Part shown: positions 1 to 64,000 of the stretch, in pieces | How the letters are laid out: every line of letters starts with the position of its first letter | How positions within the stretch are numbered: the first letter of the stretch is position 1 | Assembly (NCBI RefSeq): GCF_004765815.2 | Contig: NZ_ML974127.1 | Span: forward strand, 846,927-910,926 | DNA: 64,000 nt | Origin: Halorussus salinus | GTDB lineage: Archaea; Halobacteriota; Halobacteria; Halobacteriales; Haladaptataceae | Reading direction: 5' to 3' | The notes under the pieces: generated by a model | The model's database searches: none | Told to the model about the DNA's origin: nothing | What the model saw: the letters and a program-made list of their open reading frames with translations, nothing else | Program-made: the position numbers and the translations under genes

Positions 1-1133
1 ATCGCGGCCTCCCCGCCGTTGGCGTAGACCGCGCCGTCTACCGGGACCTGTCCGCCGCCCATGCGAGCGTGGCCGCCCGCGCTCGCGCCGGGAACGTCGT
101 CGGCGACGGTTTCGAGCGCCTTCCCCATGTGGACCCGGTCGTCGCGCGACCGGCCGGAGACGTGGACCGTCTCGTCGCGCCGCCCGTAGACGACCACCGC
201 GGTCACGCCCTCCAACTGGAGGAGTTCGTCGGCGGCCTGCGGGATGGCATCGACGTTGTTCACTCGGCCCACGTCGCTGACCGCGAACGACCCGCGAACG
301 TCGCGCTGGGAGATGGCGCGGGACTTGACTTCCAGCACCTCGGCGCTGACCTGCGGGTTGGCGATGCGGTCCAGCAGGTCCTCGTCCACTCCCTCGTAGA
401 GGTACGCCGCGGCCTCGAACTCCGCGCCGGTACAGCCGTTGGTGAGGTGCTTGGTGTCGCTCTGGACGCCGTAGAGCAGGCCCGTCGAGATTTCCGGGGG
501 AACCGTCATGCCGTCCACGTCGCCGGGGTCGTCGTCGGGAGCGACCGGCGTCCCGCCCACGTCTTCGAGGTATTCGGCGACGATTGTCGCGCAGGCCCCG
601 TAGTCGGTGCGCTGGTCGGTGAACCGCTCGCCGGTCCCGTTTCCGGGGTGGTGGTCAACGACCGCGTAGGGTTCGAGTCGCTCGGCCTCCTCGAAGCCCC
701 GCGGCGTGTTGTGGTCCACCAAGACGACCTCCTCGCAGGCCAGTTCCCGCACGTGGTCTATCTGCTCGAAGTCGAGGTCGAGGACGGTCCGGAACGCGCG
801 GTTCTGCTGGTGGCGAATCTGGCCTGCGAACTGGAGACTCGCGTCGGTGCCGACCTCGCTGGCCAAGTGCGCGACCCCGATGGCGCAGGCCATCGCGTCC
901 GGGTCCGGATTGGGGTGCATCAGGATTGCAACCTCGTCGCGCTTGGCCAGCGCGCGCTTGAGCTTGGCACCCATCGGCCGCCGAATCCAGCGGACGACCA
1001 GCCACAGCGACGCGACCAACGCTATCGCTCCGAGCGCGGCGGCCCCCGCGAGTTCGGGCGAACTCAGGCCGTACGTCTCGGCGGCCCGTACGACTTCCCG
1101 AACCCGGAGTTCCGGGACGACCGGCAGTTGCAT
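1..1133 (-). CDS. DHH/DHHA1 phosphoesterase, membrane-anchored (3' part missing)
   Basis: The reading frame starts at an ATG at 1133 and runs off the left edge. A hydrophobic segment (about residues 20-47) precedes the catalytic domain, so the enzyme probably sits on the cytoplasmic membrane. The DHH signature is intact: HPNPDPDA near residue 68, then VDHN and VDHHPGNG, which supply the Asp/His ligands for two metal ions. Near the edge a DHHA1 domain shows the GGHARMGGGQ substrate-binding motif. This architecture fits nanoRNase/RecJ-like phosphoesterases acting on short oligonucleotides or cyclic dinucleotides; the substrate is not readable from sequence. It lies 61 bp downstream of the epimerase gene on the same strand. 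A second, degenerate relative lies at 18850-19965. Confidence 0.85.
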   Translation of the reverse strand, partial: MQLPVVPELRVREVVRAAETYGLSSPELAGAAALGAIALVASLWLVVRWIRRPMGAKLKRALAKRDEVAILMHPNPDPDAMACAIGVAHLASEVGTDASLQFAGQIRHQQNRAFRTVLDLDFEQIDHVRELACEEVVLVDHNTPRGFEEAERLEPYAVVDHHPGNGTGERFTDQRTDYGACATIVAEYLEDVGGTPVAPDDDPGDVDGMTVPPEISTGLLYGVQSDTKHLTNGCTGAEFEAAAYLYEGVDEDLLDRIANPQVSAEVLEVKSRAISQRDVRGSFAVSDVGRVNNVDAIPQAADELLQLEGVTAVVVYGRRDETVHVSGRSRDDRVHMGKALETVADDVPGASAGGHARMGGGQVPVDGAVYANGGEAA

Positions 1134-1194
1134 GGCTCGCACTGACAACCCCGACGAACAAGAAATTTTCCCGAGATGTAGAAATTTGAGAGGT

Positions 1195-2091
1195 CTACAC
1201 CGATTGGTTCCGGTACGCGTCGATTTCGGCCCGGTAACCCTCCCGATAGGTCGGGTAGCTGAACTCGTAGCCGAGGTCCCGCAACTTCGCGTTGTCGCAT
1301 CGCTTGCTGGTCAGAATCCGGCGCTCGACGCGCTCGGAGAGGTCGTCGTCGGCCAGTCGCTCGTCGGTGGTCTGCTTTGGCGGGGCGGGTTCGCCGCACT
1401 CGTCGGCGAGCCAGTCGGCCAACTCCCACTTCGAGACCGGTTCGTCGTCCACGACCAGCACGACTTCGCCGCGGGCGCGGTCCTCATCCAAGAGGAACCG
1501 GACCGCGCCCGCGGCGTCGTCGCGGTGAATCATGTTCAGATACCCCTCCGTGACCGGTCCCTCCAGATACCGCTCCAGTCGGGTCCGGCCCGGCCCGTAG
1601 ATTCCGGCGAGGCGCGCGACGGTGCCGTCGATGCCGCGGTCCGCGCTCGCTTCGAGGGCCACGCGCTCGGCCTCGGCCAACACTTCGGTCTTGTCGGTCT
1701 GGGGGTCCAGCGGAGTCTCCTCGTCCACCCAGTCGCCGCCGTGGTCGCCGTAGACGCCCGTGCTGGACGTGTAGACCAGTCGTTCCGGCGGGTCGTCTCG
1801 CTCGCCGAACTCTTCGATAGCGGTGTGTAACCCCTCCACGTACACCTCGCGGGCGGCCGCCGCGTCGCGCCCGCCGGAACTCGCCGCGAAGACGAGGGCG
1901 TCGGCGTCGGGCACCGCGGCCAGCGAATCGGCGTCGGTCACGTCGGCCTGCACCGCCTCGAAGCCCGCGTCTTCGATTTCGGCGAGGCCCTCCTCGGAGC
2001 GCCGGACGCCCACCGCGCGGTGGCCCGCGGCGGTCAGTTGGCGACCGAGTTCGAGACCGACGTAGCCGCATCCGAGTATCGCTACGTTCAT
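1195..2091 (-). CDS. NAD-dependent epimerase/dehydratase family (SDR) protein
   Basis: A 298-residue extended short-chain dehydrogenase fold protein. The N-terminus MNVAILGCGYVGLELG carries the glycine-rich NAD(P)-binding motif, which fixes the start at 2091; an in-frame ATG further upstream would add unconserved residues. TSSTGVYGD around residue 110 matches the SDR active-site strand with the serine and tyrosine. It probably oxidises, reduces or epimerises a nucleotide sugar or similar metabolite; the substrate is unknown. It lies upstream of the DHH phosphoesterase on the same strand with 61 bp between them, so co-transcription is possible. The region upstream of its start holds repeat element copy A. 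Confidence 0.85.
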   Translation of the reverse strand: MNVAILGCGYVGLELGRQLTAAGHRAVGVRRSEEGLAEIEDAGFEAVQADVTDADSLAAVPDADALVFAASSGGRDAAAAREVYVEGLHTAIEEFGERDDPPERLVYTSSTGVYGDHGGDWVDEETPLDPQTDKTEVLAEAERVALEASADRGIDGTVARLAGIYGPGRTRLERYLEGPVTEGYLNMIHRDDAAGAVRFLLDEDRARGEVVLVVDDEPVSKWELADWLADECGEPAPPKQTTDERLADDDLSERVERRILTSKRCDNAKLRDLGYEFSYPTYREGYRAEIDAYRNQSV

Positions 2092-2228
2092 GATTTTGCG
2101 TAGGGGTGTGGCCGGGATAACTCCCGCGACGATAGCTGGAGGCATAATTTCATTTGTGAACCGCGCCTATAGAGCTTCTTTAGAACGCTTTGTACTATCT
2201 CGGGCACTGACCGGTGGACCTTCCGACT

Positions 2229-2403
2229 CGGCGCGCGCTGGCGCGGCTTCATGCCGCGCCATCGGCGCGCGAGGGATGAGTAGCGCAGGTCGGAGCGAAG
2301 CGGAGACGAGCAACGCAATCGGGTGGGGAGGACGTGGCCGTTTCTGTGCGGGTGCAGTGCCGTGCGGTCGCGGTAGACTCCTTTGCTCAAGTCTGAAACT
2401 AGC
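2229..2403 (+). repeat. Intergenic modular GC-rich element, copy A
   Basis: This occupies most of the 388-bp gene-free gap 2092-2479, in which I see no gene. Order: a long hairpin at 2232-2271 (arms CGCGCGCTGGCGCGGC and its complement with an ATC bulge), a second segment with GGAGCGAAGCGGAGACGAGC, the block GGGTGGGGAGG, then GTGCAGTGCCGTGCGGTCGCGG, ending in GCTCAAGTCTGAAACTAGC at 2385-2403. The segment from the hairpin to the GGGGAGG block matches copy B (reverse strand near 3120-3247) almost base for base. Other copies are at 9.4, 13.5, 23.8, 31.1 and 34.2 kb. Confidence 0.85.
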
Positions 2404-2479
2404 TTTTCATCTTCGGATGCACCGTTTCGAGCGTCGAGACCGACCCAACCACCGGCAAAACTGAACTCCGAACGAAAAT

Positions 2480-2917
2480 CTATCGCTGACGACTCGCGAT
2501 GAAGTGGTGGAGCGTCGCGTACTCCGCGAGCGTCATCGGCGAGCGCCCCTCGACCTTCTGGTGAACCTGCTTGCCGTCCATCTCGGCGTCAATTTCGGCC
2601 GCGATGGTGTCCACGTCGAGGACCGCCGTCGTCATCCCCATCAGCAGGGTGTCCCGAATTTCCGCGACGATGGCGTCGGCCGGAGGAGCCTCGTCGGCTA
2701 GCGCCGAAATGGCGGCCGCGTCCTCCAAGGTCAGTTCGTCGGCGACGCCGGACTCCTCGTCGGCCAGCGCCTCGACGGTGGCGCGGTCCACGCCCGTCTC
2801 GTCGGCGACCGATTCGACGCCGTGGGTCTCGACGATGGCCGCGAGGTCGGCGACGTACTCCTCGCGGAGGGTTTCGGGCGACGTGGCATCGGGCTCCTCG
2901 ATGTCGTCGTAAATCAT
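2480..2917 (-). CDS. Small conserved haloarchaeal protein (DUF5791-like)
   Basis: A 145-residue acidic soluble protein starting MIYDDIEEPD at 2917; a longer frame upstream lacks conserved-looking sequence. The middle (DETGVDRATVEALADEE) reads like a helix-turn-helix-like segment followed by a helical region that ends in LAEYATLHHFIASRQ. There is no signal peptide or membrane segment. The overall pattern resembles the haloarchaeal DUF5791 family; the function is unknown. It is flanked on both sides by copies of the dispersed element (A downstream, B upstream), so it appears to be a single-gene transcription unit. Confidence 0.75.
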   Translation of the reverse strand: MIYDDIEEPDATSPETLREEYVADLAAIVETHGVESVADETGVDRATVEALADEESGVADELTLEDAAAISALADEAPPADAIVAEIRDTLLMGMTTAVLDVDTIAAEIDAEMDGKQVHQKVEGRSPMTLAEYATLHHFIASRQR

Positions 2918-3057
2918 GGTCGAAGCGAGGAGCCCCGTGGTGAAAGGAGTTTCACTTCGATAGACGTGTGTTTCGGGGCGGTCGTTCGTCCGGGAAGTGG
3001 TTCGACTTTCGTCCGATTCCACCACCACCGACTCTCCTCGGAGTGCCACCCTGCGGC

Positions 3058-3247
3058 ACCGCGACCGCACGGCACTGCACCGCAGACTATCGCCGACCCC
3101 TATCAGACCGCACCGCGACCGCACGCCACCGCACCGCGTCCTCCCCAACCGCCTGCGTTGCTCGTCTCCGCTTCGCTCCGACGTGCGCTACTCGGCCCTC
3201 GCGCGCTGATGGCGCGACCCGCGAGGGGTCGCGCCAGCGCGCGCCGG
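3058..3247 (-). repeat. Intergenic modular GC-rich element, copy B (reverse orientation)
   Basis: Read on the minus strand this repeats copy A: hairpin at 3200-3243 with arms CGCGCGCTGGCGCGACC and GGTCGCGCC-ATC-AGCGCGCG, then GTAGCGCACGTCGGAGCGAAG, GCGGTTGGGGAGGACG and several GTGCGGTCGCGGTGC-like repeats reaching 3058. Compared with copy A the inner stem has changed on both arms, so pairing is kept. Next to it, 3253-3304 is an imperfect 26-bp direct duplication. The 436-bp gap 2918-3353 holds nothing else I can recognise apart from the promoter region of the gene at 2917. Confidence 0.85.
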
Positions 3248-3353
3248 GTCCTCGGTGTCGTTGGCACGGCCCAGTCGTCGGTGTCGTTGGCGCGGTCCGG
3301 TCGTCGGCGAGATTTCGCGTCCCGAATCGAAACTGAGAGCCTCGCGCCGCGAC

Positions 3354-6300
3354 TCACGACCACCCCGGCGAGGTCTCGTCGCGGTTTCCGTCCCGGTCGC
3401 CGACGCCCGGCGGACCCGGCGGCACGACCACGACGACGACCGTCTCGGTCTCGAAGGCGACCGGCGTCGTGCGCCCGAGGAGTTCCCGCTCCCCGTCGCC
3501 GTCCCAGTCCACCCTCACTTGTCCGGCCTCCCGCACGTAGACCGCCGACTCGCCGGGCGGCCCCTGCGGCGCGGCGACCGCGAAGCGGGCGTACTTCCCG
3601 CGCACGTCCACCGACCAGACGTTGAGCGTCGCGTACCAGTAGCCCGGCACGGGTGCGACGGGCAACCCGGCGGGGACCGCACCCAAGACCTCGCCGAACC
3701 ACCGCTCGCTGGCGAGTTCAGTCGCATTGGCGAGACCGGTCGTCACCGCCTGCTTGAGCGCGGTCTGGGCGACCTGTCGGGTCACGCTCGCGGTCTCGTT
3801 CACCGTCTCGCGGGGTATCTCCGCCACCGACCCGCGGGCCGACTCGACCGCCAACTCCGCCCGGAGGCGCACCCAGTCGCGTCGGTCGGGCCGTCCGAGC
3901 GCGGGTCGCTCGCGGACCAGCGCCGCCGCGATGGCCCGCCCCGCCGACCCGTTCGCCACCGCGAGCGCCCGCCCGGCAGTGGTGTTCCACCGCGCCAGTC
4001 CCGACCGGACCGCGGCCCGGCGCTCGCGCTCGGTCAGGTCGAACCGCGACAGGGCCATCCCGGCGACCACCTCACGGCGAAGGTCTCGCATCGACGCCGC
4101 GAGCGCCCCCCGAAGCGCGTCGCGTCGCCGGACGAGGCTTCGATTCGTCTCGTCGGCCACCGACTCGTTCCCCGTCTCCGCGACCGTCCGATTCGCGGCC
4201 CGGAGCGCCAGCGCGGCGGTCCGGAGGTCGGTCTCGCCCGCCCCGCCGTCGCCGACCACCGCCGCCGCGACCGACTCCGCGGCGTCGCCGTACGGCACCG
4301 CGAAGACGTTCTCGTTCCGCGCCGCGAGGGGATGGGTCTCGCCCTCGGCCGGAATCGCGGCGACCTCCTCGTGGTCGAGACCCGCCAGCGTGAGATAGGG
4401 CGGCGCGCCAGCGACGCTCAGATTCAGCGACCGCCCCGGCCCGTCGGCGGGGAGCGGTCGCGGCGGCGGGGACTCGGGCGTCGTCCGAGCGCGCAGAATC
4501 TTCCGGGCGCGGTCGAGCGACACGCCAGCGTCGCCGAGCGCACCCGAAAGCCCCTGCCGCGTTTGCGACTCCCGCTCCGCCCGCGCGTCCAACCGCCCGA
4601 GGAGTCTCCCGAGATACGCCGCCCGTGCCGCGACCCGCGCCCGGTCGGCCACGCCGTCGTAGCGGGCGGGAGCGTCGAGGAGGTCCGCCCGCTGACTCCG
4701 GACTGCGCGAGCGAGGTCGGCGGTCGGCGGCTCCCCGCCGACGGCCCGGTTCCGAGCGACCGTCACCGAGAGGTTCCGGACGCGCTCGCGCAGGGCGGCG
4801 AGGTCCCGGTAGACCCACCGCCGGAGACCCGTCGCCCGTCGCCCGACGACCGACTCGGGCCGCGTGTCCAGCGTTCCATCGACCGCCCGCCGCGCCAACG
4901 CGTCGAACCCGCCCCGCGTCTCGACCACCGCGTCGGTCGCCCGCCGGGCCAGACTCCGGAAGTTCGGCCCGTCGAGCGCGCCGCCGCGCTCGTGGACGCC
5001 CGAGACGGGGCGCGACGGCGCAACCTCGCTGTTCACCCGGTGGCTTCCCGCCACGCCGACGCGCACGACGAACTCGTCGGTCCAACGTTGGACGGTCCGG
5101 CGCGTGTCGGCGGCGGTCCCGCGAGTCGTCTCGTTCCCGCGTCTCGTCTCGTTTCGGTCGCGCTCGCGGACCCACTCGGCGACCAGCGCGTGTGTCCGGA
5201 CGACCCGGCGCGGCTCACTGTCGAGGAGGTGGTACTCCTCGGGCGTGCCGAGCGAGAGGTCGTTCCCGGCCGCGTCGCCCGCCGACCGCTCGACTGCCGT
5301 CTCCGTCCGGACCTCAGTACTGCGGAGCGTCCAGTTCGCGCCCGGCGACTCCGGCGCGGGGCGGGTTTCGCTCCTGCCCTCACTCTCGCGGACCGCGGCG
5401 ACGAGACGTGCCTCCGCGGCGTACGCCGACCGCAGGACGCCAGCGAGGTCGGTCCCGTTCGCGCCGGTCACGAGCGCCGCGAACGCGCGGTCCGCGGTCC
5501 GGTTCACGCCGACCCGGAACGTCTTCCGACCGGCGCGCGACCGCTCGCTCAGATTCCTGCTCGTCGCGCCGCCGGGCATCGGATTGCGCTTCTGGTAGTC
5601 CTTCGCGGCGGCGAGGAGTTGGTCGGTTCGGGCCGACCCTCTCCGGGCGTTCGCCGCGGTGAGCAGGTCGGTCGCGCCAACGCGGGCGGTCGCCCACGCG
5701 ACCGCCCGGCGCGCTCGCGGGTCGCTCCGGCCGAACGCCGCCCGCTGTTCGCGCAGGAGCGCGCCGTTCGCGGCGAGTTCGACGTGGCGGTTCGCCAGCA
5801 CGTTCTCGACGGGCGCGCCGCCGTACTGGGCGTAGCCCCGCGCCCACGTTATCGCGTAGAGTCGCGCGGTGAGTCGCTGGCCGAGACCGGGCGCGAGCGG
5901 GCCGCGATTCAGCCGCGACTCGAAACGTTCGGTGCGCTCGTGGAGCGCCAGCGCGGGCGTCGCCACGACCAACTCGGGCGCGAGTCGCTCGCGTGCGACG
6001 ACGCGACCTCCTCGCGTCGCAGTGACCGAGACGTTCCGGATGCGGACGCGCAACCCGGCGTTCTCGGCGCTCCGGGATTCGTTCTCTCCGCCCGCCGGTT
6101 CGATTTCGACGCGGCGCTTGGCCGCCCGGAGGTCCGAGGCGTTGCGTATCGGCGGGAGCGAGACCGCGGCCCGGACTCGCCCGGCGTCGCCACCGCCGGT
6201 CCGGACCGAGACCTCGCCCAGCGCCTCGCGCGCCGCCAGATAGATTCGGATTCGGAGCGCGTCGCGGAACGGCGTCGAGGAGTTCAGCGCGCGGCCCGCC

Positions 6301-6542
6301 GTGGAGTTCGCCGGGAGCGTCACCGGGGCGCTCGCGGCCTCCCGTCCGGCCTCGGCGACCGCGCCGCGGAGCGCGCTGTTCGTCGCGGCCGTCGCGCGCT
6401 CGACCGCCACCCCGACCGAATCGTCGGTCCGAGGAGCCGGACCACCCGCCAGCGAGGCGCTGAGGGCCGCGCTCCCGACCAGCAGGAGGACGCCGACGAG
6501 CGCGAAGGGGACCCGGCCGCGCCGGTCCTCGGCCAGTCTCAC
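3354..6542 (-). CDS. Very large membrane-anchored exported protein of pilus/Tad-like locus (DUF7286-like)
   Basis: About 1062 residues. A short cytoplasmic stretch (VRLAEDRRGRVPFAL) leads into one N-terminal membrane helix (FALVGVLLLVGSAALSASLAGG). A long extracytoplasmic domain follows, rich in Ala/Arg with many N-x-S/T sites such as NRTADR and NETASV. A conserved-looking patch near residues 910-960 (PVAPVPGYWYATLNVW) is followed by a short hydrophobic stretch near the end (TVVVVVVPPGPPG). It has the single N-terminal helix layout of an archaeal pseudopilin but is far larger. I chose the GTG at 6542 because its GTGA overlaps the TGA of the upstream gene, as at other junctions of this locus; a GTG at 6551 is the alternative. 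It is the last gene of the four-gene block 7930-3354. Confidence 0.75.
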   Translation of the reverse strand: MRLAEDRRGRVPFALVGVLLLVGSAALSASLAGGPAPRTDDSVGVAVERATAATNSALRGAVAEAGREAASAPVTLPANSTAGRALNSSTPFRDALRIRIYLAAREALGEVSVRTGGGDAGRVRAAVSLPPIRNASDLRAAKRRVEIEPAGGENESRSAENAGLRVRIRNVSVTATRGGRVVARERLAPELVVATPALALHERTERFESRLNRGPLAPGLGQRLTARLYAITWARGYAQYGGAPVENVLANRHVELAANGALLREQRAAFGRSDPRARRAVAWATARVGATDLLTAANARRGSARTDQLLAAAKDYQKRNPMPGGATSRNLSERSRAGRKTFRVGVNRTADRAFAALVTGANGTDLAGVLRSAYAAEARLVAAVRESEGRSETRPAPESPGANWTLRSTEVRTETAVERSAGDAAGNDLSLGTPEEYHLLDSEPRRVVRTHALVAEWVRERDRNETRRGNETTRGTAADTRRTVQRWTDEFVVRVGVAGSHRVNSEVAPSRPVSGVHERGGALDGPNFRSLARRATDAVVETRGGFDALARRAVDGTLDTRPESVVGRRATGLRRWVYRDLAALRERVRNLSVTVARNRAVGGEPPTADLARAVRSQRADLLDAPARYDGVADRARVAARAAYLGRLLGRLDARAERESQTRQGLSGALGDAGVSLDRARKILRARTTPESPPPRPLPADGPGRSLNLSVAGAPPYLTLAGLDHEEVAAIPAEGETHPLAARNENVFAVPYGDAAESVAAAVVGDGGAGETDLRTAALALRAANRTVAETGNESVADETNRSLVRRRDALRGALAASMRDLRREVVAGMALSRFDLTERERRAAVRSGLARWNTTAGRALAVANGSAGRAIAAALVRERPALGRPDRRDWVRLRAELAVESARGSVAEIPRETVNETASVTRQVAQTALKQAVTTGLANATELASERWFGEVLGAVPAGLPVAPVPGYWYATLNVWSVDVRGKYARFAVAAPQGPPGESAVYVREAGQVRVDWDGDGERELLGRTTPVAFETETVVVVVVPPGPPGVGDRDGNRDETSPGWS

Positions 6543-7081
6543 CGCGACCACGTCCTGACCGAGACGGTGACGCCCCGGACCGCGAACGCGGCCGCGGACA
6601 CGTCGGCGTCCGGGGGCGGCGCAGGACCGGCGGCGACGCGGGCGGGGCGGTCGGTCGGAGTGGAACTCGATGCGAACGCCGGGCGCGCGACGACTCGCGC
6701 CCGGATATCGGCTCGGCGGAGCGTTCGACCGACTCGGGTCGTGACCGCCCGGAGGAAGGCAGTCGCGTTTCGACTCGCTTTCGCCCTGACCGCACTCGCT
6801 AACAGTCCGGCGAGTGTGTCGTGAACCGTCCGATTTCGATGCTTGGCGGCGCTCGCGGCGGACCGCTCGGCAGACGCCGGGGGCGAGAACGAGGAGGGCG
6901 AGCGATAGGTCACGCTCGCGGTACTCGTCGCCAGCAGGGCGGCGGTCCGGTCGGCCTCCTCGGGCGCGACCGCACGTTCGGGTCTTTTCTCCCCCGCTGG
7001 CGTCCCGGCCAGCGTCACCGCGCTCGCCGAGACCAACAGCAGGCAGAGCGACACGTCCAGCACCGTGCTGATTGCTCTCAC
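6539..7081 (-). CDS. Membrane-anchored pilin-like protein of Tad-like locus (DUF7284-like)
   Basis: A 180-residue protein beginning VRAISTVLDVSLCLLLVSASAVTLAG: a very short cytoplasmic head followed directly by a hydrophobic helix, typical of archaeal pilin-like subunits. The rest is extracytoplasmic. The GTG start at 7081 overlaps the TGA of the preceding gene by four bases, and its own TGA overlaps the GTG of the next gene in the same way, so translation of the block is probably coupled. The protein probably contributes to the surface filament or its assembly; no direct functional evidence is visible. Confidence 0.75.
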   Translation of the reverse strand: MRAISTVLDVSLCLLLVSASAVTLAGTPAGEKRPERAVAPEEADRTAALLATSTASVTYRSPSSFSPPASAERSAASAAKHRNRTVHDTLAGLLASAVRAKASRNATAFLRAVTTRVGRTLRRADIRARVVARPAFASSSTPTDRPARVAAGPAPPPDADVSAAAFAVRGVTVSVRTWSR

Positions 7082-7485
7082 GACCACACCTCCGCGCGGA
7101 GGCGGCCGGGCCGGACGCTCCCCGGCGCGACGCGGACGCTCACGGCGCGGCGGGCCGCGTCGGCGCTCGGCGGCGGGGTCGGCCCGGCCTGCCACGACTC
7201 GTCGGCCGTCCGGAGGGTCAGATTGACTCGGTATCCCGCCGGACCGGCGCGCAGTCCCGCGGCGAGCGACTGGGGGTCCGCGACGCCGGTCTCGGAAATC
7301 GCGCGCGCCGCTCGCTCGACGGCTGGGTCCGCGAGGTTCCGGTCGGGCGTCGGAATCACGTCCCCGAGGAGACCGGCGTACGCCGACAGCGCGACGCCGA
7401 CCGCGAAGACGGCCGCGAGCGCCGCGAGGGGTTCGACCTGCGCGCGCTCCGGGTGGGGGAAGTCGCTATCCGACCAGCGTGACAT
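7078..7485 (-). CDS. TadE-like membrane-anchored protein (DUF7285-like)
   Basis: A 135-residue protein. Residues 1-15 are hydrophilic, then RAQVEPLAALAAVFAVGVAL forms the single membrane helix. The arrangement resembles the R-G-x-x-x-E-F helix start of TadE-type pseudopilins, with Glu near position +5 of the helix; this parallel is my inference. The remainder is a small extracytoplasmic domain. It overlaps the upstream gene by 20 bp and the downstream gene by a GTGA junction, so it belongs to the tight block 7930-3354. Confidence 0.75.
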   Translation of the reverse strand: MSRWSDSDFPHPERAQVEPLAALAAVFAVGVALSAYAGLLGDVIPTPDRNLADPAVERAARAISETGVADPQSLAAGLRAGPAGYRVNLTLRTADESWQAGPTPPPSADAARRAVSVRVAPGSVRPGRLRAEVWS

Positions 7486-7930
7486 CGACGCCCTCCCACG
7501 AGACCCGCCGGACGGTCAACTGCTCGCGCGAGCGCCACGTCGGCGTCCGGTCGCGCGCGGCAGCCCCGGCGCGCCGGAACTCGGCGGGAGCGGAGAACGC
7601 GTTCTCGGGCGGCGTCCCCTGCAACACGTCCCAGAGCGCGGTGTCGCGCCGGACCGGCGTCACCGGCCCGTAGGCGAACGTCGCGTGGCCAGTCGCGCCG
7701 TCGTCCCGGAGCCAGAGGCGGTAGGGACCGACGCGGGTCTCCTCGGCCGCGAGCGGGTGGACCCCGGTCGTCTCGTGGGCGCTCGCCGCGACGGAATCGA
7801 CGGTGGCGGCGGCGCTCGGGGCGTCCGGCGGCGGTGCCCGCGGGAGCGTCGCCGCGAGACCGACCGCGGTGGTGCTGGCCAGCGCGAGGCCGACCCAGAG
7901 ATACCACGTCTCGACTGGTGCGTCGAACAT
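7466..7930 (-). CDS. Membrane-anchored protein of pilus/Tad-like locus (DUF7283-like)
   Basis: A 154-residue protein starting MFDAPVETWYLWVGLALASTT. A single N-terminal helix is followed by an extracytoplasmic domain with VYGR-poor, Thr/Arg-rich sequence ending in RVSWEGVDVTLVG. It is the first gene of the four-gene block. The 111-bp gap to solA, on the opposite strand, is the only space for a promoter for this half of the locus. The other half (14865-9611) is upstream beyond solA on the same strand, which suggests the two halves were once contiguous. Confidence 0.75.
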   Translation of the reverse strand: MFDAPVETWYLWVGLALASTTAVGLAATLPRAPPPDAPSAAATVDSVAASAHETTGVHPLAAEETRVGPYRLWLRDDGATGHATFAYGPVTPVRRDTALWDVLQGTPPENAFSAPAEFRRAGAAARDRTPTWRSREQLTVRRVSWEGVDVTLVG

Positions 7931-8041
7931 GGGCCGGGTTCGTCCCGTCTTCGGGTTTAAAGTCGAGGGTGTACGCGACGCGCCGTCGGAACGACTCGCG
8001 CAACCGGAGCGAATTAGGCCCGGCCGGACGACTCACCCCGT

Positions 8042-9271
8042 ATGTCCACCAGCGATTCGGACCGGTACGACGCCATCGTCGTCGGCGTCGGCGGGATGGG
8101 AAGCGCCGCGGCGTACCACCTCGCCGACCGCGGGCGGGACGTTCTGGGTTTAGAACGCTACGACGTACCCCACACGCGGGGCTCCTCGCACGGCTACACC
8201 CGAATCATCCGACTGGCGTACTATGAGCATCCCTCCTACGTCCCCCTGCTCCGCTCGGCCTACGACGAGTGGGCCGCCCTCGGCGACGAGCGCGGCGAGG
8301 AGATCGTCCACGAGACCGGTTCGGTCGCGGTCGGGCCGCCGGACAGCGAGATTTTCGAGGGCGCGCGCCGGGCCTGCCGGGAACACGACCTCGACCACGA
8401 CGTGCTGTCGGGAGCCGAACTGAACGACCGCTTTCCCGGCTACGACGTGCCCGAGGAGTTCCGCGCGGTGTTCCAACCGCAGGGCGGGTTCGTCGTCCCC
8501 GAGGAGTGCATCGTCGCGCACGTCGAGGGCGCGCAGGCCCGCGGAGCCGAAATCCGCGCTCGGACGGCGGTCCGCGACTGGCGCGCGCTCGACGACGGCG
8601 GCGTCGAAGTCGAAGCGGCGTCGGCGCTCGACGGCGCGGGCGAGACGACCGACGACGCGACCGCGACCGGCGACACCACAACCGGCGACACCACGACCTA
8701 CGAAGCCGACTCGCTCGTCTTCGCGGCGGGCGCGTGGACCGGCAAACTCCTGCCCGAACTCGCGCCCGTGCTGGAACCCGAGCGGCAGGTCTTGGGCTGG
8801 TTCCAACCCGACGACCCCGACCGATTCGCGCCGGAGTCGTTCCCCGTCTTCTCGATGCGGTGTGACGAGGGGTACTTCTACGGCTTCCCGATTCACGGCG
8901 TGCCGGGCGTCAAGGTCGGGAAGTACAACCACCGGCGCGAGACGGTGGACCCCGACGAGATGCACCGCGAACCGACCGCGAGAGACGAGGAGCTTCTGCG
9001 CGAGTACGTCGAGGGCTACTTCGCGGACGCCGCGGGACCGACCATGCGCCTCTCGACGTGCCTGTTCACGAACACGCCGGACGAGCGATTCGTCGTGGAC
9101 ACCCACCCCGACCATCCGCAGGTCGCGGTCGCCGCGGGATTCTCGGGCCACGGGTTCAAGTTTTCGAGCGTGATGGGGTCCGTTCTCGCGGATTTGGCAA
9201 CCGACGGCGAGACCGACCACCCCATCGACCAGTTCGCCATCGACCGCTTCGACCAGTTGACTCTCGGGTAA
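8042..9271 (+). CDS. solA: Sarcosine/N-methyl-tryptophan oxidase-like FAD enzyme
   Basis: A 409-residue flavin amine oxidase of the MSOX/MTOX family. The Rossmann motif VGVGGMGSAAAYHLADRG binds the FAD adenosine, and GSSHGYTRIIRLAYYE is the family's conserved flavin-contacting segment. Cys340 in STCLFTNTPDERFVVD aligns with the cysteine that carries covalent FAD in monomeric sarcosine oxidase, and AAGFSGHGFKFSSVMG near the C-terminus is the usual closing motif. A low-complexity acidic/Thr insertion (TTDDATATGDTTTGD, near residue 205) is unusual and likely a surface loop. The enzyme would oxidise an N-methylated or secondary amino acid to give hydrogen peroxide. It lies on the opposite strand inside an otherwise co-directional pilus locus. 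Confidence 0.85.
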   Translation: MSTSDSDRYDAIVVGVGGMGSAAAYHLADRGRDVLGLERYDVPHTRGSSHGYTRIIRLAYYEHPSYVPLLRSAYDEWAALGDERGEEIVHETGSVAVGPPDSEIFEGARRACREHDLDHDVLSGAELNDRFPGYDVPEEFRAVFQPQGGFVVPEECIVAHVEGAQARGAEIRARTAVRDWRALDDGGVEVEAASALDGAGETTDDATATGDTTTGDTTTYEADSLVFAAGAWTGKLLPELAPVLEPERQVLGWFQPDDPDRFAPESFPVFSMRCDEGYFYGFPIHGVPGVKVGKYNHRRETVDPDEMHREPTARDEELLREYVEGYFADAAGPTMRLSTCLFTNTPDERFVVDTHPDHPQVAVAAGFSGHGFKFSSVMGSVLADLATDGETDHPIDQFAIDRFDQLTLG

Positions 9272-9354
9272 CGTTCGTCACGACGGCGGGTTCTCCTCGG
9301 TGAGATACCGTGACTGTCGGTGGCCGAGAGCGAACTGTTGCCGACGCCACGGAG

Positions 9355-9463
9355 TCACCGCGACCGCACAGCACCGGACCGCCCCGCACCGCGCCCCGAA
9401 CCTCCCCACGTGCGTCCCCGCTCGCGCAGAACTGCGAGCGCGAGCGGGGACGCGGCGTCTCAC
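9355..9463 (-). repeat. Intergenic modular GC-rich element, copy C (reverse)
   Basis: It lies in the 339-bp convergent gap 9272-9610. On the minus strand there is a hairpin at 9414-9451 (GTCCCCGCTCG...CGAGCGGGGAC with CGCAG-TT-CTGCG at the tip), then ACGTGGGGAGG, GCGCGGTGCGG and GTGCTGTGCGGTCGCGGTG. It is a subtype shared with copy E at 23.8 kb: both have CAGTTCTG at the tip and GGACGCACG-GGGGAGGTTCG. The same gap holds a separate 27-bp direct tandem duplication at 9535-9588. No gene is visible in the gap. Confidence 0.8.
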
Positions 9464-9534
9464 CGAGCGTGGCGAGGTGAGGCTCGGAAGACGCGGTTTG
9501 TCTTCCGGCGCATCCCGTGGTCTGTGGCGGCAGA

Positions 9535-9588
9535 GCGGTCCCGTGGACTGGTCGGTCGAGCGCGGTCCCGTAGACCGGTCGGTCGAGC
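9535..9588. repeat. 27-bp tandem duplication at convergent gene end
   Basis: Two adjacent copies beginning GCGGTCCCGT at 9535 and 9562 and ending GGTCGGTCGA differ at only a few positions. They lie just before the 3' end of the TadC-like gene and next to element copy C. I see no coding role. Confidence 0.75.
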
Positions 9589-9610
9589 ACCACCTGTCGT
9601 TCGCCCGAAC

Positions 9611-11392
9611 TCACGCCGCGAACCCCGCGCCGACGAAGCCGACGAGGAGCGACCCGACCGCACACAGGAGCGCCAGTCCGACCCGGTAGCCCACGAGACC
9701 GCGGTCGAAGCCCCGCTCCAGTCCGGTCGCCAGCGCGGTCAGCACGGCCGCCATCAGCAGGACGTAGGTCGAGACGGCGACGCCGAGCGCCGCGGTCGGG
9801 AGTGGCTCGCCGAGCGTTCCCGTTCCCGCTCCCGCGGCCATCCCGTCGGCGAGCGCGATTGTAGCCCCGCCGACCAGCGGGCCGAAGATTGCGGCAGTGT
9901 TCCGGAGCGTCCCGGTCACGCTGGCGAGTTCCCGGCGGGCCTCGCGCTCGACGCGCTGGAGGTCCTCGACGTGGTCTGCCATCGCCACGATTGCCCGCCC
10001 GGCGGGTCGGCCCTCCCGCGCCGCGATGGCTAATAGGGAGGCGACGCTCCGGGATTGGGAACTCGGCACGTCGGCGAGCGCGCCGTACTCGCCGAGGAAC
10101 GCCTCGCGGACGCCGACACGGAGTCGTCGCTGAATCCCTGCGGCGTCGGCCAGCATCTCGCCGGTCCGACCGGCGACCTCCGGCGCGGCCTCGGCGATTG
10201 CGGTCTCGACGGCCGCGCCGTCTCGGACCCGCCTGCCGACCAGATAGAGCGCGTCGGTCAGGTTCGCCTCCGCGGCGCGGGCGTCAGCCCGGACCTCCTC
10301 GACCGGCCGGAACCACCAGACCAGCGCGGTCCCCAGTCCCGTGCCCCCCATCGCGGGCCAGCGCGTCCAACCGGGAAGCGGCGTGAGGGTGACGAGCGCG
10401 AGGAGTCCCGCGCCGACCGCGACTCCCGCGCCGACCGCGGGCCAGCGCCGGTCGGGCACGTCGGGGTGGTCCCGCGACACGTCGGGCGGCGGGAACGCGG
10501 CCGGTCGCCGGACCGCGAGCCACCCACCGGCCGCGACCAGCGCGGCGGGCAACAGGAGGTCGTAGACGACCACCAAGACGGGAATCGAGAGCGGGACCCC
10601 GGCCACGCGCGCCGCGGGCAGGACCGCGACCAGCGCGAGCGGGAGGAGAACGCCGAACGCGTACAGCGCGGTGGTCGGTCCCCGGACCTCCTCGGCGAAG
10701 GCGGCCATCCGGTCGTGAGTCCCGTCGAGAATCGCGGTCATCGCGCGGTCCAGCGCGGTCTCTCGCTCTCCGGCGGGCGCGTCCGCGGCCGACTCCACGA
10801 GGAGGACCGCCCGCCGGAGCGGCGGGTTCCAGTCGGCCCACGCCGCGCCGAACGCCGCGAGTCCGGAGCGTGGCGTCCCCTCGGCCCGCCGAACGTGGTC
10901 CGCGAGCGCCGCGGCGAGTCGGCCCTCCCCGCGGGCGGCGAACTCGGCCGCGCGCTCGCTCGCGGGTTCGACGCGGGTTCGCAGGACTGCCCGCGCGACG
11001 AGCGCGGGGGCGGTCCCGAGCGCGGCGGTTCGGCTGGCGGTCGCCAACGCGACGGGACCGCGACGGGAGAGAGAGACGACGCCGAGCGCGAGTGCGAGTG
11101 TGAGTGCGAGTGCGAGCGCCACGACCGAACTCCCGAGCGTACTCGAACCGAGCGGCGCGAATGCGGCGAGTGCGGCGACGACCGTCCCGACCAGCGCGAC
11201 GAGCGCGGCGGCACCGTTACCCGCCCGGCGGACCGTCTCGGCGTCAACTCCGGCGTCGAGGTAGGCCAGCGCGCGCGGGAGGTCGGCGGTCTCGTCGTCG
11301 CCGTCGGTGCCGGTCCCGCCGACTTCGACCGGCCACGGCCAGCACCGCGCGAGGAGTTCTAGCGAGTCGGCGATGCGCTCGGCGCGGGTCAC
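9611..11392 (-). CDS. TadC-like / type II secretion F-domain membrane platform protein
   Basis: About 593 residues. After a hydrophilic N-terminus (ERIADSLELLARCWPWPVEV) there are several groups of membrane helices, e.g. GNGAAALVALVGTVVAALAAFAPLG, SIPVLVVVYDLLLPAALVAAGGWLAV, AVGAGVAVGAGLLALVTLTPL and the C-terminal ALLCAVGSLLVGFVGAGFAA, around two cytoplasmic helical F-type domains. This is the inner-membrane platform that couples the ATPase to pilin extrusion. The start is the GTG at 11392: its GTGA overlaps the ATPase stop codon. A much longer frame upstream is antisense-free but merely shadows the ATPase gene. It is the last gene of the upstream half of the locus. Confidence 0.85.
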   Translation of the reverse strand: MTRAERIADSLELLARCWPWPVEVGGTGTDGDDETADLPRALAYLDAGVDAETVRRAGNGAAALVALVGTVVAALAAFAPLGSSTLGSSVVALALALTLALALGVVSLSRRGPVALATASRTAALGTAPALVARAVLRTRVEPASERAAEFAARGEGRLAAALADHVRRAEGTPRSGLAAFGAAWADWNPPLRRAVLLVESAADAPAGERETALDRAMTAILDGTHDRMAAFAEEVRGPTTALYAFGVLLPLALVAVLPAARVAGVPLSIPVLVVVYDLLLPAALVAAGGWLAVRRPAAFPPPDVSRDHPDVPDRRWPAVGAGVAVGAGLLALVTLTPLPGWTRWPAMGGTGLGTALVWWFRPVEEVRADARAAEANLTDALYLVGRRVRDGAAVETAIAEAAPEVAGRTGEMLADAAGIQRRLRVGVREAFLGEYGALADVPSSQSRSVASLLAIAAREGRPAGRAIVAMADHVEDLQRVEREARRELASVTGTLRNTAAIFGPLVGGATIALADGMAAGAGTGTLGEPLPTAALGVAVSTYVLLMAAVLTALATGLERGFDRGLVGYRVGLALLCAVGSLLVGFVGAGFAA

Positions 11393-13371
11393 GACGCCCT
11401 CCGGTCGGCGTAGGCCGAGACGACTTCCGCCGGGGCGGTCCGATCGCGGCGCGCGAGGTCCGCGAGCAGGGACTCGCGGTCGGCGAGTGCGTCGCGCGCG
11501 TCGGCGTACGATTCGTCGGGTGCCGCGAGCGCGGCGACCAGCGCGCTGTTGCCCCGGTCGATGCGGCCGGTCGGGGCGAGTCGGTCCGAGTCGATAGCGT
11601 AGAGGGCGTCGAATCGGTCGCCGTCGTCGCCGCCGACCTCCTCGATTGCTTTCACGCGGCGGCGCTTGCCTCCCGGCGTCGAGACGGCTTCGAGCGTCAC
11701 CACGAGGTCGGTCGTGGCGAACGACGAGGCCGGAACGTCGAGGTCCGAGACGACCCGCTCGCGGACGCCCGCGCCGCCGTCGCCGTGGATGGTGCCCAGC
11801 ACGGCGTCGCCGTTCGCGCCGACGCGCATGGCCTCGTAGAGGACGGCGGCCTCCTCGCCCCGGACCTCGCCGACGACGAGCGCGCCCTCGCCGAGGCGGA
11901 GCGCGGTTCGGAGGGCTTCCGGGGGCGCGAGTCCCGGTCCGTCGTCGGTGTCGGTGCGGAGGGGTTGGATATCGCGGCCGCCGCGCTGGAGCGCCGCCAC
12001 GGGGAGTTCGGGCGTGTCCTCGATGACGACAGTTCTGGTGGACGCGGGGAGTTCCCAGCAGAGCGCGCCCAGCAGGGTCGTCTTGCCCGCGCCGCGGGGT
12101 CCGGCGACGAGTCCGGCCGCGGCGCGCTCGGCCGAGAGCGAGAGGAGGGCCGCGGCGTCGGCCGGGAGCGTGTCGTTGGCCACGAGCGCCGGGAGGGTCC
12201 ACGGCGTCGCGTCGTGAGCGCGGAAGGCGAACCCCGGCCCGTCGCTCACGGGGTCGGTGACGCCAGCGACGCGGACCGTGCCGCGGTCGGGGGCGGTCGC
12301 GTCCCCGCCGACCGCGGCGCTCCCGTCGAGGTCCGCAGTCGCGTCCAGCGTCGGCGCGGCCCGCGAGAACGCCCGACCGCTCTCGCGGCGGAACCGGGAG
12401 GCGAGTGTTCGTGCGCCCTCCTCGGTGAGTCGGACGTTGGTCCGCATGCGCTCGCCGCCGACCGTGACACGGAGCGGGTTTCGGCCGACCGGCGCGGTGG
12501 CGAACACGTCCGAGACCGCGGGGTCGGCGAAGAAGTCGGCGAGGACGCCGTAACCGCGGGTGTGCTTGGCGAGCGCGGCCGCGATGGCTTCGACCGGTTG
12601 GTCGGCGTCGGCGACTCGCCTGACCGCTCTGGCGGGTGCGCGCTCGCTGGCGGTTGCTCCGAGGCCAGACTGGGCGACTGCGCCCTCCGCGAGGAGGCCG
12701 TAGGCCTCGGCCAACGCGTCGAGCGCGCCCGCGTCGAAGCCGTGTTCGACCGGTTCGAGGTGGTAGGTCCGGAGCGCGCGCTCGTCGGCGTAGATGCGGA
12801 CCGTCGCGCCGGTGGCGAGGTCGCGGGTCTCCGCGAGGGTCGCGTCGGGCGGCGGGTCGGCGGCGACGCGCGCTTTGGCGATTGGCGGGCCGACGAAGGG
12901 ACGGAGCGCGTGAGCGTACTCGTCGCCGTGGTGGGCGTTTTCGTCGGCGTGGTGCGCGGACTCCTCGGCGCGGCGGGCGCACTCCGCGAGTCCGGTCTCG
13001 GCCGCGATGTCGCTCACGGGTCCGGCGCGGCCGAGCGCGGCCCGCGCGGCGGCCAACGGGTCGGTCTCGGTGCGCTCGGCGAGGGTCTCGTCGTAGAACG
13101 CGACGCGCTCGGCGAACCGCCCGGCCGCCACGAGGAGCCCGGCCGATTCGGCCTCGTAGGCGCGTTCGAGGCGGTCGGTCCGGGTCACGACCGACTCGGC
13201 CTCGCGGTCGGCCACGGCGTCGATGGCGGTTCGGCGGCAGGCCGGTTCGGCCGCGAGGTCGCCGCCGCCGGGGCAGTCGCTGGCGTCGAGTAAGAGGCGG
13301 GTCTCCTCGAAGCGAGGGACGCAGGCACAGTCCGGGTCCTCGTCGCGGAAGCGCGGGAGCGGGTTTCGCAT
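11389..13371 (-). CDS. Type II/IV secretion system ATPase (TadA/PilB-like)
   Basis: A 660-residue cytoplasmic motor ATPase. Walker A is GPRGAGKTT, followed by TRTVVIEDTPELPV (Asp box) and LGEGALVVGEVRGEEAAVLYEAMRVG (Walker B region); GTIHGDGGAGVRERVV holds the His box. The N-terminal third is a family-specific region with helical character. Its first 50 residues contain Cys15, Cys17, Cys33 and Cys45, a possible metal site. It powers assembly of the surface filament with the TadC-like protein, whose start codon overlaps this gene's stop. Upstream, element copy D separates it from the DUF7311-like gene. Confidence 0.88.
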   Translation of the reverse strand: MRNPLPRFRDEDPDCACVPRFEETRLLLDASDCPGGGDLAAEPACRRTAIDAVADREAESVVTRTDRLERAYEAESAGLLVAAGRFAERVAFYDETLAERTETDPLAAARAALGRAGPVSDIAAETGLAECARRAEESAHHADENAHHGDEYAHALRPFVGPPIAKARVAADPPPDATLAETRDLATGATVRIYADERALRTYHLEPVEHGFDAGALDALAEAYGLLAEGAVAQSGLGATASERAPARAVRRVADADQPVEAIAAALAKHTRGYGVLADFFADPAVSDVFATAPVGRNPLRVTVGGERMRTNVRLTEEGARTLASRFRRESGRAFSRAAPTLDATADLDGSAAVGGDATAPDRGTVRVAGVTDPVSDGPGFAFRAHDATPWTLPALVANDTLPADAAALLSLSAERAAAGLVAGPRGAGKTTLLGALCWELPASTRTVVIEDTPELPVAALQRGGRDIQPLRTDTDDGPGLAPPEALRTALRLGEGALVVGEVRGEEAAVLYEAMRVGANGDAVLGTIHGDGGAGVRERVVSDLDVPASSFATTDLVVTLEAVSTPGGKRRRVKAIEEVGGDDGDRFDALYAIDSDRLAPTGRIDRGNSALVAALAAPDESYADARDALADRESLLADLARRDRTAPAEVVSAYADRRAS

Positions 13372-13502
13372 GGGCCGGGGTCGTCCCCTCCTCGGATTTA
13401 AACTCTCGGCGTCGGACGACTCGGATTTTCGAGGCGGTGAGTCGTCGCCCGGTCGTCACTCGGTAGACTGTTGGTCACTGTTGGTACTCGGTGGACTGTT
13501 TT

Positions 13503-13728
13503 ACTCGGCGCGCGCTGGCGCGGCCTCGTGCCGCGCCATCAGCGCGCGAGGGACGCGGCCGCGATGCGGCCGCGAGGTTGGGGAGGTGAGAGGCTACTGC
13601 TGTGCAGGGCGGTTGTGGTGCTGGCGGTTGCGGTACTGGCGGTTGCGGTACTGGCGGTTGCGGTACTGGCGGTTGCGGTACTGGCGGTTGCGGTGCTGGT
13701 GGTTTGATAAGCTCAAGCCTGAAGCTAG
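13503..13728 (+). repeat. Intergenic modular GC-rich element, copy D, with expanded 15-bp repeats
   Basis: The most complete copy, inside the 454-bp gap 13372-13825. Hairpin 1 at 13509-13548: arms CGCGCGCT-GGCGCGGC and GCCGCGCC-ATC-AGCGCGCG pair perfectly apart from the ATC bulge. Hairpin 2: CGCGGCCGC-GAT-GCGGCCGCG. Then GAGGTTGGGGAGGTGAGAGGC, the repeat tract, and the 18-bp tail GCTCAAGCCTGAAGCTAG at 13711-13728. The tail is identical, on the opposite strand, in copy F at 34181-34198. The element sits between two genes of the pilus locus. I see no gene in the gap. Confidence 0.88.
13606..13705. repeat. 15-bp tandem repeat (CTGGCGGTTGCGGTA)n inside element copy D
   Basis: Five adjacent near-perfect copies of CTGGCGGTTGCGGTA run from 13621 to 13695, with degenerate copies on both sides. 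The unit is an amplified form of the GCGGTTGCGGTGC motif that occurs once or twice in the other element copies. Regularly spaced GG doublets could form a two-tier G-quadruplex on the plus strand (inference). Confidence 0.9.
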
Positions 13729-13825
13729 TTGCCCTGCTACCGGCGACCTTCGTCTCGTAGCTTCGAACTATCTTAATCTACTCTAAAGAATTACAAATAT
13801 TGCTGAGGAAATCCTATATGCATCT

Positions 13826-14311
13826 CTACTCGCGCTCGGCCGAGACGACCACCGTCAGTCGCCCGTCCACCCGACGCAACCGGAGCGTCACCGCGTACGT
13901 CTCGCCGCCGCGGAGGACCAGCGCCGCGGCGTCCGACTCGGCAACCGCGCCGTCCCGAACCACGCGCAGGTCGGTTCCGACCCGCCGGACCCGCCGCGGC
14001 CCGCCCGCGATGCTGAACGCGAGTACGTCGCGCTCCGGAGAGTCCTCGACTTTCTCACCGCTCGCTACGCCACCGATTGCGAGGAGGACTGCGGCCGCAG
14101 TCGGCGACCGAGGAGGGAGCGAGACCGTGACCGTCCGGCGCGCGCCCGGCGACTCCTCGGCGGCGAGCGCCGTCGCGGCCGCGGCCAGCCGGTCCGCGTC
14201 GCGCTCGGCGAGGAGTTCGGCCCGAGACACCCGCGCGCGGTCGATTGCGGGCGTCGCGGCCGCGACCAGCGCCACCGCGACCGCGACCGCGAGGAGCAGG
14301 CGGAGCGTCAC
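13826..14311 (-). CDS. Membrane-anchored protein of pilus locus (DUF7311-like)
   Basis: A 161-residue protein beginning VTLRLLLAVAVAVALVAAATPAIDRARVSR: an N-terminal membrane helix, then an extracytoplasmic domain with a helical stretch (RAELLAERDADRLAAAATALA) and a beta-rich part (TYAVTLRLRRVDGRLTVVVSAE). The GTG start at 14311 forms a GTGA overlap with the stop of the coiled-coil gene. It is likely a minor pilin or assembly factor; this is inferred from context only. Confidence 0.75.
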   Translation of the reverse strand: MTLRLLLAVAVAVALVAAATPAIDRARVSRAELLAERDADRLAAAATALAAEESPGARRTVTVSLPPRSPTAAAVLLAIGGVASGEKVEDSPERDVLAFSIAGGPRRVRRVGTDLRVVRDGAVAESDAAALVLRGGETYAVTLRLRRVDGRLTVVVSAERE

Positions 14312-14865
14312 AGCAGGCCCGCGAGTCGGGCACGGAGGCCGCCCGCGTCGTCGGTCTCGGTGGCGTCGGTCTCCTCGTCGGGTCGAGCGTCGGACCCGAC
14401 CCCGTCTCGCCCGCCAGCGCGCTGGCGGTCCCGGCCGCGGTCGCGGCGCGAGCGAGCGTGGTCGTCGCGTCGCGTGGCCGCCCCGTCGCGTCCCTCCTCG
14501 TCGTGCCCGTCGTGTCGCTCTCTCTCACCTCTGTCGCGTCGCTCTCTCTCACCTCCGTCGCGCCGCTCCAGACCGCCTCCGTCGAGCGTCGCTTCCAGCG
14601 ACTCGGCTTTCGCCAGCGCGGCGTCAGCCCGTCGTTCGACCGACTGATTCACCGTGCGGACGTTGCCGACGTAGCCCCGGAGGGCTTGGGTCGCGGCGTC
14701 GAGTTCGTCGAGGCGCTGTTCGGTCGCGTCGAGTCGCGCCGCGAGGCGTTCGACCTCGCGTGTCAACTCCGCGGCATCGCGGAGGTCGGTTAGGTCGCTG
14801 TCGTCGTCGGTCAGCGCGCGCTCCACGGCGCTGAGTCGCCGGTCGAGTGCGTCGGCGTCGGACAT
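14308..14865 (-). CDS. Coiled-coil protein of pilus locus (DUF7310-like)
   Basis: A 185-residue soluble protein. Residues 5-105 are a long heptad-patterned coiled coil (RLSAVERALTDDDSDLTDL through LDATEQRLDELDAATQALRGYVGNVRTVNQSVERR). The second half is low-complexity and highly charged (Arg/Asp/Glu/Gly), ending LRARLAGLL. It is the first gene of the minus-strand pilus locus; its promoter should lie in the AT-richer stretch above 14880. It may act as a cytoplasmic scaffold for the ATPase (inference). Confidence 0.75.
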   Translation of the reverse strand: MSDADALDRRLSAVERALTDDDSDLTDLRDAAELTREVERLAARLDATEQRLDELDAATQALRGYVGNVRTVNQSVERRADAALAKAESLEATLDGGGLERRDGGERERRDRGERERHDGHDEEGRDGAATRRDDHARSRRDRGRDRQRAGGRDGVGSDARPDEETDATETDDAGGLRARLAGLL

Positions 14866-14949
14866 GGGACGTGCTGGTCGCGCCTTCCGATTTAAAGGTA
14901 CGTACCGCTCGCTGTGTGAGAAAATACTTCTCTGGGGCTTAATTAATAA

Positions 14950-14961
14950 AATTTTTATATG
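14950..14961 (+). promoter_or_regulatory. TATA-like promoter element for small secreted protein gene
   Basis: An AT-rich run (TTAATTAATAAAATTTTTATATGG, core TTTTTATAT at 14952-14960) in otherwise GC-rich DNA looks like an archaeal TATA box. It lies about 70 bp before the ATG at 15031, which would give a leader of roughly 45 nt. Confidence 0.5.
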
Positions 14962-15030
14962 GGTGGTGTGTCACGACGTATCACGTGGTGTGTTTCAACG
15001 AACCCCACGCTAAACCCAAGCAATCCAAAG

Positions 15031-15303
15031 ATGAACGGAAAAACGTTCGGACTCCTCGTCGGTATCGCTGCGCTCAGCCTCGTCGCCGTCGGTTCGGCGG
15101 CTGCGCTCTCGTCAGGTAACTGTGGCATGGACGCCTGTTACGACAACGACGCACTGTCGGAATCGTCTCCGACAGCCGACTCGATAACGACGGCACCGGA
15201 GTACATCATGTGTGACGGCGTCGGTTGCTACGATGTCGATTCGATAACGACGACACCGGAGTACATCATGTGTGGCGGCGTCGGCTGCTACGACGTCGAC
15301 TGA
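15031..15303 (+). CDS. Small secreted Cys-motif protein with internal tandem duplication
   Basis: A 90-residue protein. The start at 15031 gives a normal Sec signal peptide (MNGKTFGLLVGIAALSLVAVGSAAA); a longer frame from 14959 would bury it. The mature part has three C-x4-C-Y-D motifs (Cys31/36, Cys61/66, Cys81/86). The last two sit in a 20-residue duplication (residues 51-70 and 71-90, SITT-x-PEYIMC-x-GVGCYDVD). At DNA level this is an exact-length 60-bp tandem repeat (15181-15240 and 15241-15300) with five substitutions, mostly silent. I do not recognise the family. Disulfides or metal binding outside the cell are plausible guesses. It is close to a CetZ gene. Confidence 0.7.
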   Translation: MNGKTFGLLVGIAALSLVAVGSAAALSSGNCGMDACYDNDALSESSPTADSITTAPEYIMCDGVGCYDVDSITTTPEYIMCGGVGCYDVD

Positions 15304-15470
15304 CCCTCGAATCGAGCGAACGCCGTCGGTCGATACCTTCGCGGTTTCGACGCCGACTTCGGCGTGGACCGCAAACGTTTCCGTGAGTTCCAGCAGTTCT
15401 TCGCCTTCTGTCGAGTTCCCGAGACAGTGACGCCGGAAGGTTGATTAGTCGTCAATTCGACTCACCGCGC

Positions 15471-16550
15471 ATGAAAGTCGTCCTGATTGGTGTCGGACAG
15501 GCCGGGGGGAAACTCACCCAACGACTGGCCCAGTACGACCAGAAAATGGGTTTCGGTGCGGTACAGGGAGCGCTCGCGGTCAACTCCGCGAAGACGGACC
15601 TCCGAGAGTTGGACCTCGACACGGTTCTCGTGGGACAGGACCGTGTGAAGGGCCACGGCGTCGGCGGTGACAACGAGTTGGGTGCCGAGGTCATGCAGAG
15701 CGACGCGACGGAAGTGATGGACGCCTTGGACGGCCGCATCACCGCCCAAGCCGAGGCCATCTTCGTCGTCGCGGGACTCGGCGGCGGCACGGGGTCGGGC
15801 GGCGCGCCCGTCCTCGCGCGCGAACTCAACCGCATCTACCAGATTCCGGTGTACGGACTAGGCGTCCTCCCCGGCCGCGGCGAGGGCGCGATGTATCAGG
15901 CCAACGCCGGGCGCTCGCTCAAGACGCTCGTCCGGGAAGCCGACGCGACCCTCCTCATCGACAACGACGCGTGGCACACCTCCGGCGAGAGCGTCGGCGA
16001 GGCCTTCGACAAGATAAACCAGAACATCGCCCAGCGGGTCGGCCTGCTGTTCGCCTCGGGCGAGGCGGTCGAAGGCGTCGGCGAGAGCGTCGTGGACTCA
16101 AGCGAGGTCATCAACACCCTCCGTTCGGGCGGCATCGCGACACTCGGGTTCGCCAGCGCGGAGGCCGCCGAGGAGGCCGAGGAGAACATCAACACCGTGA
16201 CCTCCATGACCCGGAAGGCCCTCCTGAGCAACCTCAGCCTCCCGAACGCCATCGAAGCCGACTCGGGGCTACTGGTCGTCGCCGGGCAACCGGACGCGAT
16301 TCCCCGCAAGGGCGTCGAGCGCGCCCGGAAGTGGCTCGAAGAGGAGACCGGCAGTCTCCAAGTCCGGGGCGGGGACTTCCCGCTCGACAGCGGCCGACTC
16401 GCCGCGCTGGTCCTGCTGGGCGGGGTCGAACGCTCCGAGCGCATCGAGGAGTTCCTCGAACGCGCCAAGGAGGCGAGCAAGCAGGCCGACGAACCCGACG
16501 AGGACGCCGCCGAGATGTTCCACAACGACGAGTTAGAGGACCTAATATAA
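15471..16550 (+). CDS. cetZ: CetZ tubulin-like cytoskeletal GTPase
   Basis: A 359-residue member of the FtsZ/tubulin superfamily. MKVVLIGVGQAGGKLTQRL is the first nucleotide-binding loop and fixes the start at 15471; VVAGLGGGTGSGGAPVLAREL is the tubulin signature with GGGTGSG; DNDAW and INQNIAQRVGLLF follow in the GTPase/activation region. The length and the N-terminal sequence fit CetZ rather than FtsZ1/FtsZ2. CetZ proteins polymerise with GTP and affect cell shape and motility in haloarchaea. It is encoded alone, with small secreted proteins on either side. Confidence 0.9.
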   Translation: MKVVLIGVGQAGGKLTQRLAQYDQKMGFGAVQGALAVNSAKTDLRELDLDTVLVGQDRVKGHGVGGDNELGAEVMQSDATEVMDALDGRITAQAEAIFVVAGLGGGTGSGGAPVLARELNRIYQIPVYGLGVLPGRGEGAMYQANAGRSLKTLVREADATLLIDNDAWHTSGESVGEAFDKINQNIAQRVGLLFASGEAVEGVGESVVDSSEVINTLRSGGIATLGFASAEAAEEAEENINTVTSMTRKALLSNLSLPNAIEADSGLLVVAGQPDAIPRKGVERARKWLEEETGSLQVRGGDFPLDSGRLAALVLLGGVERSERIEEFLERAKEASKQADEPDEDAAEMFHNDELEDLI

Positions 16551-16780
16551 GTCGCTCCGTGAACGTCCCGGTACACGGCAATTTGGCTAGGAGTTCGGAT
16601 CTCCAGTAGGATTACATCTTTGTTACGCTGTTGACGACCGATTTGCTGGTGTGGAAGAAGAGAGCTAGCGAGCATCTAACTGTCGGTTTTAGTTAGGTTT
16701 TTGACGTATTGTTAATACTCTGTCTATCTCGCCGACTAGTGTCAATAGGACAGATACAGTTTGTGCCGTAGTAGTAATCA

Positions 16781-16794
16781 AAAAATTTAATTTT
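16781..16794 (+). promoter_or_regulatory. TATA-like box for Tat-secreted small protein
   Basis: The AT-rich run AAAAAATTTAATTTT ends about 25 bp before the ATG at 16819. That spacing would place the transcription start at or next to the start codon, i.e. a leaderless mRNA, which is common in haloarchaea. Confidence 0.55.
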
Positions 16795-16818
16795 GTAGTA
16801 ATCTAACTAAAGATTGCG

Positions 16819-17184
16819 ATGCAAAACCTCCAGACGCGACGTTCGATCCTCCGAAAAGGTGCGAAAGCAACTGTAGCCGCAGTTGGTGCCGCTGGTCTCA
16901 CCGGCAACGCTGCGGCGGCCGGTGACTACGGTATCAGTATCACCCACGAGTCCGGTAGCGGAAGCGGCTATTACGAGGTCCGAGTCCCTCTCGGCGGCGA
17001 CAGTGAAGTGAATGGGAGTAGCAACATCGAGAGTGACGACACCGTGACCATCGACGACGCGAGCAACGAGGCCGTCATCACGGGAAGCGTCAGCAGTACT
17101 GATACTGGTGACTACTGGTCGACCAAGAACACCGGCGAGCCCTACGTCGAAGACTCGTCGAACTGCTCGATCACCATCGCCTAA
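16819..17184 (+). CDS. Small Tat-exported protein of unknown function
   Basis: A 121-residue protein. The N-terminus QTRRSILRKGAKATVAAVGAAGLTGNAAAA has a twin-arginine motif, a moderately hydrophobic core and an Ala-rich cleavage region, so it is predicted to be exported folded by the Tat system. The mature part, about 88 residues, is Ser/Gly/Thr/acidic and beta-patterned (YGISITHE, YYEVRVPLGG, DTVTIDDASNEAVITGSV), with a single Cys near the end. No known family is recognised. The 268 bp upstream (16551-16818) contain only its apparent promoter. Confidence 0.7.
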   Translation: MQNLQTRRSILRKGAKATVAAVGAAGLTGNAAAAGDYGISITHESGSGSGYYEVRVPLGGDSEVNGSSNIESDDTVTIDDASNEAVITGSVSSTDTGDYWSTKNTGEPYVEDSSNCSITIA

Positions 17185-17201
17185 CGAAGTAGACATCACG
17201 C

Positions 17202-17270
17202 GGGGAGAATCGGTCGCTCTCCCCACCCCGGAATCGAATCGGTACCAAGTCTCTCTCGAAGACCTTTTTT
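17202..17270 (+). terminator. Hairpin plus T-run downstream of the Tat-exported protein gene
   Basis: GGGGAGA (17202-17208) pairs with TCTCCCC (17218-17224), and a run of six T occurs at 17265-17270, 80 bp after the stop codon. Archaeal termination mainly needs the T-run, so the exact end is uncertain. Confidence 0.4.
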
Positions 17271-17423
17271 AGCTCCACGCGAGGACGACGGCAGTCGTAA
17301 CTTGTCTTCTATCGACAGCCGTTGTTGGCTCGGATGCAGCCGTCACTGCCGCGCCGAGGAGCGGCCGCAAGCGGCCATTAAATATGTGTTCGACTCCCGA
17401 AATAGCAGGCGAGTCGAAGCCGC

Positions 17424-18767
17424 TCAGACCAGACTCTTCCCGTCGAACTCGCCCGCGTCGTACTCCATCTCCATCAGGTCGAGGATGGTCGGCGCGATGT
17501 CGTAGAGGTCCACGTCCCGAATCGTCGCGTCGGGGTCGTCCACGAACAGCGAGGCGTTGTCGAAGCTGTGCATCCCGTTGCGGGGGCCGTGCCCGAACAC
17601 GTCGTCGTGGCCCTTGAACCCGGCCTTGAGGTCGAAGCCGTGGTTCGGGATGGCCACGAGGTCGGGCGCGATGTCCTCGTGGTCGCCGTGGAAGACCTCC
17701 TCTTTCTCGACCACGCGGTCACAGACCTTCCGCCCGTTGGGGCCTTCGAGGTTTTCGAGGGCTTCCTTGAGTTGGTCGCGCTTGGCCTCGTACTCGCTCT
17801 CGGGGACGCTCCCGCGGGGTTCGCGCCCTTCGAGGTTGATGTAGAATCGGCCGGGGATGAGCGAGTAGGCTTCCGCGTCCTCGCTGATGTCGTTCAGGTC
17901 CTCGTGGTCGTCGTCCTCGAAGGAGAGCCAGCCCTCGTCGGCGAGCCACTGGTTGAAGTGGACCTCGTAGTCCAGCGAGGTGAACCCGTGGTCCGAGGCG
18001 ACCATCATGGTCACGTCGTCCGGGAGGTTCTGGCGAATCTCGCCGAGGTAGCGGTCCACCTTCCGGTAGAAGTCGAGGAACTCGTCTTTGTACTCCATGT
18101 CCTCCTCGTAGTGCTTGTAGAGGAAGTGGTTCACCCGGTCGGTCGTCATGAAGACGCCGAAGAAGAGGTCCCAGTCGTCCTGCTTGATGTAGTGTTTGAA
18201 CGCCTCGTAGCGCGCGTCGAGCGTCTTGTGGGCGTCCTCGATGAAGTCGGACTTGTCCTCGTCGTGTCCGAGCTTCGGGTTCGCGTCGAGTTTGTAGTCG
18301 GTGGACTGGAGGTAGTCGCGCAGTTCGTCGGGATAGGCGGCCTTGTCGATGCCGGGCGAGAGGAAGCCCGAGACCATCCGCTGGACGTTGCGCTGGGGCG
18401 GGAAGGTGACGGGGACGTTCATCACCGTGGCGTCCCGGCCAGCGTCGTGAACCCGGTCCCAGATGCGGGTCGCCTGCACGTCCCGACCCATCGGGACGTA
18501 GGTGTCGTAGGAGCCGACCTCGCGGTCTTGGAAGCCGTAGACGCCCGTCTTGCCGGGGTTGACGCCGGTCGTGAGGGAAGGCCAGCAGGCCGAGGACTCG
18601 GGGGGCACGATGCTGTCGATCTCGCCCGACGACCCCTCGTCGGCGAGGGCCGCCAGATGCTCGAACTCGTCGAAGTGGTCTTCGAGGAAACTGTACGGAA
18701 CGCCGTCGATACCGAAGAACGCCACGCGGGGCTTGTCGTCGCCACGAAGCTTGTCGAAGAGACCCAT
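17424..18767 (-). CDS. Alkaline phosphatase superfamily phosphodiesterase/nucleotide pyrophosphatase-like protein
   Basis: A 447-residue cytoplasmic enzyme starting MGLFDKLRGDDKPRVAFFGIDG at 18767. Metal-binding Asp lies in FFGIDGVPYSF, the likely nucleophile Thr in WPSLTTGVNPGKTGVYGF, MVASDHGFTS supplies Asp/His ligands, and the C-terminal FDLKAGFKGHDDVFGHG and DIAPTILDLM complete the superfamily pattern. There is no signal peptide, so it acts inside the cell on an unknown phosphodiester. The nearest minus-strand neighbour is the DHH-like gene upstream, 82 bp away. Confidence 0.82.
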   Translation of the reverse strand: MGLFDKLRGDDKPRVAFFGIDGVPYSFLEDHFDEFEHLAALADEGSSGEIDSIVPPESSACWPSLTTGVNPGKTGVYGFQDREVGSYDTYVPMGRDVQATRIWDRVHDAGRDATVMNVPVTFPPQRNVQRMVSGFLSPGIDKAAYPDELRDYLQSTDYKLDANPKLGHDEDKSDFIEDAHKTLDARYEAFKHYIKQDDWDLFFGVFMTTDRVNHFLYKHYEEDMEYKDEFLDFYRKVDRYLGEIRQNLPDDVTMMVASDHGFTSLDYEVHFNQWLADEGWLSFEDDDHEDLNDISEDAEAYSLIPGRFYINLEGREPRGSVPESEYEAKRDQLKEALENLEGPNGRKVCDRVVEKEEVFHGDHEDIAPDLVAIPNHGFDLKAGFKGHDDVFGHGPRNGMHSFDNASLFVDDPDATIRDVDLYDIAPTILDLMEMEYDAGEFDGKSLV

Positions 18768-18849
18768 GTACCCCGATAGAACGAGGAGACACATGAAAAT
18801 TCTTTTCGTAGGCACCGCCTTCGACGTGAAAGATGATGAAGGATTCGGG

Positions 18850-19965
18850 TCAGGAACTCTCGAACGCCTCGAACAGCGCCTTCCGGGTGCTGGCGTCGAT
18901 GAGCATGTCCAGCGTCTCCTCGTGGTCGTCGTCCACCTGCGCGAACAGGCCGAGGGGAACCCGCGCGGTCGCGGCGTCGGTGTTCCCACCGGTCGTCTCG
19001 CTGGTGCCGAACGCCGAGTCGAGGATGTCGAAGGCGTTGGTCCGCACGTCCTCCGCGCGACAGGAGACGACGATGGTCTCCTCGTGGATGCCGAAGACGG
19101 CGGCCGTCGAGACGCCTTCGAGTCGGAGCATCGTGTCGGCGGCCTCCTCGAGCGCCGAGACGGAGGGGACCGTCCCGACGTTGGTCACCGCGAAACTCGC
19201 CCGGCGCTCGCGGTTGGCGATGGCGTCGCTGATAACGTCGAAGGTGTCGCCGCTCATGCCCGGCGACCGGAGGTCCTCGATGCGGCCGAGGTCGGCGTAG
19301 GCGTGGAGGAACCCGGCGGCCTCGTAGTCGTGCTGGCCGTTCGCGCGCCGGAACTCGCGGGTCCCGGCTCGGACGCCGTGGAGCAGGGCAGTGGCGACCC
19401 GCTGGTCTGGCACGACCGTCTCGGCCTCCAACAGCCGCGTGACCGTGGTCGCGGTCGCACCGTCGTCGGTCGGGGTCACGGTGACGATGTTCTCCTCGGC
19501 GGTCGGGCGGTGGCGGACCACCGCGACGACCGGCGGGTTGTTCGAGAGTCGCGGGACGCCACCGCCGCCGCCGACCGCGATGGCGGCGTCCGTCTCGGTT
19601 AGTTCGTCGGCCTTGTCGCCGATGACCGACAGTTCGAGGTCGAAGATGTTACAGAACGTCTTGCTGTCCTCGCCGGTGACTGGTCCCTCGGCGAACAGGT
19701 GGGCGGTGACGCCCCACTCCGTGCAGAGCGTCTGGAGACCCATCGCGGCCGCGAGCGCGTCGATACTCGGGCCTTCCGGAACCACGAGCGCGACGCGGTT
19801 CTGGCCCGCGACCGTCTGCTTCAGCGTATCGACCGGTTCCGCGTCGTCCTCGCGCCGCCAGCCGGTGACCGACTGGGCGGCGTAGAACACTGCGCCGCCA
19901 GAGACGAGGAGCGTCGCGGCTACTGCGACCATCTCTACGCCACCGAGAGCGGACCCGAGAGCCAT
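18850..19965 (-). CDS. Degenerate DHH-type protein, membrane-anchored
   Basis: About 371 residues with an N-terminal membrane helix (GGVEMVAVAATLLVSGGAVFYAAQ). The body resembles the DHH/DHHA1 phosphoesterase at the left edge of the window. However, the metal-binding motifs are altered: the HPNPDPDA position reads GPSIDALAAAMG, and the VDHN/VDHH positions read AVGGGGGVPRL and AVVRHRP. The later parts (TRLLEAE...VATALLHGVRAGTREFRR and a DHHA1-like VSALEEAADTMLRLEGVSTAAVFGI) are well preserved. It is therefore probably a catalytically inactive, possibly ligand-sensing paralog. I chose the start MALGSALGG at 19965; an ATG at 19989 is an alternative. Confidence 0.75.
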   Translation of the reverse strand: MALGSALGGVEMVAVAATLLVSGGAVFYAAQSVTGWRREDDAEPVDTLKQTVAGQNRVALVVPEGPSIDALAAAMGLQTLCTEWGVTAHLFAEGPVTGEDSKTFCNIFDLELSVIGDKADELTETDAAIAVGGGGGVPRLSNNPPVVAVVRHRPTAEENIVTVTPTDDGATATTVTRLLEAETVVPDQRVATALLHGVRAGTREFRRANGQHDYEAAGFLHAYADLGRIEDLRSPGMSGDTFDVISDAIANRERRASFAVTNVGTVPSVSALEEAADTMLRLEGVSTAAVFGIHEETIVVSCRAEDVRTNAFDILDSAFGTSETTGGNTDAATARVPLGLFAQVDDDHEETLDMLIDASTRKALFEAFESS

Positions 19966-20067
19966 CGACTGTGGTTGTTCAGCCCACACTCAAATAACTT
20001 CGGGCAGGTATCTCGTAGCTGAGACTGTCAGAAACCGGAAACGGCCGAAAAAGGAGTGACCGGGCAG

Positions 20068-20601
20068 TCAGGCGAAGTGTTCCTCGTAGAGGTCCATCGC
20101 GTGTTCGATGGCGTCTTTCGCCGACTCCTTGTCCTCCCAGCCGAGGGTCTCGGTCTCTTTGCCTGCTTCGAGATTCTTGTAGGTCTCGAAGAACTCCGAG
20201 ATTTCGTCTTTCTGCTGGTCGGTGAGGTCGTCAACGTCTTGGACGTTGTCGTAGCGCGGGTCCTCGGAGGGGACGGCGATGACCTTGTCGTCCTGCTCGC
20301 CGTCGTCGTCCATCTTCATCAGTGCGACCGGACGGGCCTCGATGACGCAACCGGGGAACGTCTGGTCTTCCACGAGGACCAGCACGTCGAAGGGGTCCTC
20401 GTCGTCGTAGTAGGATTGGGGGATGAAGCCGTAGTCGCTCGGGTAGTGGACGTTGCTGTGGAGGACGCGGTCGAGGACGACGCCGGGGATGTCCTTGTCG
20501 TACTCGTACTTGTTTCGCTCGCCTTTGAGACACTCCACGACCGCGTAGATCTCCTCGGGCGGGTTCGGTCCGGTCTCCAAGTCTTCCCAGAGATTAGCCA
20601 T
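20068..20601 (-). CDS. ppa: Inorganic pyrophosphatase (family I)
   Basis: A 177-residue soluble enzyme that hydrolyses pyrophosphate to two phosphates and so drives nucleotide-polymerising reactions. The start MANLWEDLETGP at 20601 matches the family's N-terminus. Diagnostic motifs: KYEYDKDIPGVVLDRVL, YPSDYGFIPQSYYDDEDPFDVLVL with the D-x-D-P-x-D metal/substrate signature, and DDKVIAVP-DPRY. The length is typical of hexameric archaeal enzymes with a short acidic tail. It is divergent from the PadR regulator; the 226-bp gap is AT-richer and holds both promoters. Confidence 0.95.
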   Translation of the reverse strand: MANLWEDLETGPNPPEEIYAVVECLKGERNKYEYDKDIPGVVLDRVLHSNVHYPSDYGFIPQSYYDDEDPFDVLVLVEDQTFPGCVIEARPVALMKMDDDGEQDDKVIAVPSEDPRYDNVQDVDDLTDQQKDEISEFFETYKNLEAGKETETLGWEDKESAKDAIEHAMDLYEEHFA

Positions 20602-20827
20602 GTTGCAGTCCGGAAATCCGTCCGAAGTCCGGAAAATCCTTTCGGCATCGGGCCACCGGAATCCCCGGAAAGAAGAGGAAAATTCTGTGACAACTACCGG
20701 CAATTTTCGGAGGCTACTTCAATTTACGTAACAACTGGTGGTACAACTGCTGGATACGTCGTGGAAACTCCGACCAAGTGAGGAAGGATTAAATACCATC
20801 GTGACAAATCGCAGGGTGTCAGAGTCT

Positions 20828-21184
20828 ATGTCAGAGGCACAGACACTCACAGAGACGAGTACAGCACGCAACCTTACCGCCTTCCAGAAGAATATCCTGA
20901 CCATCCTCTCCGAGGAGCCGATGTACGGACTCGCTATCAAGCGCGAGTTGGAAGACTACTACGGTGAGGAAGTCAACCACGGCCGCCTATACCCCAACCT
21001 CGACACGCTGGTCGAGAAGGGCTACGTGGAGAAGAGCGAACTCGACAAGCGGACCAACCAGTACGAGCTGACCGACGAGGGCCTCGCGGTCGTCGTCGAC
21101 CTGCTCGAGTGGACGCTCTCGAAGTTCGTCACCGACGACGAGCGCGGCGACCAGATTCGGGACCTCGTCGCGGACAACGAGTAG
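20828..21184 (+). CDS. PadR-family winged-helix transcriptional regulator
   Basis: A 118-residue regulator. NLTAFQKNILTILSEEPMYGLAIKRELEDYYGEEVNHGRLYPNLDTLVEKGYVEKSE is the PadR winged helix with recognition helix HGRLYPNLDTL; the C-terminal helix mediates dimer formation. I start it at 20828 (MSEAQTLTE); an ATG at 20738 is possible but lies before the TATA-like TTAAATA at 20789-20795, which is correctly spaced for 20828. The ligand and targets are unknown. Confidence 0.85.
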   Translation: MSEAQTLTETSTARNLTAFQKNILTILSEEPMYGLAIKRELEDYYGEEVNHGRLYPNLDTLVEKGYVEKSELDKRTNQYELTDEGLAVVVDLLEWTLSKFVTDDERGDQIRDLVADNE

Positions 21185-21204
21185 CGACCCCGTCCCCCGA
21201 GGGA

Positions 21205-21831
21205 CTACTCGTCGGCGACCTCGAAGACGAGGTCGATGGATTTCTCGACCGACGCGCGCTGTTTTTCGCTCGGCCACGCGTTCCGCGGGAAGTACTCCGA
21301 GACGAACTCCTCGACCTCTCCGGCAGTCGCCGACTCGACCGGCCGCGCGTAGTGGTTGCCCATGAAATCGGCGAACGCCGCGGCGTTGTCGCCGTGAACG
21401 TCGCCGTGGGCCTCCCGGACGCGCGCGGCGACCTCGCGGTTGTGTTGCTCGACGGACTCCCACTCGTCGGGGTCGCCCGGCCCGGACAGCGCCACCTCGA
21501 CCGCACGGCCGGTGTCTTCGATGCGCTCTGTCCGAATCACGCCGTCTTCGACCCACTCGTCGGGGTGCAGAACGAGCGTCGCGCCGGTGTCCTCGTCGCG
21601 GACGCGCGCCCGAAACTCGTGGTCGTCGAGGAGTTCGCTTCGCTCCTCGCGGTAGGCCTCGGCCTCGGCGTCGTCCACCGCGTCGCGCGCGAGATGCGTC
21701 AAGCGTTCGGCGCGCTCGATAGTCTCTCGGGGCAGTTCGTCCGCGGCCGATTCGTCGTCTGCGGTCGATTCGCCGCCCGCGGCCGGTTCGCCGTCGTTCT
21801 CGGTGTCGTCAGAAGGGTGAGTCTCAGGCAT
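21205..21831 (-). CDS. rnhA-operon protein (DUF7108-like)
   Basis: A 208-residue soluble acidic protein. The first 35 residues are a disordered Asp/Glu/Ser-rich stretch; the rest is a helical domain (ERAERLTHLARDAVDDAEAEAYREER, FADFMGNHYARPVESATAGEVEEFVSEYFPRNAWPSEKQ). It overlaps the end of the RNase HI gene by 8 bp and must be translated from the same transcript. The pairing with rnhA is conserved in haloarchaea as far as I recall. Function unknown; a role with RNase HI is suggested by linkage only. Confidence 0.75.
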   Translation of the reverse strand: MPETHPSDDTENDGEPAAGGESTADDESAADELPRETIERAERLTHLARDAVDDAEAEAYREERSELLDDHEFRARVRDEDTGATLVLHPDEWVEDGVIRTERIEDTGRAVEVALSGPGDPDEWESVEQHNREVAARVREAHGDVHGDNAAAFADFMGNHYARPVESATAGEVEEFVSEYFPRNAWPSEKQRASVEKSIDLVFEVADE

Positions 21832-22417
21832 CGTCGAGGGCCTCGTTGGCCAGTTTGTCGGCGCGCTCGTTTATCTCTCTCGGGACGTGGCTCAACTCCC
21901 AGTCGTCGAACGCGGTCAGTAGTTCCCTGACCGTCACGCGTCGCTCGCGCAACTCGGGGTCGTTGGTGTTCCACGCGCCCGTGACCTGCTTGACTATGAG
22001 TTCCGAGTCGCCTTTCACCTCGACGGTGTCGAAGCCGTAGTCGCGGGCCGCTTCGAGGACCGCAATTAGCGCCTCGTACTCGGCTTGGTTGTTCGTCGCG
22101 CGGCCGATTGTCTCGCTCCCCTCGGCGACGATGCCGTCGCTGGTGACGACGACCCATCCCACGGACGCGGGTCCCGGATTCCCCCTGCTCGCGCCGTCGA
22201 AGTAGAGGTAGGCGTGGCCGCCCTCCTCGCGCAGAATCGCTTCGATGTCCTGCGGATTCGCGCCCTGCACGACGACCTTCCCCTCGTAGGCGACCGCGTT
22301 GGCGTCGCCGTGCGCCGCGCGCCACTCCTCGTGGTCGGAGTTGCCCGCCGACATCTTCACACCTGCTTCGACCAGTTTCTCGCGAGCGGCGTCCACGTCG
22401 CACTCGATGACGGGCAT
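21824..22417 (-). CDS. rnhA: Ribonuclease HI with N-terminal domain
   Basis: A 197-residue enzyme that cleaves RNA in RNA-DNA hybrids. An N-terminal domain of about 65 residues (VIECDVDAAREKLVEAGVKM...EGKVVVQGANPQDIEAILRE) precedes the RNase H fold. Catalytic residues can be seen: Asp in YLYFDGASRGNPGPASVG, Glu in NNQAEYEALIAVLEAA, Asp in VKGDSELIVKQV, and the last Asp in NERADKLANEAL. The start at 22417 (MPVIECDV) avoids an unconserved upstream extension. It is the first gene of a two-gene operon. Confidence 0.92.
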   Translation of the reverse strand: MPVIECDVDAAREKLVEAGVKMSAGNSDHEEWRAAHGDANAVAYEGKVVVQGANPQDIEAILREEGGHAYLYFDGASRGNPGPASVGWVVVTSDGIVAEGSETIGRATNNQAEYEALIAVLEAARDYGFDTVEVKGDSELIVKQVTGAWNTNDPELRERRVTVRELLTAFDDWELSHVPREINERADKLANEALDDA

Positions 22418-22556
22418 GCTCGTTGGTCCACGATTCCCGCATAAACGCTTTCCGATGGCGATTCGTCGGGTCGGTCTCATCCATCGGCCGGATTCGGAAC
22501 GAAGGGCGCGCGTGACCGATTCTGACCCCTGAGAAACGAGCCATTACCGGGCGAGG

Positions 22557-22563
22557 ATTTAAG
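22557..22563 (+). promoter_or_regulatory. TATA-like box upstream of tfb
   Basis: ATTTAAG lies 30-36 bp before the tfb ATG, the usual position for a short-leader haloarchaeal promoter. A second AT stretch (TATAAAAG at 22581) is too close to the ATG to serve a transcript starting before it. Confidence 0.45.
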
Positions 22564-22592
22564 TGTATCGACACTACTACTATAAAAGTGCG

Positions 22593-23558
22593 ATGACACG
22601 GTCCACTCGCCAGCGGGAGCGCCAAGCCGAGGCGGAGCAAACGGAGGACGAGTCAGAGGGTGTACGGGAATGTCCCGAATGTAGCTCTGATAACCTCGTG
22701 AAGAGTTCCGACAGGGCGGAACTCGTGTGTGACGACTGCGGCCTCGTCGTCGAGGAGGAGCAGATCGACCCCGGTCCTGAGTGGCGCGCGTTCAACCATC
22801 AGGAACGCCAAGAGAAATCGCGCGTCGGTGCCCCGACCACCCAGACGATGCACGACAAGGGCCTGACGACGACTATCGACTGGAAGGACAAGGACGCCTA
22901 CGGCCGGTCGATCTCCTCGAAGAAACGTAGCCAGATGCACCGCCTGCGCAAGTGGCAGGAGCGCATCCGCACGAAGGACGCGGGTGAGCGCAACCTACAG
23001 TTCGCACTCTCGGAAATCGACCGCATGGCCTCGGCGCTCGGCGTCCCGCGGTCGGTCCGGGAGGTGGCGAGCGTGATCTATCGACGCGCGCTGAAGGAGG
23101 ACCTCATCCGGGGGCGTTCCATCGAGGGCGTCGCCACCTCCGCGCTCTACGCCGCCTGTCGAAAGGAGGGCATCCCGCGAAGCCTCGAAGAAATCTCGGA
23201 AGTATCGCGCGTCGAACGAAAGGAGATCGGTCGAACCTACCGCTACATCTCCCAAGAACTCGGCTTGGAGATGAAACCGGTGGACCCGAAGAAGTACGTC
23301 CCGCGGTTCTGTTCTGAACTCGAACTCAGCGAGGAGGTCCAGACCAAGGCCAACGAAATCATCGAGACGACGGCCGAGGAGGGCCTCCTCTCGGGTAAGT
23401 CGCCCACGGGCTACGCCGCCGCGGCCATCTACGCCGCCTCGCTGCTCTGCAACGAGAAGAAGACCCAGCGCGAAGTGGCCGACGTGGCACAGGTGACTGA
23501 AGTCACCATCCGCAACCGGTATCAGGAACAGATCGAGGCGATGGGTATCCACAGCTAA
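22593..23558 (+). CDS. tfb: Transcription initiation factor TFB
   Basis: A 321-residue TFIIB homolog that recruits RNA polymerase to TBP-bound promoters. The N-terminal zinc ribbon is [10 protein letters not shown]...[24 protein letters not shown]; the B-finger region with [19 protein letters not shown] follows, then two cyclin-like repeats (about residues 120-210 and 215-310). The recognition-helix region [10 protein letters not shown] occurs in repeat 1 and [11 protein letters not shown] in repeat 2; the end [14 protein letters not shown] is typical. The ATG at 22593 is chosen over an upstream ATG because family members begin MTRSTRQRE-like. Haloarchaea carry several tfb genes; this looks like a canonical general one. 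Confidence 0.95.
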
Positions 23559-23678
23559 CGTCTCGGCGTTTGACCGACTCCTCGTGGTTTCGGCGACTGG
23601 TGGTGTGCGCTACCAACCGCCTCGACGTTTTCTTCGATAATATTTCTGAATGGTAACAGTAGCTGTAGAGTGTTTAGG

Positions 23679-23730
23679 AGTGGTTGTAGTCTTAGAAGTG
23701 GTTGTAGTCTTAGAAGTGGTTGTAGTCGGG
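23679..23730. repeat. 18-bp tandem repeat downstream of tfb
   Basis: The unit AGTGGTTGTAGTCTTAGA is repeated at 23679-23696 and 23697-23714, with a partial third copy to about 23730. It lies in the 561-bp gap 23559-24119, which also holds element copy E; I see no gene in it. Confidence 0.85.
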
Positions 23731-23765
23731 TTAGTTGAAGAAGCGAGCTACGGTCGAAATCGAGC

Positions 23766-23900
23766 AGAACCGCGACCGTACCCCGCGACCGCGCGGCCCC
23801 GCGACCGCACGGCACCGCAACCGCACTACAGACCGCGCCCCGAACCTCCCCGCGTGCGTCCGCGCTCGCGCAGAACTGCGCAAGCGCGAACGCGGCGCAT
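23766..23900 (-). repeat. Intergenic modular GC-rich element, copy E (reverse)
   Basis: On the minus strand: a hairpin with arms around CGCAG-TT-CTGCG (23858-23895), then GGACGCACGCGGGGAGGTTCG, GCGCGGTCTG and successive GTGCGGTTGCGGTGCC / GTGCGGTCGCGG repeats. It is closest to copy C. It lies between tfb and nreA, both on the plus strand. Confidence 0.8.
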
Positions 23901-24119
23901 CCTGTCGGACGGTCCACCGGGCGCCCGCTCCCCGGAGATTAAAATACGGGAACGTGACCAACTCCGGCCATGACCTGAGAGTCGCCGCGGGGCGGCCGAG
24001 CGAAATCGGCGGTGCGACCGCTCCGCGCCGGACAGCACCACCTGTAAGCCACAGCGCCAGACGACGGTCTGCCGTCGAGCGAGTAAGGTTCAAAGCGTTC
24101 GGGTTCCAAGGAGCGACGA

Positions 24120-25379
24120 ATGCGTCTCGACGAGTACATCGAGGGACTCGCCCCGGACGAGGCCGACCGCAAGCGCCGACTCGCCGAGGAGAAGTCCTAC
24201 GAGATTCTCGACTACGTGGAACAGGTCGAGGACCGCTTCTCCGAGGTGACGCAGGGCGACTCGCTGTTCGGAAGTACCTCGCCCTCGGTGTTCGTCGGCC
24301 GGTCGAACTACCCCAACGTCTCGACCGGCATCCTCTCGCCGGTCGGCGAGGAGGAACGCGCGGCCGACTTCGCCACGAGTAGCCAATGGTACGAGCAGGG
24401 TCTCGACATCGACAACGTCCTCCAGTATCGGACCGGCCTGCTGAACTCCAACCACGCCGCGGACGTGAACCAAGTGGACGACGTGTGGGACGGGTTCGTC
24501 GGCACCCAACGCGAGGTCGCCATCGCCGACCGACCGGTAGACGTGGAGATCGGTCTCTCGAACTCGCTGGAACTGGACTTGGACGTGGACGACGTGACCA
24601 CGCCGACCGGCCCCTCGGCGCGCGCCACGTCCGCCGACCTCGCGGAGAACCCCCACGTCCCGCGACCGGTGAAGAAGACGCTCGAAGACGACGACTGGCA
24701 GGCGCAGGGCGCGATGACGTACCTCTACTGCAGGGGCTTCGATGTCTACGACATCAACGACATCCTCTCGGCGGGCGCGCTCGGCCGCGGCCAGAACCGG
24801 CGACTCGTCCCGACACGGTGGTCCATCACCGCGGTCGACGACACCATCGGCCAGTATCTCCGAGGTCAGATTCGGGACCGGCAGAGCATCGACCGGACGC
24901 AGGTCTGGGTCAACGAGTACATGGGTAACCGCTACTGGGCGATTCTGACGCCCGGCCAGTGGGAGTACGAACTCGTGGAGATGAAGACGCCCGGCAGCAT
25001 CTGGAACCAAGACCCGACCGGCGAGACGTGGATGGGGAGCGCCCACGAGGGGTACGAGGGCCGAACCGGCTACGTGGAGGAAACCGCCGGGGCGTACTAC
25101 GCCTCCCGGCTCGCGGTCCTCGAACATCTCGAATCCATCGGGCGACAGGCCAAGTGTCTCGTCCTCCGGGAAGTCTCGGACGACTACTGGGCACCGGTCG
25201 GCGTCTGGCAGATTCGCGAGAGCGTCCGCAACGCCTTCGAGGGCGAGTTCGGCGAGGCCGAGACGTTCCACGGCGCGGTCCGAGAAATCGCGCCCCAGCT
25301 TCCGGTCTCGCTCGCGGCCCTCCGGCGCAAGTCCCACATGCTCTCGGGGTTGCAGGCGAACCTCGCTGACTTCTCCTGA
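24120..25379 (+). CDS. nreA: NreA-type DNA repair protein with PCNA-binding tail
   Basis: A 419-residue archaeal Nre family protein implicated in repair of DNA damage. Conserved-looking segments are SPSVFVGRSNYPNVSTGILSP near residue 55, GRGQNRRLVPTRWSITAVDD near 225 and YWAPVGVWQIRESVR near 360. The C-terminus GLQANLADFS contains Q-x-x-L-x-x-F, a PCNA-interacting (PIP) motif as described for NreA proteins. NreA usually carries an N-terminal zinc finger only in the NreA-2 subtype; none is visible here. It is preceded by element copy E. Confidence 0.9.
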   Translation: MRLDEYIEGLAPDEADRKRRLAEEKSYEILDYVEQVEDRFSEVTQGDSLFGSTSPSVFVGRSNYPNVSTGILSPVGEEERAADFATSSQWYEQGLDIDNVLQYRTGLLNSNHAADVNQVDDVWDGFVGTQREVAIADRPVDVEIGLSNSLELDLDVDDVTTPTGPSARATSADLAENPHVPRPVKKTLEDDDWQAQGAMTYLYCRGFDVYDINDILSAGALGRGQNRRLVPTRWSITAVDDTIGQYLRGQIRDRQSIDRTQVWVNEYMGNRYWAILTPGQWEYELVEMKTPGSIWNQDPTGETWMGSAHEGYEGRTGYVEETAGAYYASRLAVLEHLESIGRQAKCLVLREVSDDYWAPVGVWQIRESVRNAFEGEFGEAETFHGAVREIAPQLPVSLAALRRKSHMLSGLQANLADFS

Positions 25380-25424
25380 CCCGCGAGCGAAGATTTATGC
25401 CGTCGGTCGAACAACTCTTCGGCC

Positions 25425-25649
25425 ATGTTGCCCCTCCAAGTCGGCTTTCCCGGCGGGATGGAGATTATCGTCATCTTCATCATCGCGATTTTGCTGTTCG
25501 GCGTCCCGATACTCCTCGTCGCGGGAGGACTCTATCTCTATCGCCAGTCACAATCGGACCGACCTGCGACCGAGGAGATAGCGTCGCTCCGGCACGAGGT
25601 CGAACGACTCCGCGAGGAGATAGACCAGTTGGACGACGACAAGAAGTAG
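25425..25649 (+). CDS. Small TatA-like single-helix membrane protein
   Basis: 74 residues: LPLQVGFPGGMEIIVIFIIAILLFGVPILLVAGGLYLYRQ forms one long membrane segment, then a charged helix with heptads (EIASLRHEVERLREEIDQL). The FPGG-xx-I-x-FIIAILLFG start resembles TatA, but the amphipathic helix motif that should follow (NKIPKLAR-like) is missing, so it is probably not a working Tat pore subunit. Function unknown. Confidence 0.65.
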   Translation: MLPLQVGFPGGMEIIVIFIIAILLFGVPILLVAGGLYLYRQSQSDRPATEEIASLRHEVERLREEIDQLDDDKK

Positions 25650-25668
25650 GCCGGACGCCCACTCGTAG

Positions 25669-26118
25669 TTAGGCGGTGTCGAGATTCGCCCACGCTTCGT
25701 CTACGAACTCGCCGGTGTCGGAGACGATATCCTCCCACTCGTCGTCGTCGGGAGCCATCCCGGCGAGTCGCGCGACCTTCATGATGCTGACGTGGTAGAC
25801 GGTCTGGCGACCGGGGTCTTCCTGCCAGACCACGACGTTACACGGGAACAGCGCGCCGATTCGGTTGTCGCTGGCGTCGAGCGCCCGGTCGGCCATGTTC
25901 GGGTTGCACGCGCCCAGCACGTAGTAGTGGTCGCGGTCCGCACCGATTTTCTCGTTCAACATGTCGGAGGCCGAGAACTCGGTGGCGACGCCGAATCCGG
26001 CGTCCGTGAACGCCTCGCGGACGTGTTCGACCGCCTCGTCGTGGTCCATTTCGAGCGTCGCGCGCTTCTCGCCGATGTCCTCGCCGTCGAGTGCCGTGGG
26101 GTCGATTGGAAGAGTCAT
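25669..26118 (-). CDS. DUF302 domain protein
   Basis: A 149-residue soluble protein of the DUF302 fold: DEAVEHVREAFTDAGFGVATEFSASDMLNEKIGADRDHYYVLGACNPNMADRALD, then IGALFPCNVVVWQEDP. The two cysteines in LGACNP and FPCNVV are the family's conserved pair and may bind a cofactor or metal. The biological role is not established. Confidence 0.85.
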   Translation of the reverse strand: MTLPIDPTALDGEDIGEKRATLEMDHDEAVEHVREAFTDAGFGVATEFSASDMLNEKIGADRDHYYVLGACNPNMADRALDASDNRIGALFPCNVVVWQEDPGRQTVYHVSIMKVARLAGMAPDDDEWEDIVSDTGEFVDEAWANLDTA

Positions 26119-26203
26119 GCAAGACTCTCTTGGTCGCCGAGCGTGAAAAGTGCGACCATCGCGGCTATCGACGATCGAGAGACGAGCGCGTCGGGACGCC
26201 GAG

Positions 26204-26884
26204 TCAGAGCGGAATCGGGAGCCACCGGAGCCACCGAACGACGCGCTCGGGAGCTAACAGCGGCGGATGGAGGACGAGCCAGTCCAGCAGGCCCAGCCCG
26301 AGGCCGTGGGCGACGACCGACGGGAGGATGGAGTTGCTCTTGTAATCGACCGCGCCGAACAGCACGTCGGTCGGTCCCGACAGCGCGAGTTCGATGGGCG
26401 GCTTGTAGAGGTGGTGAAACGCGTACACCACCGGACTGATGAAGACGCTCTTGAAGCCAATCTCCCGCACGCCGACACAGAGCAGGCCCCGGTAGTACGT
26501 CTCGGCGGCCAGCGCGACGAGAAACTGCATCGCCGCGTGGGGGAGGAACTGCGCGAGCGCGGGACTCGTCTCCCACATCGGGTAGTAGGCCCGAATCGTC
26601 GGGAGCGACGACCCGACGACGTAGAACGGGAGGACGAACAGCGAGAGCAGGACAGTGTTGCGAATCACGGTGCGGTCCACGCGATACCCGAGGTGACGGC
26701 CGTGTCGGACCGCCAGCCCGAGCGGGGCGAGAATGTAGACGACGGTGTCCCGGACGAGTCGCTCGTGCAGTCCGCCCACGTCCCAACTCATCCAGACGAC
26801 GGTCAGCACTGCACCGGCCGCCAGCGCGCGCTGGACCCAACTCAGCCGGGCGACGCCCCGGCGGACCGACCGAGCGACCGACAC
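26204..26884 (-). CDS. CPBP/CAAX-type intramembrane protease-like protein
   Basis: A 226-residue membrane protein with about six helices. AAETYYRGLLCVGVREIG matches the E-x3-R motif of CPBP proteases, with only one of the usual two glutamates. ISPVVYAFHHLYKPP and LPSVVAHGLGLGLLDWLV supply the later histidines. Such proteins act as intramembrane proteases or bacteriocin-immunity-like factors; the substrate is unknown. It starts one base after the DUF5789-like gene ends, so the two form an operon. Confidence 0.75.
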   Translation of the reverse strand: MSVARSVRRGVARLSWVQRALAAGAVLTVVWMSWDVGGLHERLVRDTVVYILAPLGLAVRHGRHLGYRVDRTVIRNTVLLSLFVLPFYVVGSSLPTIRAYYPMWETSPALAQFLPHAAMQFLVALAAETYYRGLLCVGVREIGFKSVFISPVVYAFHHLYKPPIELALSGPTDVLFGAVDYKSNSILPSVVAHGLGLGLLDWLVLHPPLLAPERVVRWLRWLPIPL

Positions 26885-26885
26885 G

Positions 26886-27176
26886 CTACTCGCTCGCGGT
26901 CGGGACCGGGCCCGTCCCGGTCTCGGCGCGGATTACTTCGAGGAACTCTTGGCGGCTCTGGAAGTAGGTCTCGTCTACGGCGTCGAGCAGTTCCGACAGC
27001 TCGCGCGGGCCGTCGGGCGTCCGGACGGTCGCGCCCTCCTCTTTCCGGAGGATTTCGCTCTTCTGGACCGGCCAGTGGAGTCGAGAAGCGACGCGGACGA
27101 GCGGCGCACCCTCGACGGGTTCACCCTCGCCGAGTTCGACGGCGGGCTCTGAGTCTTCCTCGTTGTCGTCAGCCAT
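26886..27176 (-). CDS. DUF5789-like small protein
   Basis: A 96-residue acidic soluble protein: VELGEGEPVEGAPLVRVASRLHWPVQKSEILRKEEGATVRTPDGPRELSELLDAVDETYFQSRQEFLEVI. The pattern matches the haloarchaeal DUF5789 family, whose function is unknown. First gene of a two-gene operon with the CPBP protein. Confidence 0.8.
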   Translation of the reverse strand: MADDNEEDSEPAVELGEGEPVEGAPLVRVASRLHWPVQKSEILRKEEGATVRTPDGPRELSELLDAVDETYFQSRQEFLEVIRAETGTGPVPTASE

Positions 27177-27278
27177 ACGCCGAGATTCGAATCCCTCGGG
27201 ATTAGAGTTTTCGGAACGACCTTTCGTGCTTTCGCGTGGCTCGCGGCGACGGTCGATATCACCGGGCGGAATAGCGCG

Positions 27279-27575
27279 CTACTCGCGGATGTCGACGTAC
27301 CCGTCGCTGTAGACGGTAACTTCGTAGTCGAGAAGAGTGAATACGACGTGACCACTGCCGCGGGGCATCCCGTTGTGGCGGTCACTGAAGAGGTTGTCGA
27401 GCGCGTCGGGGTCTATCTGGTCGTACAGCGGCGTCCCGAGTTCGGCGGGTTCGCGGTCGGCGGCCTCCGCGACGGCGTCGATGACCGCGGCGCTCAAGGG
27501 TTGGTCGCGGTCGTAGGTCGCGCGTTCGGTTATTTCGTGGGCGTCGTTAGGGTTCTCGATAGCGTTCTCACTCAT
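27279..27575 (-). CDS. HalOD1 output domain protein
   Basis: A 98-residue single-domain protein. SAAVIDAVAEAADREPAELGTPLYDQIDPDALDNLF followed by GHVVFTLLDYEVTVYSDGYVDI is the HalOD1 pattern: a two-helix part and a beta hairpin. These domains are thought to act as outputs in haloarchaeal signalling. No sensor gene is adjacent. Confidence 0.85.
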   Translation of the reverse strand: MSENAIENPNDAHEITERATYDRDQPLSAAVIDAVAEAADREPAELGTPLYDQIDPDALDNLFSDRHNGMPRGSGHVVFTLLDYEVTVYSDGYVDIRE

Positions 27576-27689
27576 ATGTGGTAGTCCTCCGTTCGGCAGA
27601 CGCTACTCCACTTTGCTGCTGCATCACATAAAAAATCTCCGCAACAAATTTGAAAAAGTTGTTTCGGTGTCAATACTACTCGGTCGCTC

Positions 27690-28985
27690 TCAGGGTCGCT
27701 CGGCCGAAATCGTACGGATTGCTCCCGCCAGTACGTCGATACCGACCGGGAGCGACGCCTCGTCCACGTCGAAGGTCGCGGTGTGGTGGCCGCCGGGGTG
27801 GTCGGTGCCGACGCCGACGTAGGCCGCCTTCCCGCCGTTCTGCTGGACGGCCCGCATCAGGTAGGTCGCGTCCTCGCTCCCGCCCAACTCGTCGCGGTGG
27901 ACCACGTTCTCGACGCCGGAGGTCTCGCCCGCTACGTCGCCGACGATGGAGACCAACTCCTCGTCGCTCTCGGCGCTCGGGGCCTCGCCGTTGGTCGTGA
28001 TATCGACCTCGCAACCGTGCATCTCGGCCGCGGACTCGATGACGCGCTCGGCGCGCTCTTTCGTGTAATCTTTGAGTTCGGTCGTCTCGCCCCGGACCTC
28101 GCCCTCCACGAAGGCCTCCTCGGGGATAATGTTAGTCGCGGTCCCGCCGCCGACCTTGCCCGCGTTGACTCTGGTCGCGCCCTCGTCGTGGCGTGGGATG
28201 GCGTAGAGGTTCTGGACCGCGGCCGCCATCGCCTGCACGGCGTTCTCGCCCTCGTTTGGCTCCCCGCCAGCGTGGGCCGGTTCCCCGGAAAACTCGGCGC
28301 GGAAGTGGCTCACCGCGAGGAACCCGTCGAGGCCCGCGACGACTTCCCCGGTCGGGTGGTCGAGACCGATGTGGGCCGCCAGCAGGTAATCAACGTCTTC
28401 GAGATGGTCGCTCTCGGCCATCGACTTACCGCCCGCTATCATCTCCTCGCCGGGTTGGAAGAAGACCTTGAGCGTCCCCTCGAAATCGCTGTCCTCGACA
28501 GCCTCGATGACGCCCAAGCCGATGGTCGCGTGGGCGTCGTGGCCGCAGGCGTGCATCGCGCCCTCGTGTTCCGACCGGAAGCCCTCCGCGGCGGGTTCGT
28601 GGTCGTCGTCCTCGGACTCGGCGCGCAGGAGGCCGTCGATGTCCACGCGGAGGCCGACGGTCGGTGCCTCCTCGGGGTTCTCGCCCTGCTCGATTACTGC
28701 TACCGCACCCGTGTAGCCGCCCTCCAGTTGCCGGAGGACCTCCTCGTCCGCGCCCGCCTCGCGGGCCTGCTCGTACCACTCGGCCAGTTCCTCGTCGTCC
28801 GGGACGGCCATGCGGGCTTCCTCGGCGATGGCGTCCGGGCCGACGTGAAGTTCGTCCACGCCGATACGTTCAAGTTCTTCGACGATTCTGGCGGTCGTGT
28901 AAAACTCGCGCCACGCGGGTTCGGGGTGGCGGTGGAGGTCGCGTCGAATCTCGACCAGTCGGTCGCGCTCGGCCTGTTGGCTCAT
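27690..28985 (-). CDS. M20-family amidohydrolase (AbgA/AbgB-like)
   Basis: A 431-residue zinc peptidase/amidohydrolase. RRDLHRHPEPAWREFYT is the N-terminal family signature; HACGHDAHATIG provides metal ligands; FFQPGEEMIAGGKSM contains the catalytic Glu; AHIGLDHPTGEV and TDHPGGHHTATFDVDE give further ligands. A lid domain spans about residues 220-340. It resembles enzymes that cleave acyl- or aminobenzoyl-amino acids. It is divergent from the NhaC antiporter gene. Confidence 0.85.
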   Translation of the reverse strand: MSQQAERDRLVEIRRDLHRHPEPAWREFYTTARIVEELERIGVDELHVGPDAIAEEARMAVPDDEELAEWYEQAREAGADEEVLRQLEGGYTGAVAVIEQGENPEEAPTVGLRVDIDGLLRAESEDDDHEPAAEGFRSEHEGAMHACGHDAHATIGLGVIEAVEDSDFEGTLKVFFQPGEEMIAGGKSMAESDHLEDVDYLLAAHIGLDHPTGEVVAGLDGFLAVSHFRAEFSGEPAHAGGEPNEGENAVQAMAAAVQNLYAIPRHDEGATRVNAGKVGGGTATNIIPEEAFVEGEVRGETTELKDYTKERAERVIESAAEMHGCEVDITTNGEAPSAESDEELVSIVGDVAGETSGVENVVHRDELGGSEDATYLMRAVQQNGGKAAYVGVGTDHPGGHHTATFDVDEASLPVGIDVLAGAIRTISAERP

Positions 28986-29157
28986 GTGGGTTCGGAGGGG
29001 TCCGGGCGGCTTAAGTGCTGGAGGCCCGGCAAGCCGTGACGGGAATCGTCCCGCGGTAGCCGCCCGCTTCGCCCGAAAATCGACCGAAGGCTGACAGAAA
29101 CCGACTGTCGAAGGGGGTGGCTTCTTGTACCCGGCATGAATAGACCCCCGAGAGAGT

Positions 29158-30738
29158 ATGGCTGACAGGGAAGACGACTCACCAGAAGAGACAGTCGCAG
29201 AGGAACTGGCAGACGCCAGACAGGCCCGGACCGGGCCGCGAATCGAGTTCTACGGCGGCCCCGCGGCCAGCGCCATCCCCATCGCGCTGTTCATCGCGTG
29301 GGCCATCTTCCAGAGCGGACTCCTCCGAATCGGCGACACGCAGGGCCTCGTCGCCGGGATGTTGGTCTCGCTCATCGTGGGCATGTTCTTCGCTAAGGGA
29401 GACTGGAAGACGTACGCAAACACCATCTTCGAAGGGATGACCCAACGAGTCGCCGCGACGGCCATCGTCGCGTGGCTCTGGGCGGGCATGTTCGCCGACA
29501 CGATTCAGGCGGGCGAGTTCGTCAGCGGCCTCGTCTGGGCGGCGGACGTACTGTCGGTCGGGGCGGCGCTGTTCCCGGCTATCACGTTCGTCCTCGCGGC
29601 CCTGCTGGCGACCGGCATCGGCACGGGCTACGGGACGGTCATCGCGTTCACCGGCCTGTTCTTCCCGGCGGGCGTGCTGGTCGGCGCGAACCCGACCCTG
29701 CTGTTCGGCGCGATTCTCTCGGGTGCGGTGTTCGGCGACAACCTCGCGCCGGTCTCGGACACGACCATCGTGAGCGCGGTTACGCAGGACGCCGACATCG
29801 GCGGCGTCGTCGCCTCGCGGTTCAAGTACGCCATCGTCGCGGCGGTGCTGGCGTTCGTCGCCTACCTCGTCGGCGGGTCGGTGATGCCCGGCGCGGACGT
29901 GGCGAGGAGCGCCGACATCCTCGGCGGCCAGACCGAGGCGCTCGGTCTCGTCCACCTCGCGTCCATCGGCGTCGTCATCGCCACGGCCGTGAGCGGTCGG
30001 CACATCGTGGAAGCGATTTCGTGGGGTCTCATCGTCGCGTTCGTCGCGAACGTCGTCTTCGACCTCGCGTCGGTCTCGGAGATGTTGCTGTTCACCGCAC
30101 CGGACAGCACTGCGCTGGCCGAATCGCTGGCGTTCCTGCCGTTCGTCGCCGTCGCTCCGGCGGGGTCGGACGCCGTCGGCGTCTCGGGGACCATCTACTC
30201 GGGCGCGGTCGGGTTCTTCCCACTCATCGTCCTGACCCTGCTCATCGTGGCGGGAGCGCGCATCATGATTCAGGGCGGCGGGTTCGAGGCCATCCAGAAC
30301 TGGTTGCTCACCAACATCGCGACCAACGTCCGGCGCGCCGAGACCACGATGGTCCTCGGTACCGCGTCGGTCAACGCGATGATAACCATCAACACCGCCG
30401 CCGAAATCGCCATCGCGCCGTACATCGCTCGCATCGGCGAACGGTTCAACGTCAACGGCTACCGGCGCGCGAACATTCTGGACGCCAACACCTCCGCACT
30501 CGGCTACATCTTCCCGTGGGCGGGCGGCGTCCTCGTGGGCTTCACCGAGATGCAGGGACTCGTCGGCGCGAACGGCTTCGACTGGTTCACCCAGTCGCTG
30601 GTGGTCAACCCCGCGGAAGTCTGGCCGTTCGTGTTCCACGGCTGGTTCCTGTTCGGCGTGTTCATTATCTCCGCCCTGACCGGGTTCGGCCTCGAATACA
30701 CGAGTGACCGCGAGTCCGAGGAGGTGGCTCGCGTATGA
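29158..30738 (+). CDS. nhaC: NhaC-family Na+/H+ antiporter
   Basis: A 526-residue membrane protein with about 12 helices. GTGYGTVIAFTGLFFPAGVLVGANPTLLFGAILSGAVFGDNLAPVSDTTIVSA carries the conserved GDNLAPVSDTT motif of NhaC/ArsB-like antiporters. The mirrored half has MVLGTASVNAMITINTAAEIAIAP and LDANTSALGYIFPW. It would exchange cytoplasmic Na+ (or an amino acid/organic anion in relatives) for H+. Its stop overlaps the start of a small protein gene (ATGA), so they are co-translated. Confidence 0.9.
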   Translation: MADREDDSPEETVAEELADARQARTGPRIEFYGGPAASAIPIALFIAWAIFQSGLLRIGDTQGLVAGMLVSLIVGMFFAKGDWKTYANTIFEGMTQRVAATAIVAWLWAGMFADTIQAGEFVSGLVWAADVLSVGAALFPAITFVLAALLATGIGTGYGTVIAFTGLFFPAGVLVGANPTLLFGAILSGAVFGDNLAPVSDTTIVSAVTQDADIGGVVASRFKYAIVAAVLAFVAYLVGGSVMPGADVARSADILGGQTEALGLVHLASIGVVIATAVSGRHIVEAISWGLIVAFVANVVFDLASVSEMLLFTAPDSTALAESLAFLPFVAVAPAGSDAVGVSGTIYSGAVGFFPLIVLTLLIVAGARIMIQGGGFEAIQNWLLTNIATNVRRAETTMVLGTASVNAMITINTAAEIAIAPYIARIGERFNVNGYRRANILDANTSALGYIFPWAGGVLVGFTEMQGLVGANGFDWFTQSLVVNPAEVWPFVFHGWFLFGVFIISALTGFGLEYTSDRESEEVARV

Positions 30739-31001
30739 GCCTCCGCGAGAAGTACTTCGCTGGCTTGGGCTTCCGGACGAACAAACCCAGCTTCGAACCG
30801 GGCGAGGAGATTTCGGTGTTCGTGACCTGCTACCACGGAACCACGCCGGTCGCACGGGTCGGCGACAGCGTCCTCCGCATCGAGGGCGCGCCCGACGACG
30901 CGCTCGACACCCGCGTCAGACTCCGGGTCGAGGAGTTCGACGACAACGACCACGACGGCACGGCGACGTATCTGGAGACCGTCGGCGAGTCGTCGTTCTG
31001 A
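30735..31001 (+). CDS. Small TRAM-like OB-fold protein co-translated with nhaC (DUF7513-like)
   Basis: An 88-residue soluble protein. PGEEISVFVTCYHGTTPVARVGDSVLRIEGAPDDALDTRVRLRVEEFDDNDHDGTATYLE has the strand spacing of a TRAM domain (G-x-ARVG...V-x-I-EGA...VRLRV...GTATY). This reading is an inference from pattern only. It overlaps the antiporter gene by four bases. Confidence 0.75.
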   Translation: MSLREKYFAGLGFRTNKPSFEPGEEISVFVTCYHGTTPVARVGDSVLRIEGAPDDALDTRVRLRVEEFDDNDHDGTATYLETVGESSF

Positions 31002-31098
31002 GCCTCCTCGGTCGCTCGGCTTCGAGGCCAGAGTTTTCGTTTTTTGGAGACACGAAGTAGTACTCGCGCAATCTATACCGGGCAGTCTCCACATTCTC

Positions 31099-31268
31099 CT
31101 CGGCGCGTGCGGAGCGACCGCTCGTGGGTCGCTCCGAGCGCGCGAGGGATGACCGAACGAGTTCCCGGAGGGGACGAGTGACGGAATCGGTTGGGGAGGC
31201 GTGAGGCCTGCAGTTGCGGTGCCGTGCGGGACGGTTGCGGTGTAGTGCAGTTCGCGGTCGCGATACGA
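31099..31268 (+). repeat. Intergenic modular GC-rich element, copy G
   Basis: It lies in the 356-bp convergent gap 31002-31357. Hairpin at 31104-31144 with inner arms GGAGCGACC and GGTCGCTCC, then GAGCGCGCGAGGGATGA, a middle segment, CGGTTGGGGAGGCGTGAGGC and CAGTTGCGGTGCCGTGCGG repeats. The inner stem differs from copies A/B/D on both arms but remains complementary. No gene is visible in the gap. Confidence 0.83.
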
Positions 31269-31357
31269 TGCACTCGCGCCCGAAGCCGACGCCTCGTCGT
31301 CACTTCGTCAGAGGGAGAACGCACTACAGAAAGCGCGTCCGCAGAACTCCCAGAGAA

Positions 31358-31684
31358 TCAGGCCATCTGCTCTATCTGTTCGAGTTCGACCTCGACGTGG
31401 ACGCCGTCGGGGAAGTCGAACTCGGTGACCTGCCGGGCCAGTTTGTTGTGGCCCACGATCTCCATCTCGCGGGTGTACACCGTGTAGTCCCACGACCGGA
31501 ACTGGCGATGCTCCTCGCCCGCGGCCGTCTTGTACTGCGGGACGCTGAGCCGTTCGGGCGGCGCGGAGTGAGGCCCGCGGAGTTCCGCACCCTTTCGTTC
31601 CGCTGTCGAGCGAATCTCGTCTACGATTCGGTCCAGAGCGGGGCGATTGCCGCTCTGAAGTCGGAGTTTAGTTACGAAGGTCAT
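31358..31684 (-). CDS. uS10-like ribosomal protein paralog
   Basis: A 108-residue protein starting MTFVTKLRLQSGNRPALDRIVDEI at 31684. ERKGAELRGPHSAPPERLSVPQYK corresponds to the S10 central region, and WDYTVYTREMEIVGHNKLARQVTEFDFPDGVHVEVELEQIEQ to its C-terminal strands. It is shorter and more acidic than genuine S10 and stands alone instead of beside an elongation-factor gene. It may be a ribosome-associated or moonlighting S10 paralog. Confidence 0.8.
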   Translation of the reverse strand: MTFVTKLRLQSGNRPALDRIVDEIRSTAERKGAELRGPHSAPPERLSVPQYKTAAGEEHRQFRSWDYTVYTREMEIVGHNKLARQVTEFDFPDGVHVEVELEQIEQMA

Positions 31685-31947
31685 GGCTGGGGGTTCGGTG
31701 TCGATGTTGTTCAGCATCGAGGTACGTAAAACGTCTGTTCTTCGGGCGCTCCGCGAGAGCCGCGACCCGAGCGACTACTGCGTGACTATTCACCCTCCGG
31801 CTCCTCGGCGGTATCCGACGACCTAGCATCGCTCCGGGCGATTCTGATGGTTCGTCACCCGAATCGCTCGAATCGCTCCACGGGCGCGTCGGTCTGACGG
31901 CCATTCTCCGACATTCTCTTAACCGACGGCCGTTTATACTCCGGTAA

Positions 31948-32385
31948 ATGACGGTTGAAGCTACGAGCGCGGGTGCGATCCTCTACCGGGATACCCGCGG
32001 TCGCCGGGAATACCTCCTCCTCAAGTCCCGTCCGGGCGACTGGGAGTTCCCCAAAGGCGGCGTGGAGGGGGACGAAGAGCTACAGCAAACAGCCATCCGC
32101 GAAGTGAAAGAGGAGGCCGGAATCAAGGACTTCCGGCTCCTCGACGGCTTCCGAGACGATTACGATTACGTCTTCGAGGCCAACGGCAACACCATCCACA
32201 AGACGGTCCACCTGTTCGTCGCCAAGTCCTACGAGGCGAGCGCGGAGCTGTCCCACGAACACCGCGACCACCAGTGGCGCGACTACGAACAGGCCATCAA
32301 CACCATCACGCAGGACGGACCGCGGGACATCCTCGAAGACGCCCACGAGTTCCTGAACGAGAAAGAGGAGAACGGCGACGTGTAG
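31948..32385 (+). CDS. Nudix hydrolase (diadenosine tetraphosphatase-like)
   Basis: A 145-residue enzyme. The Nudix box GGVEGDEELQQTAIREVKEEAGI is complete (G-x5-E-x7-REVKEEAG). The front part SAGAILYRDTRGRREYLLLKSRPGDWEFPKG and LFVAKSYE resemble Ap4A hydrolases, which split dinucleoside polyphosphates. It probably cleans up Ap4A or related metabolites. It lies just upstream of, and parallel to, the DUF5787-like gene. Confidence 0.88.
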   Translation: MTVEATSAGAILYRDTRGRREYLLLKSRPGDWEFPKGGVEGDEELQQTAIREVKEEAGIKDFRLLDGFRDDYDYVFEANGNTIHKTVHLFVAKSYEASAELSHEHRDHQWRDYEQAINTITQDGPRDILEDAHEFLNEKEENGDV

Positions 32386-32482
32386 GCCGCCCGTCGCGTC
32401 TTCTCTCGAACTCCTCGGGTTGACCGACCAGCGCCGCGAGCGTGACCGAACGACTTAGGCCGACCCGCTCCGAACGCCGACC

Positions 32483-33532
32483 GTGACCGACGCGGACGCC
32501 GACCCCGAGTTCGTCTTCGAGTTGCGGACCTGCCGGTGGGCCGAGCGCGAGTGGCCGCCCGCGAGTACCGAGTCTCCCTCCACGCCCGCCATCGTCGCGC
32601 GGCAACTCGGCACCAAGCGCAGGCGCTGGGACACCCTCGTCGTGGAGGTGGACCCCGAGGAGTTCCGCCAGCGAGCCAACTTCGGGCGCGAGCGCCTCGA
32701 CTCGGACTTGCTCGACGTGGTACCCCACGCCCCGGCCGACTGGGAGTACTACCGCGACGCGCTCCCGGACCCCGGCTACCCGTGGCGCTACGTCCGCGAG
32801 ACCATCCACCGCGCCGACGACCGCGGGATTCTCGACGTGCGAAAGCGGTCCAATCGCATCGAGATTCGCCGCAAGTGGGCCTACCCCGACTGGGTGGAGC
32901 GTATCGTCGCCGTCGAGAACAAGCCCGACTTGGATGCCAGCGCGGCCCGCGACCTCGCCGCGCAGATGGAGTACGACGTGGCGCTGTCGCTGGCCGACGA
33001 GGTGTGGGTCGCCACGCGCGAGACCGGCCAGCGCGTCGAACCTGCCCTGCTGGAGCGTCTGCCCGTCGAGGTTGGCATCCTGACACTAAATGCGGACTCG
33101 CGTGACGCCAGTGTCGAGTGGTTCCCCCGGAGCCTCGACGCCGATGCACCGGGAACCCTGATTCGGGAACGCGGCGAGGAGACCGCCTACGGAAGCGCGG
33201 CCTCGCGGTTCGACTACGCCGACCCCGAGTGGAAAGCCCGGAAGCGCCTCGAAATCGCCGAGCGCGCCTACGAGAAAGGGTGGCGCTCGTTCGCCGAGAC
33301 GATGCGCCCGGACTGTCGGCACTTCCGGTTGCGCCGCGAGGGCCGGACGCTCCTGCCGTACTGCCCGGCGAAAAACTGCCACCAGACGAGTTCGGAGTGT
33401 TCCGGCTCTTGCCCCCAATTTTCGCCGGAGCCGCCCCAGTGGCGGACGAAGAACTGGCCAATCGAGGGCGGGCCGGGGAAGGGGATTCGGCGAATTCTGG
33501 AGGCCAGACGCGAGCGCAACCGGCCCGGTTGA
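32483..33532 (+). CDS. DUF5787-like protein with PD-(D/E)XK-type and four-Cys motifs
   Basis: A 349-residue protein starting at a GTG (32483). Near the middle, YPDWVERIVAVENK (Pro135-Asp136, Glu145, Lys147) followed by QMEY (Gln161, Tyr164) reads like a PD-(D/E)XK nuclease core with a RecB-type Q-x-x-Y motif. The C-terminal part has CRHF (Cys278), then Cys294, Cys299, Cys306 and Cys310, and one Cys17 lies near the N-terminus, reminiscent of the iron-sulfur-binding cysteines of Cas4/AddB nucleases. These assignments are mine from motif reading; the resemblance to the haloarchaeal DUF5787 family is from memory. Function unknown, possibly DNA repair. Confidence 0.75.
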   Translation: MTDADADPEFVFELRTCRWAEREWPPASTESPSTPAIVARQLGTKRRRWDTLVVEVDPEEFRQRANFGRERLDSDLLDVVPHAPADWEYYRDALPDPGYPWRYVRETIHRADDRGILDVRKRSNRIEIRRKWAYPDWVERIVAVENKPDLDASAARDLAAQMEYDVALSLADEVWVATRETGQRVEPALLERLPVEVGILTLNADSRDASVEWFPRSLDADAPGTLIRERGEETAYGSAASRFDYADPEWKARKRLEIAERAYEKGWRSFAETMRPDCRHFRLRREGRTLLPYCPAKNCHQTSSECSGSCPQFSPEPPQWRTKNWPIEGGPGKGIRRILEARRERNRPG

Positions 33533-33555
33533 TCGGACACCGAACCTCGACCCGA

Positions 33556-34056
33556 CTACTCCGAGACCGACACCTCGACCGAATCGCGCTCGACGGCCAG
33601 CTTGAACGTCGGCACGGTCCGGTAGACGACTTCCACGACGCCCTTGCGCCGCAGGGCCTGCAGGGCGCTCCGGACCTCCTCGGCCTCGGGGTCCACGCCG
33701 AACTCCGCGCGCACTTTCTGGAGGACCGAGACCACGCTCTCCGAGTCGTCGTCCGGTCCGGCGACGACCGCGAACACCTGCTGTTGGAGTCGCGGGACTC
33801 GAATCGCCGAGGGGACGCCGCTCCCCTCGTCGTCCACGACGCCGGGTTCCACGTCCACCAGTTCCGCGGCCTCCTCGGTCGCCCGAATCAGGCTGTTGTC
33901 GTCGCGGTAGTAGTAGTCCTTGAGTTCGTTTTCGAGGTACTGGTGAACCTCGCTCCCGCTTTCGAGACCCCAACGCTCCTGCAGTTCCGCGTTCTTGGTC
34001 GGCTGTAGCTCCACGAGGTCGGCGAGTCGCTCGCGGGCCTCCTCAGAGAGAGTCAT
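33556..34056 (-). CDS. DUF5797-like winged-helix protein
   Basis: A 166-residue soluble protein. The N-terminal part EEARERLADLVELQPTKNAELQERWGLESGSEVHQYLENELKDYYYRDDNSLIRAT is a helix-turn-helix with a wing. The C-terminal part (VVSVLQKVRAEFGVDPEAEEVRSALQALRRKGVVEVVYRTVPTFKLAV) looks like a second winged helix. It is probably DNA-binding; targets unknown. It is convergent with the DUF5787-like gene and divergent from the enoyl-CoA hydratase. Confidence 0.78.
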   Translation of the reverse strand: MTLSEEARERLADLVELQPTKNAELQERWGLESGSEVHQYLENELKDYYYRDDNSLIRATEEAAELVDVEPGVVDDEGSGVPSAIRVPRLQQQVFAVVAGPDDDSESVVSVLQKVRAEFGVDPEAEEVRSALQALRRKGVVEVVYRTVPTFKLAVERDSVEVSVSE

Positions 34057-34180
34057 TGTGCGGCGCTACGGCGCGACGATATTTCCACTTTCCGGAAGGA
34101 AGAAAGGGCGACGACGGAGCGAGTGCGAGTGGGGAAGGGGCAACGATGGAGCTAGTTTGAGTGGAGAAAGGCAAGACGAG

Positions 34181-34337
34181 CTAGCTTCAGGCTTGAGCCA
34201 ATCATACGGCACCGCAACTGCACCACCCCGCATCAGCCTCACACCTCCCCAACCTCGCGGTCGCTTCGCTCCCGCGTCCCTCGCGCGGATGGGCGCGGCG
34301 CGCGACTGCACGCCACGCCCCCACGCGCCGGGGTGAT
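34181..34337 (-). repeat. Intergenic modular GC-rich element, copy F (reverse)
   Basis: It occupies the 383-bp divergent gap 34057-34439. On the minus strand: a shortened hairpin (CGCGCG arms near 34290-34310), GAGGGACGCGGGAGCGAAGCGACCGCGAGGTTGGGGAGGTGTGAGGC-type sequence, GTGCAGTTGCGGTGCCG, then the 18-bp tail GCTCAAGCCTGAAGCTAG (34181-34198 in reverse), identical to copy D. A partial second tail (GCTAGTTTGAGT) lies at 34151. No gene is seen in the gap. Confidence 0.85.
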
Positions 34338-34439
34338 TGGCCAGTCTGTCCGCGCGCACTTGGCGAGGTCGCCGCGAGAACCACCGCGTCGATGTCCGGT
34401 CTCGGAAGGATTATTCCCGAGGCGGCCGTCCTGCCGATT

Positions 34440-35216
34440 ATGTCCGACTGGGAGACCATCAGCCTCGACTACGACGAGAACGTGGCGACCCTGACCGTGG
34501 ACCGACCCGACCGACTCAACGCGCTGAACGTCGATACCCTCGAAGCTATCGAGGAGGCCCTCGCCGAGGCCGAGTCGGAGGGCGTCGGCGCGCTCGTCCT
34601 CACGGGCGCGGGCGACGACGCCTTCGTCGCTGGCGCGGACATCGGCTACATGCAGGACCTCTCGACGCCCGAGGCCCAAGCCTACGCCGAGTTGGGCCAC
34701 CGCGTCGCCGACAAAATCGAGCAGTTCCCTGCCCCCGTCATCGCAGCAATCAACGGCTACGCGTTCGGCGGGGGCTGTGAACTCGCGTTGGCCTGCGACC
34801 TCCGCGTCGCGGCCGAGAGCGCCCTCCTCGGCCAGACCGAAATCGACCTTGGCATCATCCCCGGGTGGGGTGGAACCCAACGGCTCCCTCGTCTCGTCGG
34901 CGACGAGATGGCTCGCCGTCTCATCTTCTTCGGCGAGCGCATCGACGCCCAAGACGCCCACGAACACGGTCTGGTCGGCGACCTCGTGGCCAGCGACGAA
35001 CTCGATTCTCACGTTCACGAACTCGCGGCCGACCTCGCGGCCAAGCCGACCTACGCGCTCACCGCCGCGAAGGAGGCGCTGAATCAGTCCCACGAGACCG
35101 ACCAAGCCGCGGGCCTGCGCTACGAGCGCCGCCTCTGGAGCGGCCTGTTCGGCACCCACGACCAGCGCGAGGGGATGGAGGCGTTCTTGGAGGACCGGGA
35201 ACCGGACTTCGAGTAG
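34440..35216 (+). CDS. Enoyl-CoA hydratase/isomerase family protein
   Basis: A 258-residue crotonase-fold enzyme starting MSDWETISLDYDENVATLTVDRPDRLNALN at 34440. The oxyanion-hole segments are AFVAGADIGYMQDL and INGYAFGGGCELALACDLRVA; the two acidic catalytic residues lie in the second and in LGIIPGWGGTQRLPRLVG. It hydrates enoyl-CoA in fatty acid or amino-acid catabolism. No other beta-oxidation genes are nearby. Confidence 0.92.
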   Translation: MSDWETISLDYDENVATLTVDRPDRLNALNVDTLEAIEEALAEAESEGVGALVLTGAGDDAFVAGADIGYMQDLSTPEAQAYAELGHRVADKIEQFPAPVIAAINGYAFGGGCELALACDLRVAAESALLGQTEIDLGIIPGWGGTQRLPRLVGDEMARRLIFFGERIDAQDAHEHGLVGDLVASDELDSHVHELAADLAAKPTYALTAAKEALNQSHETDQAAGLRYERRLWSGLFGTHDQREGMEAFLEDREPDFE

Positions 35217-35271
35217 CTTACTACCAGCGAACTCGAAATGAATTTATGTGGAAACGGATTATTTCATTCTA

Positions 35272-36831
35272 ATGTCTGATAACGGAGGTATGTGTGGGTT
35301 TGAGCCAGATTTAAGTCAATTGTCTCACCCACCGGGAGATTACTGCTGTTGCAGACCAGTCCCAGACGGATTTAGCCGATGTGTTTGGCACGAAAACAAA
35401 GAAAATAAAGATGCTAGTAAACTCCAGAAATATCGAGCAGATGGTCCCGAAGTATTGGATGAAATTATACTCCGAGGAGCAACCATCGGCAAAGGACTGG
35501 AGTTCGAAGGTTGTCGAATTTATGCTTCCGATTTAACGGGAGCAAGTCTAAAAGGTACAAATCTCCGAGATTCTGATTTAAGATATTCTAATCTCTCAAA
35601 CGCAAATCTACGAAATGCGGACGTATCTGAGTCCAACTTACAGGAAGTGAACTTGTCAGACACATCTCTTGGGGGAACAGATTTCGAAGGTTCTCATATG
35701 TCCGCAACGGATCTTACTGGTTCGACTGCTTTAAAAACTGATTTTTCTAACACCCACTTCGCAGGTGCGGTGTTGGATAAAGTCGAATACCGAGTTACGG
35801 ATTTTACTAACTCTCACATGACAGGCGTAAGTTTTGAAGATGCAGAGTTCCATAAACCGATATTTTCCGAAGCAAAACTTCAAAGCACCAATCTGTCCGA
35901 CGTTCGATTAGGAGCCTCCAATTTCACAAATGCTAGTTTAAAAGATGCAAACCTATCAGGTTGCTTCCTGAAGAGTACAACGATGAACGGTACTACACTT
36001 ACTGGAGCAAATTTGTCGGATGCTAACTGTGAAGAGGGCAATTTCAAAAATGCCGAGCTTCAGAACTCAAGGCTGGAAGAAACAAATCTCTCTGAAGCAA
36101 ATCTTAACGGTGCAAACCTTGAAGGAGCTTTTTTACTTCGAACAGATTTACGAGGTGCAGAGCTTACTAATACGAAAATATTCGAATCTGTTTTCGAGAA
36201 TATAATCACTGATAGCAAAACTAAGTTTGGTGAGTATGTACCGTATGAAGAAGAAGGTGAATATAATAAAGCTGTCCGAGTCTATAGAAGATTATCCGAC
36301 TTAAAGAAAGAAAATGGAGACGTGAAAAACTCCCAACGGTACTATATCCGTCATAAAGAGTCCCGGCGAAAGTTGGCGAAAAAGAAATTCGCTGAAACCT
36401 CATTTCTCAAATCAGTATCACAGGATTGGGGAATACATTGGACCAAATTGCTTTTATCTTCTATTCAAAAAATCGGGTCTCGATGGGTTATGAAGCACGG
36501 GGAAAGTCCGTGGAGAGTTATCGGGACTTCACTCACAATCATCGTTCTTTGTAGCTTTATATACCCATTTATTGGCGGAATACGTCCTGCGATTTCTTCT
36601 GCTGATCCACATTATCTGCCAATAGACATACCGTTTGTAGACATTCCGGAAGGTCTACAAAACGCATCGGTATATGCCTATTTCAGCTTAGTCACCTTTA
36701 CGACTCTCGGATACGGCGATTTGCAACCTGCTGGCTTTGTAAGCCGGACACTCGCAGGTCTTGAGGCGTTCGTCGGTGGTCTCCTGATGGCACTTCTAGT
36801 GTTCGTTTTGGGCCGTAGGACAACTTGGTAA
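35272..36831 (+). CDS. Pentapeptide-repeat protein fused to a two-helix K+ channel pore
   Basis: A 519-residue protein. Residues 8-40 form a Cys/His cluster (C8, CCC25-27, RCVWH at 36-40) that may bind zinc. Residues 66-312 are about 45 A(N/D)Lxx-type pentapeptide repeats, giving a right-handed beta-helix. Residues 325-375 are a charged helical linker. Helix 418-436, a pore loop with TTLGYGD (477-483, the K+ selectivity filter) and helix 489-512 make a two-transmembrane channel subunit. Base composition is strikingly AT-rich compared with all neighbours, and codons such as AAA, TTA and ATA are common, so recent transfer is likely. It is bordered by ordinary genes with no visible transposase or tRNA. 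Confidence 0.85.
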   Translation: MSDNGGMCGFEPDLSQLSHPPGDYCCCRPVPDGFSRCVWHENKENKDASKLQKYRADGPEVLDEIILRGATIGKGLEFEGCRIYASDLTGASLKGTNLRDSDLRYSNLSNANLRNADVSESNLQEVNLSDTSLGGTDFEGSHMSATDLTGSTALKTDFSNTHFAGAVLDKVEYRVTDFTNSHMTGVSFEDAEFHKPIFSEAKLQSTNLSDVRLGASNFTNASLKDANLSGCFLKSTTMNGTTLTGANLSDANCEEGNFKNAELQNSRLEETNLSEANLNGANLEGAFLLRTDLRGAELTNTKIFESVFENIITDSKTKFGEYVPYEEEGEYNKAVRVYRRLSDLKKENGDVKNSQRYYIRHKESRRKLAKKKFAETSFLKSVSQDWGIHWTKLLLSSIQKIGSRWVMKHGESPWRVIGTSLTIIVLCSFIYPFIGGIRPAISSADPHYLPIDIPFVDIPEGLQNASVYAYFSLVTFTTLGYGDLQPAGFVSRTLAGLEAFVGGLLMALLVFVLGRRTTW

Positions 36832-36864
36832 CGACCATCTTGTAAAAAATGGCATTCGAGCCAC

Positions 36865-38172
36865 TTAATCCTGAGCCGCCGGAGTAATAATTCCTTCCGC
36901 GTCGGAAACCGTCTCCTCGACCTGCGTGTAGACCAGCACTAGCCCCAGCGCCGCCAACACGCCGCCGAACGCGAAGGGCCAGACGAACCCGAAGGTCACG
37001 AGGAATCCGGAGGCCAGCGGCCCGATGGCGGTCCCGAGACCGAACGCCATCGTCAGAATCGAGAGCTTCGTCCCCGACTCGCCCTCCTTGGCCAAGTCGC
37101 CCGCCAGCGCGAGCGAGGGCGCGAACACCATCGCCACCGCGACGCCCTGCACGAACCGCGCGGCGACCATCCCGGCGGGCGTCGTCACGAACCCCTGCGC
37201 GGCCAGCGAAGGCACCAGCACGACGAACCCCGCGACGAGGAAGGGCCGTCGCCCGTAGGTGTCGCTGGCCCGCCCGATGGGCACCTGAAAGACGACGTTG
37301 GCGATGACGACCGCGGCGAACTCCAGTCCGAAGAGGACCGACCCCTGTCGCAGTCGCTCGGAGAGTTGCGGTTCCAAGGTCGCGAAGAGACCGATGCCGA
37401 TGGCCATGAACAGCGTGGCGAGGCCGAGCGTGAACACGGGGTCCAAACCGCCCGCGTCCGAGTCGCTGACCGACACCGCGAGGTCGTCGCCAGCGCGGGC
37501 CTTCGTGGCCTCGGGGTCCGAGACGAACAGCGCGACCAGCGCGAAACTCGTCGCCGCGCCGAGGAGGGCCACCCCGAACGCCGCGGTGAACCCCGAGATA
37601 GTTCCCGCGGGCGTCGCGTACGGACCCAACTCTATCAGGAACCCGGCGACCAGCGGACCGAACCCGAACCCTATCAGCCGGAAGGTGTTGAACACGCCGA
37701 AGTTGCCGCCGCGGGTCGCGTCGGTCGCCAACTCGTTGACCAGCGCGACGGTCGCCGGGATGGCCAGCGCCGCGCCGACCCCCTGCAACATCCGGAGCGC
37801 CAGCACCGCGGCGTAGCTCTCGGCGAAGACGTAGGCACCGCTGGCGACGCCGAGGAGGGCGAGTCCCGCGAGGATGAACGCCTTGCGCTTGCCGGTCCGG
37901 TCGGAGAGTCGCCCGGTGAACGGTTGGCCGAAGCTGTTGAGGAAGCCGAACAGCGAGAGCGCGACGCCGATGAGGACCGACTGGGCGACCGCGACGCCCA
38001 GAATCTCGGTGCCGCCCGCCGCACCCGCCGCGCCTGCCCCGCCAGCGGCGTCGAGGACGACATCGTCCAGAAACTGCGGGAGGACGACGATGAGAAAGGA
38101 GTTGCCCACCGCGTCTATCATCCGAGCGAACGCGAGGGTCAACACTCGCCGGTCGGTGCCGAGCAGTGCCAT
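36865..38172 (-). CDS. MFS transporter
   Basis: A 435-residue membrane protein with 12 predicted helices. GQPFTGRLSDRTGKRKAFILAGL is the major-facilitator loop 2-3 signature, with a related PIGRASDTYGRRPFLVAG in the second half. An acidic loop (DPEATKARAGDDLAVSVSDSDAG) separates the halves. The substrate is probably a drug or metabolite and the mode efflux, judging by similarity to multidrug MFS proteins. It converges with the pentapeptide-channel gene. Confidence 0.88.
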   Translation of the reverse strand: MALLGTDRRVLTLAFARMIDAVGNSFLIVVLPQFLDDVVLDAAGGAGAAGAAGGTEILGVAVAQSVLIGVALSLFGFLNSFGQPFTGRLSDRTGKRKAFILAGLALLGVASGAYVFAESYAAVLALRMLQGVGAALAIPATVALVNELATDATRGGNFGVFNTFRLIGFGFGPLVAGFLIELGPYATPAGTISGFTAAFGVALLGAATSFALVALFVSDPEATKARAGDDLAVSVSDSDAGGLDPVFTLGLATLFMAIGIGLFATLEPQLSERLRQGSVLFGLEFAAVVIANVVFQVPIGRASDTYGRRPFLVAGFVVLVPSLAAQGFVTTPAGMVAARFVQGVAVAMVFAPSLALAGDLAKEGESGTKLSILTMAFGLGTAIGPLASGFLVTFGFVWPFAFGGVLAALGLVLVYTQVEETVSDAEGIITPAAQD

Positions 38173-38502
38173 TCGTCGGACCGACGGCTCCTGCGGGCAA
38201 TAGGGTTGTGGTGTCGGGTGGCACTGTCGCGGGTCGAGCGCGACCGACCGCCACGGTTTCGGTCGCGGCGGTCGTGGGTAGATTTATCACGCCCGACGAC
38301 GCATCGGTCCCGATACCCTCGACTACCGAGGATGTCCACCTCCGACCACCGGCACCGCGCTCCAACTATCGACACCACGTTCCAACTACCGGTACCACCC
38401 GCCGACCACCGACACCTACTACCGGCCCGCGACCACCGAGACTAGTGACGGATACAACATGCGAAAATTAGAAACTACAGACCGGGGGCGAGTGCGACCG
38501 AG
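38173..38502. other. 330-bp gene-free region with degenerate direct repeats
   Basis: The stretch between two divergent transporter genes contains CCACC/CGAC-rich degenerate repeats. An example is GTTCCAACTACCGGTACCACC near 38370 beside a related GCTCCAACTATCGACACCAC. I see no open reading frame of quality and no element copy here; promoters for both neighbours must lie in it. Confidence 0.5.
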
Positions 38503-39714
38503 ATGACGGGACTCGTCTTCTGGGCGCTGGTCGTCCTCGCCACGCTGACGGGCCTGTTCACGGCGTGGGCGCTCGGCGCGAACAGCAACTCCCCGCCGTT
38601 CGCTCCGGCCATCGGTGCGAACGCCATCTCCACGATGCGCGCGGCGTTCCTCATCGGAATTTTGGCCGCGCTCGGCGCGCTCACGCAGGGCGGGAGCATC
38701 TCGGACACCGTGGGCGCGGGCCTCATCGACGGCGTGGCCATCACCTCGCTGGCGGCGACCGCGGGCCTGCTCACCGCGACGGCGTTCATGGCCTTCGGCG
38801 TCTACAGCGGCTATCCGGTCCCGGCGGCGTTCGCCACGACGGGAGCGATGGTCGGCGTGGGCCTGTCGCTGGGCGGTTCGCCCGCGTTCGACACCTACCG
38901 GCGAATCGCGACGTTCTGGGCGCTCGTCCCGCCAGTCTCGGGCGGACTGGCGTACCTGACCGCCACGGTCCTCCGGCGCGACGACATCCCCGAGACGGTC
39001 AGCGTCCCGCTGTTAGCCGGGGTGGTCGGCGGCATCGTGGCGAACGTCGAGTTGAGCGTCATCCCCTCGCCACCGGGCGAACAGCAGGGCTCTATCGCGG
39101 GGTTCGTCGCACAACTCGTCGGGTCGCCGGAGGTCGCGGGCCTCGACTTCGCGGCCGCGCTCGCCACGCTCGCGGTCGCGGCCGCGAGTTTCCTGTTCAT
39201 TCGTCGCCGGACGCAGGTCTCCGTCGATAAGGGCGTCAAGACGTTTCTGGTCGTCCTCGGGAGCGTCGTCGCGTTCTCCAGCGGCGGGTCGCAGGTCGGG
39301 TTGGCGACCGGGCCGCTCGAAAATCTCTACCGGGCGGAACTCGGTCTGCCGGGCATCCTCCTGCTGGCTATCGGCGCGACCGGCATCCTCGCCGGCGCGT
39401 GGATGGGCGCGCCGCGACTCCTGCAAGCGACCTCGCGGGAGTACGCCCAACTGGGCATCCGGCGCTCCATCGCCGCGCTGGTGCCGGGGTTCATCATCGC
39501 ACAGGCCGCCATCGCGCTCGGCATCCCCATCTCGTTCAACAACATCATCATCTCGGGCGTCATCGGCGGCGGACTGGCGGGCGGGTCCGCGGGCGTCTCG
39601 CGCCGGAAAATCGGGGTGACGCTCGCGTTCTGGGTCATCACGCTGGTCTCGTCGGTCGCGGTCGGCTACGGCGTCTACTGGGCGTTCGCGCAGGTGCTGG
39701 GCGGTGCGGTGTAG
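38503..39714 (+). CDS. PiT-family inorganic phosphate transporter
   Basis: A 403-residue membrane protein. ALGANSNSPPFAPAIGANAISTMRA is the first PiT signature (GANDxxN-like, here GANSNSPPF), mirrored by LVVLGSVVAFSSGGSQVGLATGPL and by GIPISFNNIIISGVIGGGLAGG near the C-terminus. It has about ten helices and imports phosphate with Na+ or H+. The expected Asp in GAND is Ser here, so substrate coupling may differ. Confidence 0.85.
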   Translation: MTGLVFWALVVLATLTGLFTAWALGANSNSPPFAPAIGANAISTMRAAFLIGILAALGALTQGGSISDTVGAGLIDGVAITSLAATAGLLTATAFMAFGVYSGYPVPAAFATTGAMVGVGLSLGGSPAFDTYRRIATFWALVPPVSGGLAYLTATVLRRDDIPETVSVPLLAGVVGGIVANVELSVIPSPPGEQQGSIAGFVAQLVGSPEVAGLDFAAALATLAVAAASFLFIRRRTQVSVDKGVKTFLVVLGSVVAFSSGGSQVGLATGPLENLYRAELGLPGILLLAIGATGILAGAWMGAPRLLQATSREYAQLGIRRSIAALVPGFIIAQAAIALGIPISFNNIIISGVIGGGLAGGSAGVSRRKIGVTLAFWVITLVSSVAVGYGVYWAFAQVLGGAV

Positions 39715-39794
39715 TCCGACGGGCAGTCGTCGGCAGGGACCGTTCAGCGCGTCGCGGGGGAAACGATACGTCGCTGGCGGTCGAACCGTCGCGC

Positions 39795-40388
39795 GTGCAG
39801 CGAAGCGTCATCCACGCGCTCGAACCGACCGAACTCGGCGACAACGCGGAAGTCCGGAACCTCTCGGCCGCGCTCGCCGCCACCGACCTCGCAGTAAATC
39901 ACTACCGAATCCCGCCCGGCGAGGAGTTCCCGAGCGGCCTCCATGCTCACGGCGACCAAGAGGAGGTCTTCGTCGTCCTCGACGGCGCGGCGACCTTCCA
40001 GCGACTCGGCTCCGAGAGAGACGAAGCCGCCGAAATCGCGGTCGAGGAGGGCGAGGTCGTCCGCTTCGCGCCCGGCGAGTACCAGTCGGGGCGCAACGCG
40101 GGCGACGGACTCCTCGCGGTCCTCGCGCTCGGGGCACCGCCCGACAGCGGGGACGTGCGGATCCCGCTCGATTGCCCCGAGTGCGGCCACGGCTACCTCT
40201 CGCCAGACGTTAGCGAAGCGGGCGACGCAGGCGTGACCCTCGACTGCCCGGCCTGCGGCGCGGCGAACGTCCCGCAGGGGTGTCCCGACTGCGGCGCGGA
40301 GATGCGGGTCGCGCTCGGCGAAGGGGTCGAAACGGTCGTTCGTTGTCCGGACTGCGGTGGCGCGGCCGAGAGTCCGTTCGAGTCGTAG
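39795..40388 (+). CDS. Cupin domain protein with C-terminal zinc ribbons
   Basis: A 197-residue protein from a GTG at 39795; the longer frame upstream shadows the phosphate transporter. Residues 1-115 are a cupin (NHYRIPPGEEFPSGLHAHGDQEEVFVVLDGAATF with HxH-E metal ligands, then EVVRFAPGEYQSGRN). Residues 118-195 contain paired CPECG, CPACG, CPDCG and CPDCGG knuckles, i.e. two zinc ribbons. Metal-binding sensor or sugar-isomerase-like roles are possible; function unknown. Confidence 0.78.
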   Translation: MQRSVIHALEPTELGDNAEVRNLSAALAATDLAVNHYRIPPGEEFPSGLHAHGDQEEVFVVLDGAATFQRLGSERDEAAEIAVEEGEVVRFAPGEYQSGRNAGDGLLAVLALGAPPDSGDVRIPLDCPECGHGYLSPDVSEAGDAGVTLDCPACGAANVPQGCPDCGAEMRVALGEGVETVVRCPDCGGAAESPFES

Positions 40389-40474
40389 TCGCCCGCAGAA
40401 ATCTTCTACAGACTGCTCGCCTCCGCGACTCCCGAGACGCTCGACGCGATGGAACTGCCACCGGTGAGAGACGA

Positions 40475-40906
40475 CTATCGGACGACGGTCACCGTCACTG
40501 GTGCCTCGGTGACGACCGTCGTCGCCACCGTCCCGAGGAGTCGCCGGGCGAGTTCGTGGCGCTCGCCGCCGTGGCCGCCCATGACGACGTGGTCCACGTC
40601 GTGGGTCTCGGCGTACTCGATGATGGTCTCGGCGGGGTCGCCCGTCTCGACCGCCGTCTCGACGCTCCGGTCCGCCTCGGCGGCGCGCTCCTCGGCGCGG
40701 GCCACGAGGTCGTCGGCGCGCTCGCGCGCGCTCGCTCGGCGCTGTTCGCCGGGTTCGAGGACGCCGCTCTCGCTCATCGAGGAGTCCAGCGGCGTCACGA
40801 CGTTCAGGACCGTGACCCGGCAGTCGAACGTGTCGAGCGCGTGGACCAGCGCGTCGTCGGCGAGCGGCGACCCGTCCAGCGGCACGAGGACGTGTTCGGG
40901 AGTCAT
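40475..40906 (-). CDS. Universal stress protein (UspA family)
   Basis: A 143-residue protein starting MTPEHVLVPLDGSPLADDAL at 40906. VLVPLDGS is the first strand and nucleotide-contact motif, and VDHVVMGGHGGERHELARRLLGTVATTVVTEAPVTVTVV contains G-x2-G-x9-G-(S/T), here G-H-G-G...LLGTVAT, the ATP-binding signature. Single-domain Usp proteins are common stress/ligand binders in haloarchaea. An ATG at 40969 would add unconserved residues. Confidence 0.9.
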   Translation of the reverse strand: MTPEHVLVPLDGSPLADDALVHALDTFDCRVTVLNVVTPLDSSMSESGVLEPGEQRRASARERADDLVARAEERAAEADRSVETAVETGDPAETIIEYAETHDVDHVVMGGHGGERHELARRLLGTVATTVVTEAPVTVTVVR

Positions 40907-41039
40907 GCCGGTCGTTTCGGTCCGCGGCGGTAAGTATCCGTGGCCCGATAGAGCAATGTCTACGCTCACTATAGATAACTCTAGCTTTCTTAAAGGTAAT
41001 AGAAGATTTCTCGAACGCGGCTCGCCCTCGCGTCGCGCG

Positions 41040-42125
41040 CTACTCGATTTCGGCGAGTTGCTCCCGGACGAACGACCGGTAGGCGCGTTCGACCGCCGCC
41101 GGGTCGTCGCAGGCCTCCCAGTCGAGCGCGACCGACATCCACCGCGACCGCTGGACCAGCAGGTAGTAGGGGTAGTTCTTGTTCACGATTTCGTCGGGGT
41201 CGATGCCGCGCTTGCGGGCGTAGCTCCGCCGGAGGAGGGCACAGAGTTCCGTCGCCCGGTCGTCGGTCGGCAACTGGACGCGAATCGTCGCGTCCTCCGC
41301 GAACGCGAGGTCCAATCGGTAGTCCCCGACGTAGGGGTCGCCGAAGTCAAGCACCGTCCGGACACCGAGGTCGCCGTCGGCGTCCGACCCGAGGAGAAGG
41401 TTGTCGAGGTGGAAGTCCCGATGGAGGACCGACGGCCGCTCCGGGGCCGCGATGGCGTCGGCCGCGCCCTCGAAGGCCGCGGCGATGTCGGGCACGAGGT
41501 CGGCGAACCGTCCGGGGTCGTCGCCACACTGCACCTGCTCGACCAGCGAGACGGGGTGGTCGGCCAGCGACGCGAACACTTCTCCCCACAAGTCGCCGCC
41601 GTCGGTCGTGAACTCGGGCGTCGCTCCCTCATCGGGGCCGGTCATCCGGAGCGGGCCGCACTCCTCGGCGTCGATTCGGGACTCGACCGAGGCGTCCGCC
41701 CCGGAGAGTCGGAACTCGTGGAGTCGCGCGAGGTGGCGACCGACCGCCGCCACCAACTGCTCTCGTTCGCTCCACGACAGGCCGTCGAGGTCCCGAATCT
41801 GGCGGCCCTCGCAGTGTTCGAGGAGGAAGTGAAAGACGCCGAGCGGACCGCCGTCCTCGACTATCGCCAGCACGTCCGGAACCGGGAGCGCCGTCTCGTC
41901 GGCGAGCGTCTGCAGGAGGTACGGCTCCGGCCGGAGTTCCGCCGCGCTGTTGAACGTCGCCGCCTTGAGGACGGCCTCCTCGTCGTCGGCGAAGCGGACT
42001 CGATAGATGGCGTTGATGCCTTTCGAAATCGGCGTCACGTCGGCGACGGCGCGGCCGCTGGCGTCCCGCGCGGCCCGAGCGACCGCGTCAGGTCCGGGTT
42101 CGTCCAACCGCTCGTCTCGTACCAT
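41040..42125 (-). CDS. APH/ChoK-like phosphotransferase
   Basis: A 361-residue kinase-fold protein. KGINAIYRVRFADDEEAVLKAATFNS is the nucleotide-binding lobe with the Lys; SVLHRDFHLDNLLLGS is the catalytic loop (HRDFHLDN); VRTVLDFGDPYVGDYRLDLAFA is the metal-binding DFG-like motif. Related to aminoglycoside and homoserine/choline kinases; substrate not readable. It is divergent from thrC, so an amino-acid substrate such as homoserine is conceivable but unproven. Confidence 0.85.
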   Translation of the reverse strand: MVRDERLDEPGPDAVARAARDASGRAVADVTPISKGINAIYRVRFADDEEAVLKAATFNSAAELRPEPYLLQTLADETALPVPDVLAIVEDGGPLGVFHFLLEHCEGRQIRDLDGLSWSEREQLVAAVGRHLARLHEFRLSGADASVESRIDAEECGPLRMTGPDEGATPEFTTDGGDLWGEVFASLADHPVSLVEQVQCGDDPGRFADLVPDIAAAFEGAADAIAAPERPSVLHRDFHLDNLLLGSDADGDLGVRTVLDFGDPYVGDYRLDLAFAEDATIRVQLPTDDRATELCALLRRSYARKRGIDPDEIVNKNYPYYLLVQRSRWMSVALDWEACDDPAAVERAYRSFVREQLAEIE

Positions 42126-42254
42126 ACTCGTCCATGCGAGACCGACGCCAAGTTATTTTCGACAAGCTGTCACGAGTGGCGTGCAGGGCCTCGAAACGCG
42201 AACCGGCTACCGCGAAGGGGCAGGGATTTGTCTCTCGACCCCGAACGCCCCGAC

Positions 42255-43448
42255 ATGGAGACCACCGACGCGTTCGTCGGCCTGACGTGTGTCGATTGCG
42301 AGGAGACCTTCGACGCCGAGGAGGCCACCCACCGCTGTCCCGACTGCGGTGGAATCTTGGACCCGGACTACGACTACGACGAAATCGACCTGTCGCGCGA
42401 GGACCTCGAATCCCGGCGCTTCGATTCGATGTGGCGCTACGAGGAGCTACTGCCGTTCCCGCGGGAGGCCGCCATCTCGATGGACGAGGGCGCAACTCAG
42501 CTCGTAGAGTGTCCGGACCTCGCCGACGAGATGGGGGTCGGGCGCGTCCTGCTGAAGGACGAGGGCCGGAACCCGACCGGGACGTTCAAGGACCGCGGCC
42601 AGACCGCCGCGATTACGGCGGCCGCTCAGCACGGCGCGACCGACGTGGCGCTCAACTCGGCGGGCAACGCCGGACAGGCCGCCGCGGCCTACGCCGCCCG
42701 CGCGGACCTCGACTCGCACGTCTTCCTGCCCTCGCGGTCCGGATTCACCAACAAGGCGATGGTCAACGTCCACGGCGGCGACCTGACCGTCGTGGAGGGG
42801 CGCATCGGCGACGCTGGCGAGGCCTACGCCGACGCGATGGAGCAACACGACGACTGGTACTCGGTCAAGACGTTCGTCACGCCCTACCGCCACGAGGGCA
42901 AGAAGACGATGCTCTACGAGACCGTCGAGCAGAACGACTGGGAGGTGCCCGACGCCGTGGTCTACCCGACCGGCGGCGGCGTCGGGTTGGTCGGGATGCA
43001 CAAGGCCGCCAAGGAACTGCGCGACTTGGGCCTCACCGACGAGATTCCGTCGATGTACGCGGCCCAGTCGTCCGGCTGTGCGCCCGTCGTGGAAGCGTTC
43101 GACGAGGGCAAAGGCGTTCACGAGGTCTGGGAGACCCCCGACACCATCTGTGGCGGCATCGAGATTCCCGACCCCGGTGCGAGTCCCCTCATCTTGGACG
43201 CGCTCCGCGAGAGCGACGGCGGCGCGGTGGCGACCAGCGACGAGGAGATACTCGACAGCGCCGTCGCCGTCGCCCAGAAGGAGGGCTTGGAGATGGGCGC
43301 GACCTGCGCGGCGGCCGCCAGCGGGGCGTGGGAACTCGCGCGCCGCGACGAGTTCGGCGAGGACGACACCGTGGTCCTGCTCAACACCGGCGCGGGCAAC
43401 AAGGACGACGACGTACTCCGCAGTCACCTGATGAGCAAGGGAATTTAG
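42255..43448 (+). CDS. thrC: Threonine synthase
   Basis: A 397-residue PLP enzyme that converts O-phosphohomoserine to threonine. The start METTDAFVGLTCVDCEETFDAEEATHRCPDCGG has a small zinc ribbon common in archaeal ThrC. Lys112 in NPTGTFKDRG forms the Schiff base with PLP; NSAGNAGQAAAAYAARADL contacts substrate; YPTGGGVGLVGM is the phosphate-binding glycine loop. A very long upstream frame shadows the neighbouring Usp and kinase genes and is not real. The end touches the convergent small gene. Confidence 0.95.
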   Translation: METTDAFVGLTCVDCEETFDAEEATHRCPDCGGILDPDYDYDEIDLSREDLESRRFDSMWRYEELLPFPREAAISMDEGATQLVECPDLADEMGVGRVLLKDEGRNPTGTFKDRGQTAAITAAAQHGATDVALNSAGNAGQAAAAYAARADLDSHVFLPSRSGFTNKAMVNVHGGDLTVVEGRIGDAGEAYADAMEQHDDWYSVKTFVTPYRHEGKKTMLYETVEQNDWEVPDAVVYPTGGGVGLVGMHKAAKELRDLGLTDEIPSMYAAQSSGCAPVVEAFDEGKGVHEVWETPDTICGGIEIPDPGASPLILDALRESDGGAVATSDEEILDSAVAVAQKEGLEMGATCAAAASGAWELARRDEFGEDDTVVLLNTGAGNKDDDVLRSHLMSKGI

Positions 43449-43574
43449 CTACTGTTCGACGCTTACGGGCTCCTCGGCGATTATCCACGCGTCGGGCGAC
43501 TCTTTCGACCGCAGTTCGAGGCTCCCCTCGTGGAAGTGAGCGGTAATCCGCTCGCTCGTCTCGGACTCGGACAT
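43449..43574 (-). CDS. Tiny conserved-looking acidic protein
   Basis: 41 residues: MSESETSERITAHFHEGSLELRSKESPDAW followed by IIAEEPVSVEQ. The compact beta-strand-like pattern (ITAHFHEGSLELR, WIIAEEPVSV) resembles other very small haloarchaeal proteins. The stop abuts the thrC stop. An ATG at 43604 would add ten residues. Function unknown. Confidence 0.55.
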   Translation of the reverse strand: MSESETSERITAHFHEGSLELRSKESPDAWIIAEEPVSVEQ

Positions 43575-43849
43575 CGTATCGTCCGCTACGCCGGACCGCG
43601 ACATTACTATTCGGCGTCTACGCGGGAGTACAAGCCGTCTAAGTCGGGATATCGCCAGTCTTCGCACCGATAGCCGCGGGCTACGCACCGATACGCCTCG
43701 ACTACTCCGGCGAAAGCGCGACCGGACGAAGGGTGCCGGAGTCGGCGGAATGTCGGAGTCGGCGGTACGCGCAGGGGTCTCGTCGCCGAGCGTATCCCTC
43801 GTCGGTAAGTCGGCGTCGGGAGAGGCCGGGAGAATCGGGGGACCGACAA

Positions 43850-44020
43850 TCAGTAGAAGTACACTTCGAACTCGTCGCCGCAACTGCTACAGTCCACCGT
43901 CGTCCCCGTGAGTCGGTCGGCGTCCCGGAACTGCGGGTCCGACTCGCCGCCGTCGGTGACGAGTTCGACGGACCTGTCCTCGCAGTTCGGGCACCCGATA
44001 CTCGTTGCTGCTTGCGACAT
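43850..44020 (-). CDS. Small zinc-ribbon protein
   Basis: 56 residues with two CxxC knuckles: IGCPNCEDRSVEL near residue 9 and VDCSSCGDEFEVYFY at the end, about 30 residues apart. It belongs to the large group of haloarchaeal CPxCG-type small zinc proteins. The start at 44020 (MSQAATSIG) is preferred over 44032. The 245-bp gap 43605-43849 downstream has no visible gene. Confidence 0.72.
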   Translation of the reverse strand: MSQAATSIGCPNCEDRSVELVTDGGESDPQFRDADRLTGTTVDCSSCGDEFEVYFY

Positions 44021-44216
44021 ACTTCGGCCCACGGAAGCCGGTCGGTTAGTTATAGAGTTGCTAAACGACCCGTGGAACCGGCGTCTGCCGCGGGCTACCG
44101 CCGACTAGCCTCGGTGTACGCTCGGCCCGAAATCGGTTGTCGGCACCTATCGACCGATACAGGGTCCCTACTCGACGGCGACGCTCGTCCGGTCGGGGGC
44201 CGGACCGGGGTGAGAC

Positions 44217-44226
44217 AAATATAAGT
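44217..44226 (+). promoter_or_regulatory. TATA-like box of the dtxR gene
   Basis: AAATATAAGT, 30-38 bp before the ATG at 44255. The predicted transcription start falls at about 44246-44250, giving a nearly leaderless mRNA. It is directly followed by a palindromic operator candidate. Confidence 0.6.
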
Positions 44227-44227
44227 T

Positions 44228-44241
44228 TTAGACGACTCTAA
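44228..44241. promoter_or_regulatory. Candidate DtxR-family operator, TTAGA-N4-TCTAA
   Basis: The perfect 5+5 palindrome TTAGACGACTCTAA lies between the TATA-like box and the expected transcription start of the dtxR gene, where a bound repressor would block initiation. It matches in form the palindrome before sufC (53901-53914). Autoregulation is an inference. Confidence 0.5.
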
Positions 44242-44254
44242 TCGGGGGTACGTG

Positions 44255-45034
44255 ATGCTGAGCGACGTGATGGAAGACTATCTCAAAGCGATCTACGCCC
44301 TCCAGCAGGACGAGGAGGGTCCCGTCGCCACGTCGGCCATCGCCGAGTATCTGGACGTGACGCCCCCGACCGTGACCAGCATGGTCGAGAAACTCGAAGA
44401 CCGCGGACTGGTCGAGCGCGAGAAGTACAAGGGGGTCGAACTCTCCGCGGAGGGCGAGACCGTCGCGCTCGAAGTCCTGCGCCACCATCGACTCCTCGAA
44501 TCCTACCTGACCGAACACCTCGACTACTCGTGGAGCGAGGTCCACGACGAGGCCGACACGCTCGAACACCACATCAGCGAGGAGTTCGAGAAGCGCGTCG
44601 CCGAGGTGCTGGGCGACCCCGAGGTGGACCCCCACGGCGACCCGATTCCGAGCGCGGACCTCACGCCGCCCGAAGCCGACGACACCGCGCCGCTCTCGGA
44701 GTACGGTCCCGGCGACAGGCTGGTCGTCGCGCGCGTCAGCGACCGCGACGAGGAGGAACTGCGCTACCTCGCGGAGGCGGGCATCGCGCCCGAGACCCTC
44801 CTCGAAGTCGTGGACGTGGCTCCCTTCGGGATGGTGACGGTCCGGTTCGACGGCGACGGCGACCGCGAGCAGAGCCTCCCGGAGAACGTCGCTCGCTCTA
44901 TCCGGGTCCGGCCCGCGGACGACGACAACCCCGCGAACGGCGACAGCCCCGCGGACGACGGGACCGGAGACGCCGACGGGACCGAGAACGGCGACGAAGC
45001 CGGAAACGGCGGCGACGACGAGATAGAGGCCTGA
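44255..45034 (+). CDS. DtxR-family metal-dependent transcriptional regulator with SH3-like domain
   Basis: A 259-residue regulator resembling haloarchaeal SirR. MLSDVMEDYLKAIYALQQDEEGPVATSAIAEYLDVTPPTVTSMVEKLEDRGLVEREKYKGVELS is the winged helix; LRHHRLLESYLTEHLDYSWSEVHDEADTLEHHISEEFEKRVAEVLGDPEVDPHGDPIP is the dimerisation/metal-binding domain with His/Asp/Glu ligands. LVVARVSDRDEEELRYLAEAGIAPETLLEVVDVAPFGMVTVRF is a FeoA/SH3-like domain. The last 40 residues are a disordered acidic tail. It senses Fe2+ or Mn2+. ATG at 44255 is chosen over the preceding GTG. Confidence 0.9.
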   Translation: MLSDVMEDYLKAIYALQQDEEGPVATSAIAEYLDVTPPTVTSMVEKLEDRGLVEREKYKGVELSAEGETVALEVLRHHRLLESYLTEHLDYSWSEVHDEADTLEHHISEEFEKRVAEVLGDPEVDPHGDPIPSADLTPPEADDTAPLSEYGPGDRLVVARVSDRDEEELRYLAEAGIAPETLLEVVDVAPFGMVTVRFDGDGDREQSLPENVARSIRVRPADDDNPANGDSPADDGTGDADGTENGDEAGNGGDDEIEA

Positions 45035-45101
45035 CGGCGACCCGCCGAACCGGTCCGGCGGAGAGACAGCTTTTTCTCGTCCGGGCTATCAGTTCCGACG
45101 A

Positions 45102-45824
45102 ATGCTGAACGTCGTCGTCTCGGCGCTCGCGGGCGTCGCGTTGGGCCTCTCGCTGGCGGCCCCGCCGGGGCCGATGAACGCCATCATCGCCGAGGAGAGC
45201 GTCCTCCGCGGCTGGGGGTCGGGCTTCCGCGCGGGCCTCGGCGCGCTGTCGGCCGACGCCTGCTTCTTCGTGCTGGCCCTGTTGGGCGTCGTCACCGTGG
45301 TCCGGGACGTGCCGGTCGTCCAGCAGGCGCTCTTTGGCTTCGGCGGCCTGCTGATGCTGTACTTCGCCTACGGGACCGCGACTGACGCTAACGCCGCGTT
45401 CGGCGGCGACGCGGGGAGCGACGGAGACGACCGGACTGCGACCGACGAGGAGACCGAGACCGCGACCGACGGGGCCGGACCGAAGGAGAGCGAGGACAGC
45501 AAGGGGTTCCGGAAGGCGTTCGTGCTGGCGCTGACCAACCCCTACCAGATTCTCTGGTGGCTGACCGCGGGCGTCGGATTGCTCGACCCCGGCACGTTCG
45601 CGCTGGACTGGCTCGGCGGCCTGACCGTCTCGACGGGGAGTCCGGTCATCGTCGTCGGCTTCTTCGGCGGCATCGCGCTCTGGATTACCGGCTTCCCGGC
45701 CGCGCTGGTCACGGTCGGGCGGCGCGTGGACGCCTTCGCGCCCGTCGTCGCCTACCTGAGTGCCGTCGTGCTGGCGGTGGCCGGACTCTCGTTCCTCTCG
45801 AAAGCGACCGGGATTCTGGCGTAG
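45102..45824 (+). CDS. LysE-family exporter
   Basis: A 240-residue membrane protein. ALAGVALGLSLAAPPGPMNAIIAEESVLRGWGSGFRAGLGALSADACFFVLALLG is the LysE/RhtB N-terminal signature (APPGPMN). A cytoplasmic acidic loop (about residues 105-140, DDRTATDEETETATDGAG) splits the helices; NPYQILWWLTAGVGLL is typical of the second half. It exports an amino acid or metal; substrate unknown. It follows the dtxR gene by 67 bp, so metal-related export is conceivable. Confidence 0.85.
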   Translation: MLNVVVSALAGVALGLSLAAPPGPMNAIIAEESVLRGWGSGFRAGLGALSADACFFVLALLGVVTVVRDVPVVQQALFGFGGLLMLYFAYGTATDANAAFGGDAGSDGDDRTATDEETETATDGAGPKESEDSKGFRKAFVLALTNPYQILWWLTAGVGLLDPGTFALDWLGGLTVSTGSPVIVVGFFGGIALWITGFPAALVTVGRRVDAFAPVVAYLSAVVLAVAGLSFLSKATGILA

Positions 45825-45876
45825 GCGATAGCTCCGACTCCTTCGCGTCCGGCCCGGAGGCGCGACGGGAAGCGAT

Positions 45877-45932
45877 TGACGAGACGCGACTGACGAGACG
45901 CGACTGACGAGACACGACTACCGAGACGTAAC
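45877..45932. repeat. 14-bp tandem repeat, four copies
   Basis: TGACGAGACGCGAC occurs at 45877 and 45891 exactly, at 45905 with one change and at 45919 with several. It is located in the convergent gap between the LysE and HD-domain genes. Confidence 0.85.
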
Positions 45933-45997
45933 CGACGAGAGCGCCAGCACCGACTCCTTGAACCGCGAAAACAGCCGCCTCGGAGTCCGTCCGCCAG

Positions 45998-46708
45998 CTA
46001 TGGCCGTCGTTGTGTCCGGCGGTCCGACGACTCCTCGTGGTCCATCTCGGGGACCTCGCCTTCGAGCCACTCGCGGAACCACTTGACGCGCTTGAGTCGC
46101 TTGTGGGCGATGCCCTCGGCGGTGTCGGTCTGGACGCGACTGGCGGCGTCCTTGCCTCGCTCCATCACCCTATCGACCATCTCGGCGGCGTCCATGTGCG
46201 TGCGGGCCTCGTAGCCCATCCGCAGGAGCATCAGCGCGGTGCCGTTCGCGCCCACCTTGTCCAGCAGGTCGGCCTCGATGAGACACTGGGTCTCTTTGGG
46301 CAGGTCGGTCAGGTCGCCCTGATAGGAGTGGTTCTCGACGGCCTTGCAGACCTCCTCGATGAACGATTCGGGGAAGTCACCGTGAGTTTCGAGGTACTTC
46401 CGGGCGATGCGCGCGCCCTCCTCGGCGTGGACCTCTTGGTCGGCGTCGAGCTTGGCGATGTCGTGGAACAGCGCGGCGACGCGCGCCACGTCCACGTTCG
46501 CGCCCTCCTGCTCGGCGATGGTGCCCGCGAGGTCCACCACGTTGAGGATGTGGTTGAACCGGTACTCCGCGGAGTGCCACGGGTACCACCGCATCCGACC
46601 GCCGCCCTCCTCGTTCTCGACGCTGGCGGCCAGATACTCGTAGACGAAGTCCTCCATCTCCTCGAACTCGGCCTCGGTGACGGGCGACTCCTTAATTTCG
46701 ACTCCCAC
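45998..46708 (-). CDS. HD-domain phosphohydrolase
   Basis: A 236-residue protein. YRFNHILNVVDLAGTIAEQEGANVDVARVAALFHDIAKLDADQEVHAEEGARIAR contains the H...HD metal-binding pattern (Phe-Asn-His and LFHDIAK); VENHSYQGDLTDLPKETQCLIEADLLDKVGANG gives the remaining His and Asp. It is predicted to be a metal-dependent phosphohydrolase on a nucleotide-like substrate. The C-terminus is basic. Confidence 0.88.
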   Translation of the reverse strand: MGVEIKESPVTEAEFEEMEDFVYEYLAASVENEEGGGRMRWYPWHSAEYRFNHILNVVDLAGTIAEQEGANVDVARVAALFHDIAKLDADQEVHAEEGARIARKYLETHGDFPESFIEEVCKAVENHSYQGDLTDLPKETQCLIEADLLDKVGANGTALMLLRMGYEARTHMDAAEMVDRVMERGKDAASRVQTDTAEGIAHKRLKRVKWFREWLEGEVPEMDHEESSDRRTQRRP

Positions 46709-46940
46709 AGAACCACCTCGATTTGCAGATGTCCGTACTCATTCTTACTCGTATAAACGAATGATTGACTCTTTAGACTTACGACGAAGACACCGGGACC
46801 GCTCGGACGGTTTCTCCGCGTTCGTCCGGAGCGCGCGAGGTTCGAATCGGGGGCCGGAACGCCGACTGTCGGCAGACACCTGACATCCCGACGGACTTTC
46901 GCTCGAAAGCGGGCGACGACGACCGACAGCGCCCGCCGTT

Positions 46941-47663
46941 CTACGCCGCCAGCACGAACTCGATGCGCTCGGTCTCCTCGCCCTTCGACTCGCGGTTCGT
47001 TATCTCGACGCGCCCGACCTCGCCGAGGCTATCGACGTGCGTGCCGCCGCAGGGACAGTAGTCGAACCCTTCCACCTCGACGACCCGGAGCGGGTCCACG
47101 TGGTCGGGGATGAGATTCAGGAGCGCGCGCCCCTCGTCGGTTCGGTCTTCGACCTCGTCGCGCGGTCGCTCGGCTTTCGTCACCGCGAGGTCCCGCTCGA
47201 TGGCCTCGTTCGACAGGCGCTCGATACGGGCGATGTCCTCGTCGGAGAACTCCGCAGGCTCGAAGTCGATGCGCGAGCGGTCGGCGTGAATCTGGTTGCC
47301 CGCCGTTTCCGCGCCGTACTCGTCCAGAACGACGCGCGAGACGACGTGCTGGGCGGTGTGCATCCGGCGGTGGGCCTCGCGGCGCTCGGCGTCGATGGAC
47401 CCCTCGACGGTCTCGCCGACCTCGGGGCGCGCGCCCTCGAACTCCTCGACGTAGTGGCGCACGTCGCCGTGATTCTTCCGGACGTTCGTCACCCTCGCCG
47501 ACCCGCCGTCCCACGAGAGGTCGCCGCGGTCGGCCGGTTGGCCGCCGCCCTCCGGGTAGAAGTACGTTCCGTCGAGGACGAGGTAGTCGTCGCCGACCTC
47601 GCTGACGGTCTCCTCGAACTCGGTCACGTCGTCGGCGTCGGGAAGGTAGCGTTGCTCGGTCAC
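46941..47663 (-). CDS. alaX: AlaX-type alanyl-tRNA editing protein
   Basis: A 240-residue free-standing editing domain that hydrolyses Ser-tRNA(Ala) or Gly-tRNA(Ala). FYPEGGGQPADRGDL is the N-terminal AlaRS-C/AlaX signature. The zinc site is HTAQH (residues about 107-111) and CGGTHVDSLGEVGRVEI (Cys and His near 210). The 232-bp gap between this gene and the HD gene has no visible gene. Confidence 0.92.
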   Translation of the reverse strand: MTEQRYLPDADDVTEFEETVSEVGDDYLVLDGTYFYPEGGGQPADRGDLSWDGGSARVTNVRKNHGDVRHYVEEFEGARPEVGETVEGSIDAERREAHRRMHTAQHVVSRVVLDEYGAETAGNQIHADRSRIDFEPAEFSDEDIARIERLSNEAIERDLAVTKAERPRDEVEDRTDEGRALLNLIPDHVDPLRVVEVEGFDYCPCGGTHVDSLGEVGRVEITNRESKGEETERIEFVLAA

Positions 47664-47780
47664 ACCCGGCCCAAGGCGGTCCAGCGGCTTAACCGATTGG
47701 CTGGCGCGCCGATTGGCCAGTCACACCGGTTGGCCGGACGCGCTCCTCGTCGTCGGCTCCTCGCCCCATCGTTCGGCGCT

Positions 47781-47828
47781 GTCAGTTCGACCCGGCGCGG
47801 TCAATTCGACCCGGCGCGGTCAGTTCAG
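47781..47828. repeat. 19-bp tandem repeat next to a hypothetical gene
   Basis: GTCAGTTCGACCCGGCGCG at 47781 is repeated at 47800 with one change, with a partial third copy at 47819. It overlaps the last bases of the hypothetical gene ending at 47820. Confidence 0.85.
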
Positions 47829-48167
47829 CCATCCGGCGACTCGCCGTCGGAGTCTCACGAACACCGGCGTTCGCCGCGAGTCGCCGTCGCCGCGATTCCG
47901 TCGCCGAGGAGCGCGGCGACCACTCGATTGATGCTTCCCGGACTGGTCGTCGGCCGACCTGCGACTCGCGCCGTCGGTCGCCGACTCGCCGCCGTGCGCG
48001 GGCCGGGCCCGTTCGCGCGTCCGGAAGAGGTCGCGGGTCGCGAGCGCGAACAGCGACCCACAGAGGAGCGTCCAATCCACGACCGCCAGTCGCCGAGCGC
48101 GACGGACGGCGACGTAGCCGACGCCGACGGCGAGTACCGAAGCCAGTGCCAGCCACGTCAGTTGCAT
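47820..48167 (-). CDS. Hypothetical small membrane protein with basic tail
   Basis: 115 residues: MQLTWLALASVLAVGVGYVAVRRARRLAVVDWTLLCGSLFALATRDLF suggests two membrane helices, followed by an Arg/Ser/Gly-rich, probably disordered cytoplasmic tail. No family recognised. Coding is supported by the helix pattern at the start; the tail could partly reflect GC-rich sequence. Confidence 0.45.
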   Translation of the reverse strand: MQLTWLALASVLAVGVGYVAVRRARRLAVVDWTLLCGSLFALATRDLFRTRERARPAHGGESATDGASRRSADDQSGKHQSSGRRAPRRRNRGDGDSRRTPVFVRLRRRVAGWLN

Positions 48168-48344
48168 CGCTCTCGGTCGTCGGGACGGACTGGCTGTCGG
48201 TCGGTGTGAAGGGAGACCATCGTCGGCAACGTCGGCCCGGAGCGATTTTGTTATACGTCGTCTGCGTAAATTCAGGATGACTATCGTTTCGGCCTCGAAG
48301 CGACCGCCGAGCGGTAACGACTCTTTATCGCCGAGTAAGCGCGG

Positions 48345-48551
48345 TCATCCGACGCTCGCGGCGAGCGTGACGACCCCGACGAGGAGACAGACCACCCCGA
48401 CCCGGCGCTTGTGAGCGGCGAACTCCTCGGTCGGTTCCGGCGGGGCGTTCAGCAGGTCCGACTGGACCCGGAGGACGGTCCGGGGAAACAGGTAGTCGGC
48501 GACGCCCCACGCGACCAACAGGACGCCGAGGGCGAGTCTCACGGGGCGCAT
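48345..48551 (-). CDS. Small two-helix membrane protein
   Basis: 68 residues: RPVRLALGVLLVAWGVADYLFPRTVLRVQSDLLN, a charged middle (PPEPTEEFAAHKRRVG), then VVCLLVGVVTLAASVG. Two helices joined by a cytoplasmic or extracytoplasmic loop. Family unknown; the well-formed hydrophobic pattern supports coding. Confidence 0.6.
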   Translation of the reverse strand: MRPVRLALGVLLVAWGVADYLFPRTVLRVQSDLLNAPPEPTEEFAAHKRRVGVVCLLVGVVTLAASVG

Positions 48552-48792
48552 GGAGTGTCACTAGTCAACGTGGAACAGGAAATAGGTTACTGCGAATACG
48601 ACGCATCTCCTCTCGTGGCGGTGACGGTGTAGAGACGTTTCTCAGCGATCTCTCGACTGTTCCCGAACCAAGGTGAATACGCTACCGGGCCGTCTAGTAT
48701 TTGCTACTTCACACTTATAACTCCGATAAAGTCGGAAATCAGTTATGGTTACTGGGAGTAAGTTACTTATTGCCGATGTGTGAACGGTAGCC

Positions 48793-48951
48793 ATGGCTCT
48801 AGTAGAGAACTGCTGTGTCTGTGACGGCGACATCGACACCGGTCCCCTCGGCACCCCGCGCAACTCGTGCGACGACTGCGGCGGACTGTTTCACAGGGAC
48901 AAGTGCGGTCGAGGAACACTGTACGGGTTCAAGTGCGACGACTGTCTGTGA
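48793..48951 (+). CDS. 52-residue Cys/His microprotein (RING/PHD-like zinc ligand spacing)
   Basis: The frame from ATG 48793 to TGA 48949-48951 encodes 52 residues with nine Cys and one His: C7, C8, C10; C26-x2-C29; H34; C38; C48-x2-C51. The order C-x2-C ... C-x2-C-x4-H-x3-C ... C-x2-C is close to the C4HC3 cross-brace of PHD/RING fingers and would bind two zinc ions. The first pair is CCVC. It is preceded by AT-rich DNA (TTACTTATTG near 48765) that may be its promoter, and is followed by tRNA-Gln on the other strand. No known family recognised. Confidence 0.65.
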   Translation: MALVENCCVCDGDIDTGPLGTPRNSCDDCGGLFHRDKCGRGTLYGFKCDDCL

Positions 48952-49005
48952 GCCGCGACGGGTAGACGACGCTGTTTCGTGTCGAAAGCGTCTGTAAAAG
49001 GCGTA

Positions 49006-49109
49006 TAGTCCCGGGCGGATTCGAACCGCCGTCATAGGCTGTCTTCCGTAACGATCCGTGAATCGCCACGTCCAAAGGCCCATATGATTGGCCACTACAC
49101 CACGGGACT
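49006..49109 (-). tRNA. tRNA-Gln(TTG) with 31-nt intron
   Basis: Acceptor stem AGTCCCG (49109-49103) pairs with CGGGACT (49013-49007), with discriminator A at 49006 and no encoded CCA. The T arm is GGCGG-TTCGAAT-CCGCC. The anticodon stem TGGGC/GCCTA closes a loop CTTTGGA with anticodon TTG at 49075-49073. Removing 49071-49041 (31 nt, after position 37) restores a 73-nt tRNA. An intron in tRNA-Gln of this length is known from haloarchaea and is removed by the archaeal splicing endonuclease at a bulge-helix-bulge. Confidence 0.9.
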
Positions 49110-49248
49110 TCACTCACTTCGTTCGCTCGCCTCGTGTACCTCGCAGTTCCGAAGGAACTGCTCACCACTACGGGACTTCAGTTCCACGTAATGCAATGAC
49201 GCACTTGAACGTATCGCAATGGAAAAGCCCCGACAACCACCCACAAAC

Positions 49249-49677
49249 TCAGTCGGCTTCGCCCTCGCCGACCAGTTCGGCGCACATGTCGGCCTCGGCG
49301 TCGAAGCAGTCGGGACACTGCGGTTCGCGGTCGATGATGGTGTCGAGTCGCTCCGCGACGGTCTCGTCGATGACGCTTTCGAGGGCCTTGGCCTCGCTCG
49401 GGAACTCCTCGACTTCGAGGACGTTGTGGAGGAATCGCTCGATGATGCAGTAGGTCTGGAGTGCCTCGCGGGCCTGCTCGATGCCCTCGTCGGTCAGCGA
49501 GACGCCCTTGTACTTCTCGTGGTCGGCGAGACCCCGCTCCTGTAGCTTGCCGATCATCTCGTTGACGCTCGCGGGACTCACGTCGAGGCGGTCGGCGAGC
49601 GCGCCGGTCGAGGCCGGACCGTTCTCCATCCGTTGCACGAGGTAGATCGCTTTCAAGTACTGGTCTGCGGTGTTCAT
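49249..49677 (-). CDS. DtxR-family regulator of the suf operon, with C-terminal Cys motif
   Basis: A 142-residue short DtxR relative. NTADQYLKAIYLVQRMENGPASTGALADRLDVSPASVNEMIGKLQERGLADHEKYKGVSLT is the winged helix; QTYCIIERFLHNVLEVEEFPSEAKALESVIDETVAERLDTIID is the dimerisation/metal domain. There is no SH3 domain; instead the tail REPQCPDCFDAEADMCAELV has Cys in a C-x2-C-x8-C arrangement, suited to iron-sulfur or iron sensing. Its ATG overlaps the stop of the ferritin-like gene. It is the last gene of the suf operon, so it probably regulates it. Confidence 0.88.
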   Translation of the reverse strand: MNTADQYLKAIYLVQRMENGPASTGALADRLDVSPASVNEMIGKLQERGLADHEKYKGVSLTDEGIEQAREALQTYCIIERFLHNVLEVEEFPSEAKALESVIDETVAERLDTIIDREPQCPDCFDAEADMCAELVGEGEAD

Positions 49678-50165
49678 GCTCGGTCCTCCATAATTCGTGT
49701 CACTTCCTCGACGCCGTCGGCCTCCTCCTCGCGAATCGTCTTCAGGGTCGCCAGCAGTTCCTCTCGGTCGAGCGCGTAGTCGGTGTCGCTGGCCTCGACG
49801 GCCTCGATGAGGTCGTCGTAGAACTTGTAGGCGGTCTCCTCGCCGTGGAGTTGGTCGTAGAGAATCCCGTCGAACCCTTCGGGACCGGTCTGGGCGTAGC
49901 GGGCCTCGACCAACTGCTGGATCTCCTCGATGGGCACCGCCTCGGCGTCCAGTTGGTCGATGAGGTCCTCCAGTCTCCGGCGGTGGTCCGCGGACTCCTC
50001 GCGGGCCCCTTCGAGCAGTTCCTCCACGTCCGCGTCGCGCTCGCCCGGCGAGAGGGTCTCGTAGTGGCGCGCGGCGCGGACCTCGACGACCTCCTCCAGC
50101 ACGATACCGATCTGGAGGAGGCGCGCGAGTTGGTTGTCGGTCGAGACCCGGTCGTTGACCGTCAT
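49674..50165 (-). CDS. Ferritin-like domain protein in suf operon
   Basis: A 163-residue all-helical protein starting MTVNDRVSTDNQLARLLQIGIVLEEVVEVRAARHYETLSP at 50165. EELLEGAREESADHRRRLEDLIDQLDAEAVPIEEI and FDGILYDQLHGEETAYKFYDDLIEAVEASD provide Glu/His residues spaced as in ferritin-like four-helix bundles. It may store or donate iron for cluster assembly. A much longer frame upstream is not supported. The 170 bp to sufD show no gene. Confidence 0.8.
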   Translation of the reverse strand: MTVNDRVSTDNQLARLLQIGIVLEEVVEVRAARHYETLSPGERDADVEELLEGAREESADHRRRLEDLIDQLDAEAVPIEEIQQLVEARYAQTGPEGFDGILYDQLHGEETAYKFYDDLIEAVEASDTDYALDREELLATLKTIREEEADGVEEVTRIMEDRA

Positions 50166-50335
50166 CCCGACCACCTGCGGTCGTCCGTCGATACCGCTGT
50201 CATGGATAGACAGTGGGGAGTTGGGAGACTTAACAGGTTTGGTCCGACGTTCGACCGCGGACGGCGCTGGCAGGCCGAGTGCGAAAAGAACAGAATCAGA
50301 AGAGAACGGGGACGACCGCAGAAACCGCGGAACGA

Positions 50336-51550
50336 CTACTCGTGGAGTCGTTCCTGCACGCGCGTTTCGAGGTCCTCGCGCAGTTCCTCGACTTCGACCT
50401 CCTCGAAGACCGGGACGAAGAAGCCCTCGACCAGCATGTTGCGGGCCGACTCGTCGTCCAGCCCGCGGGAGGTCATGTAGAACATGTCCTCCTCGTCTAT
50501 CTGGCCGACCGTGGCCGAGTGGCTGGCCTCGGTGTCGTGGTTGTTGATGATGAGCTTCGGGGAGGCGTCGGCCTCGCTGTCGTCGCTCAGCATCAGGGTG
50601 TTCTCGCGCTGGTAGGAGTTGGTGTCCCACGCGTCTCGCCCAACGTCTTGGACGCCCTCGTAGACCGACCGGGCCTCGTCGTCCAGCACGCCACGGGTCA
50701 CGAGGTCCGCGGCCGTGTGGGCCGTGTTGTGCCAGACGCGCGCCGCGATGTCGAAGTGCTGGTCGTCGTGACCGAAGAACGCGCCGACGGTCTTGGTCTC
50801 GGAGCCCTCGCCGTTCAGTTCGGTCTCGACGGAGGACTTCGTGAGCCGCGAGCCGATGTTGCCCTCAACCCAGTTGACCGTGGCGTAGTCGGCGGCGTCG
50901 CCGCGCTTGAGCGTGTAGTTGTAGGTCTCCTCGTCCAAGTCCTGTAGCGAACCGTACTGGACGTGGCTGTTCTCGCCCGCGGCGACCTCCACGATGCCGC
51001 TGTAGTAGCGGTCGCCCTCCACGTCGTCACCAGTGTCCTGTCGCTCCAGAATCGTCACGGAACTCGACTGCTCGGTGACGACTAGCGTGTAGTTGAACAG
51101 CGACTGGGAGTGCTGAGTCGTCCGGATGGTCACGTCCTCGGCGTCCACGTTCTTCGGGACGTAGACCAGCGTGCCCGTGCTGAACAGCGCGGTCGAGAGC
51201 GCGGTCAGGTAGTTCTCCTGCGGGTCGATGACCGACCCGAAGTGTTCCTTCAGGAGGTCCTCGCGCTCCTCGACGGCCTCCGAGAGCGGCAGGACTTCGG
51301 CCTCGTCGGGACCGACTTGGTCTTTCTCCTCGGCGGCGTTCAGCGGGTCCACGAAGCTCTCGTAGTCGAGCGCGTCGAGGTTGGTCCAGTCGCGGCCCGG
51401 CGTCCGAATCACGTCGGGCATCTCCAACTCGCCGAGCGCGTCGAGCGCGTCGAGGCGAGTTTCGAGGAGCCAGTCGGGTTCGCCGAGGTCCTCCGAAATT
51501 TCCCGAACGGTCTCCTCGGAGATGGTCTCGTGTACCTGCGTCGCGGTCAT
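50336..51550 (-). CDS. sufD: Fe-S cluster assembly protein SufD
   Basis: A 404-residue SufBD-family scaffold component. The N-terminus (SEETVREISEDLGEPDWLLETRLDALDALGEL) is helical; the core is a right-handed beta-helix; the C-terminus DTEASHSATVGQIDEEDMFYMTSRGLDDESARNMLVEGFF is the SufBD signature. It forms the SufBC2D complex with SufB and the ATPase SufC to build Fe-S clusters. Its ATG overlaps the sufB stop (ATGA). Confidence 0.93.
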   Translation of the reverse strand: MTATQVHETISEETVREISEDLGEPDWLLETRLDALDALGELEMPDVIRTPGRDWTNLDALDYESFVDPLNAAEEKDQVGPDEAEVLPLSEAVEEREDLLKEHFGSVIDPQENYLTALSTALFSTGTLVYVPKNVDAEDVTIRTTQHSQSLFNYTLVVTEQSSSVTILERQDTGDDVEGDRYYSGIVEVAAGENSHVQYGSLQDLDEETYNYTLKRGDAADYATVNWVEGNIGSRLTKSSVETELNGEGSETKTVGAFFGHDDQHFDIAARVWHNTAHTAADLVTRGVLDDEARSVYEGVQDVGRDAWDTNSYQRENTLMLSDDSEADASPKLIINNHDTEASHSATVGQIDEEDMFYMTSRGLDDESARNMLVEGFFVPVFEEVEVEELREDLETRVQERLHE

Positions 51551-52977
51551 CCGAGACTCCCCTCCATTTCGAGTTCGATGAGTCGATTCAGTTCGACGGC
51601 GTACTCGATGGGTAGCTCCTCCGTAATCGGCTCGATGAACCCGGAGACGATCATCTGCTTGGCGTCGTCGTCGTCCAGTCCGCGCGACTGGAGGTAGAAC
51701 ACGTCTTCGTCGCCGATTTTGCCGACGGTCGCCTCGTGGGCCACGTCCACCTTCGACTCGTCGATTTCCATGTACGGCATCGTGTCGGACGTGGACTCGT
51801 TGTCGAACATCAGCGCGTCACACTCGACGGCGGTCGAGGAGTGTTCGGCACCCTCCGAGATGTGGACCAGACCGCGGTAGTTGGTCCGGCCGCCGTCCTT
51901 CGAGATGGACTTCGATTCGATGGTGGACTTGGTGTGGGGCGCGTTGTGGTAGACCTTCGCGCCGGTGTCGATGTTCTGGCCCTCGCCAGCGAACGCGATG
52001 GTGATGTTGTTCGCGGATGCTCCGCGGCCCTTCAGGATGGTACAGGGGTAGAGCATCGTCGCCTTCGACCCCATGGACCCGGAGACCCACTCCATGCGCC
52101 CACCCTTCTCCACGATGGCGCGCTTGGTGTTGAGGTTGAACGTGTTCTTCGACCAGTTCTGCACTGTCGAGTACTGGACGTGGGCGTCTTCCTTGACGAA
52201 GACTTCCACGCCGCCGCTGTGGAGGTTGTGGCTGCCGTACTTCGGTGCCGAACAGCCCTCGATGTAGTGAACCTCGCTACCGGGTTCCGCGATGATGAGG
52301 GTGTGTTCGAACTGGCCCATGCCTTCCGAGTTCATCCGGAAGTACGCCTGCACGGGCATCTCGACGGTCACGTCCTCGGGGATGTAGACGAAGCTCCCGC
52401 CACTCCAGACTGCGCCGTGGAGCGCGGCGAACTTGTTGTCGCTCGGGGGCACGCAGGAGGTCATGAAGTACTCCTTCACGAGGTCCTCGTGTTCTTGGAC
52501 GGCCTCGTCCATGTTGCAGAACACGACGCCTTTCTCCTCCCACTGCTCCTGCATGTTCTGGTAGACGACCTCCGACTCGTACTGGGCACCGACGCCCGAC
52601 AGCGCCTTGCGCTCGGCTTCCGGGATGCCCAGCTTCTCGAAGGTGTCTTGGATGTCTTCTGGCAGGTCGTCCCAGCTATCCGCGCCCTCGCGCTTGTCCA
52701 CGTCGGGCCGGATGTAGGGGACGATCTCCTCTACGTCCAACTCGGTCAGGTCGGGCTGGCCGGGCCAGTCGGTCGGCATCGGCATGTTCTGCCAGTGTTC
52801 CAGCGCCCGGAGCCGCCGGTCGAGCATCCAGTCGGGTTCGTCCTTGTCCTCGCTGATGAGGCGGACAACCTCCTCGGTCAGTCCCTTGTCCGAGCGGACC
52901 GCCGCGCTCTCGTCTTTCTTGAACGCGAATCGCTCCTCGGTGTTGGTCTCTTTCAGTTGGTCTTGTTCCGAACTCAT
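51547..52977 (-). CDS. sufB: Fe-S cluster assembly scaffold SufB
   Basis: A 476-residue SufB. EEVVRLISEDKDEPDWMLDRRLRALEHWQNMPMPTDWPGQPDL is the N-terminal domain; HYIEGCSAPKYGSHNLHSGGVEVFVKEDAHVQYSTVQNWSKN and WVSGSMGSKATMLYPCTILKGRGA are conserved core segments including the catalytic cysteine region; VAHEATVGKIGDEDVFYLQSRGLDDDDAKQMIVSGFIEP closes the beta-helix. Second gene of the operon, 9 bp after sufC. Confidence 0.95.
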   Translation of the reverse strand: MSSEQDQLKETNTEERFAFKKDESAAVRSDKGLTEEVVRLISEDKDEPDWMLDRRLRALEHWQNMPMPTDWPGQPDLTELDVEEIVPYIRPDVDKREGADSWDDLPEDIQDTFEKLGIPEAERKALSGVGAQYESEVVYQNMQEQWEEKGVVFCNMDEAVQEHEDLVKEYFMTSCVPPSDNKFAALHGAVWSGGSFVYIPEDVTVEMPVQAYFRMNSEGMGQFEHTLIIAEPGSEVHYIEGCSAPKYGSHNLHSGGVEVFVKEDAHVQYSTVQNWSKNTFNLNTKRAIVEKGGRMEWVSGSMGSKATMLYPCTILKGRGASANNITIAFAGEGQNIDTGAKVYHNAPHTKSTIESKSISKDGGRTNYRGLVHISEGAEHSSTAVECDALMFDNESTSDTMPYMEIDESKVDVAHEATVGKIGDEDVFYLQSRGLDDDDAKQMIVSGFIEPITEELPIEYAVELNRLIELEMEGSLG

Positions 52978-52986
52978 GTTTTCACC

Positions 52987-53898
52987 TCAGGCCGCCTCGT
53001 AGACTTCGTCTCGGACCCAGTCGTACCCCTTGTCTTCCAGCTTCTCGGCGAGTTCCGCGCCGCCGCTCATGGCGATTTCGCCGTCGAGCATGACGTGGAC
53101 GTGGTCGGGCTCCACGTAGTCGAGGATGCGCTGGTAGTGGGTAATCTGGAGAATCCCGGTGCCCTGCTCGTCGCGCAGGGCGTTGATACCGTTCGACACG
53201 TCCTGCAGTCGGTCGATGTCCAGCCCGGAGTCGATCTCGTCCAGCACCGCGATGGACGGTTCGAGGATGGCCGCTTGCAGGACCTCGTTTTGCTTCTTCT
53301 CGCCGCCGGAGAAGCCCGCGTTGAGGTACCGCTGGGCGAACTTCTCGTCCATGTCGAGCTGTTCCATCTTCTCGGAGAGGATCTGCTGGAACTCCGCGAC
53401 GCCGACCTCGCCCTCGTCGGCGGGGCCTTCCATCGGGCTGGTGTCGTAGCCAGCGTCCTCTTCCTCGTCGGCCTCGGCTTCCTCCTCGTCTTCGTCCTCG
53501 AACAGCTCCTCGCGCTCGTCGAGCTTGGCGTTGAGCGCCTGCCGGAGGAAGTTGACCATCGTGACGCCCTCGATTTCGGCGGGGTACTGGAAGCCGAGGA
53601 AGACGCCGAGCGCCGCGCGCTCGTTCGGTTCGAGGTCCAGCAGGTCCCACGAACGCTTGTCCTCGGGGATCTCCTCGTCGAACTCGTCGTCGTCGAGGGT
53701 GAGGACGATTTCGCCCTCGGTTACTTCGTAGGCGGGGTGTCCGGCGACGACCTTCGCCGTCGTGGACTTCCCGCTCCCGTTCGGTCCCATCAGCGCGTGA
53801 ATCTCGCCGGAGTTGACTTCGAGATCGACGCCGTTGAGAATCTTCTCGTCGGCCTCGACCACCTCAGCGTGTAGATTTTTGAGTTCTAGCGTTGCCAT
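52987..53898 (-). CDS. sufC: Fe-S assembly ATPase SufC with acidic insertion
   Basis: A 303-residue ABC-type ATPase. Walker A is GPNGSGKST; the signature motif is [13 protein letters not shown]; Walker B is [16 protein letters not shown]; the H-loop is [11 protein letters not shown]. Between about residues 125 and 165 there is a stretch almost wholly of Glu/Asp ([19 protein letters not shown]), absent from bacterial SufC and likely a salt-adapted surface loop. The start [13 protein letters not shown] is at 53898, directly after a palindromic operator candidate. Confidence 0.95.
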
Positions 53899-53900
53899 TG

Positions 53901-53914
53901 TTAGGCTCACCTAA
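53901..53914. promoter_or_regulatory. Candidate DtxR-family operator before sufC, TTAGG-N4-CCTAA
   Basis: The palindrome TTAGGCTCACCTAA ends three bases upstream of the sufC start codon. Its arms TTAGG/CCTAA match the core of DtxR-family operators, and its form matches 44228-44241. The operon it precedes ends in a dtxR-family gene, consistent with autoregulation by iron. Confidence 0.6.
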
Positions 53915-54049
53915 GTCGTTCGGAGAATGGGTTGTGCGACCCATAATGCTTTCGCATTCCCCTGTAAATGGTTTCGCGCCGACGAAAAATATCTTTCCGG
54001 AACGAGAAACTACATCACGAGAGACGGCGAGCCGACGCTCGCCGAGGAG

Positions 54050-57000
54050 TCAGACGAAACTCCCGAGTCCGGTCTGCTCTTGCCCGGATTTCACCTCGTC
54101 CCACGAGATGTCGAGGGCTTCGAGAATGCGCTCGATGGGTCCCTGCAACGTCTTGTCGAGCATCTTGTCCCAATCGACTTCGAACTCGTCGGGCACTTGG
54201 TCGGCGAACTCGAAGCAGATAACGTCCGGGTCCTTCTTGAACTCCCGGTAGCGGCGGTCCTCCTTCGAGTTTCCGCTCGGGTCGAAGCCCTCCTCGTTCT
54301 CCATCCGTTGCCAGAAGTCCGGGTGGACGCCCTCCAAGTAGAGTCGCTTGGGCTTGCTCCCGCGCTGAAAGTTGGTCCCGAGCATGAGGTTGGCGTACTT
54401 CGCGCCCCGGACCTGCGCGGTGTCGGTGTCGTAGGCGTCGAGTCGCTTGCCGATACCGCCGGGGATGCCCACGTCGTCCAGATTCACGTTCCCGGCTTGA
54501 TAGTCCTCGATGACCTCGTGGACGTAGTCTTTCACGTCCGATAGCTCCTCGCCGTGGACGATCATGTCGATGACGTTCTTCTGGACCTCCTTCGTGATGG
54601 GTGCGATGTCCGACCGCTTGTACTCGAAGCCCGTGATGTCGATGTCGTCTACGTCCTTGCCCTCCTTCCAGACGATGTGACCCGCGTAGCGTTTCTTCTT
54701 GCCCGCTTGGAAGAATCGTCGGTAAAGTTTCTCGAACTCGATCTGGAAGCGGTGGGCCGCCGCGTTGAGTCGTTCGAGGGCGAACTCGTCGTACGACTCG
54801 TTGATGGCCTCTTCGACTTCGTACCCCTTCTGAATCGTCGCCGCGAGCGATTCGAGTTCCTTCTCGTCCATCTCGGGATGTGCTTCCCGCATTCCGTCGG
54901 TAACTTCGACATCGCCCTCCACGTCTTCCGCACCTATATGACCGACTTCTAACATTACTGAGTCGGTATCTCCGTAGGCAACGTCGTAATCCAGTTCTTC
55001 TGCCGTCTCTTGGGTGTGTTCGATGACCTCTCGACCGGTCGCAGTAATCGCGGCCCCCATCGCCTTGTCGTAGAGGCGGAATCGCTCCCAACCGAGGACG
55101 CCGTAGAGCGACTGGCCGACGAACTGGAACGTTCCGTTTCGGCCCGCGAGGAGCGTGTGGTTGTCCTCGACGGTCACGCAGTAGACGCCGTCGTCGGCGG
55201 TACTCCGGGACGAACTGCGGTGCATTCGGAGCGTGTTCTTGCTCTCCTCGGTGCAGTAGATGCGCCACGCGCCACTGTCCTCGCGGTAGTTCGTCGTCAG
55301 TCCGAGGTGGGCACAGAGACGAAGCACGTCGTCGCGGAGTCGCTCGCTCGCCGTGGAGTATCGCCACGAGTTCTTCTGTCTGTCTCCGTCCCCATCGACC
55401 AGCGTTTCGAGGAAGCCGCACTTCTGGTCCCGACTCGCCTCGAAGACGAACTCCGGAATCCGCTTCTCGAAACTGTCGTCGCCACAGAGACGTTCGAGGA
55501 GTCCGCCGAGGAGTTTCGAGGTGAACTGGTACCCTCGGTCGTCAACGTAGTAGTCGAACCCCATCCTGTCGAGGAGGTCGCCGATGGCGGCGTGGTCGCT
55601 CTCGCCGCCGTCGGTCATGACGGCGTCTTGGGCGATCTGGATGCTCGTCGCGGACCCGCGGAAGTTCTCGCCGAACTGCTTCTCCTCCGAGGTGTAGACG
55701 TTTCCTTCCGTGACGTACCACGCGAGGAGTTCGAGGAAGTCGTCGCCGTCGTACGTCCGAGGAATCCACTTGCGGCCGGACTCGGCGTGGACGTAGAACT
55801 CCGAACAGACCGACTCCAGATACTCGCGGTGTGCCTCGAACTCGTTGGCCGAGAAGACGTACCCTTCTTCACCGATATCGGCCTTCTGCACTTTGTCGGG
55901 GTACCAACCGATTTCGGCGGCGAGAGTGTGACCGTGAACGTCGTGGTTCGCCCAGATTTCGTAGTCGTCGGCGAACTCGGTCAGGTCGATTTCTTCGAGG
56001 GGCGTCCCGTCCGGCCCGTCCCAGTCGTGGGGAAGTTCGTAGTTCGTCGCGGGGTCTAAGTCTCCGGCCTCCACGAAACTGTACTCGTCTTGGGTGACGC
56101 CGTTCGTCTCGTTCTTCCGAACGAGCATGCGGTGGTTCGGCGTTACCCGGAAGTCCATCTTGCTGGTCTCGATGTCAACGAGGTCGCCGCGGTAGTCGGG
56201 ATACGCGTGGGTCTCCACGACCGGTTTGCGTTCCATCTCCTCGGTGTCGGGGTCGAGCGAGTACACCTCGTCGCCGACTTCGAGGTCCCGAATGTTCCGA
56301 ACTCCCTCCGGCGTGAGAACGTCGGTGTCCGGCGTGAAGCAGTTCATGATGACCTTCACCGCGGCCTGCTGGCGGTCGAACCGCTCGTACTCCGAGGTTC
56401 CGGGGTCGCGCTCGTTGCGGAGCGCCTTCTTCTCCTCGCGCTCGGCGAGCGTCTCGTCGATGATTTCGCGGATGATGCCGTCCGGTTCCTTCTGGAAGTG
56501 AGTGCCCGTGGGCGCGGTGTAGGTCTCGCCGTCGTACTCGTCGGGGTCCACCTTCGTCTCGGGCGAGGCGTTGATAGTCGTCATCGACATCGGGTAGAGG
56601 CTGGCCAAGTCCAGCACGGTCACGTTCTCCTTGACGCCGGTAATCGGCTCGAACACCGCGCCGCCCTCGTAGTCCTCGCTCTCCTGTTTGCCTTTCGAGG
56701 GGAGCGCGAACTCCCCGTGGGCCTTGTGGAGGACGTACATGTCCACCGCGTCGCCGGGCGTCGTGGCGTCTTCGAGCTTACACCCGACGAAAGAGGCGAC
56801 CTCCTCCCAGAAGGAGACGATGTCCTGCTTGCGGTCGAGTTGGACACACAACTCCACGTCCCTGACGTTGTACTCCAGCAGGCGCTCGGGGTCGTTCTCC
56901 CAGAGGTCGCCGATGTCGCCCGCGTAACGCTCCTTGCCGACGCCCAACTCGACTTCGCCCACCGCGTCGAGGCGGTAGGATTCCAGTTCCGAGAACTGGG

Positions 57001-58093
57001 TGCGCTTGTAGCCGTACAGCAGGTCGAAGACGACGCGGCCCTTGACCGTCGGTCCGCCCCAGTCCGAGTCCCAGACCTCGTTCACGCGCGAGAGGCGGTC
57101 CGAGTCGAGGTCGTACTCGTGCGGCCCGTCGAGTTCGTCCAGTCGGTCGATGAGGTAGGGCGCGTCGAAGTCGTCCGCGTTCCACCCAGTTAGGATATCT
57201 ACGTCTTTTCGGTTGATGTAATCGAGGTACTCCTCCAGCATCTCGCGCTCGTCGCCGAACGTGCGGACTTCGAGGTCTATCTCCTCGATGGGGTCGTAGC
57301 CCGGCAGGTCGTCGGGGGCCTCGGCGTCGCCGTCGGGCGCGTCCGCGAGCCACGCGATATACTGGTCGTCGTAGGAGTCGAACGTCGTGAGACAGATGAT
57401 GGGTTCCTCGCCCTCCTCGGGGAAGCCCGACCGGTCGTCCACCTCGATGTCGAAGTAGTGGACGCGCGGGTCGGCCTCGACCTCGACGGGTTCGAGGGTG
57501 TCGAGTCCGTCGTGGAAGTAGAGGTCGCCCTCGTCGTCGCGGCGCTCGGGGATGCGAATCCCGCTCTTGACGTTCTTGTCGATGAGGAATCGGTTCGGGA
57601 AGAGGATGTCGGCCTCGTAGTGGTCGAAGTTCTCCCGGACGTTCCCCACGTCCCGAGGAGTCCGGCCGAATATCTTGGTCAGCTTCTCGCCCCGGATGCT
57701 CTCGTACGGCTCACCGTCCTCGTCGGTCGTCTCGCTCCCGGTGAGGCTGTCGTAGCTCTCCTCGGGCGGGCCGTCGAGTGAGGCGGTCGGCGCGTAGAAG
57801 TAGGGACGGAAGCCGACCACCCGGACGTGTTCGAGGGTGTTGTCCTCCGTGCGCCCGAAGACGTGGACCACCGGTGCTTCGTCGTCGCCCGACCCCTCGA
57901 CGGTGTAATCGACCTGCATCACCGCGAGTTCGACCTCGCCGTCGGCGTCCGGAAGCCAGTCGTCGTCCTCGACCACCGAGTCGGCCCCCCGAGAGTCGCT
58001 TCCGGCGACTGCTCGGGCTTCGGCGGCCACGTCTCGGTCGTCGCCGCCACCGTCGGAGAAGTCCGTGAGTGTCGTAGACCCCGAATCGCTCAT
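54050..58093 (-). CDS. polB: Family B DNA polymerase with one intein
   Basis: A 1347-residue precursor (937 residues after splicing). Exonuclease motifs: VHYFDIEVDD (Asp215/Glu217), NADDFDAPYL (305-314) and YNVRDVELC (408-416). Polymerase motifs: VLDLASLYPMSM (region II, 493-504), KVIMN joined to SLYG after splicing (region III), YGDTDS (1040-1045, region I). The C-terminus QTGLGSFV has Q-x-x-L-x-x-F, a PCNA-binding motif. The first 50 residues are a disordered acidic extension. It is a replicative or repair polymerase of the archaeal B type. Confidence 0.95.
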   Translation of the reverse strand: MSDSGSTTLTDFSDGGGDDRDVAAEARAVAGSDSRGADSVVEDDDWLPDADGEVELAVMQVDYTVEGSGDDEAPVVHVFGRTEDNTLEHVRVVGFRPYFYAPTASLDGPPEESYDSLTGSETTDEDGEPYESIRGEKLTKIFGRTPRDVGNVRENFDHYEADILFPNRFLIDKNVKSGIRIPERRDDEGDLYFHDGLDTLEPVEVEADPRVHYFDIEVDDRSGFPEEGEEPIICLTTFDSYDDQYIAWLADAPDGDAEAPDDLPGYDPIEEIDLEVRTFGDEREMLEEYLDYINRKDVDILTGWNADDFDAPYLIDRLDELDGPHEYDLDSDRLSRVNEVWDSDWGGPTVKGRVVFDLLYGYKRTQFSELESYRLDAVGEVELGVGKERYAGDIGDLWENDPERLLEYNVRDVELCVQLDRKQDIVSFWEEVASFVGCKLEDATTPGDAVDMYVLHKAHGEFALPSKGKQESEDYEGGAVFEPITGVKENVTVLDLASLYPMSMTTINASPETKVDPDEYDGETYTAPTGTHFQKEPDGIIREIIDETLAEREEKKALRNERDPGTSEYERFDRQQAAVKVIMNCFTPDTDVLTPEGVRNIRDLEVGDEVYSLDPDTEEMERKPVVETHAYPDYRGDLVDIETSKMDFRVTPNHRMLVRKNETNGVTQDEYSFVEAGDLDPATNYELPHDWDGPDGTPLEEIDLTEFADDYEIWANHDVHGHTLAAEIGWYPDKVQKADIGEEGYVFSANEFEAHREYLESVCSEFYVHAESGRKWIPRTYDGDDFLELLAWYVTEGNVYTSEEKQFGENFRGSATSIQIAQDAVMTDGGESDHAAIGDLLDRMGFDYYVDDRGYQFTSKLLGGLLERLCGDDSFEKRIPEFVFEASRDQKCGFLETLVDGDGDRQKNSWRYSTASERLRDDVLRLCAHLGLTTNYREDSGAWRIYCTEESKNTLRMHRSSSRSTADDGVYCVTVEDNHTLLAGRNGTFQFVGQSLYGVLGWERFRLYDKAMGAAITATGREVIEHTQETAEELDYDVAYGDTDSVMLEVGHIGAEDVEGDVEVTDGMREAHPEMDEKELESLAATIQKGYEVEEAINESYDEFALERLNAAAHRFQIEFEKLYRRFFQAGKKKRYAGHIVWKEGKDVDDIDITGFEYKRSDIAPITKEVQKNVIDMIVHGEELSDVKDYVHEVIEDYQAGNVNLDDVGIPGGIGKRLDAYDTDTAQVRGAKYANLMLGTNFQRGSKPKRLYLEGVHPDFWQRMENEEGFDPSGNSKEDRRYREFKKDPDVICFEFADQVPDEFEVDWDKMLDKTLQGPIERILEALDISWDEVKSGQEQTGLGSFV
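55112..56341 (-). other. Intein in polB (residues 585-994) with LAGLIDADG endonuclease
   Basis: The intein starts at Cys585 (CFTPDTDVLTPEGVRNI, block A); block B is DFRVTPNHRMLV; two dodecapeptide motifs LLAWYVTEGNVY (about 789-800) and LETLVDGDGDR (about 895-905) mark a homing endonuclease; block F is VTVEDNHTLLAGRNGTFQFVGQ, ending Gly993-Gln994 before Ser995 of SLYG. The ending Gly-Gln replaces the usual His-Asn. The insertion site is the catalytic region III of the polymerase, a common intein site in archaeal PolB. Confidence 0.9.
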
Positions 58094-58162
58094 GTGAATC
58101 GAGTTTGGCGGGTTCGGCTAAAAACCCTCCCTTCTGGGGCCTCGGAGGGGTGTCGAATGGAA

Positions 58163-58172
58163 AGCTATATAA
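58163..58172 (+). promoter_or_regulatory. TATA-like box of the small protein gene at 58208
   Basis: CTATATAATG lies about 36-45 bp before the ATG, consistent with an archaeal promoter and a short leader. Confidence 0.5.
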
Positions 58173-58207
58173 TGTGTTAACACTTACCACGGGACGAGGT
58201 GACGCCA

Positions 58208-58393
58208 ATGTCCGACCACGCCAACCCCGGCGACGAATTGGACCGTGCTGAAGCGGCGCTTCCCGAAACCACGGAGACGGAAGCACCCATCGAGGCCTAC
58301 GAGACGGAGGACGGCGTCGTATTCTATGACGCGGACAATCCGTTGGCGTGGTTGAAGGCGGGACGACCGCTTACACTGAAAGAACAAATCTGA
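58208..58393 (+). CDS. Small acidic protein (DUF7331-like)
   Basis: 61 residues. The first half is disordered and acidic; the second half, IEAYETEDGVVFYDADNPLAWLKAGRPLTLKEQI, is a compact beta-like motif found in a family of very small haloarchaeal proteins as I recall. Start at 58208 (MSDHANPGDE) preferred over 58199. Function unknown. It is divergent from polB. Confidence 0.7.
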   Translation: MSDHANPGDELDRAEAALPETTETEAPIEAYETEDGVVFYDADNPLAWLKAGRPLTLKEQI

Positions 58394-58548
58394 CGAGCCC
58401 ACACCTGACGGGGCGCGACTGGCGACCGACGGCGGCCGGTCGTGACCCGACCGCCGACTGCCGTCGTCGCTCCTCGGCGACGACGGAGAGTACCGGACGA
58501 CCGACGAGGACGAAGCGTTTTTCCTCGTTCCCTTTCGATTGTCGAACA

Positions 58549-59058
58549 GTGGCTCCCGACGATTCCACGCCGGACGAAGACGACGACTCGGTAGCCGACA
58601 TTCTCCCCGAGGACCCGCCCCAAGCAGAGGCCGACCTGCTACCCGAGGACCCCTCGAAGGACCTCGGTCCCGACCCGCCGACCGTTCCCGACACGTCCCA
58701 GAACGAGGCCGACGCCGACCTCAAGCGGCGGTTCTGGTCGCTGGTTCTCCTGTTCAACGTCGCGCTGTTCGCCACGAGCCTCGGCCTGATGCTGATCGGC
58801 TTCGAGGGACGCTGGCGGTTCGGCGGGGCGATGTTCCTCGTCGGCGCGTTCGCGTTCGTCCGTGGCTGGCGCGGCTACCAAAAAGTCCAGCGGGAAGCCG
58901 AGGCGAAGACGGCGGAGTCCGAGACCGACGGCGATGAGTCCGACCCAGAAGACGAACAATCCGATGCCGAAGCCGAGGAGGCCGACGCCGACGACGACCG
59001 GTCCGACACGAGAGACGAACGGTCCGGCGACACCGACGCGGAACTCCAGAAGGACTAA
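58549..59058 (+). CDS. Acidic two-helix membrane protein
   Basis: 169 residues from a GTG at 58549. Residues 1-58 are disordered and acidic; KRRFWSLVLLFNVALFATSLGLMLIGFEGRWRFGGAMFLVGAFAFVRGWRGYQKV gives two membrane helices; residues 115-169 are a disordered Glu/Asp/Ser tail. Typical haloarchaea-only membrane protein, function unknown. Translation from a more upstream codon would run through non-coding-looking sequence. Confidence 0.7.
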   Translation: MAPDDSTPDEDDDSVADILPEDPPQAEADLLPEDPSKDLGPDPPTVPDTSQNEADADLKRRFWSLVLLFNVALFATSLGLMLIGFEGRWRFGGAMFLVGAFAFVRGWRGYQKVQREAEAKTAESETDGDESDPEDEQSDAEAEEADADDDRSDTRDERSGDTDAELQKD

Positions 59059-59083
59059 CCGCGCGTCCCGCCTACGCCCGGCC

Positions 59084-59509
59084 ATGCGAACCGTCCGGGA
59101 CGAGTCCGGCGACCTGTTGCTGTTACTCACGGAGTCGAGCGACGCCTGCAAGGTCCGGGACCCCGAGACCGGCGAGGAGGGCTACCGCGACCGCGACGAC
59201 CTCGAAACCATCTCCGGCGAGTCGCCGCTGACGACGGCGGCCCGCGCGGTCCCGGAATCGGCCCGCGCCGTCCTGACCGCGGCCCACGACGAGCGCGCGC
59301 TCGGCCTGCTGGTGGACCTCTCCGAGCGCGGTCCTCACTCGGTCCGGTATCTCCTCTCGGCGACGGACCTCTGTGAGAGCGACCTGCTCGGTCTCCTCAC
59401 GGAGTTTCGCGCCGCCGGACTGGTCGAGGAGACCGACGCGACGGGCGAGCGCGGGTACGCGACGACGGAGACGGCGGACGAGGGCGTGGCACTGCTGACC
59501 GGCGAGTGA
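59084..59509 (+). CDS. Winged-helix protein (DUF7346-like)
   Basis: 141 residues starting MRTVRDESGDLLLLLTESSDACKVRDPETGEEGYRDRDDLE. The first 45 residues look like a small beta domain; ARALGLLVDLSERGPHSVRYLLSATDLCESDLLGLLTEFRAAGLVEE is a winged helix-turn-helix. Probably a transcriptional regulator. It follows the membrane protein by 25 bp and may be co-transcribed. Confidence 0.72.
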   Translation: MRTVRDESGDLLLLLTESSDACKVRDPETGEEGYRDRDDLETISGESPLTTAARAVPESARAVLTAAHDERALGLLVDLSERGPHSVRYLLSATDLCESDLLGLLTEFRAAGLVEETDATGERGYATTETADEGVALLTGE

Positions 59510-59532
59510 CCATTTCCGGAGGGGTCGTTCTC

Positions 59533-59625
59533 GACGGCGCTCCGCTCCCGACGGCATTCCGTTCCGGACGGCGCTCCGCTCCCGACGGCATTCCGTTCCG
59601 GACGGCGCTCCGTTCCCGACGGCGC
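59533..59625. repeat. 34-bp tandem repeat at a convergent gene end
   Basis: Two full copies of a 34-bp unit start at 59533 and 59567, with a partial third at 59601; each begins GACGGCGCTCCG. Within the unit, GCTCCGCTCCCGACGG and ATTCCGTTCCGGACGG are themselves related, suggesting an older 17-bp unit. It lies between the stops of the genes at 59509 and 59626. Confidence 0.9.
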
Positions 59626-60012
59626 TCACTCGACCTGCGCTCGCGCCCGGCGCAGGCACTCGTCGGCGAACTCCGAGAACTGGGTCCCCGACTCCTTCGA
59701 GAGCGCGATCGTCACGCCGTTCTCCTCGTCTATCGGCACGAGGAGTACGTGCATCCCGCCGTAGTACGTGAGGTTGCACCGCGGTTCGCCGACTGCCGAG
59801 TTGAGTCGGTCGGCCTCGTAGAGCGTCCGGTGGACGGTCCGGACCAACTCGGCGTACTCGTCTATCTCGGTGTCCGAGAACGCCCGCTCTATCTCGTCGC
59901 TCCGGTAGAGAATCGAAAACGAGTCCATGTCGTACGCGCCGACGCCGTGTAGCGAGGTGCCGACCCGTTGCTGGACGAACTGTAGCACGCGTTCTCCAGC
60001 GGAGAGATGCAT
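59626..60012 (-). CDS. Small protein, possibly roadblock/profilin-like (DUF7522-like)
   Basis: 128 residues starting MHLSAGERVLQFVQQRVGTSLHGVGAYDMDSFSILYRSDEIERAFSDTEIDEY. Alternating strands and helices (NLTYYGGMHVLLVPIDEENGVTIALSKESGTQFSEFADECLRRA) give a sensor-like alpha/beta pattern that could be a roadblock/profilin-type fold. Function unknown. An upstream ATG at 60036 is possible. Confidence 0.65.
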   Translation of the reverse strand: MHLSAGERVLQFVQQRVGTSLHGVGAYDMDSFSILYRSDEIERAFSDTEIDEYAELVRTVHRTLYEADRLNSAVGEPRCNLTYYGGMHVLLVPIDEENGVTIALSKESGTQFSEFADECLRRARAQVE

Positions 60013-60134
60013 ATTCCGGCGTGACTGTCGTGGCACAAAAAATCCTCCGGCGGGACGGTCGGGTCGGAACGGTCAGTTTCGGGCGGTCGGTTCGGGATAG
60101 TCGATTTGGGGCGGTCGGCCGGACCGCGCTTCGG

Positions 60135-62801
60135 TCAGTCCGCCGCTTCCAGCACGGTCTCGCGGCGCTCGACCGTCGAGCGGTTCGACACGGAGTCCTT
60201 CTCGACCCACACCACGTCGTCGGCCGCCGCGACGAGTTCGTCGTCGTGGCTCACGACGACTATCTGCTCGACGCCCAACTCCCGCATCGACGCGACCAGT
60301 TCCGCGAGTTGCGAGACGTGCCCCGAGTCGAGGAAGACGGTCGGTTCGTCCAAAATCAGGGGCGGCATCGGCGCGGTCCCCTCGATGCCCTCCGAGAGGA
60401 GTCGGTAGATTGCACACCGCAGGCTCAGGTTGAACAGCGCGCGCTCGCCGCCCGAGAGCTGTTCGGGGTCCAGCGACTCGCCGTCCTTCTGGTAGACGGT
60501 CAACTCGTACTCGCCGTCGAGTTCGATGCGGGCGTACGAGTCGTTCTGGTACACGAGGTCGAACACGTCGTTGAGCATCTCCTCTAACTGCTCGACGTTG
60601 CGCTGGCGGAGTTCCGCGCGCAGGTCGCCGTACATCTCCTGTAGCTCGGCGGCCTCCTCGCGCAGGGATTCGAGCGACTCGACGCGCTCTTGGAGGTCGT
60701 CGCGCCGGTCGCGCAGATTTTCGAGGTCTTCGATTTTCGTCTTCGTACTGTCGATTTGTCCGATGAGCGTGTCCCGCTTCTCACGAAGCTCCCGCAACTT
60801 CACCTCGACCTTCTCCAAGTAGTCCTCGGCCTCCTTCTTGTCCTCGCGGGCGCTCTGGACCTTCTGGTCGTCGTAACTCTCCCGGAGGTCGCTCCGACGC
60901 TCGCGCTTGTCGGCCAGCCTGTCCCGGCGCAGGTCGTTCTGTTCTTCGAGGTTTCGGCGCTTCTCGCGGTGGCGCTCGATGTCGTCCTCGGCGTCCGCGA
61001 TTCGCTCGCGGACCGAGCGAATCTCGTCCAGTCGCTCGCGCTTTGTCTCGATTGCCTCGCGCTCGGCTTCCAACTCCTCGACGCGCGCCTCGCGGTCGTC
61101 GGCCTTCTCCCGGAGGTTCGCGGCGTCCTCGCGCTTGTCGTCGGCGTCGGCTTCGAGGTCGTCGGCCGCCTCGCGCAACTCGGCGGCCTCCTCGCGCTTC
61201 TCGGCGACCGACGCCTCCTTGTTCTCGACCAACTGCTCGACGTTCCGGCGGTTCTCGCGGGTGTTCTCGACAGTCTGCTCGGCTTCGCGGAGTCGCTTCG
61301 CTTCTTCGACGCTCTCCTCGGCCTGTCCGCGCCGGTCCCGGACCTCGGCGAGTTCGGCGTCGAGGTCGTCGGCGCGCTCGCGGTCCTCCGCGAGCGTATC
61401 GACGTGCGGTGAGTCTTCGACGGGTTGGCCACACTCGGGACACTTGCCCGCTTCGAGGAGTTCTTCGGCTTCCTCGACACTGTCCCGGAGGCTGGTGAGT
61501 TCGGCGGTCAGTTCCTGCTCGCGCTCCCGGAGGTCGGATAGCTCCTCGCGGCACTCGTCGAGGTACGACTCGGCCTCGCCGAACTCGACGGGGGCGTCCG
61601 AGAAGGCGTCCTTCTCGGCTTCGACCTGCTCGCCGAGCGTCGCTAACTTCTCGCGGTACGATTCGAGGTCGGTATCGGCCTCGTCGGCTTCGGTTTCGAG
61701 TTCGTCGGCGCGCTCGCGCTTCTGGTCGGCGCGCGACTGTAGCTCCTCGGCCTTCTCGGCGAGGTTCCCGGCCTGCGTGTCGAACATCTTGGCCTGCGTG
61801 TTCGCGTCGCCGAGCTTCTCGGCGAGTTCCTCGTCCTCGGCGTCGAGTTCGTCCAGACGGGCCTCGACGGCCTCGTCGTCCGCGGTATCGAGGTCGGTGT
61901 CGGAACGTAAGTCTTCGACCTTCGATTCGAGGTCGTCGATTCGCTCGCGGAGTTCCCGGACGCGCTCGCCGTGTTCGGTCCGCTCTCGCTCGGTCTGGCT
62001 GATTTCGGACTCCAACTCGTCGATGTCTTCGGCGAGGGCGTCGAGTTCCTCGCGCTTCTCCTCGTAGCTGTCGAGAATCTCGACCGCCTGTTCGCGGGTC
62101 TCCTCGGCGGTCTCCTCGTTCTCCTCGAAGCGGTCGATTTCGCTCTCGGTCTCGTTCAGCGCGGACTTGCGGTCGTTCAGGCGCGAGTGGAGGTCCTTGG
62201 CTTCCTTCTGTTCGATTTGGCTCTCCAACTCCGAGAGACTGCCGCGCTTGTCGTCCAGTACCGATTTGACACCGAGGCGGGCGTCGCTGGCGCGCTCGCG
62301 GTACTCCTCCAGTTTCCCGAGTTGGAGGAGGTCGTCTATCATGTCCTGCCGTTGGCTCGGCGAGGCGTTGATGAGCTTGTTCACCTCGCCCTGCCGGACG
62401 TACGCGCAGTTGACGAACGCCTCCGAGTCCATCCGGAAGAGGGTCGTCACCTCTCGGCGCACGTCGCGCGCACCCTCTATCGTGTCGTCGGGCGTTTCGA
62501 GGACGCACTCGGCGGTCGTCGCGCGCTCGCCGGTCGCCCGGATGCGCCGCCGGACGTGGTAGTCGCCGCCGTCGTGGGTGAACCAGAGTTCGATTATCGC
62601 TTCCTCCTCGCCGATAGTCACCACGTCTTCGAGCGTGCGGTCCAGCGCCTTCGCGCCGTAGAGCGCGAAGAAGCAGGCTTCCAGCAGGGAGGACTTGCCG
62701 CTCCCGTTCAGGCCGTGAATGACCGTGACGCCGGGGTCGAGTTCGAGGTCGGCGTCGGCGTAGCACTTGAAGTTCCGGAGGCGCACGCGGTCGAACTTCA
62801 T
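60135..62801 (-). CDS. rad50: DNA double-strand break repair ATPase Rad50
   Basis: An 888-residue SMC-like ATPase. MKFDRVRLRNFKCYADADLELDPGVTVIHGLNGSGKSSLLEA has the Walker A. Two long heptad coiled coils flank the zinc hook KCPECGQP (Cys454 and Cys457). C-terminal LSGGERALFNLSLRCAIYRLL is the ABC signature and MPPLILDEPTVFLDSGHV the Walker B. It tethers DNA ends and controls Mre11. Its ATG overlaps the mre11 stop. Confidence 0.97.
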   Translation of the reverse strand: MKFDRVRLRNFKCYADADLELDPGVTVIHGLNGSGKSSLLEACFFALYGAKALDRTLEDVVTIGEEEAIIELWFTHDGGDYHVRRRIRATGERATTAECVLETPDDTIEGARDVRREVTTLFRMDSEAFVNCAYVRQGEVNKLINASPSQRQDMIDDLLQLGKLEEYRERASDARLGVKSVLDDKRGSLSELESQIEQKEAKDLHSRLNDRKSALNETESEIDRFEENEETAEETREQAVEILDSYEEKREELDALAEDIDELESEISQTERERTEHGERVRELRERIDDLESKVEDLRSDTDLDTADDEAVEARLDELDAEDEELAEKLGDANTQAKMFDTQAGNLAEKAEELQSRADQKRERADELETEADEADTDLESYREKLATLGEQVEAEKDAFSDAPVEFGEAESYLDECREELSDLREREQELTAELTSLRDSVEEAEELLEAGKCPECGQPVEDSPHVDTLAEDRERADDLDAELAEVRDRRGQAEESVEEAKRLREAEQTVENTRENRRNVEQLVENKEASVAEKREEAAELREAADDLEADADDKREDAANLREKADDREARVEELEAEREAIETKRERLDEIRSVRERIADAEDDIERHREKRRNLEEQNDLRRDRLADKRERRSDLRESYDDQKVQSAREDKKEAEDYLEKVEVKLRELREKRDTLIGQIDSTKTKIEDLENLRDRRDDLQERVESLESLREEAAELQEMYGDLRAELRQRNVEQLEEMLNDVFDLVYQNDSYARIELDGEYELTVYQKDGESLDPEQLSGGERALFNLSLRCAIYRLLSEGIEGTAPMPPLILDEPTVFLDSGHVSQLAELVASMRELGVEQIVVVSHDDELVAAADDVVWVEKDSVSNRSTVERRETVLEAAD

Positions 62802-64000
62802 AGGTACTCCTCCAGCGTCCCGTCGGCGTCAGTCGTCTCCGACGACGAATCCGCCTCCGCCGCGCTCTCGCCCTCTGTCGCGGCCTCGGCGACCGCTTCC
62901 ATCGCTTCGGGGTCGTCGGGGTCGGGCGCTCGCTCCGCGGCTTCGTCGCTCCCGTCGGACTCGGACTCCGTGGTCGCCGACTCCGTGGACTCCGCGTCGT
63001 CTGCGTCCGTGTCCGCGTCTGCTTCCGCGGGCGCGGACTCGAAGGCGTCGAGGTCGCCGTCGGCGACGAGTTCGCTCACCCGGTTCTGGACCGACTCGCG
63101 GACGTTCGCGTCGGCGACCTTGCTCTCGCGGACGGTCTCGTCGATGCCGCGGGCGGCGTCGCTCAGGCCCAACTCGCGGACGCGCTCGCGCACCGCGTCG
63201 TCGGGGTCGGCGAACGACACGTCCAACTCGCCGTCGTCCTCCTCGACCTCGCGGCGGTCCTTGACGCGGACGACCAGCGCCCCGGCGTCGAGTCCGAACT
63301 CCTCGACGCGGGCGGGCGTGACCTCCTCGCCGTCGCCCTCTATTTCGACCACGACCACGGCGTCTTCGAGGTCGCGCTCGCGCAGTTTCTCTCGGACGCG
63401 CTCGGTGCCCTCGCCCTCCGCGAGGTCGGCCTCTACGAACTCGAAGTCCCGCGTCGCGTCGAGGCCCCGGCGAGCGATGGTCGTCTCGCCGTCGAACTCT
63501 ACGATGTTGTAGCCCCGGTCCTCGCGCTCGTCGGTGCTACAGCGTTCGGTCGAACCGCAGTAGGTGACCCACGTCTCGGCGACCTCCTTCTTGCCGGGCT
63601 TGTGGTTGTCGCCCAACAGCATCGCGTCGAAGTCGAGGTTGGCCTCGGTCAGGACCTCCTCGGCGTCCCAGTCGCCGAGGTCGAACGGTTGGAAGAGGCC
63701 GTGGCTCACCAGCGCGGCGTGAGGTCGGTCGTGTGGCGCGAACTGGTAATCGAGGTCGTCGCGCTTGGACTTGGGCACGTGGTCGAGACCGTAGAACGCC
63801 GTGTCGCCGACGATTTGGGGTTCGTCGCCGAGTCGCGTGGCCAGCCCCAGCATCTCGAAGAGGTCGAGCCACTGGCGGCCCCGCGTCCCCTCGTGGTTGC
63901 CGACGACGGCGAGAAACGGGATGTCGGCGTCCCGGAGTCGCCGGAGAACGGAGATGGTCCCGTGGAGGGCGTTCAAGTCGGGCCGACGGTCGTGGAACAG
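62798..64000 (-). CDS. mre11: Double-strand break repair nuclease Mre11 (5' end missing)
   Basis: The frame enters from the right edge (LFHDRRPDLNALHGTISVLRRLRDADIPFLAVVGNHEGTRG) and ends at 62798. The metallophosphoesterase motifs visible are HDRRP, GNHE and LLGDNHKPGKK. The C-terminal 200 residues are an acidic region with an S/E/D-rich tail, ending TLEEYL. It cleaves DNA at breaks with Rad50. The stop codon overlaps the rad50 start (ATGA). Roughly the first 30-60 residues lie outside the window. Confidence 0.93.
   Translation of the reverse strand: MFHDRRPDLNALHGTISVLRRLRDADIPFLAVVGNHEGTRGRQWLDLFEMLGLATRLGDEPQIVGDTAFYGLDHVPKSKRDDLDYQFAPHDRPHAALVSHGLFQPFDLGDWDAEEVLTEANLDFDAMLLGDNHKPGKKEVAETWVTYCGSTERCSTDEREDRGYNIVEFDGETTIARRGLDATRDFEFVEADLAEGEGTERVREKLRERDLEDAVVVVEIEGDGEEVTPARVEEFGLDAGALVVRVKDRREVEEDDGELDVSFADPDDAVRERVRELGLSDAARGIDETVRESKVADANVRESVQNRVSELVADGDLDAFESAPAEADADTDADDAESTESATTESESDGSDEAAERAPDPDDPEAMEAVAEAATEGESAAEADSSSETTDADGTLEEYL

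What the first reader, a model, noticed from the sequence alone, without database searches (positions are those of the whole stretch)
35272..36831. AT-rich island encoding a Zn-finger / pentapeptide beta-helix / K+ channel fusion
A single gene with very different base composition joins a Cys/His head, about 250 residues of pentapeptide repeats and a two-helix pore with TTLGYGD filter. The beta-helix could be a sensor or a DNA-mimic domain gating membrane potassium flux, an architecture suitable for stress or phage-abortive responses. Flanks are tight (55 and 33 bp) and show no transposase, so the route of entry is unclear.
Basis: partly seen in the sequence, partly recalled or inferred. Interest (0 to 1): 0.62.

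Follow-up and report, generated by a model that had tools for sequence, protein, structure and literature searches.

The report
Acquired haloarchaeal pentapeptide-repeat potassium-channel protein
A salt-loving archaeon (Halorussus) has picked up one foreign, AT-rich gene for a membrane ion channel with a zinc-finger-like head and a pentapeptide beta-helix, a distant relative of the anti-phage channel HalA, and it may act as a stand-alone antiviral membrane effector, though its function is untested.

Summary
ORF 35272-36831 (519 aa) has a Cys/His head, about 245 residues of pentapeptide repeats, a helical linker and a two-helix K+-channel pore (TTLGYGD). GC is 0.42 (third positions 0.36) against flanks of 0.68. 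Its 1,648-bp segment is missing in close relatives: in two Halorussus species the flanking stop codons abut directly, and in two more they lie 1-2 bp apart. So it is an insertion, not an old resident.

The architecture is not unique. It is a broad, apparently uncharacterised family in haloarchaea, Gammaproteobacteria and a few other bacteria. Halorussus keeps a separate syntenic, native-GC resident copy. The window gene falls in an accessory, often plasmid-borne set.

Folding models place the family closest to HalA, the DNA-gated channel of Hailong anti-phage defence, across both domains. Three distant members lie directly downstream of DISARM drmABC; accessory members sit among defence genes more often than resident ones. 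The window gene fails Hailong membership: HalA score far below cut-off, no HalB in the genome. Its own neighbours are metabolic.

Best reading: a horizontally acquired, stand-alone, HalA-like ion-channel effector, probably antiviral (inferred, about 50%). Main rival: an accessory K+/stress channel.

The parts
35217..36864 (.). inserted AT-rich segment (1,648 bp) lying exactly between the stop codon of the enoyl-CoA hydratase gene and the (reverse-strand) stop codon of the MFS gene
   Evidence: in G012 and G003 the two stop codons abut with 0 bp between them; in G011 and G010 2 and 1 bp
35272..36831 (+). gene for the 519-aa Cys/His-head - pentapeptide beta-helix - channel protein
35272..35451 (+). 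head, residues 1-60: C8, C26, C37, W39, H40 (putative Zn site), then a short helix 48-54
   Evidence: invariant or nearly invariant columns in 45 homologues; same head in bacterial members
35452..36207 (+). pentapeptide-repeat right-handed beta-helix, about residues 61-312
   Evidence: Pfam PF00805/PF13599/PF13576; AF2 model
36208..36498 (+). basic helical juxtamembrane linker, residues 313-409 (YRRLSDLKKENG...YYIRHKESRRK; net charge +11)
   Evidence: helices 331-347, 351-379, 387-407 in the model; conserved Y325, Y338, R366; charge
36499..36828 (+). pore domain, residues 410-519: TM1 413-434, pore helix 458-477, filter TTLGYGD 477-483, TM2 489-518
   Evidence: PF07885, DSSP of the model
34392..35216 (+). 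left flank: enoyl-CoA hydratase, resident
   Evidence: PF00378 E 5.4e-66; in all 18 genus genomes searched
36865..38172 (-). right flank: MFS transporter, resident
   Evidence: PF07690 E 1.3e-55; adjacent to the hydratase in relatives

Best explanation
The gene is a single-gene, horizontally acquired cargo in a Halorussus chromosome. It encodes a gated cation (K+-type) channel that works like HalA. A cytosolic pentapeptide beta-helix capped by a Cys/His (probably Zn) head sits on a basic helical linker that leads into a two-helix pore. There is no C-terminal regulatory domain, so the N-terminal part must gate the pore (inferred). The most likely role is a standby antiviral effector: the head and beta-helix hold the pore shut until they sense an infection cue (a nucleic acid or a viral protein), then the pore opens, collapses the K+/membrane gradient and arrests the infected cell. 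Shown here: architecture, fold relation to HalA, insertion into an empty site, accessory and plasmid distribution of its relatives, and DISARM linkage of distant members. Inferred: Zn binding, tetramer, gating direction, antiviral role, the cue.
For: Fold: HalA (9NYI) is the only one of the 50 PDB matches listed for the window model that covers both beta-helix and channel (E 1e-5, 386 columns), and it is rank 1 for the 350-aa resident member (E 2.4e-9, 325 columns against 333 residues). The HalA profile hits at 43.6 bits over the repeats and, in distant relatives, over repeats plus channel (L178 89-333, L196 370-665). Insertion: 0-2 bp between the flanking genes in four relatives; GC3 0.36. 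Accessory set: the tree puts the gene outside the 31-row resident clade, and the resident copy has its own conserved synteny. Accessory members lie on many plasmids. drmA-drmB-drmC-channel order recurs in L196, L241 and L245. Neighbours of 30 accessory loci match DpdA/B, DrmB/C, ThsB, REase, MTases, BrxD and PDC candidates; neighbours of 20 resident loci match few. The selectivity filter is lost in 13 of 38 accessory but 0 of 31 resident copies.
Against: The window gene itself has no defence neighbours. Defence enrichment is confounded because plasmid and island regions are rich in defence genes anyway, and per-protein counts were not available. The DISARM-linked branch is distant (24-27% identity in the pore region), has a different N-terminus and a TGLGYG filter without Asp. 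The window gene keeps a full K+ filter, as a housekeeping channel would. Superposition with HalA is loose (TM 0.25-0.38). No experiment.
Confidence: 0.5

Rival explanations
1. An accessory K+ channel for osmotic or ionic stress: the head and beta-helix sense cytosolic conditions (ions, metal, redox) and modulate K+ flux; it is a mobile paralogue of the resident copy.
For: Complete TTLGYGD filter. All 31 resident-clade copies keep the filter, have native GC and conserved synteny in Halorussus, which suggests a housekeeping role for the family core. Haloarchaea depend on molar cytosolic K+ (established knowledge). One plasmid member neighbours an NAD-binding protein annotated for K+ transport (L191).
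Against: A third of accessory copies have lost the K+ filter. They are patchy and foreign in composition, and some follow drmABC. No K+-transport operon around the window gene.
Confidence: 0.3
2. A neutral or selfish passenger, for example a remnant of an integrated plasmid or virus segment, with no present benefit.
For: A single gene at an intergenic spot where other relatives carry an unrelated ~1-kb high-GC gene (G007, G014, G017); AT-rich composition typical of recent arrivals.
Against: Intact 519-codon frame with all conserved motifs; no mobile genes, attachment site or significant repeats.
Confidence: 0.12
3. A true Hailong system with HalB encoded elsewhere in the genome.
For: Fold resemblance to HalA.
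Against: HalA model 43.6 bits against a cut-off of 250; best HalB match in the whole genome 22.3 bits over 26 residues against a cut-off of 190.
Confidence: 0.03

Closest known systems
HalA, effector channel of the Hailong anti-phage system (PDB 9NYI; NCBIfam NF051894)
   Same: Pentapeptide-type N-terminal part on a two-helix channel at the C-terminus; best solved-structure match over both domains
   Different: Far below the HalA family cut-off; no HalB partner in the genome; longer beta-helix (about 250 residues); sequence identity only 12-15% in the structural alignment. Whether HalA has a Cys/His head could not be checked
Uncharacterised haloarchaeal/gammaproteobacterial pentapeptide-repeat channel family (PF00805 + PF07885; e.g. 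Colwellia L125, Vibrio L140, Aeromonas L126)
   Same: Cys/His head C-x-Y...C...C-x-W-H, pentapeptides, helical linker with conserved A-x-x-x-Y/R, TLGYGD pore, conserved C-terminus
   Different: Bacterial and resident haloarchaeal members are short (about 330-400 aa) and match host GC; the window protein is longer, AT-rich and inserted
DISARM-linked channel gene after drmC (L196, L241, L245)
   Same: Pentapeptide helix plus related pore (24-27% identity)
   Different: N-terminus without the Cys/His head, filter TGLGYG without Asp, encoded in an operon with drmABC
Qnr / MfpA DNA-mimic pentapeptide proteins
   Same: Right-handed pentapeptide beta-helix
   Different: No channel in those; no strong negative charge here

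Membership tests
Two-helix K+ channel (Ion_trans_2, PF07885) | Two membrane helices with pore helix and T-x-G-Y-G-D filter | tested here: met
   PF07885 E 5.2e-10 over the 22.5-bit cut-off; TTLGYGD; helices 413-434, 458-477, 489-518
Two-helix K+ channel (Ion_trans_2, PF07885) | K+ conductance as a tetramer | not testable with these tools
   monomer model only
Pentapeptide-repeat proteins | Tandem A(D/N)LXX repeats forming a beta-helix | tested here: met
   PF00805 E 2.7e-43; model and Foldseek to HetL and others
Hailong anti-phage system | HalA score over the family cut-off (250 bits) | tested here: not met
   43.6 bits; no genome of 394 haloarchaea has one over the cut-off, though nothing rang in the controls either
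Hailong anti-phage system | HalB nucleotidyltransferase partner | tested here: not met
   best 22.3 bits over 26 residues against cut-off 190 in the whole genome; flanking genes are ECH and MFS
Hailong anti-phage system | Pentapeptide-type crown plus channel fold of HalA | tested here: inconclusive
   Foldseek E 1e-5 (window) and 2.4e-9 (resident member) over both domains, prob 1.00, but TM 0.25-0.38
DISARM | drmA, drmB, drmC beside the gene | tested here: not met
   none in the window; no DrmA of that type in the own genome at E 1e-100; met only for L196, L241, L245
Head - pentapeptide - channel family (unnamed) | C-x-Y/F ... C ... C-x-W-H head plus repeats plus conserved linker and pore | tested here: met
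Qnr/MfpA-type DNA mimic | Strongly negative DNA-like surface, gyrase binding | tested here: not met
   net -16 over 252 residues, not unusual for a haloarchaeon; binding not tested
Zn finger | Bound Zn at four Cys/His ligands | not testable with these tools
   ligands conserved; metal not shown

The most novel reading that the evidence does not exclude
The family is a large, one-gene class of anti-viral (or abortive) channels, found in archaea and bacteria, in which an exchangeable head plus a pentapeptide beta-helix senses infection directly, without a signal-making partner such as HalB. Hailong HalA and the DISARM-linked channel would be branches that were recruited into multi-gene systems.
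Probability: 0.2. Interest if true: 0.8.

Novelty: new variant of a known kind. Interest (0 to 1): 0.5.

Why it matters
If the reading is right, the HalA type of channel is not peculiar to Hailong. It would belong to a broad family with a resident branch and a mobile branch, and one sub-branch would be a fourth gene of some haloarchaeal DISARM operons. That would give a concrete, testable candidate for membrane-directed antiviral defence in archaea, where few effectors are known, and a natural comparison (resident against mobile copies) for how a housekeeping-like channel is recruited into immunity. Even under the rival reading it identifies a conserved, apparently unstudied channel family in archaea and bacteria.

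Tried and rejected
1. First genome-contig scan with the single protein found no relative; the conserved-pore alignment A2 worked. 2. Target-site duplication or repeats: TTCGAGTAGCTTA/TTCGAGCCACTTA flanks the insert (10 of 13), but 6.3% of shuffles reach that, so not significant; mechanism of entry stays open. 3. Defence genes near the window gene: none adjacent. The 64-kb scan hits only models consistent with a Rad50-like ATPase (DndD, PbeC, LmuB, PtuA types) and an intein homing endonuclease; the scan does not name the member hit, so this attribution is inferred from Pfam. 4. Hailong membership: rejected. 5. DNA-mimic beta-helix: no support from charge. 6. 7. Viral-contig search gave only distant hits of 26-53% identity. 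8. The primary Hailong paper (PMC12360457) is not held in the library; what is said of it comes from citing papers. 9. Paper searches found no study of this pentapeptide-channel family; the library is partial. 10. The PADLOC alignment scans give families, not which neighbour was hit, so no formal enrichment test was possible.

Full report
OBSERVATION. The ORF from ATG 35272 to the stop at 36829-36831 codes for 519 residues. Pfam reports three pentapeptide models and Ion_trans_2 at residues 464-516. GC of the gene is 0.42 against 0.68 on each side, and the third codon position is 0.36 against 0.65-0.94 in the other window genes. The AlphaFold2 model from 45 homologues has mean pLDDT 88 and pTM 0.77. 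It shows a beta-helix to about residue 312, helices 331-347, 351-379 and 387-407, then TM1 413-434, a pore helix 458-477, the TTLGYGD filter and TM2 489-518.

HEAD. In 45 haloarchaeal homologues C26, C37 and H40 are invariant, and C8 and W39 are at least 90% conserved. The same C-x-Y...C...C-x-W-H head opens most of the inspected members from Colwellia, Vibrio, Aeromonas and Anammoxibacter; a few (L172, L162) lack the cysteines. A Zn site is the natural inference, but metal was not shown.

ENTRY. Left of the gene is an enoyl-CoA hydratase, right is an MFS gene on the other strand. In G012 and G003 the two stop codons abut with no base between them, in G011 there are 2 bp and in G010 1 bp (the MFS gene there has an internal deletion). 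The window has 1,648 bp there. G007, G014 and G017 have an unrelated high-GC open frame of about 1 kb at this spot, so the site accepts different cargo. No transposase or significant flanking repeat was found.

FAMILY. Sixteen of 18 genus genomes have homologues, at only 36-44% identity for the better ones. At E 1e-30, 45 of 394 haloarchaeal genomes have one. A tree of 76 pore regions separates a 31-row clade (support 100/95) of short, native-GC copies from the rest. The window protein lies outside that clade on a long branch, weakly (80/90) with a Haloprofundus plasmid copy and a Halogranum copy. The resident copy in this same genome (L002/L227) shares extended synteny with seven other Halorussus genomes. 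So the genus has a vertical resident gene and, separately, mobile relatives. Accessory copies are frequent on plasmids. The canonical filter is kept in 31 of 31 resident copies but in 25 of 38 accessory copies; the accessory sample was chosen partly for length and low GC, so its medians are not unbiased, but the filter was not a criterion.

LINK TO HALA. Foldseek against the PDB gives many pure pentapeptide proteins and one structure spanning both domains, HalA bound to oligodeoxyadenylate (9NYI chain A; E 1e-5, prob 1.00, 386 columns). For the 350-aa resident member HalA is the best match of all (E 2.4e-9, 325 columns). TM-scores are low (0.25-0.38), so domain orientation differs or is badly predicted. 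Citing papers describe HalA as an ion channel blocked by poly-dA adducts of HalB (PMC13275509), with phage exonuclease activity lifting the block (PMC12657230). The window protein scores 43.6 bits with the HalA model (cut-off 250), and the genome has no HalB (22.3 bits over 26 residues, cut-off 190). It works like HalA in anatomy, but it is not Hailong.

LINK TO DEFENCE. On a Haladaptatus plasmid a distant member overlaps the end of drmC in a drmA-drmB-drmC-channel operon. The same gene order recurs in G172 (L241) and G118 (L245); 14 other related DISARM loci have no such gene in the fetched stretch, and one locus (L242) was cut short by a contig end. These three have a different N-terminus and a TGLGYG filter. 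Other accessory copies lie near ThsB (L189), a type IIG enzyme (L189), methylase and Mrr-like genes (L194). PADLOC scans of neighbours of 30 accessory loci hit many defence families; those of 20 resident loci hit few, mostly TnpB-like nucleases. This contrast is qualitative: the scan does not name the protein hit, and plasmid regions are rich in defence genes in general. The window gene itself stands alone between metabolic genes.

MECHANISM. There is no domain after TM2, so gating must come from the N-terminal side. The linker is basic (+11 over 97 residues) in an acidic proteome, while the beta-helix is only mildly acidic (-16 over 252). The best-supported picture is a HalA-like channel whose head and beta-helix keep the pore shut and release it on a cue. 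Antiviral use is inferred from fold, distribution and distant operon linkage. A K+/stress channel remains a serious alternative because this copy keeps an intact K+ filter.

VERDICT. Real, correctly described, horizontally inserted; a new variant in a broad, apparently unstudied channel family related to HalA. Function untested.

Noticed in passing
window 54053-58093 (-): Family B DNA polymerase (1,347 aa) that carries an intein: Hint and LAGLIDADG domains inside the polymerase.
   Followed up: partly
window 60138-62801 and 62801-63853 (-): Rad50-like SMC ATPase (888 aa) with an overlapping 351-aa partner without Pfam match; probably the source of the generic DndD/PbeC/LmuB hits in PADLOC.
   Followed up: no
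L196:1000-9494, L241:3108-11634, L245:3572-12094: Haloarchaeal DISARM operons with a pentapeptide-channel gene as fourth gene after drmC; possibly an undescribed DISARM accessory protein.
   Followed up: partly
L067:2199-3183, L068:2435-3435, L070:3057-4515: Three relatives carry a ~1-1.5 kb high-GC insert with a predicted membrane protein at the same ECH-MFS spot where the window has the channel gene: a small hot spot of replacement.
   Followed up: no
L071: In G010 the MFS gene next to the empty site is internally deleted: only its first and last parts match.
   Followed up: no
L018/L030, L019, L087, L095, L188, L190, L193, L194, L215: Accessory family members whose K+ selectivity filter is replaced by unrelated residues while the rest of the pore domain is kept.
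   Followed up: partly
L198:4992-6123: In Halalkalicoccus jeotgali plasmid 3 the family gene is annotated as three successive pieces (two pentapeptide ORFs and a potassium channel ORF), so probably decayed.
   Followed up: no
L179, L180, L181: Contigs in the viral collection IMG/VR with a 446-aa pentapeptide-channel-like ORF (about 27-34% identity in the pore), GC 0.34.
   Followed up: no
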